NCBI GenBank assembly: GCA_030637455.1
Contig: DAOWGL010000086.1
Coordinates: forward strand, 1 to 21,930
Direction: 5' to 3'
Origin: Candidatus Nitrosopumilus sp.
Lineage (GTDB): Archaea; Thermoproteota; Nitrososphaeria; Nitrososphaerales; Nitrosopumilaceae
DNA: 21,930 bases
The notes under the pieces are model-generated. The model did not search any database. It was not told where the DNA came from and saw only the letters and a list, made by a program, of their open reading frames with translations. A program made the position numbers and the translations under genes. Positions 1-21,930 of the stretch are shown here, one piece after another (positions within the stretch are counted from its first letter, which is position 1; every line of letters begins with the position of its first letter).

Positions 1-58
1 ACACATACTAAACCTGCATTTGATATACATGCATCATAAATTAATCTGTGATATGAAG

Positions 59-78
59 TAATTATTTTGTAATAATTA
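59..78 (-). terminator. AT-only hairpin downstream of rps27ae
   Basis: A perfect 8-bp inverted repeat (TAATTATT at 59-66, AATAATTA at 71-78, 4-nt loop) lies about 23 nt past the rps27ae stop. It could end the ribosomal transcript, but AT-only repeats arise easily in DNA this AT-rich. The rest of 1-101 shows no gene. Confidence 0.25.
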
Positions 79-101
79 TTAGAAATTTAACTGATAGAAT
101 C

Positions 102-287
102 TCACTGATTAAATTCTGTTAATCCACACTTACCACACGTGTGTCTATCTTTATGCTGTGCCATGAAAGTTCCTTTACCACATCTAGAACAAACTTTTTT
201 AGTTCTTGATGTTTTATCTCCATCCACTTTGTAGTAAGATGCAATACTTGGACTAGATCCTTTCTTACCTTTTTTCTCTACAGGCAT
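102..287 (-). CDS. rps27ae: 30S ribosomal protein S27ae
   Basis: Small-subunit ribosomal protein of the archaeal/eukaryotic S27a (S31e) family, 61 aa, normal length for the archaeal form, which lacks the eukaryotic ubiquitin fusion. The N-terminus is basic (KKGKKGS) and residues about 33-55 form a four-cysteine zinc ribbon with CSRC and CGKC pairs, as expected for the family. The ATG overlaps the TAA of rps24e by one base (TAATG), so translation is probably coupled. The rps24e-rps27ae order is the usual archaeal arrangement. Family assignment is firm. Confidence 0.95.
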
Positions 288-742
288 TATTCAGATTTCT
301 CCTCTTTTTTTGCTTCTTCAGCTGGTGCATCTGCTTTTGCTTCTTCAGCTGGTGCATCTGCTTTTGCTTCTTCAGCTGGTGCATCTGCTTTTGCTTCTTC
401 AGCTGGTGCATCTGCTACTTCGGCTTCCTTTGCAGCTGCTTCAACTTCTGCAATTTTTGCTTTACTTTTTTCTAATCTTGAAAATATTGTCGGGTTGATG
501 TGTTTTTTAGCTAATCCTTCATCATCATAAACATAGAATGTTCCTGTTACGAGAGATTTACCGACTTGAGTTTTTAATCTCATTGGGATGACAACTTTAC
601 CATCTAGTTTGAATTCTTTTGAAATCATATCCACAGCTTCTAGACTTTTGAGTTTGCCTCCCAAGCCTGCAAAATTACATGTTAACTCTCTTCTAGATAA
701 GAAGGGGTTGGTGACGTCTGTAATTGTCTCAATAATGGACAT
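287..742 (-). CDS. rps24e: 30S ribosomal protein S24e with acidic repeat tail
   Basis: Small-subunit ribosomal protein S24e, 151 aa. Residues 1 to about 105 match the S24e core ([20 protein letters not shown] at the start, then a GTFYVYDD strand), and the family is usually near 100 aa. The extra roughly 45 residues are an Ala/Glu-rich acidic tail built from four ADAPAEEAK copies ending KKEEKSE, which is unusual for a protein that contacts rRNA. The ATG at 742 sits 28 nt from a TATA box at 767-773, so the mRNA is probably leaderless. It is the first gene of the rps24e-rps27ae operon. Confidence 0.93.
312..416. repeat. 27-nt tandem repeat in the S24e tail
   Basis: Three identical 27-nt units (312-338, 339-365, 366-392) are followed by a 24-nt partial fourth (393-416). 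On the minus strand each encodes ADAPAEEAK. Identity at the nucleotide level, including third codon positions, points to recent expansion by slippage or unequal exchange rather than old protein repeats. Confidence 0.95.
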
Positions 743-766
743 GTATCAAAAATCTCTGGATATTTC

Positions 767-773
767 ATATAAA
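767..773 (-). promoter_or_regulatory. TATA box of rps24e
   Basis: TTTATAT on the minus strand, centred 28 nt before the rps24e ATG at 742. This is the spacing of a leaderless archaeal promoter. It lies in the 37-bp gap shared with the divergent DUF309 gene. Confidence 0.6.
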
Positions 774-779
774 CCTTGA

Positions 780-1385
780 TTGAAATTAGAGAAGAAATTT
801 AAGAAATTCCCTCAGAGATATATCGTGGAACGTTATTTACTGCATTTTAAAAATGAGAAATATTTGCCTGAGAATTGTAGAGAACTAGCATACAAGGCTC
901 GAGATCTTGCATCTGACATGAACGTTTCAGTTAGACTTGCCCGGGTTGCTTCTAAATTTATTGAATTTGATGTTGCTTCAGAAAAAGAAGATCTAGAACC
1001 TCTTGTGGAAATATTGTCACCAATTGGAGAAATTGATAATGTACGACATGTTGTTGAAGAACACATAGAGAAAGACAAAGGAATCCAAGATGGAATATTT
1101 TACTATAACAATGAACGATTCTGGGAATGCCATGAAGCATTTGAAGGTGTTTGGAATCAATGCTATGGGCGAGAAAAAGAACTTGTTCAGGGGATTATTC
1201 TAGTTGCAGTTGCTTTTGCACATGAACAAGAAAACGAAGAAAGTATAGGTATTGGGATGTTGGGAAGAGCCTTGGAAAAACTAGGTACTTCCCCCTCGAT
1301 GTATTATTCAATAGATGTTGATAGAATTAGAAAAAAAGCCGTTGAAATGCAGCAAGTAAAGAAACTAACTAGATTTGAGATTTAA
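780..1385 (+). CDS. DUF309 family protein
   Basis: Conserved protein of 201 aa with a DUF309-type helical domain at about residues 98-175. The signature is GIFYYNNERFWECHEAFEGV followed by GREKELVQGIILVAVAFAH; the HE pair and the aromatic residues are typical of this family, whose biochemical role is unknown. Residues 1-95 are charged and not recognised. The start is a TTG at 780; no in-frame ATG occurs until residue 48 or so, and TTG starts recur in this window. It is divergent from rps24e, and its 3' end overlaps that of apgM by 17 bp. Confidence 0.75.
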   Translation: MKLEKKFKKFPQRYIVERYLLHFKNEKYLPENCRELAYKARDLASDMNVSVRLARVASKFIEFDVASEKEDLEPLVEILSPIGEIDNVRHVVEEHIEKDKGIQDGIFYYNNERFWECHEAFEGVWNQCYGREKELVQGIILVAVAFAHEQENEESIGIGMLGRALEKLGTSPSMYYSIDVDRIRKKAVEMQQVKKLTRFEI

Positions 1386-2634
1386 TTAATTCTAAAGCTT
1401 TTGAAACAACTTCGGCTCCTTGAAGCAAACCTATGTTTCCTTTTTTGGCCTGTTCTTCTGTCATTCTAGTTGTTCCATCGTTTTTGATGAAATCTCCTGA
1501 AACTAGAACTGGAACTGGATCATCACTATGCCCTTTGTTAATACATGGAGTTGAGTGATCTGCAGAGATTATTATTGCAACTTTACTAGAGTCAATATTC
1601 TCTACAAGTGTTTTAAAGAACCTTTGATCAATCTCTTCGATATTTTTCATTTTTCCAATTGCGTCTCCGTCGTGACCAAATTCATCTGGTCCTTTAAGGT
1701 GTACATAAATTGAATTTTGAGTTTCCATTGCCTTTGCAGCAACTCTTGCTTTTTCTTCATAATCTGTCAATCCTCCAGCTTCAAATGCTTTCATTTTCAG
1801 AACTTCTGAAATTCCAAGTTCTACTGGCATATCGACTATACATGAAAAATTCATTCCATATTTTTCATTAATTGGAATAACGTCGGGATATTTGTTTCCT
1901 GCATCTCTTAACAAAATACAGCTAAGTTGTTTCTTATCTTCGTCTTGTCTTTTTTTGTTAATTTGACTATTCTTCATAATTTCAATTGATTTTTCTGAAA
2001 ATTCATTTACTAAATTTGCAGTAAATTTTGAATCTTCAGTATCTTCTAATGGTAAACATTTTTCAATTTTCATAAAGTCTCCTACAGCTTTTGCAACCCC
2101 CATGCCTCCGATATTACTATAGGCTGGATCTGTGTTAGTGATTCTTGAAGATAATTTTTGAGATTCTTTTCTAATTCTTACTGTTACTCTATGTCCTATT
2201 GTTGGGGCTACTACTACTGAAATATCTGGGGATGATAATTTGATTTTTTCTTCAATTTCTTTTGCAACTCCATCTGCATCTTCTTTTTCAATTTGTCTTC
2301 CTGCTCTTCTATCGATAATTATCTCTTCATCATCTAATGTAGAATAATTTCCTCTAAGAGCCAAGTCACCATCTTTAAAATCGATACCTACACCTATTGC
2401 CTCAATTACTCCTCTACCTGCATAATCTGCGTGTTTGAATTTGTATCCTAACATATTGAAAACTGCAATATCTGATTCTGGGGCAATTCCTTTTCCAACT
2501 GAAATAACTTCTCCAATAGTACCATTACTGGCAATTTTGTCTAATGTTGGAGTATTTGCAGCCTGCAATGGTGTTTTTCCATCTAAATCCGGATGTGGAA
2601 GATCCCCCACTCCATCTAAAAGTACATAGATCAT
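1369..2634 (-). CDS. apgM: 2,3-bisphosphoglycerate-independent phosphoglycerate mutase (archaeal ApgM)
   Basis: Interconverts 3-phosphoglycerate and 2-phosphoglycerate in glycolysis/gluconeogenesis. This is the ApgM branch of the alkaline phosphatase superfamily, with metal-binding motifs in order: MIYVLLDGVGD at the N-terminus, PESDIAVFNMLGY (probable nucleophile region), HLKGPDEFGHDGDA, and IISADHSTPCINKGHSDDPV near the C-terminus. I chose the ATG at 2634, which starts directly on the first motif. A TTG at 2655 would add seven residues (428 aa in total) and cannot be excluded. A TATA-like TTTAAATC at 2691-2698 is the only nearby promoter signal. It converges with the DUF309 gene. Confidence 0.92.
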   Translation of the reverse strand: MIYVLLDGVGDLPHPDLDGKTPLQAANTPTLDKIASNGTIGEVISVGKGIAPESDIAVFNMLGYKFKHADYAGRGVIEAIGVGIDFKDGDLALRGNYSTLDDEEIIIDRRAGRQIEKEDADGVAKEIEEKIKLSSPDISVVVAPTIGHRVTVRIRKESQKLSSRITNTDPAYSNIGGMGVAKAVGDFMKIEKCLPLEDTEDSKFTANLVNEFSEKSIEIMKNSQINKKRQDEDKKQLSCILLRDAGNKYPDVIPINEKYGMNFSCIVDMPVELGISEVLKMKAFEAGGLTDYEEKARVAAKAMETQNSIYVHLKGPDEFGHDGDAIGKMKNIEEIDQRFFKTLVENIDSSKVAIIISADHSTPCINKGHSDDPVPVLVSGDFIKNDGTTRMTEEQAKKGNIGLLQGAEVVSKALELIKSQI

Positions 2635-2756
2635 ATGAACATCAGAATTATCCAAAATAGTCTCTGTTCATTCAAAACCCGATGCTCTGTTTTAAATCTT
2701 GCAACAAAATTTGCGATCAAAACAAAACAACTGTTCATGAAATTTTTAGCAAAACT

Positions 2757-2782
2757 TTTTCATCAAACTTTTTTGATGAAAA
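2757..2782. repeat. 11-bp inverted repeat between divergent genes
   Basis: TTTTCATCAAA (2757-2767) and TTTGATGAAAA (2772-2782) are perfect reverse complements separated by CTTT. It sits in the 255-bp gap between the divergent apgM and GalT-like genes, which is otherwise AT-rich with no gene. It may be a hairpin or an operator. Confidence 0.4.
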
Positions 2783-2857
2783 TAATATTTCCTTAATTTT
2801 TTAAAATAAAATTGAAAAATTATTTTTAAAATTGATTTGAATGGATCTTAGTAAACG

Positions 2858-2866
2858 TTTTAACAT
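2858..2866 (+). promoter_or_regulatory. Possible TATA box of the GalT-like gene
   Basis: TTTAACATA is centred 28 nt before the ATG at 2890. The spacing is right for a leaderless gene, but the match is imperfect. Confidence 0.35.
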
Positions 2867-2889
2867 ACATTTTACCTCAATTAACCATT

Positions 2890-3906
2890 ATGGGGGATAT
2901 GCGCAAAGATTATGTTTCTGAGCGTTTTATGATTGTCGCAAAAAAAGACGACAAAGTTATTGATCCTAAAAAATCTCCATTTGCTCCTGGTAACGAATCT
3001 ATGACAAATCCTTCTGTTTTGTCTCTTGTTGCAAAAGATGGAATGTTACAACGTCTTCAAGATAATGATGATGATTATGTTAAAAATTGGGCTATACGAG
3101 TTTTTGAAAGTAAAAACCCTATTACCTCAATTGAAACTGAAAATTCTTACAGTGACAAACCGTTCTACAGTGAACCTGCATATGGATATCACTACATTGT
3201 TGTTGCATCTCCAAATGAAAAAGATTCATTTGCAACAATAGATCCTGATCAATGGTCAAATGTACTAGTTGTTGTTCAAGATAGATTACGTTGGCTCTAT
3301 ACGCAAAAAGGTGTAACTTATGTTTCAATTTACGGTGATTATGGTGAATTAGCAGGTAATACAAACCCGCATCCTTTCCTTAACCTTCTAACCTTCTCAA
3401 CTATTCCTCCTGTGATTGAGAGTGAAGCAGAAGCATCTCATAAAATTTTGAATGAGAAAGGTGTTTGCCCAATGTGTCAGACCCTAAATGAAGAAATTGG
3501 TGGTCCAAGACAGGTTCTTCAAACTGAAGGATTTATTGCATATTGCCCATGGGCTCCATCATATCCCTATGAATTCTGGATTTCTCCAAAAAAACACACT
3601 ACTAGTTTCTCTAAAATAACTCAAAAAGAAATCAATGATTTATCATTAATTTTAAGAGCTACTCTTGGAGGATTGACAAAAACTGTAAAGAATGTATCAT
3701 ACAATTTGGTTTTCCATCTTTCTCCTGAAAAGAAAAATAGCCGACAAATTCATTGGCATATTGAAATTTATCCTATTACAAAATCTTGGTCTGGATTAGA
3801 ACGTGGATATGGGATTTTCTTAAATGATATATCTCCTGAACAAGCAGCAGAAAAACTTGGAGCAGCTTGCAGGAAAGAATTAGCCAACTTAGTTGGTATT
3901 GTATGA
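2890..3906 (+). CDS. GalT-like protein with degenerate first HIT-type half
   Basis: This 338-aa protein has the two-half layout of archaeal galactose-1-phosphate uridylyltransferases. In the first half the usual CPFCPGNE reads SPFAPGNE (Ser29 and Ala32 replace the metal cysteines), and the usual NPHPHGQ reads NPHPFLN (Phe163 replaces the nucleophilic His). The second half keeps its signature residues: CPMC (Cys193/Cys196), the PYEFWISPKKH strand, and HWHIEIYP (His288, His290, Glu292). Classical GalT chemistry needs the lost His, so the assigned name should not be taken as activity; a structural, binding or second-half-based nucleotide transfer role is possible. An internal ATG at 2899 is an alternative start. 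These alignments are by eye. Confidence 0.75.
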   Translation: MGDMRKDYVSERFMIVAKKDDKVIDPKKSPFAPGNESMTNPSVLSLVAKDGMLQRLQDNDDDYVKNWAIRVFESKNPITSIETENSYSDKPFYSEPAYGYHYIVVASPNEKDSFATIDPDQWSNVLVVVQDRLRWLYTQKGVTYVSIYGDYGELAGNTNPHPFLNLLTFSTIPPVIESEAEASHKILNEKGVCPMCQTLNEEIGGPRQVLQTEGFIAYCPWAPSYPYEFWISPKKHTTSFSKITQKEINDLSLILRATLGGLTKTVKNVSYNLVFHLSPEKKNSRQIHWHIEIYPITKSWSGLERGYGIFLNDISPEQAAEKLGAACRKELANLVGIV

Positions 3907-3918
3907 TTTTCTGAATGG

Positions 3919-3927
3919 TTTATTTAT
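3919..3927 (+). promoter_or_regulatory. TATA-like box of the membrane protein gene
   Basis: TTTATTTAT is centred 26 nt before the ATG at 3949, suggesting an independent leaderless transcript. Confidence 0.4.
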
Positions 3928-3948
3928 CAACTAGAATCTGTTAAAATT

Positions 3949-4389
3949 ATGGCAATAGAAAAATGGCTTGCAGTAACTAGTCTTGGTTTGTTTGCAATGT
4001 TTGCTGGAGAAATGATTTCTGTTTATTATTTTATGACTGATGTTCCTGAAGCTATAGAGTTTTCAATTAGATTTGATGCTGATCCAAAAATATTTCAATT
4101 CATTTCAATTGGTGCTGCACCAGCTGGAATACTAGCTGCAGTTCCCTATATTATGACAAGACAATATGGTTCTAAACCTATAGGTGGATTGATTATTGCA
4201 GGTGGGATAATTATGTTAATAGGAATGTTTGTCGCTCATTCTCTAATTGATAAAATGGATGATGTCTATATTACAGATGTTGTAAGGTATACTCCTACAC
4301 TGTTTATGATAATGTCGATTCCTGTAGTTGCTGTTGGTGCATATCTGGCAAAAGAAAAAAAGAGACGCCCCAAAAAAGAATTTTACTAA
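3949..4389 (+). CDS. Four-helix integral membrane protein, function unknown
   Basis: A 146-aa protein that I do not recognise. Four hydrophobic segments are visible at about residues 6-28, 46-66, 78-98 and 112-133. The loop between helices 1 and 2 is acidic (DVPEAIEFSIRFDADPK), and the tail is strongly basic (KEKKRRPKKEFY), which by the positive-inside rule puts the C-terminus, and with four helices also the N-terminus, in the cytoplasm. No cleavable signal peptide or catalytic motif is seen. Its stop overlaps the stop of the convergent acetyltransferase gene by 4 bp. Confidence 0.75.
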   Translation: MAIEKWLAVTSLGLFAMFAGEMISVYYFMTDVPEAIEFSIRFDADPKIFQFISIGAAPAGILAAVPYIMTRQYGSKPIGGLIIAGGIIMLIGMFVAHSLIDKMDDVYITDVVRYTPTLFMIMSIPVVAVGAYLAKEKKRRPKKEFY

Positions 4390-4823
4390 ATATTATCTAA
4401 TCTTAATTCATTAGCTACTTGTTTAAAACCTAGTTTTTCATAAAACGGTTTTACATCGTCTGTACAATCTAAAATTGTTTTGTAACAGCCACGGTTTTTT
4501 GATATATCTATAAGATAATGCATTATCTTCTCACCGATTTTTTGACCTTGATTTTCTTTATTCACTACAACATCCTCAATATGTCCAACCAAGCCTCCAT
4601 CATGAATAAATTTAGATTCTATGAGCAGTGTGGTGGACCCTACAATTTTCCCATCTAATTCTGCAACTGCTATGATGTGATCTGGATTGGCATTAATTTT
4701 CTCAAAAATCTCTTTTGCTTTAGATTTTTCAATATTACTTGCTTGTTTTAATGAGTCAAGTGATTTTAGGAAACCATTCCAAAGGTCTGCTTCTTTTATT
4801 TCTCTGATGATTACCTCCCTCAT
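4386..4823 (-). CDS. GNAT acetyltransferase, GNA1-like (glucosamine-phosphate N-acetyltransferase?)
   Basis: A 145-aa GCN5-related N-acetyltransferase. The C-terminal half resembles eukaryotic glucosamine-6-phosphate N-acetyltransferase: GHIEDVVVNKENQGQKIGEK, then GCYKTILDCTDD and VKPFYEKLGFK, each with a counterpart in yeast GNA1. In the acetyl-CoA loop, QGQKIG has Lys where most GNATs have Gly. It overlaps the nucleotidyltransferase gene by 4 bp (ATGA), so the two are co-translated, which supports a role in making an N-acetylated sugar nucleotide such as UDP-GlcNAc. The exact substrate is inferred from resemblance and context; another amine or amino-sugar is possible. Confidence 0.75.
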   Translation of the reverse strand: MREVIIREIKEADLWNGFLKSLDSLKQASNIEKSKAKEIFEKINANPDHIIAVAELDGKIVGSTTLLIESKFIHDGGLVGHIEDVVVNKENQGQKIGEKIMHYLIDISKNRGCYKTILDCTDDVKPFYEKLGFKQVANELRLDNI

Positions 4824-5521
4824 TTCTTTCCTCGTTTTTGAGCATATTCTTTAGATGCTTTTTCATACGATGCTCTGTTTCCTATATCGGTAAATCCTTT
4901 TTTTGTAATGAAACTGCTTACTAATTTTTTATTAATCATGGCCTTTTTAATCACGTCATCCATTCCATATGGTTTATTCTTTGGAATTAGGCTGAACACC
5001 TTTGGTTCCATTACATAGCAACCCATGTTTACATTTGCCTTTATCTCTGGTTTTTCTTTCCAACTCAACACTTTACCTGTTTTTGACACATCGATTACCC
5101 CGTATTCTAAATTGGTTTTGTATTCGTTTAAACTCATAGTGACAAATGCTCTTTTTGCTTTGTGTTGCTTTATCATATCTCTTAGACTAAAATCAAATAT
5201 TGAATCCCCATACATGCAAACAAAAGTATCGTCAATGAATTCTTCTGCAGTTTTTAGTTGACCTGCAGTAGCAAGTGGTTTATTTGAAATTGCATATTCT
5301 ATGTTTACTCCAAAATTTTCTCCATCTCCAAAATAATCCTCAATTGTTTTTCGAAGATGACTTACACACAAAACAATTGATTTCACCCCATTTTTTTTAT
5401 TCCAATCTATGAGGTGCTCTAAAATTGGTTTTTTACCTAACGGCAACATTGGTTTTGGAGTTTTCTTTGTCAATGGAAGTAATCTAGTACCTAGTCCTCC
5501 TGCTAAAATTACTGTCTTCAT
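4820..5521 (-). CDS. Sugar-phosphate nucleotidyltransferase
   Basis: A 233-aa NTP_transferase domain protein that joins a sugar 1-phosphate to an NTP, giving a nucleotide sugar and pyrophosphate. The N-terminus carries the nucleotide-binding signature AGGLGTRLLPLTKKTPKPML, and MYGDSIFDF contains the metal-binding Asp. The length matches a lone catalytic domain; the left-handed beta-helix found in GlmU-type or GCD1-type proteins is absent. Candidate substrates are GlcNAc-1-P/UTP (favoured by the adjacent GNA1-like gene), mannose-1-P/GTP or glucose-1-P. It is the first gene of a two-gene operon with a TATA box 25 nt upstream. Confidence 0.87.
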   Translation of the reverse strand: MKTVILAGGLGTRLLPLTKKTPKPMLPLGKKPILEHLIDWNKKNGVKSIVLCVSHLRKTIEDYFGDGENFGVNIEYAISNKPLATAGQLKTAEEFIDDTFVCMYGDSIFDFSLRDMIKQHKAKRAFVTMSLNEYKTNLEYGVIDVSKTGKVLSWKEKPEIKANVNMGCYVMEPKVFSLIPKNKPYGMDDVIKKAMINKKLVSSFITKKGFTDIGNRASYEKASKEYAQKRGKK

Positions 5522-5542
5522 AAATGTTATTTGAGATGTGAC

Positions 5543-5549
5543 TATTTAT
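5543..5549 (-). promoter_or_regulatory. TATA box of the nucleotidyltransferase operon
   Basis: ATAAATA on the minus strand, centred 25 nt before the ATG at 5521. The spacing suits a leaderless transcript. Confidence 0.5.
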
Positions 5550-5576
5550 GTTCGAGGATGTTTTTAGACTAGAATT

Positions 5577-6878
5577 TTATCCTGTAATTTTTAATACTTT
5601 TTTTATTGTATTTTTTGGAGTTTCTCCAAAAATAATAATCATTGGTTCTTTACCAAAACCCCCTTTGTGAAAAATTACATCTGGTGGAGTTTTAAATTTT
5701 TTAATTGCATTTTTAATTCCCCATGCAACTGTTGAACCTTGATTTTTTACATCATTTGGTTCTAGTGTTCTATCATAACTAGATATTGTAAACTTTGATT
5801 TTTTAATTTTAGAAATTGTTGAATTTTGATATTTTAAATTTATTGCAGAATAAATTTCTGGGAATTTTTTATTTACAACAAGTAATGCTGTAGCAACATG
5901 TTTTGATCCTCCATACGTTAGATTGCCTGCAACTATGACTTCGTTCCCTGCTTTAACAATTCTTCCTGATAACCCTAAGATGTCTTTTGTGGATTTGGGT
6001 TTTGGTTTTGAATATACGAAATTTGTTTGACATTCGGGAATGTTTTTGTATATATTTTTGATTTTTACAAATTCGTTAATTGACTGGGATAACTCTGAAT
6101 TTATCATGTCTTTTTTCTGACTGTTTGTTATCTTGATTCCATTTCCAACTTTTATTGAATTTTTAATTGAATTTTGAGCAAATTCTTTTGCAAATTTTAC
6201 TGATTCGCGAATTGTTTTCTTGTTTGAAATTGCAAATATCATTGCTGCTGAATAATTACACCCACTTCCATGGTTTGTACTAGTAATTTTGTCTCCTGAA
6301 ATCTGGTATTTTGTACTTTTTTCTAGAACAAAATCTGCTATCTTGTTATTTTTCCCTTCAATCCCTGTAATCACTACATTTTGTGCTCCCATTTTTTGTA
6401 TTTTTTTTGCAATTTTTTCTATTGTGGTTTCTGAATTTATTTTTAATTTTGATAATATTTCAGCCTCAAATTTGTTTGGAGTGATAACTGTTGCAAGTGG
6501 AATTATGTATTTTTGAAAATCTTTAATTGCCTTTTTTTCTATCAGTGCTCCACCTGTTGTTGATTTGATAACTGGATCTACGACAATTGGGATTTTTAAT
6601 TTTTTTAATTGTTGATATAGTGTTTTAATTATTTCAGAATTAAATACCATTCCAATTTTTATTCCGTCAATTTTAAAATCAGTCAATACTGATTCAAGTT
6701 GATTTTTCAGTATTCTTTTTGATACTGCTTCAATCATTCCAAAACTTGAAGTATTTTGACCTGTAATTGCGGTGATAACTGTTAATCCATATGCCCCAAA
6801 TTCTGAAAATGACTTTACATCACTTTGAATTCCAGCACCTGATGATGGATCAGAACCTCCGATTGAAAGTAGATTCAT
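5577..6878 (-). CDS. thiDN: ThiD-ThiN fusion: HMP(-P) kinase and thiamine-phosphate synthase
   Basis: Bifunctional thiamine enzyme, 433 aa. Residues 1 to about 255 are ThiD, which phosphorylates hydroxymethylpyrimidine and its monophosphate: SIGGSDPSSGAGIQSDVKSF and ITAITGQNT at the start, STTGGALI in the middle, and the active-site NHGSGC. Residues about 265-433 are ThiN, the archaeal replacement for ThiE that couples the pyrimidine and thiazole phosphates: GRIVKAGNEV, GNLTYGGSKHVATAL, DVIFHKGGFGKEP. The same fusion is known in many archaea. It lies about 740 bp from thiC, the preceding step in the pathway, on the opposite strand. The ATG start begins directly on the ThiD motif. Confidence 0.95.
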   Translation of the reverse strand: MNLLSIGGSDPSSGAGIQSDVKSFSEFGAYGLTVITAITGQNTSSFGMIEAVSKRILKNQLESVLTDFKIDGIKIGMVFNSEIIKTLYQQLKKLKIPIVVDPVIKSTTGGALIEKKAIKDFQKYIIPLATVITPNKFEAEILSKLKINSETTIEKIAKKIQKMGAQNVVITGIEGKNNKIADFVLEKSTKYQISGDKITSTNHGSGCNYSAAMIFAISNKKTIRESVKFAKEFAQNSIKNSIKVGNGIKITNSQKKDMINSELSQSINEFVKIKNIYKNIPECQTNFVYSKPKPKSTKDILGLSGRIVKAGNEVIVAGNLTYGGSKHVATALLVVNKKFPEIYSAINLKYQNSTISKIKKSKFTISSYDRTLEPNDVKNQGSTVAWGIKNAIKKFKTPPDVIFHKGGFGKEPMIIIFGETPKNTIKKVLKITG

Positions 6879-6942
6879 TGTATTTTCTTATTTCATAACA
6901 CTAATCTGTATTTCCATTTTAGGTGTGTTTCTTCAATATCTA

Positions 6943-6949
6943 TTTTATA
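6943..6949 (+). promoter_or_regulatory. TATA box of the small zinc-ribbon gene
   Basis: TTTTATA is centred 27 nt before the ATG at 6973, which favours that start over the TTG at 6970 or the ATG at 6988. Confidence 0.55.
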
Positions 6950-6972
6950 CTTGAACCATTATCTTTTTTTTG

Positions 6973-7164
6973 ATGACAAAAATTCCCATGGCAGACAATA
7001 CTACTCCTGATACTTTAGAATGTACAACTTGTTTGTTACCGATGCAATATCAAACAATTAAGGATGATAAATTTCTCTGGCAATGTTTCAAATGTGGAAA
7101 GCAGTATCTTATTTCAAAAAATATGGATGACACCATGGAAGAGAGTTGGAGTCCACCACGATAA
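6973..7164 (+). CDS. Small zinc-ribbon protein
   Basis: A 63-aa protein with two CxxC pairs, CTTC at residues 17-20 and CFKC at 38-41, separated by about 17 residues with aromatic positions typical of a zinc ribbon. It has no signal peptide and an acidic C-terminus. The function is unknown; such ribbons often bind nucleic acid or partner proteins. The ATG at 6973 fits the TATA spacing, and ATG 6988 (MADNTTPD) is a possible alternative. Its TAA overlaps the ATG of the next gene by one base, so the two are co-translated. It is divergent from thiDN. Confidence 0.7.
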   Translation: MTKIPMADNTTPDTLECTTCLLPMQYQTIKDDKFLWQCFKCGKQYLISKNMDDTMEESWSPPR

Positions 7165-7391
7165 TGGATGTCTCTGAATTAGATTCTTTAAAGTCTGAAA
7201 ACCTAAAACTAAGAAATTATATTTCACTAGTTAATGCTGAAATTGAATTATCTCAGCGTCTCTATGAAATAAAACAAAATTTTGCAAATTCTCCTGATTC
7301 TGAGCGTATCACTGTGCCTATTTTAGATAGAATTTCTAAAATAAAGTCAGAAAAAGATGTTTTAGAAAATGAATTAAAACTAATGAAATAG
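7164..7391 (+). CDS. Short coiled-coil protein
   Basis: A 75-aa, highly charged protein that is probably alpha-helical. Heptad-like spacing of Leu/Ile/Val is visible at about residues 6-40 (LDSLKSENLKLRNYISLVNA) and again at 52-74 (ISKIKSEKDVLENELKLM), with a loop containing NSPDSE between, suggesting a helical hairpin or dimeric coiled coil. I do not recognise the family. The ATG at 7164 overlaps the upstream stop (TAATG); a TTG at 7146 would add six residues but buries the start in the upstream gene. It probably works with the zinc-ribbon protein it is coupled to. Confidence 0.65.
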   Translation: MDVSELDSLKSENLKLRNYISLVNAEIELSQRLYEIKQNFANSPDSERITVPILDRISKIKSEKDVLENELKLMK

Positions 7392-7505
7392 TTATGCTGA
7401 TGTTTGAGTTACACAATCAAAAGAACAGAATTCATCTTTCATACTGTAAAATTCTCTACCACAATGTCTGCATTCTCTAATTGCTCTCATATGATCTAAT
7501 GGCAT
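7392..7505 (-). CDS. 37-aa four-cysteine mini-protein
   Basis: A very small open frame, ATG at 7505 to TAA at 7392, encoding 37 aa. The core ECRHCGREFYSMKDEFCSFD then C places cysteines at residues 12, 15, 27 and 31. The CxxCG plus FCSxxC pattern is that of treble-clef or FCS-like zinc fingers, which makes a chance frame unlikely. It ends one base beyond the stop of the convergent coiled-coil gene. Its function is unknown; it may bind nucleic acid or protein. Confidence 0.6.
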   Translation of the reverse strand: MPLDHMRAIRECRHCGREFYSMKDEFCSFDCVTQTSA

Positions 7506-7562
7506 TTATACCATAAAAGACCGATCATCTTTCCTAATATAGTGCCAAAGATTTTTCATGCG

Positions 7563-7580
7563 ATCATAACTTTTTATGAT
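7563..7580. repeat. 7-bp inverted repeat upstream of thiC
   Basis: ATCATAA (7563-7569) and TTATGAT (7574-7580) flank a CTTT spacer, ending 12 bp before the thiC TATA box. The position suits an activator or repressor site. It is short, so chance is possible. Confidence 0.3.
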
Positions 7581-7591
7581 TTTCACGATTG

Positions 7592-7598
7592 TTTAAAT
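7592..7598 (+). promoter_or_regulatory. TATA box of thiC
   Basis: TTTAAAT is centred 26 nt before the ATG at 7621. A leaderless transcript leaves no room for a TPP riboswitch. Confidence 0.55.
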
Positions 7599-7620
7599 CA
7601 GGTAAAACATAGAATACGTT

Positions 7621-8949
7621 ATGGCGACTCAAATGACTTCCGCAAGACGTGGAGTGGCAACTGATGAGATGAAACAAGTTGCAAAAGATGAGGATGTTTC
7701 ACTTGAATGGCTAATCCCTAAAATTGCAAAGGGCTCAATAATTATTCCAAGCAATAACGTAAGACCACAAAAAATTCACAATGTTGGAATTGGTAAAGGT
7801 CTAAAAACTAAAGTTAATGTCAACATTGGAACTTCTACATTAAATGTAAACATTGAGGAAGAAGTAGAAAAAGCTAAAGTTGCAATAAAATATCATGCAG
7901 ATACTATCATGGACCTCAGTGATGGTGGCGATGTTAAAAAAATACGTCAAACATTAATGGACGCTGCACCAATTACTTTTGGAACTGTTCCAATTTACGA
8001 GGCTTACAACTATGGAGTTGAAGTCCACAAGAATCCTTTGAATTTAACTGAAGATGATTACATCAAAGCATTTGAAAATAATGCAAAAGATGGGGTTGAC
8101 TATACAACAGTTCACTGTGGAATCACAAAAGATATTGCTAAAAGAATTCTCAAAGTGCAACGATATGGTGGTGTTGTAAGTAAAGGTGGTACAATCACTG
8201 CTGCTTGGATGTTAAAACATGATAAAGAAAATCCATACATTACTCATTATGATTACATGATGGAAATTGCCAAAAAATATGATGTCACATTTAGCCTTGG
8301 AGATGCATTAAGCCCGGGGTCCGTTTTCGGAACACCTTAGGGAATGCAAGTTCAATAGATGATCAACATATCTAGATTAACAAAGCGTGCACATGAACAT
8401 GATATCCAAGTAATGGTAGAAGGTCCGGGCCACGTCCCATTAAATGAAGTTGCTGCAAATGTACGGTTGGCAAAATCTCTCATTGGAGATGTTCCATATT
8501 ATGTTCTAGGTCCATTGGTTACAGATATTGCATCTGGACATGATCATATTGCCAGTGCAATTGGTGCTGCAGTCTCTGCCAGTGAAGGTGTGGATCTTTT
8601 ATGTTATCTTACGCCTTCTGAACATTTAGCATTACCAAATGCAGATGAAGTAAAGGCTGGGTTAATTGCATATAGAATTGCAGCTCATGCAGGAGATCTT
8701 GTAAAAATTCGTGATAAAGTGATCAAATGGGATATGGAAATGACTGAAGCCAGACGTACATTAGATTGGGAGAAACAACTAGCACTATCTATTGATCCTG
8801 AAGCGGCTGCAAAAATTCATAGTCGAACGGGACAACATCCTGGCAATAACGTGCCTTGTACTATGTGTGGCGGTGCTTGTGTTTACATGATGTTGCCACA
8901 ACAGAAAAAATATGATAAAGAAAATAAAAATTTACAACAAGTTAAATAA
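7621..8949 (+). pseudogene. thiC: Phosphomethylpyrimidine synthase ThiC, interrupted by two in-frame TAG codons
   Basis: ThiC is a radical SAM enzyme that converts aminoimidazole ribotide to the thiamine pyrimidine. The gene is full length (442 codons plus stop) in one frame, but TAG codons at 8338-8340 and 8356-8358 split it into 7621-8340 (239 aa) and a piece that could restart at ATG 8359 (196 aa). Conserved ThiC blocks lie on both sides: GTVPIYEA, DYTTVHCGIT and TFSLGDAL before the break; EGPGHVPLNEV, YYVLGPLVTDIASGHDHI and the C-terminal cluster motif CTMCGGAC after it. Apart from codons 231-246 it looks fully functional, so this is a very recent pseudogene or a sequencing/assembly error. 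The 3' end overlaps the convergent Nudix gene by 18 bp. Confidence 0.9.
8311..8358 (+). other. Corrupted block inside thiC
   Basis: From AGC at 8311 to TAG at 8356, the frame reads SPGSVFGTP-stop-GMQVQ-stop. The ThiC family normally reads RPGS, then a D-A-x-D stretch, then Q and E residues. The spacing of the remaining matches (PGS, F, QVQ, then INI) is preserved, so there is no net insertion or deletion, only a cluster of substitutions. Confidence 0.8.
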
Positions 8950-9336
8950 TACTTTTTGAAGACTAGGTACTGTTTCATAATTTTCTAATTCTTTTATGTT
9001 AATCCATTTAAAATCTGAATTCTCCCAGTTTAGTTTGATTGTGGGTTTGCTTGATTCAAACAAAAATGGAAATATCTCCCATTCATGATTTTTGTACTGT
9101 GGTGAGTGAATTTTCATTTCTTCACTTGCTTTGATTAATGTAATTTTGTCTTCTGTAATTCCTGCCTCTTCAAAAATTTCAATTTTTGCTCTAGAAAGAG
9201 GTTCTTCGTCGTTTTCAATCATTCCACTAATCCCTGCCCATAATCCTTTCATGGATTTCACTTTATCACTGCGCTTAAGAATTAGTAATTTTTCCTTATC
9301 TCTAATGAATGATGTAACGATCTTTGTAGAACGCAT
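8932..9336 (-). CDS. Nudix hydrolase
   Basis: A 134-aa Nudix pyrophosphohydrolase, which cleaves a nucleoside diphosphate linked to another group. The Nudix box is GMIENDEEPLSRAKIEIFEE followed by AGI (about residues 37-59); the catalytic EE pair is present, but the first position of the canonical REUxEE reads Ile instead of Arg. The N-terminal KIVTSFIRDKEKLLILKRSD strand is typical of MutT-like members. It starts five bases after the tyrA stop, so it is the last gene of the aroC operon, although no aromatic role is obvious. The substrate is unknown. Confidence 0.87.
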   Translation of the reverse strand: MRSTKIVTSFIRDKEKLLILKRSDKVKSMKGLWAGISGMIENDEEPLSRAKIEIFEEAGITEDKITLIKASEEMKIHSPQYKNHEWEIFPFLFESSKPTIKLNWENSDFKWINIKELENYETVPSLQKVLFNLL

Positions 9337-9341
9337 GTCGA

Positions 9342-10193
9342 CTATTTTTCGACTGCTTTTACCATTTTTGTCATTCTTTTGTAGGATTCAGCAACATCCG
9401 TATGTTTTGCAAGTCTCTCTTGACATTCTTTGATGTAATTTATCACTTCTTCTGTTTTTGATTCTTGAACAGCTGTTAGTAGTCTGCCGATATCTTTCCA
9501 AAGCTCTTCTGCTACTCTTCTAATCTCTGGGTTTGCAATGATGGTCTCAATTAGTTCTGGAGATTCTGTCATGATACTTTCTGCCAATGTTTTTTGAACT
9601 CTGAAAGTTGTACCTGACATTTTTTCTGTGAGATTCATCTTTTCATCTTTTGAAATGATGTTTGCAAAAACTAAATTCATTAAATGTGTTAATCCTAAAA
9701 TTACTGCTATCTTTTTGTCATGTTCTGCTGCATCTATTGTAACAAAGTTAGCTCCTTCAAACAATGCTTTTGTAACAGTTAATTCTTTTTTGGCATCTTT
9801 GATTGGAACTGAAATAATATTTTGACCTTTGATTGTTTTTGTCCCTGGACCAAACATTGGGTGAATACAAATAGGGTTAATTTTTGCTGGCATTTTTGAT
9901 AATGATGATACTACTTTGGATTTTTCTGATGATATTTCAATAAGATATGTATCTCGTTTCATCTCTTTGGCAATTAGTCTGATAATTTCCGGTGTTCTTC
10001 TTGTAGGTGTACACAGAACAACATAATCTGCTTTTAAAATTCCGCCTACTAGGGATTCTGATATTTTAATGTCTTTACCAGATACTTTATTTTCAGAGTC
10101 ATATCCTGTTACTTCAAATCCTTGACTTGAAAAATATTTTGCAAACCATTGTCCCATTTGACCGCCTGCACCAATTATTGTAATTTTTTTCAT
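9342..10193 (-). CDS. tyrA: Prephenate (or arogenate) dehydrogenase TyrA
   Basis: Oxidative decarboxylation of prephenate or arogenate on the way to tyrosine. The protein is 283 aa with an N-terminal Rossmann motif GAGGQMGQWFAKYF (residues 8-21). The central HPMFGPGTK motif and the helical-domain segment ILGLTHLMNLVFANI are characteristic of TyrA. The C-terminus is a helical dimerisation region with no ACT domain, so allosteric tyrosine inhibition of the ACT type is not expected. The ATG overlaps the stop of the chorismate mutase-aminotransferase gene (ATGA), which supplies the substrate. Confidence 0.92.
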   Translation of the reverse strand: MKKITIIGAGGQMGQWFAKYFSSQGFEVTGYDSENKVSGKDIKISESLVGGILKADYVVLCTPTRRTPEIIRLIAKEMKRDTYLIEISSEKSKVVSSLSKMPAKINPICIHPMFGPGTKTIKGQNIISVPIKDAKKELTVTKALFEGANFVTIDAAEHDKKIAVILGLTHLMNLVFANIISKDEKMNLTEKMSGTTFRVQKTLAESIMTESPELIETIIANPEIRRVAEELWKDIGRLLTAVQESKTEEVINYIKECQERLAKHTDVAESYKRMTKMVKAVEK

Positions 10194-11560
10194 TGGTTAC
10201 CACTCATGATGTTACTTAGTATGCTCATTCCTTCCATTAATGTCTCTTCGTCTTGACATGCAGATAATCTGATAAAGTTCTTGTAATCTCCAAATCCTTC
10301 TCCTGGGGCTACTGCTAATCCTTTCTCTAGAGTGCTATTGGCAAATTCAACTCCGTCAAATCCTTCTTGATTAACTCTTGCAAAAAGATACATTGCACCA
10401 TCAGGGGCGATGAAATCTAATCCAATTTCACTTGCTTTCTGTGCCAACACATCTAGTCGGGTTTGCACTGTATTAGTATTATTGGATGTGTCTGCTTCAA
10501 GAGCTTTCATAGCAACATATTGGATTGGTTCTGAGACATTTGTAAGACATAATGCCTCAAGTTTTGCCATTTTTTCAATTATTTTTGAATCTGCAATGCC
10601 GTATCCTACTCTAAATCCTGTCATTGCGTGTGATTTTGAAAATGATTGAGTGACGATACTTTTATCATAATTATAACTTAGAATGCTTTTCCAATTGGTC
10701 TTTGCATATTGTGAATAAATTTCATCACTGAGTACGTAGAGATTATTTTCTTTTGCAATTTCAATAATGTCATCTTGTAATTTTTCATTTAGAATTTTTC
10801 CTGTAGGGTTATTTGGATAGTTTAGAACGATCATCTTTGTATTTGAATTAATTGTATTTTTGATCTGTTCTAAAGATGGTTCCCACTTTTCTTCAAAAGT
10901 TGTATTGATGGTTCTAACTTTAATTCCAGAATTCAATGCGCAATCCTTGTAGGCCGGCCATGCAGGCTCAATTACTATCATTTCATCTCCTGGATTCAAT
11001 AGAGTTGTAATTGCTGTGAAAATTGAAAATCTTGCACCTGGACTTACAATGATGTTATCGTGTTGAATATTTACATTGAATTTTTTTGATACATGTTTTG
11101 CAAGTGCTTCTCTAAATACTGGCATTCCTTTTGCTTGACCGTATTTTAGAAATCCTTTGTCAAACACTTCTCCTAATGCCTCTTTGACAATTTTTGGTGG
11201 TAAAAAGTCGGGTTCTCCTACTTCCATGTGGATAATTTTTTTCCCTTGTGCTTCAAGTGATTTTGCTTTTAAGAAAATTGAAAGATGTGTTTGTTTATTT
11301 GTAGACTGAACTTTGACTGATTCGTTTAAAAGAAAATTCAGAAACTTTGTGGCCATTGTTTCATCTAATCCAATACTGTTACATAGTGAAATTACTTTTC
11401 CACGTAAACTATCTTCTCTTGCTTCATCTGTTACTCCTTTTCCAATATTTTTTTTAACTACTCCAATTTCTTTTGCAATGTCTGTTCTAGTCTTCAGTAA
11501 CTCTATCATTTTTAGAGTAACCTCATCCATTTTGTTTCGAAGATCGTTGATATCTGACAT
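10190..11560 (-). CDS. Chorismate mutase-aromatic aminotransferase fusion
   Basis: Two-domain protein of 456 aa. Residues 1 to about 85 form an AroQ-type chorismate mutase (DINDLRNKMDEVTLKMIELL, AKEIGVVKK), which converts chorismate to prephenate. Residues about 90-456 form a class I/II PLP aminotransferase: VGEPDF, NYPNNPTGKIL, DEIYSQYA, the PLP-lysine motif SFSKSHAMTGFRVGYG, and the substrate carboxylate Arg in FIRLSACQ. The pairing suggests a prephenate aminotransferase (arogenate route) or an aromatic aminotransferase. I chose ATG 11560, which begins at the AroQ helix four bases after the aroC stop. ATG 11602 would add 14 unrelated residues inside aroC. Confidence 0.92.
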   Translation of the reverse strand: MSDINDLRNKMDEVTLKMIELLKTRTDIAKEIGVVKKNIGKGVTDEAREDSLRGKVISLCNSIGLDETMATKFLNFLLNESVKVQSTNKQTHLSIFLKAKSLEAQGKKIIHMEVGEPDFLPPKIVKEALGEVFDKGFLKYGQAKGMPVFREALAKHVSKKFNVNIQHDNIIVSPGARFSIFTAITTLLNPGDEMIVIEPAWPAYKDCALNSGIKVRTINTTFEEKWEPSLEQIKNTINSNTKMIVLNYPNNPTGKILNEKLQDDIIEIAKENNLYVLSDEIYSQYAKTNWKSILSYNYDKSIVTQSFSKSHAMTGFRVGYGIADSKIIEKMAKLEALCLTNVSEPIQYVAMKALEADTSNNTNTVQTRLDVLAQKASEIGLDFIAPDGAMYLFARVNQEGFDGVEFANSTLEKGLAVAPGEGFGDYKNFIRLSACQDEETLMEGMSILSNIMSGNQ

Positions 11561-11564
11561 TTTC

Positions 11565-12662
11565 TTAGAGAACTGGTTTGATTGCTCCTGATAGGAGGGC
11601 ATGATCTGCTATTGTTAATGCTACAAGTGAATCGACTACTGGTGGGGCTCTAGGTACAACGCATGGGTCATGTCTTCCTTTGACTTGAAGAATGGTTTCT
11701 TTTTTTGTTTTAATGTCTACAGTTTTTTGTTTTTGAGCAATAGATGATGCTGGCTTGAAAGCAATTCTCATGGTAATTGGCATTCCGTTTGAAATTCCTC
11801 CTAGAATTCCACCAGATCTATTTGTTTCCGTAACGATTTTACCTCTCTTTACCGTATACAAGTCATTATTTTCAGAGCCATAAAGTTCTGAGCCTTGAAA
11901 TCCTGAACCAAACTCAATTCCTTTTACTGATGGAATAGAGAAAATTGCTTTGCTTAAATCTGATTCTAATGAGCTAAAAATTGGCTCCCCTAATCCTACT
12001 GGAAGGTTTGTTGTAACTGATTCAATTATTCCCCCCAGTGAGTCTCCTTTTTTTCTTGCATCTAGAATATTTTCTCTCATTATTTTTGCTGTTTTAGTTT
12101 CAGGACATCTTACTTCATTTTTATAAATTGAACTAATCATTTTATCATTGAATTCTCTTTCCATCTTTATTTTCCCAATCTGTGATGTGAATGAATTTGT
12201 TTCAACACCTAATGACACTTTGAGCAATTTTCTTGCAATGGCGCCTCCCATAACATGAGTTGCTGTTAGTCTTCCAGAAAATCTTCCTCCTCCTCTGTGA
12301 TCATTGTAGTGATTATATTTTGTCATGGCTGGATAATCTGAATGACCTGGTCTTAGCTTTGTTTTCAAATTTTCATAATCGTTTGATTTTTGATCACTGT
12401 TCCAAATTACCATTGTAATTGGTGCACCTGTTGTGTGACCTCTGAATACTCCTGAAATTATTTCAACAACATCTCCTTCTTTTCTTTGAGTTGAAATTAG
12501 ATTTTGACCTGGCTTTCTAAGATCTAACATTTTTTGAATATCTTTTTCATCAAGCTCTAATCCTGCAGGGCAACCATCTAAAACTGCCCCAATTGATTTT
12601 CCATGACTTTCACCAAAACTTGTTAAAACAAGACGCTGACCTATAGAATTTCCCGGCAACAT
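11565..12662 (-). CDS. aroC: Chorismate synthase
   Basis: Last shikimate step, converting 5-enolpyruvylshikimate-3-phosphate to chorismate with reduced FMN as catalytic cofactor. At 365 aa it is the normal length. The family signatures are present in order: SFGESHGKSIGAVLDGCPAG, RPGHSDYPAMTKYNHYNDHR followed by GGGRFSGR, RSGGILGGISNG, and GRHDPCVVPRAPPVVDS. It is the first gene of the downstream aromatic operon, and a TATA box at 12683-12690 lies 25 nt before the ATG, so transcription restarts here and is not read through from aroA alone. Confidence 0.97.
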   Translation of the reverse strand: MLPGNSIGQRLVLTSFGESHGKSIGAVLDGCPAGLELDEKDIQKMLDLRKPGQNLISTQRKEGDVVEIISGVFRGHTTGAPITMVIWNSDQKSNDYENLKTKLRPGHSDYPAMTKYNHYNDHRGGGRFSGRLTATHVMGGAIARKLLKVSLGVETNSFTSQIGKIKMEREFNDKMISSIYKNEVRCPETKTAKIMRENILDARKKGDSLGGIIESVTTNLPVGLGEPIFSSLESDLSKAIFSIPSVKGIEFGSGFQGSELYGSENNDLYTVKRGKIVTETNRSGGILGGISNGMPITMRIAFKPASSIAQKQKTVDIKTKKETILQVKGRHDPCVVPRAPPVVDSLVALTIADHALLSGAIKPVL

Positions 12663-12682
12663 ACTATCAAAGTTAACTGATG

Positions 12683-12690
12683 TTTATAAT
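12683..12690 (-). promoter_or_regulatory. TATA box of aroC
   Basis: ATTATAAA on the minus strand, centred 25 nt before the aroC ATG. It implies a leaderless aroC transcript that starts well downstream of the RNA element at 12872-12955. Confidence 0.6.
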
Positions 12691-12827
12691 TCCTCATTCT
12701 GAAATTTGAAGAACATTTTTCTTATTATTGATTATTTTTTGGTAATATCTCATACCTGTTTAGAAATTATATAATTATTGAATAAAACATGTAATAATTA
12801 TAATATATTCTTAAATATAATAATAAC

Positions 12828-12834
12828 ATATAAG
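12828..12834 (+). promoter_or_regulatory. Possible TATA box for the structured RNA
   Basis: ATATAAG is centred about 40 nt before the first paired base of the RNA at 12872, predicting a start near 12857. A stronger-looking TTATAAA at 12856-12862 would start transcription inside the 5' arm, so it is less suitable. The surroundings (12720-12870) are almost pure A/T with no gene. Confidence 0.35.
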
Positions 12835-12871
12835 ATACATGCAAAATCGTGTAAATTATAAAGAATAATTT

Positions 12872-12960
12872 GCGCGGCCCTGCGAAGAATACATGTTATC
12901 TACGCAAAAGCGTTGTGGGTGAGGAGAATGCTTTTCACTCTATACAGGGTCGCGCCTTTT
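12872..12960 (+). ncRNA. Structured RNA candidate, three-way junction
   Basis: A GC-rich island in an A/T-rich spacer. An 11-bp closing helix pairs 12872-12882 (GCGCGGCCCTG) with 12945-12955 (CAGGGTCGCGC). Inside are a hairpin 12902-12905/12910-12913 (ACGC, loop AAAA, GCGT) and a 10-bp hairpin 12917-12926/12931-12940 (GGGTGAGGAG, loop AATG, CTTTTCACTC). Four pairs are G-U on the plus strand (12877-12950, 12918-12939, 12923-12934, 12924-12933) and would be A-C mismatches on the minus strand, which supports plus-strand transcription. TTTT follows at 12957-12960. It is not a tRNA, 5S, SRP or RNase P RNA by size and motifs. The function is unknown. Confidence 0.65.
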
Positions 12961-12973
12961 ACCTCTCTGAACA

Positions 12974-12988
12974 ATTTTTCTGAAAAAT
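12974..12988. terminator. Possible bidirectional terminator between aroA and the RNA
   Basis: ATTTTT (12974-12979) and AAAAAT (12983-12988) form a 6-bp inverted repeat with T-runs in both directions, five bases beyond the aroA stop and downstream of the RNA. It could end both converging transcripts. The signal is weak because the region is AT-rich. Confidence 0.3.
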
Positions 12989-12992
12989 AATT

Positions 12993-14261
12993 TTAATCGA
13001 TTAAGATTTTTGCGCCCATACGATTCATCTCCTCGACAAAATTTGGATATGAAACTTTGACTGATTCAGGATCTGTAACAGTACAATTTCCAACATACAT
13101 CCCTGCAATACAAAATGACATGAATAGTCTATGGTCTTCTTCTGATATTAAATCGGCACCCGAAATATTTCCTGATGACTCTAAAATCATACCGTCTTCT
13201 TTTTCTTGAATGTTAATTCCGAGTTTTACTAATTCTCTTGAAATAATTGCAATTCTATCTGTTTCTTTTAATCTTGCATGTTTTACATTGAATATTTCAA
13301 TTGGGGCTGATGAACATAATGCCAAAATTGCAAGTGGTGGAAGAAGATCTGGTGAATTACTCAAATCAAATTTTCCGCCGTTTAATTTTTCAGGCGATTT
13401 AATTTTAATTTGTTCATCATCCATAATAATTTCAACCCCTAATTGTTCTAAAATATCGATAAATACTTCATCTCCTTGAGGTAAATTTCCAATATCTCCC
13501 TTTATTGTAATGTCTTCTCCGTTTAGAACAGTTGCAGAAAGAAGAAGCGCGAGACTAGAAAAATCTATTGGAACAACAAATGTAGTTTCTTTATAAATTT
13601 GTGGAGTTATATTGTATCTCTTGTATGGGATTAGTGTTTGCACTGTTACTCCAAATTTTCGCATTGTAGCAACTGTGGCATCAAGATATGGTTTTGATAC
13701 TAAATTTCCTTCTATGGTTAGATTGATTCCTTTCTCAGTTAGTGGTGCACAAATTAATAGTGCTGAAATAAATTGACTGGAAAAATTCCCTGGTATTTTT
13801 ACTTCTCCTCCTACAATCTTTCCTTTAATTTTGATTGGTGGTTTTCCATCAGTTGAACTACATTGTGCTCCTATGCTTGATAATGCATCTAATAGTGGCT
13901 GCATTGGTCTTTTCTGCAAACTTGAATCTCCAGTTAGAATAATTTCATCATGATACAAACTGGCAATTCCTGATGCGATTCTCATTGTGGTTCCAGAGTT
14001 TTCTGTGTTAATTTCAGGTACTTTTGTGCCTAATTTTATAGAATTTTTAACGATTATTGATGAATCTCTAGTCTCAATTTCTGCTCCAAATTTCTTACAA
14101 GCCTCAATTGTTGCTTTAGTATCTGCTGAAAGCAAAACATTCTCTACAGTACTATTGTTTCCGGCAAGAGATGCGAGAAAAATTGCTCTATGTGTGTAGC
14201 TCTTGTTTGGGGGACAAATTATTTGTCCTGAGATTTTTGATTTTTCAATTTTACACTTCAT
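12993..14261 (-). CDS. aroA: 3-phosphoshikimate 1-carboxyvinyltransferase (EPSP synthase)
   Basis: Transfers enolpyruvyl from PEP to shikimate-3-phosphate. It is 422 aa, normal for the family. Visible signatures are PPNKSYTHRAIFLASLAG near residues 18-35 (Lys, Ser and Arg ligands), NSGTTMRIASG, RPMQPLLDAL, SSQFISALLI, the catalytic Asp region SPDLLPPLAIL, RLKETDRIA and EEDHRLFMSF. It overlaps the end of aroK by 11 bp, so it is the last gene of the six-gene aromatic operon. It is followed by the RNA-containing spacer before aroC. Confidence 0.97.
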   Translation of the reverse strand: MKCKIEKSKISGQIICPPNKSYTHRAIFLASLAGNNSTVENVLLSADTKATIEACKKFGAEIETRDSSIIVKNSIKLGTKVPEINTENSGTTMRIASGIASLYHDEIILTGDSSLQKRPMQPLLDALSSIGAQCSSTDGKPPIKIKGKIVGGEVKIPGNFSSQFISALLICAPLTEKGINLTIEGNLVSKPYLDATVATMRKFGVTVQTLIPYKRYNITPQIYKETTFVVPIDFSSLALLLSATVLNGEDITIKGDIGNLPQGDEVFIDILEQLGVEIIMDDEQIKIKSPEKLNGGKFDLSNSPDLLPPLAILALCSSAPIEIFNVKHARLKETDRIAIISRELVKLGINIQEKEDGMILESSGNISGADLISEEDHRLFMSFCIAGMYVGNCTVTDPESVKVSYPNFVEEMNRMGAKILID

Positions 14262-15105
14262 GAACTTCTGCCTTTTTGTTGCTAATTTTTGAAACGATAA
14301 TATTTCCTTCTAATGTTGAAAATACTTTTTTGATTGCAGATTCATTTTCTTTTTTTGTAATTGCTGCAATTGATGGTCCATTACCTGAAACTGATGCACC
14401 AAGTGCACCTTTTTCAATTAAATCTGTAATTATTTTGGGGTCTGAATTTAATATTGATGAAGTGGCTAATCCATTAATTATCATTGCATCCCAATAGTTT
14501 GCTTTTCTAGATAATTCCCATGCGTTTTCAAAAATAGATGATAAAATCTTGAGCTTTTTTAGATTTCCCCTTTTTCTATTTTTTGGAATAAAAATCACTG
14601 CTATTAAATTAGAAGGGCCTTTTTCAAATTGAATTCTTTTCTTTTTTGCATTATCTGTAACATTGAATCCCCCATAGTAGCAAGAACATGCGTCATCATA
14701 TGCGCCGGTGATGCTGACTTTGGATTCAATTGATGCATCTACTCCTGCAAGTAAGATTTGTTGATCAGTAAATTTTGGTTTGAATATTTTTGCACATGCT
14801 AGAGCGATAGCTGATGAAATAGCACTAGAACTTTTTAATCCATAACCTGTAGGGATTTCTGAATCTAATGTAATTGAAATTTTGTTTTGTTCTAAATCTT
14901 TTTTTGAAACTATTTTTTCTACTGTTTTGTTAATTAAGCGAGAACTCAGGCTCTTATTTTCAGACTGTATTGAAATCCCTTTTCCGGGACTAGTCTCCAC
15001 TGTTGCCTCTACTTTTAATTCGATTCCTAAGGTTGCTCCTTTTTGGTTTGCAATTGCATTTACTAATGAAACTGCCCCGTGGACTGTAGCCTTTGCTTTT
15101 GCCAT
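14251..15105 (-). CDS. aroK: Archaeal shikimate kinase, GHMP family
   Basis: Phosphorylates shikimate with ATP. This is the archaeal GHMP-superfamily kinase, unrelated to the bacterial P-loop AroK. At 284 aa it is the expected size. The ATP loop PTGYGLKSSSAISSAIALA lies at about residues 93-111, and the C-terminal GHMP motif reads ASVSGNGPSIAAI. I chose the ATG at 15105: its A is also the last base of the aroE TGA (TGATG), and an AGGAGG lies six bases upstream. A TTG at 15108 is less likely. Confidence 0.94.
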   Translation of the reverse strand: MAKAKATVHGAVSLVNAIANQKGATLGIELKVEATVETSPGKGISIQSENKSLSSRLINKTVEKIVSKKDLEQNKISITLDSEIPTGYGLKSSSAISSAIALACAKIFKPKFTDQQILLAGVDASIESKVSITGAYDDACSCYYGGFNVTDNAKKKRIQFEKGPSNLIAVIFIPKNRKRGNLKKLKILSSIFENAWELSRKANYWDAMIINGLATSSILNSDPKIITDLIEKGALGASVSGNGPSIAAITKKENESAIKKVFSTLEGNIIVSKISNKKAEVHEV

Positions 15106-15926
15106 CAAAATCCTCCTAACAATGCTTTTTTCATGGCATTATAAGGTGCTTCTATGCCGTGCCAAATCTCAAAAGATCTAACTGCTTGACCTAGAAGCAT
15201 TTCATAACCATAAATTATAATCGCTTTTTCTGCTTTTGCTTTTTTAATAAAATCTGTATTCATTGGCATGTATACAATATCATACACAATTGTTTTTTCA
15301 TTAATTCCTTTTAATTCAATCACACTGGATTCATTTTTGAGACCTACTGATGTGGCATTAACAATAATGTCGTAATCTTTTGCTGTATCTTTAATGTCTT
15401 CAATCTCTATTGCATTTGCATCTAGCCCAATTGTTTTTGCAAATTTTGAAAGATTAGTTGCTTTTTCTAATGTTCTGTTTGCAATGGTGATGCTTTTTGC
15501 TTTTTCTTTTGCAAATCCTGCAACTATTGCTCTTGCAGCACCCCCGGCCCCAATTAATAGAACTTTGACTCCGTTGATGTTTAATTCTTTTTTCTTAAGT
15601 GGTTCTAGAAATCCATCCATATCTGTGTTGTATCCTTTTAGAATCCCATCTTTGTTTGATACTGTATTGACAGCACCAATCAAACTACATGATTCATCAA
15701 TTTTATCTAAATATTTCATCATCTCTATTTTATGTGGAATTGTAATGTTAAAACCGTCAATCTTTATTTTCTTTAATCCTCCAATACCGTCCTCTAACTC
15801 TCCTTTTGGAATTCTATATGCAATGTATGATGAATCTAAATCTAATTCTCTAAATGCTGCACTGTGAATATTTGGTGATAATGAATGATCAATAGGATCT
15901 CCGATTACTGCAAATGATTTACCCAT
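15105..15926 (-). CDS. aroE: Shikimate dehydrogenase
   Basis: NADP-dependent reduction of 3-dehydroshikimate to shikimate. It is 273 aa with the family's normal architecture. The substrate-binding N-terminal domain shows DHSLSPNIHSAAF, NITIPHK (catalytic Lys), GAVNTV and NTDMDGF; the Rossmann domain shows LIGAGGAARA, then NATSVGL and YGYEMLLGQAVRSFEIW. It starts 50 bases after aroD with an AAGGAA ribosome-binding sequence at 15932-15937, and overlaps aroK at its stop. Confidence 0.96.
   Translation of the reverse strand: MGKSFAVIGDPIDHSLSPNIHSAAFRELDLDSSYIAYRIPKGELEDGIGGLKKIKIDGFNITIPHKIEMMKYLDKIDESCSLIGAVNTVSNKDGILKGYNTDMDGFLEPLKKKELNINGVKVLLIGAGGAARAIVAGFAKEKAKSITIANRTLEKATNLSKFAKTIGLDANAIEIEDIKDTAKDYDIIVNATSVGLKNESSVIELKGINEKTIVYDIVYMPMNTDFIKKAKAEKAIIIYGYEMLLGQAVRSFEIWHGIEAPYNAMKKALLGGF
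15112..15117 (-). promoter_or_regulatory. Strong Shine-Dalgarno of aroK
   Basis: AGGAGG on the minus strand, six bases before the ATG at 15105, lying inside the end of aroE. It decides the aroK start and contrasts with the leaderless first genes of operons in this window. Confidence 0.8.
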
Positions 15927-15976
15927 CTTATTTCCTTGAGTATTATGATTGATTTAAACTCTCAACTATTATGATG

Positions 15977-16648
15977 TTATTTTTTTAAATTAGTAATTTT
16001 TTTCACTTCATCTACACTGAATTGTCCTGGAGCTATGGCTTTTCCTAGTGAGACATAGGTGTATGGACTACCCAAATACAGGCACAAAATTCTCGAAATT
16101 CTACCATAATCTCCCATTGCAAAAGAAATCAAATTATTTTTCCCTTTTTTACTATACAGTTCCAACATTCTAGTTGAATCATCTGTTGATTTTGCAGTGC
16201 TTACTATTTTTACATTTGATGAAAATTTACTCATTTGAGTTATCTTCTTTTTTAACTCTGAAGAACTTGGGGTCTTTTTAAAATCATGCCATGAAACAAG
16301 TAATTTTGTTTTTGTTGATTTCAAATACTTTGTTAATACTGAATTTTTCTTTAATGTGTTAAATTCTACATCTAGTAAGAATGGATTGTACTCTGCAATT
16401 AATTTTAGAATTGCAATTCTTTCTTTTTCATTCCCTGAAAACTTTCCACCTTCATTTGTTGGTCTTAATGTGCATACTATTCTATTCAGATCTTTCTTTA
16501 TCATTTCTAATGTTTCTGGAATTTGTCCAACTTTAAGAAAATCAAATCTCACTTCTACAAAATCTGATTTTGCAAGAGCAATTTTTAATATTTTTTTAGT
16601 TTTTGCTGGTGTTTGTTCTGCAATAGAGACACATGTTTTGTATTTCAT
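15977..16648 (-). CDS. aroD: Type I 3-dehydroquinate dehydratase
   Basis: Dehydrates 3-dehydroquinate to 3-dehydroshikimate through a Schiff base. At 223 aa it is typical of the single-domain type I enzyme. The catalytic His is in LVSWHDFKKT and the Schiff-base Lys in VKIVSTAKS; VEVRFDFLK, RIVCTLRPTNEGGKFSG and the C-terminal SLGKAIAPGQFSVDE complete the TIM-barrel signatures. It overlaps the DHQ synthase II stop by 4 bp (ATGA), so the two consecutive enzymes are translationally coupled. Confidence 0.95.
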   Translation of the reverse strand: MKYKTCVSIAEQTPAKTKKILKIALAKSDFVEVRFDFLKVGQIPETLEMIKKDLNRIVCTLRPTNEGGKFSGNEKERIAILKLIAEYNPFLLDVEFNTLKKNSVLTKYLKSTKTKLLVSWHDFKKTPSSSELKKKITQMSKFSSNVKIVSTAKSTDDSTRMLELYSKKGKNNLISFAMGDYGRISRILCLYLGSPYTYVSLGKAIAPGQFSVDEVKKITNLKK

Positions 16649-17703
16649 TTTTCTAAAATATATTCATCAGAAACTTCCATTCCAAAGTGTCTGCCTGTTG
16701 CAGGCTTTGAATGCACCATTACTGTATCTCCTTTCTTTAGATGGGTGACTGAAACTAGCTGTCCGTTTGATTTTACAAATCGAATTGTCTCTGCATCTTG
16801 TGCAATAATTCCACCGGTTTCTCCTCCTACGGTTGCTTTTATCATCAACATTGGTCTGCGTTCAATTTTTGATCTTCCTACAGTAGCTCTTCTTGCTTTG
16901 CCTTTTGAATTAAGAATTAACACTTCAGAACCTGTCTCTATTTCTGAGAGATAGTTTGTTGATCCATCTGGAGATAATGTATAGCAATGAACTGCACCTG
17001 CATTTACTCTAAATGGTCTTGGTGATGTAAATGATGATCCTACTGATTCATTATGAACTAGAAACAAAAAGTTTGATCTACTACCAATCAACATGCCTTC
17101 TCCTTTGTGAAGCATAGATGCAGTATCTACACAAACTCGTTCTCCATCCCCTACCTCCTTAATTTCTGTAATCTTTGCTGGCTTCATATCGAAACTCTTT
17201 GTTCCCAAGTATACCATGACTTCACGAACTTCATTAATCGATGATGTGCTGAAGATTACTCCATCTACCCCCACTTCTAAAATTGAAAACATCTTCCTGA
17301 CTTCTTCAGGGGTTCTAGCTATGGCGAAGATTTTGGTGTGAATTTTATGTAATTTTGCAATAATATTTTCTAGTGGAATAATTTTCCAGTCTTTTACCTC
17401 GATTACTACAAAGTCTAACCCTTTTTTGGCTATGTTGAGAACATTTTCAATATCGGAGTTTGATAGAATTTGGAATTTTCTTCCAATTTTCTTGCCCTTT
17501 GGTTTTGGGCCGTCTTTTTCTAATACTACATAATTTGCTGCACTAGAAGGAAATACTGTTCGAAGTTTAGTTTTTTTCTTACCTAATTTTTTTGGGTCAA
17601 GATATACCATCTTGATTCCTTCCTCTTCCAATTGAGGGAGAAACTTAGCTAATTGTGCTTGTGACACTTTGGGTGAAATTATTAATTCTCTTGATTTACT
17701 CAA
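16645..17703 (-). CDS. aroB': 3-dehydroquinate synthase II (AroB', archaeal)
   Basis: Oxidative deamination and cyclisation of 2-amino-3,7-dideoxy-D-threo-hept-6-ulosonate to 3-dehydroquinate, the archaeal alternative to AroB (MJ1249 family). It is 352 aa, normal length. Typical segments are SILEVGVDGVIFSTSSINEV, the GDGERVCVDTASML strand, GSRSNFLFLVHNES, RPFRVNAGAVHCYTL and RPMLMIKA. The start is a TTG at 17703, eight bases inside the preceding gene; no suitable ATG exists nearby. It follows ADH synthase, which makes its substrate. Confidence 0.94.
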   Translation of the reverse strand: MSKSRELIISPKVSQAQLAKFLPQLEEEGIKMVYLDPKKLGKKKTKLRTVFPSSAANYVVLEKDGPKPKGKKIGRKFQILSNSDIENVLNIAKKGLDFVVIEVKDWKIIPLENIIAKLHKIHTKIFAIARTPEEVRKMFSILEVGVDGVIFSTSSINEVREVMVYLGTKSFDMKPAKITEIKEVGDGERVCVDTASMLHKGEGMLIGSRSNFLFLVHNESVGSSFTSPRPFRVNAGAVHCYTLSPDGSTNYLSEIETGSEVLILNSKGKARRATVGRSKIERRPMLMIKATVGGETGGIIAQDAETIRFVKSNGQLVSVTHLKKGDTVMVHSKPATGRHFGMEVSDEYILEK

Positions 17704-18478
17704 TTTTTTTCATTGCTTCCTTTGCTGTTCCTTTTCTGAAAATTATTTCGGCTAATGCTTCTATCATTTTTTCAGGTGTTTTGTGTGCAAAGATGTTTCT
17801 ACCATATGTAACTCCTTTAGCTCCTGCAGTCATTGCATCCTCAGTCATTTGAAGAATATCTAAATCTGTTTTAGCTTTTGGTCCGCCGGCAATTACAATT
17901 GGAACTGGTGTACTTTTTACAATTTTTGCAAATGAATCAACATCACCTGTGTACAATGTTTTTACAATATCTGCACCACACTCTGCTCCAATTCTTGCAA
18001 CATGTGCAACAACTTCTGGGTCATGTGGATTTTTGATATTTTCTCCTCTTGGGTACATCATTGCTAAAAGTGGCATTCCCCATCTGTGACATTGATCTGC
18101 AGTCATTCCGAGCTGCTCTAACATCTCTGGTTCTTCTTTGCCTCCAATGTTGATATGTAATGAAACTCCGTCAGCTCCCATGGCTGCTGCTTCTTTTACT
18201 GTTCCAGTTAACATTTTACGATTTGGTGCTAATGATAATGATGTACTACTTGAAAAATGAACTAAAATTCCTATTTTGGTTGGCTTTGGTAATGCTTTGA
18301 GAATCCCTTTGTTGATAATTACACTTGTGAGTCCATGTCCTTCACATTTGTAAATTGTTGATACTGGATCTTCGAGACCTTCAATAGGTCCGTTAGAAAT
18401 GCCGTGATCCATTGGAATACACAACATTCTTCCTTTTCTAAGAATTCGATTAAGTCTAATTTGATTTCCTGATACCAT
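17696..18478 (-). CDS. aroA': 2-amino-3,7-dideoxy-D-threo-hept-6-ulosonate synthase (AroA')
   Basis: First step of the archaeal shikimate route: condenses a deoxyhexulose phosphate donor with L-aspartate semialdehyde, replacing DAHP synthase (MJ0400 family). It is 260 aa, a class I aldolase TIM barrel with [16 protein letters not shown] (Asp), MMYPRGENI (Tyr), the Schiff-base Lys in [10 protein letters not shown], and phosphate-binding VIAGGPK and GRNIFAH. The paralogous archaeal fructose-bisphosphate aldolase is similar, but the position directly before DHQ synthase II settles the role. It is the first gene of the operon, with a TATA-like box 30 nt upstream. Confidence 0.94.
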
Positions 18479-18504
18479 GATTTGATCTGATTTTTGTGCC
18501 CTAC

Positions 18505-18512
18505 TTAAAAAT
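18505..18512 (-). promoter_or_regulatory. TATA-like box of the shikimate operon
   Basis: ATTTTTAA on the minus strand, centred about 30 nt before the ATG at 18478. It would drive the six-gene operon down to aroA. Confidence 0.45.
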
Positions 18513-18602
18513 AACGTGAATCTTTGAACTCATATTTCTCAAAAATTGCGCACAAATCACTTATTTTGTTTATTTCTTTTTTGCTCATTATTCCTATCAA
18601 GG

Positions 18603-18610
18603 ATTAAATA
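18603..18610 (+). promoter_or_regulatory. TATA box of the mqnC-like gene
   Basis: ATTAAATA is centred 28-29 nt before the TTG at 18635, supporting that unusual start as a leaderless one. Confidence 0.5.
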
Positions 18611-18634
18611 GAAATTCCAAAGGATTATGATTAC

Positions 18635-19753
18635 TTGAGTCAGACAACTGAGCAGATACAAAAAAGTGATATCAAAGATATTTTAGAAAATTCCCTTAAT
18701 GGCAAGAGGCCTGGGTCTGAAGATGTTTTGAGATTATTGGAATCTGATGATATTCATTTGATGGGCCTTACTGCTGGTCATCTAACAAGGAAACAATTTG
18801 GCAAGAAAGCATCTTTTGTAAATAACATTATTTTGAATTACACCAATGTCTGCATTACTGATTGCAAGTTTTGTGCATTTTATAGATCTCCTGGCGCTGA
18901 GGATTCTTACACCTTAACCCTTGATGAAATTGAAACCAGAGTCAAAACTTCTTGTGAAATGTTTAAGATCAGACAAGTTCTGATTCAAGGCGGCCATAAT
19001 CCTAATTTGAAAATTGAATATTATGAAGATGCATTTAGAATGATTAGAGAAAAATTTCCTTTAGTTGGAGTTCATGGATTATCTACATCTGAAATTGACA
19101 TGATTGCAAGAGTTGAAAAATCATCAACTAAAGAAATCTTGTCTAGATTAAAAGATGCTGGATTACAATCAATTCCAGGAGCTGGTGCTGAAATTTTAAC
19201 TGATTCAGTTAAAGAAATTATCAGTCCTAAAAAAATCTCTAGTGCTGATTGGATTAGAATTATGGATGAGGCACATACTTTGGGTATTCCGGGTTCTGCA
19301 ACTATGATGTATGGTAGTGTAGAAAACAATAATGATATTGTTGAGCACTTTTCTAAAATTGTAAAACTACAAGAAAAGACCAAAGGTTTCATGGCATTTA
19401 TTCCATGGAATTTTGAACCAAACAATACCTTGATGCAAGAAGAAGGTATTGTTGAATATGGTACTGGTGGAACTCAATTATTGAAAATGATTGCAATCTC
19501 TAGACTAGTCCTTGATGGATTAATCCCTCACATCCAATCCTCCTGGCTAACCAATGGAGTTGGAATGGCTCAACTAGCCTTACAATATGGTGCTGATGAC
19601 TTTGGTGGCACACTCATTGGAGAAGAAGTGGTTTCATGTACTGGTGCACGTTCGACTGAACTAACTGATAAAATAATTATTGACGCTATACATCAAATTG
19701 GCTATCAAGTAGAAGAGCGAGATAATTTCTATAATCCTATTTCTGTATCATAA
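18635..19753 (+). CDS. mqnC: Radical SAM dehypoxanthine futalosine cyclase-like (MqnC)
   Basis: A 372-aa radical SAM enzyme of the MqnC/MqnE/CofH group. The cluster motif is CITDCKFCAFYR (CxxxCxxC, about residues 74-85), preceded by NYTNV. The following QVLIQGGHNPNLKIEYYEDA, VHGLSTSEI, SIPGAGAEIL and ISPKKIS, then FIPWNFEPNNT and SSWLTNGVGMAQLALQYGAD, fit MqnC best; this enzyme cyclises dehypoxanthine futalosine in menaquinone synthesis from chorismate. The start is TTG at 18635, supported by the TATA spacing. It converges with a UbiD gene, overlapping it by 6 bp. A different substrate within the group is possible. Confidence 0.87.
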   Translation: MSQTTEQIQKSDIKDILENSLNGKRPGSEDVLRLLESDDIHLMGLTAGHLTRKQFGKKASFVNNIILNYTNVCITDCKFCAFYRSPGAEDSYTLTLDEIETRVKTSCEMFKIRQVLIQGGHNPNLKIEYYEDAFRMIREKFPLVGVHGLSTSEIDMIARVEKSSTKEILSRLKDAGLQSIPGAGAEILTDSVKEIISPKKISSADWIRIMDEAHTLGIPGSATMMYGSVENNNDIVEHFSKIVKLQEKTKGFMAFIPWNFEPNNTLMQEEGIVEYGTGGTQLLKMIAISRLVLDGLIPHIQSSWLTNGVGMAQLALQYGADDFGGTLIGEEVVSCTGARSTELTDKIIIDAIHQIGYQVEERDNFYNPISVS

Positions 19754-21190
19754 TCCATAACTGGACCATTTAGAATCTACTAGATCTTTTGTCTTATCAT
19801 CAACTTTGACTAGTTGTTGAATTTCTCTTTCATATCCTTCTTCTTTGGTTTTTTGAGTTGCATCAATTCCCATCTTAGAACCCAAGTTCACCAGTGGTGA
19901 TGCTGGATCTAGTGTATCTGTTGGAGTGTGGTTGATTATGGTAGTGTCTCTTGCTGCGTCTGCTCTTGTAGTGATTGCCCAAATTACATCATTGATATCA
20001 TGAACATTGACATCCTCATCTACAACAACGAACATTTTTGTGAGTGATAACTGTCCCATTCCCCAAAGACCCATCATGACTTTTTTTGCTTGTCCTGGAT
20101 ATCTTTTCTTTATTGATATTATTGCAAATCCTTGGAACCATCCTGCTGCTGGCATGCTAAAGTCTACCACTTCTGGGTGGAACATTTGAATTAAAGGCAA
20201 AAATGAACGCTCAATTACTTTGCCAATGAATGCATCTTCTAGAATTGGTTTTCCAACAACTGTTGTAACGTAAATCGGATCTTTTCTTCGCATAATTCCT
20301 GTTAGTGTAAATGTTGGGTATGGCTCCACTGGAGTATAGTATCCTGTATGATCACCAAATGGTCCCTCATCTCTAATGTCTGCAGGATCTACGTATCCTT
20401 CTAAAACAATCTCTGCATTTGCTGGAACATCCAAATCGATTGTTTTACACTTTACAGTTTTGATTCCTTCTTTTCTTGTAATTCCTGCAAAGAGATACTT
20501 GTCTAGTCCTTCAGGAACTGGTGCAATTGATGAAAATATTGTAGCAGGCTCCCCTCCAATGATAATTGCAGTAGGGATTTTCTCTCCTCTTTCTTTTGAA
20601 ATCTCACTGTGATGTGCACCTCTCTTGTGTTTTTGCCAGTGCATTAGTGCATGAGTTTTATCAACAATTTGCATTCTGTAAACTCCTAAATTTCTAACTC
20701 CAGTTTCTGGATGTTTTGTTGCAACTAATCCTAGAGTGATGAAACGACCTGCATCATCAGGCCATGATTTTAGAATTGGTAAATCCTCAAATGATGCATC
20801 ACTTGATGTAATCTCAGTTACTGGTCCGCTTGTTTCTGATTTAGGAAATGATGCAGTCATTTTGGTAAGTTCTGGAAGTTTTTTAATTTTATTTAGTAAT
20901 CCTGATGGCATATCCATCTTTGTCATATCTGCAATACGTTGACCAATCTCAGTAAAGTCAGTCATTTCTAATCCTATCTCTAATCTCTTCATAGAACCAA
21001 ATGCATTTCCTAAAACTGGCATGTCGTATCCTTTTACATTTTCAAAAAGTAATGCTGGACCATTTGAATACATTTCACGTCTCATGATTTCAGCAATTTC
21101 TAAATCTGAATCCACTTCTGTTTTAATTCTCTTTAATTCGCCTTGCTTTTCAAGCTCAGAAATGAAATCTCTAATACCTTCTATTCCCAC
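19748..21190 (-). CDS. ubiD: UbiD-family prenylated-FMN decarboxylase
   Basis: A 480-aa UbiD-family decarboxylase, normal length, which uses prenylated FMN to decarboxylate aromatic or unsaturated acids. Visible features are the N-terminal GPALLFENVKGYDMPVLGNA, the cofactor-binding RNLGVYRMQIVDKTHALMHW and HKRGAHH, and the catalytic segment DEGPFGDHTGYYTPVEPYP. The start is GTG at 21190, with a TATA box 26 nt upstream. Next to an MqnC-like gene, the likeliest job is removing the naphthoate carboxyl in futalosine-route menaquinone synthesis (MqnL-like). The family name is secure; the substrate is inferred. Confidence 0.9.
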   Translation of the reverse strand: MGIEGIRDFISELEKQGELKRIKTEVDSDLEIAEIMRREMYSNGPALLFENVKGYDMPVLGNAFGSMKRLEIGLEMTDFTEIGQRIADMTKMDMPSGLLNKIKKLPELTKMTASFPKSETSGPVTEITSSDASFEDLPILKSWPDDAGRFITLGLVATKHPETGVRNLGVYRMQIVDKTHALMHWQKHKRGAHHSEISKERGEKIPTAIIIGGEPATIFSSIAPVPEGLDKYLFAGITRKEGIKTVKCKTIDLDVPANAEIVLEGYVDPADIRDEGPFGDHTGYYTPVEPYPTFTLTGIMRRKDPIYVTTVVGKPILEDAFIGKVIERSFLPLIQMFHPEVVDFSMPAAGWFQGFAIISIKKRYPGQAKKVMMGLWGMGQLSLTKMFVVVDEDVNVHDINDVIWAITTRADAARDTTIINHTPTDTLDPASPLVNLGSKMGIDATQKTKEEGYEREIQQLVKVDDKTKDLVDSKWSSYGL

Positions 21191-21212
21191 ATTGATTCTC
21201 TAGTCAGATCAA

Positions 21213-21219
21213 GTATAAG
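21213..21219 (-). promoter_or_regulatory. TATA box of ubiD
   Basis: CTTATAC on the minus strand, centred 26 nt before the GTG start at 21190. Confidence 0.5.
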
Positions 21220-21230
21220 CTTAACTGGTT

Positions 21231-21605
21231 TTACATTGGTGGCAGTTCTGTTTTTCTATCATGTCCGCCAGAACCAAATTTACAGTAAAAACATAATTCT
21301 GATTCCATGTACCTTAATTGCTCAATTTTAATTGCTCCCAATTTTAATGCGATTTTTGTTAGAATTCTGTACTTTAATGGCATTGCAGGAATTACTTCAT
21401 CCAAGTATACTCTATAATGATCTGGACAGAACTTTAGAGTAACTTTTGATGGCTCTTTGCCTTTTTCATTAACTTGCTTTGTAAAATTGATCTGCTCTCT
21501 GATGTATTCATGTTTAGGACATGGACAGTCTTTGCCTCCTGGATGTTTGTAGGCTGGAGTATTCTTCCAATCAAAATCTGGATATTCTTTTTCAAAGTCA
21601 TCCAT
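21231..21605 (-). CDS. Cys/His-rich protein of unknown function
   Basis: A 124-aa soluble protein that I do not recognise. Likely metal ligands occur in three groups: CPCPKHEY, FCPDHYRVY and LCFYCKFGSGGHD, giving at least six Cys and several His, enough for one or two zinc sites. An amphipathic stretch (AMPLKYRILTKIALKLGAIK) separates the second and third groups. I chose the ATG at 21605, 26 nt from a clear TATA box; the ATG at 21629 would lie within that TATA box and is implausible. It is co-oriented with ubiD 41 bp away, but ubiD has its own promoter. Confidence 0.7.
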   Translation of the reverse strand: MDDFEKEYPDFDWKNTPAYKHPGGKDCPCPKHEYIREQINFTKQVNEKGKEPSKVTLKFCPDHYRVYLDEVIPAMPLKYRILTKIALKLGAIKIEQLRYMESELCFYCKFGSGGHDRKTELPPM

Positions 21606-21627
21606 ATGATCAATTATGCAATTTAGC

Positions 21628-21634
21628 ATATAAA
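21628..21634 (-). promoter_or_regulatory. TATA box of the Cys/His-rich gene
   Basis: TTTATAT on the minus strand, centred 26 nt before the ATG at 21605. It decides that start over the ATG at 21629. Confidence 0.6.
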
Positions 21635-21671
21635 ACTTGATCAGAATTAGTTGGCGTAATCAACCCAAATG

Positions 21672-21679
21672 TACATAAA
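21672..21679 (+). promoter_or_regulatory. TATA-like box of the repeat protein gene
   Basis: TACATAAA is centred 26 nt before the ATG at 21702, consistent with a leaderless gene. Confidence 0.45.
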
Positions 21680-21701
21680 CCCCGGATTAACCTTCAAAAT
21701 T

Positions 21702-21930
21702 ATGGCAGCTGCTAAAAAGCAAACAAAACAAGATCTTGAAAACAAGATTGCCGAATTAGAAGCAAAGCTAAATCAATTATCTACTCAGCTAGAGTCAAAA
21801 CCAGCAGAAACTAAACCTGCTGAGGTTAAACCAGCTGAAACTGCAAAACCAAAACCAACCTTACCAAAAGGTTCTGAGGTTAAACCAGCTGAAACTGCAA
21901 AACCAAAACCAACCTTACCAAAAGGTTCTG
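21702..21930 (+). CDS. Coiled-coil Lys/Pro/Ala-rich repeat protein (partial)
   Basis: The open frame runs from ATG 21702 off the window end, 76 codons visible. Residues 1-9 are basic (MAAAKKQTK). Residues about 10-32 form a short coiled coil (DLENKIAELEAKLNQLSTQL). After this come low-complexity KPAE motifs and an 18-residue unit, EVKPAETAKPKPTLPKGS, repeated twice without change. The tail is likely disordered and positively charged, which could suit nucleic acid or surface binding. The family is not recognised and the C-terminal part is not visible. Confidence 0.75.
   Translation, partial: MAAAKKQTKQDLENKIAELEAKLNQLSTQLESKPAETKPAEVKPAETAKPKPTLPKGSEVKPAETAKPKPTLPKGS
21822..21929 (+). repeat. 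Two perfect 54-bp tandem repeats
   Basis: Copies at 21822-21875 and 21876-21929 are identical at every base and encode an 18-residue unit in frame. The next base (G) could begin a third copy beyond the window. Confidence 0.95.

Follow-up and report, generated by a model that had tools for sequence, protein, structure and literature searches.

A candidate small-RNA family of Nitrosopumilus and its relatives with a conserved, putatively leaderless nine-codon open reading frame

Ammonia-oxidising archaea count among the sea's most abundant cells and, to our knowledge, little is known about regulation at the RNA level in these organisms. A contig of Candidatus Nitrosopumilus sp. (DAOWGL010000086.1; "the window" is the whole analysed stretch of 21,930 nucleotides) raises the question of whether a folded element lying between two genes, which we take to be aroC and aroA, is an RNA in its own right and, if so, how it might work. 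The original prediction described it as a free-standing RNA of the plus strand, and this part of the description held; what had been missed was a TATA-like box, a leaderless nine-codon ORF and a multi-copy family. The span proposed for the RNA was correct for the fold (12872–12955) and too short for the transcript, which very probably includes 33 nt more upstream, from 12839. The elements of the locus are as follows:

12811–12817 (+): TTAAATA, an archaeal TATA-like box and putative promoter, with its centre 25 nt upstream of the ATG
12839–12868 (+): leaderless nine-codon ORF ATGCAAAATCGTGTAAATTATAAAGAATAA (MQNRVNYKE*) with which the transcript is predicted to begin, its stop 3 nt before P1
12853–12871 (+): P0 hairpin of the predicted folds (12853–12859 with 12865–12871), mostly within the ORF and able to extend into the first bases of P1
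12872–12955 (+): structured domain of 84 nt, a three-way junction closed by P1, supported by fold statistics and by alignments of relatives
12872–12882 paired with 12945–12955 (+): P1, 11 bp, with changes on both sides in 4 of 11 pairs (alignment A1)
12891–12900 (+): junction strand ACATGTTATC, highly conserved within the source genus and mostly unpaired, different in genus g41 (alignments)
12902–12913 (+): P2 hairpin ACGC-AAAA-GCGT, 4 bp, varying in sequence among relatives with pairing mostly retained
12917–12940 (+): P3 hairpin, 10 bp (12917–12926 with 12931–12940, loop AATG), from the alignments
12957–12979 (+): T-rich 3' end (TTTT 12957–12960, TTTTT 12975–12979), a probable archaeal terminator

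The fold was evaluated on both strands. For 12870–12962 (+) a free energy of −37.7 kcal/mol was calculated, versus a mean of −23.4 for the shuffled sequences (z −4.38; none of 200 dinucleotide shuffles was as good), and the opposite strand was weaker, with −30.9 kcal/mol and z −3.65. The plus strand is also supported by the free use of G-U pairs on it in relatives (for instance, in the column pair 56–77, GU 14, AU 8 and GC 8), so that the strand assigned in the original prediction, like its 84-nt three-way junction with three stems, was confirmed both by the energies and by the covariation described below. On the 3' side of P1, a mean of 52% T was observed across 20 nt in 139 copies. Three further readings of the domain were tried and rejected. 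An ORF starting from the AUG of the P3 loop is lacking that AUG in 2 of 30 relatives (L028, L032), and its frame stops in L030; readthrough of the stop codon into the domain would meet indels that alter or shift the sequence to be read in L026, L034 and L036; and a pairing of the P3 loop with the CAU of the junction is contradicted by loops that vary (L028, L032, L080 and others) with no matching change in the partner.

To which relatives does this fold extend? In a DNA search of 100 genomes, matches with E < 1e-16 were found in 33, the source genome included, all within the 60 genomes of the same genus, with 82–98% identity across almost all of the query (in G035, 90% over 60 nt). This form, which we call type A, is patchy, since 27 of those 60 genomes (the source genome being counted in the 60) gave no strong match, among them the complete genomes G006, G022 and G053. 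In an alignment of 30 of the 33 genomes with a strong match, own included, 98.8% of the cells pair and 6 of 25 pairs show changes on both sides, versus 1.5 ± 0.9 in shuffles (0 of 500 as high), while sliding the partners by 1–3 columns lowers the pairing to 32–60%; the compensatory changes that the original prediction had named as a check are thus present. Two of the four pairs of P2 changed on both sides, with 97.5% of cells paired, and P3 is paired in 99.0% of cells with no pair changed on both sides. At the level of the family, a covariance model built from type-A sequences (R1) matched 108 of 250 genomes and 5 of 22 genera, and at that of the order 69 of 300 genomes and 5 of 64 genera. By an exact-pattern search we obtained 40 records, 29 of which are titled Nitrosopumilus or Nitrosarchaeum and most of the others name the same wider group. 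One record titled Nitrososphaeraceae (L153) was not counted as an occurrence outside the family, because its DNA is up to 93.6% identical to a Nitrosarchaeum record.

Two weak R1 matches (L097, E 0.0026; L098, E 0.036) led to a second type, B, which keeps P1 with GCGCC and the T-rich end, as in type A. Its P2 is variable, its P3 has a GNAAU loop and its junction is rich in A, and a further inner stem, GCAGAAC/GUUCUGC, is added. When one type-B sequence was used as a DNA query, matches came from 130 of 250 genomes of the family, spread over 7 of 22 genera, and the type-B model (R2) matched 147 of 350 genomes of the order in 16 of 65 genera, all the matched genomes belonging to one family and each carrying 1–4 matches; two weak R2 matches (L235 and L236, E 0.12 and 0.29) were left out as chance. 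Type B also covaries, with changes on both sides in 7 of 29 pairs (0 of 500 shuffles as high). In addition, 35 divergent copies were examined, of which L233 belongs to g1 and the remaining 34 to 12 other genera. A third model (R3), made from 26 divergent and 4 type-B sequences and containing no type-A sequence, has compensated sequences at 16 of 22 pairs of its alignment, and it matched 150 of 329 genomes in 17 of 64 sampled genera, solely in one archaeal family, in a search so large that weak matches are lost to stricter filters.

The best R3 match in the window is 12869–12968 (+), with 28.6 bits and E 8.6e-6, and this places the window RNA in the same family as the divergent and type-B copies. 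R3 matched the RNA on its own strand in 48 of 49 type-A sources, L088 being the exception. It scores the opposite strand of the window RNA too (20.4 bits), and 23 of its 71 matches in type-A sources lie on the opposite strand, with lower scores, because much of the R3 score comes from P1. The reverse test was weak: of 18 sources of type-B or divergent copies, R1 matched the RNA in 8, with E 0.004–0.8. Taken on the sequence evidence, the window RNA is a member of a new small-RNA family that, in the samples searched, is confined to one archaeal family (records titled Nitrosopumilus, Nitrosarchaeum and relatives). Viral carriers were sought with two exact patterns, and no contig was found. In the source genome itself (1.27 Mb), a pattern blind to structure (box, 19–22 nt, ATG, 24 nt, TAR) occurs in three places and in none of the reversed control: the window RNA, a type-B copy on contig C76 and the 5' half of another on C144, the 3' half of which appears to lie at an end of C68. 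The pattern was used for the source genome only, as many background matches are produced across 350 genomes.

Some observations on individual copies deserve mention. All 35 type-B copies have the string GNAAT in the P3 region, as do 26 of 32 divergent copies, and none of the 74 type-A copies has it; it is likely to be a docking or protein-binding loop of the type-B form. In genus g47, L253 and L262 (G286, C184, 10428–10522 and 10122–10214) are diverged tandem copies about 210 bases apart. Two type-B copies of G125 (C3, 211721–211825, and C6, 16421–16525) are identical over the stretch compared, by duplication or as an assembly repeat.

Outside the fold, the family is also marked by the ORF. 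In unselected tallies it is present in 82 of 85 type-A loci (84 distinct places, L064 and L112 being one) and in 34 of 35 divergent copies, 31 with nine codons and 3 with eight; the distinct type-B copies compiled have nine codons in 33 of 35 cases and eight in 2, with a peptide that differs from that of type A. Across the family the stop lies 3–5 nt before P1; in type A this distance is 3 or 4 nt and the start is ATG or GTG. The type-A exceptions are L110, cut by the contig end, L096, which is degenerate (45.5 bits with R1), and L109, whose stop codon is lost even though R1 gives it 86.8 bits, and which no longer shows P1 in its own best fold; in L233 (36.4 bits) the fold is degenerate and the ORF absent. 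The three copies devoid of the ORF (L096, L109, L233) offer a natural test of its role. In L104 and L113 there are eight codons, with the frame retained. Two further copies were left out: L193, of type B, which escaped the ORF pattern although its ORF is visible, and L195, which is cut by a contig end.

We compiled 148 ORF-bearing records (147 distinct places, L064 being L112; 106 distinct ORF sequences). Nine codons were found in 141 of them and eight in 7, with ATG as start in 139, GTG in 8 and TTG in 1, and with TAA as stop in 76, TGA in 42 and TAG in 30. Parsimony on a tree of 136 distinct nine-codon copies gave 5, 0 and 0 changes at the three positions of the start codon and 0, 9 and 10 at those of the stop codon, and 9–45 changes at each of 12 upstream and 3 linker positions. 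Since the 148 records and the 136 copies were selected for the presence of the ORF, the absence of non-stops is partly by construction, and the unselected tallies are the 82/85 and 34/35 given above. In codons 2–9 the same tree requires 298 changes, distributed over codon positions 1, 2 and 3 as 90, 125 and 83, with no excess at the third position, and the peptides fall into 20 clusters at less than 50% identity (for example, MRKDVNPIN, MSVEPRPMA, VHKDKSPFG and MAEKSRQMT). Start, frame, length and stop are retained while the codons change with no third-position excess; thus the ORF is kept and the peptide is free.

The same layout suggests where the transcript begins. The distance from the centre of the box to the start codon is 25–26 nt in 141 of 148 ORF-bearing records (the TTAAATA string is not present in L105, and L036 is too short to show the box), and the window copy has the arrangement of the family: TATA-like box, 25–26 nt, start, 8–9 codons, stop, and P1 within 3–5 nt. 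From the promoter spacing and the conservation of the ORF, transcription of the window RNA likely starts at 12839, and a start at the ATG or within 1–2 bases of it would make the RNA leaderless. Upstream of the TTAAATA box, an AT-rich block AATAATTATAATATATTC (about 12785–12818, +) is conserved in the source genus; its role could be that of an upstream promoter element for the RNA, or it may belong to the promoter of the divergent aroC. When the ORF was folded alone, P0 had z < −1 in 14 of 20 cluster representatives, namely in 13 of 13 from type B and divergent copies versus 1 of 7 from type A (window copy, −0.12). A strong P0 throughout the family was therefore rejected, given the single type-A representative below −1.

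As for the neighbours, in genera g1, g31, g37 and g39 the RNA lies between a divergent aroC and a convergent aroA in most loci, with a different ORF next upstream of it in L012, L021, L062, L102 and L111. In g41, which has the same type of RNA, no match to the aromatic genes of the window was found in 20 of 20 loci (up to 3 kb on each side; upstream only in L094). Type-B copies lie near one gene, which is presumably PurP-like, or between another, which we take to be dehydrogenase-like, and a small gene in convergent orientation. In 7 of 8 type-B loci the ORF that follows is convergent, and G006_B1 has an adjoining same-strand ORF. Because the neighbours differ between genera, the RNA appears free-standing, as had been claimed, and the association with aromatic genes that had also been claimed proves incidental. 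Moreover, with no common downstream gene on the same strand, it is not an aroC leader, nor is it linked to the aromatic genes as an antisense regulator. In fact, the conserved downstream same-strand gene expected of a cis riboswitch or attenuator was not found, aroA being on the other strand and the neighbours changing in g41 and in type B, and a cis-antisense role for aroA or aroC finds no support in a predicted RNA that ends before the aroA stop (12993) and in a family that lies beside other genes elsewhere. We also tried to derive a function from the neighbours, and this was abandoned: aroC/aroA, the PurP-like and dehydrogenase-like genes and the small protein have no common theme.

In the original prediction the RNA was matched to no known family, and in Rfam 15 no match at the gathering threshold was found in the window. 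With relaxed thresholds, rli24 was the only family covering the RNA, on the other strand and with 13.9 bits versus a threshold of 100, and a snoRNA match of 12.6 versus 44 bits just touches its 3' end. In six type-B loci the sole sub-threshold hit was sR11 (in L157), lying away from the RNA, and no Rfam guide RNA family reached its threshold in the window or in these six loci. ARAGORN found no tRNA or tmRNA gene in the window. A literature search of partial coverage returned no title describing the RNA.

The comparison with known systems is instructive. tmRNA is a stable free-standing RNA with a short frame of about ten codons beside folded domains, and the window RNA resembles it in being free-standing and in having a short frame next to folded domains; however, its start codon is at the predicted 5' end, there is no conserved tag and, according to ARAGORN, no tRNA-like domain. 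In leader-peptide attenuators (trp, tnaC), translation of a short ORF decides the fold of the adjacent RNA, as may happen in the window RNA, but in the family there is no common regulated downstream gene (a convergent ORF follows in 7 of 8 type-B loci, and the convergent aroA in the aro loci), and no repeated regulatory codon was seen by eye in the 20 peptide clusters. The Downstream-peptide motif is a structured RNA tied to a short peptide ORF lying downstream; it shares with our family the combination of structured RNA and short ORF, whereas here the ORF lies upstream, is locked in length and shows no conservation of its peptide. This cyanobacterial motif (RF01704) is named in a table of PMC2864571. 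Tan1, an abundant 229-nt ncRNA of marine group II Euryarchaeota of which the function is not known, is likewise a marine archaeal ncRNA with a proposed conserved fold, but it has a different length, belongs to a different archaeal phylum and is described with no mention of a mini-ORF in the available excerpt of its source (PMC5069720). The nearest systems in their workings are the leader-peptide attenuators and tmRNA, and the defining features of each are absent here.

How could an ORF that is kept for its length act on the fold that follows it? We propose, with a probability of roughly 0.4, that the RNA is a translation-gated structural switch, made of a leaderless minigene and of a folded domain acting in trans. 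A ribosome would load on the 5'-terminal AUG, and translation of the nine codons would melt the P0 hairpin; it would then terminate 3–5 nt before P1, where its leading edge should prevent the 5' arm of P1 from pairing. In an RNA that is free of ribosomes, or on which a ribosome is only initiating, P1 and the three-way junction would be closed. A fold model of 7 copies, in which the positions masked by the ribosome were assumed, is consistent with these states. In the free RNA the modelled probability of P1 is 0.82–0.99; masking nt 10–40, as for a ribosome with the stop codon in the A site, lowers it to 0–0.1 in 7 of 7 copies, a result that any ORF ending so near a helix would give in such a model; and masking nt 1–16, as in initiation, lowers P0 to 0–0.22 and leaves P1 at 0.95–1.0. 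Somewhat more tentatively, the family may represent a new class of trans-acting RNA in which an obligatory leaderless minigene of locked length serves as the sensor: translation of nine codons of any content, and not the peptide, would set the fold and read the availability of ribosomes or of the initiator. We know of no RNA kind that fits a strongly covarying, multi-copy RNA of many genera with an ORF kept for length and not for peptide. The family makes testable the idea that translation itself is a signal read by a free-standing RNA and, if this is true, these archaea would sense directly, at the level of RNA, how available ribosomes or the initiator are.

Other explanations were weighed against the translation-gated switch. 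The one that we place next, while still judging it unlikely, is that of an RNA on which a ribosome docks: the 5' AUG would hook the ribosome, the mini-ORF would be about the track of one ribosome, and the domain would act on that ribosome or sequester it, for instance in starvation. It would account for the leaderless start, for the kept length with a variable peptide and for the size of ORF plus linker, which, set against the known footprint of a ribosome, corresponds to about one; nevertheless, a stop codon and release would free the ribosome. Behind it, and also rather doubtful, comes a service of the ORF to the synthesis or stability of the RNA, in which a trailing ribosome would guard the 5' end of the growing transcript against archaeal termination or decay until folding of the domain is complete, the task of the domain being a separate one. 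That the ORF occupies the whole stretch from the predicted start site to P1 agrees with this explanation, as do the T-rich ends 3' of P1, but the 8–9 codons of distant genera would be left unexplained, unless the spacing between the 5' end and P1 is fixed otherwise.

A reading in which the ORF is not translated at all comes third, and we regard it as improbable: the ATG would be the initiator of transcription and the stop a by-product of the constraints on P0 and P1. The spatial constraint on start site, P0 and P1, the overlap of the type-A P0 arms with the stop and the high model score of L109 in spite of its missing stop could be explained in this way. By contrast, TAA, TGA and TAG replace each other at one place in the 82 of 85 loci and 34 of 35 divergent copies, with 19 changes at stop positions 2–3 by parsimony on copies selected for the ORF; the stop is retained in type B, though P0 there ends before it, and the eight-codon variants stay in frame. 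The last alternative, which we disfavour as very improbable, is a tiny mRNA with the nine-residue peptide as its product and the folded part as a stabilising 3' UTR. An ORF intact in nearly all the copies examined would be expected of such an mRNA, but not the 90/125/83 distribution with no third-position excess, nor 20 peptide clusters below 50% identity, nor a conserved part that coincides with the folded part.

Two minor observations concern other genes of the window. The gene at 7621–8949 (+), which we take to be thiC-like, is seen as two ORFs (7621–8340 and 8359–8949), perhaps due to a frameshift or to an assembly error. On the minus strand, the ORF at 287–742, presumably encoding a ribosomal-protein-like, S24e-like product, ends in near-identical DAPAEEAKA repeats.
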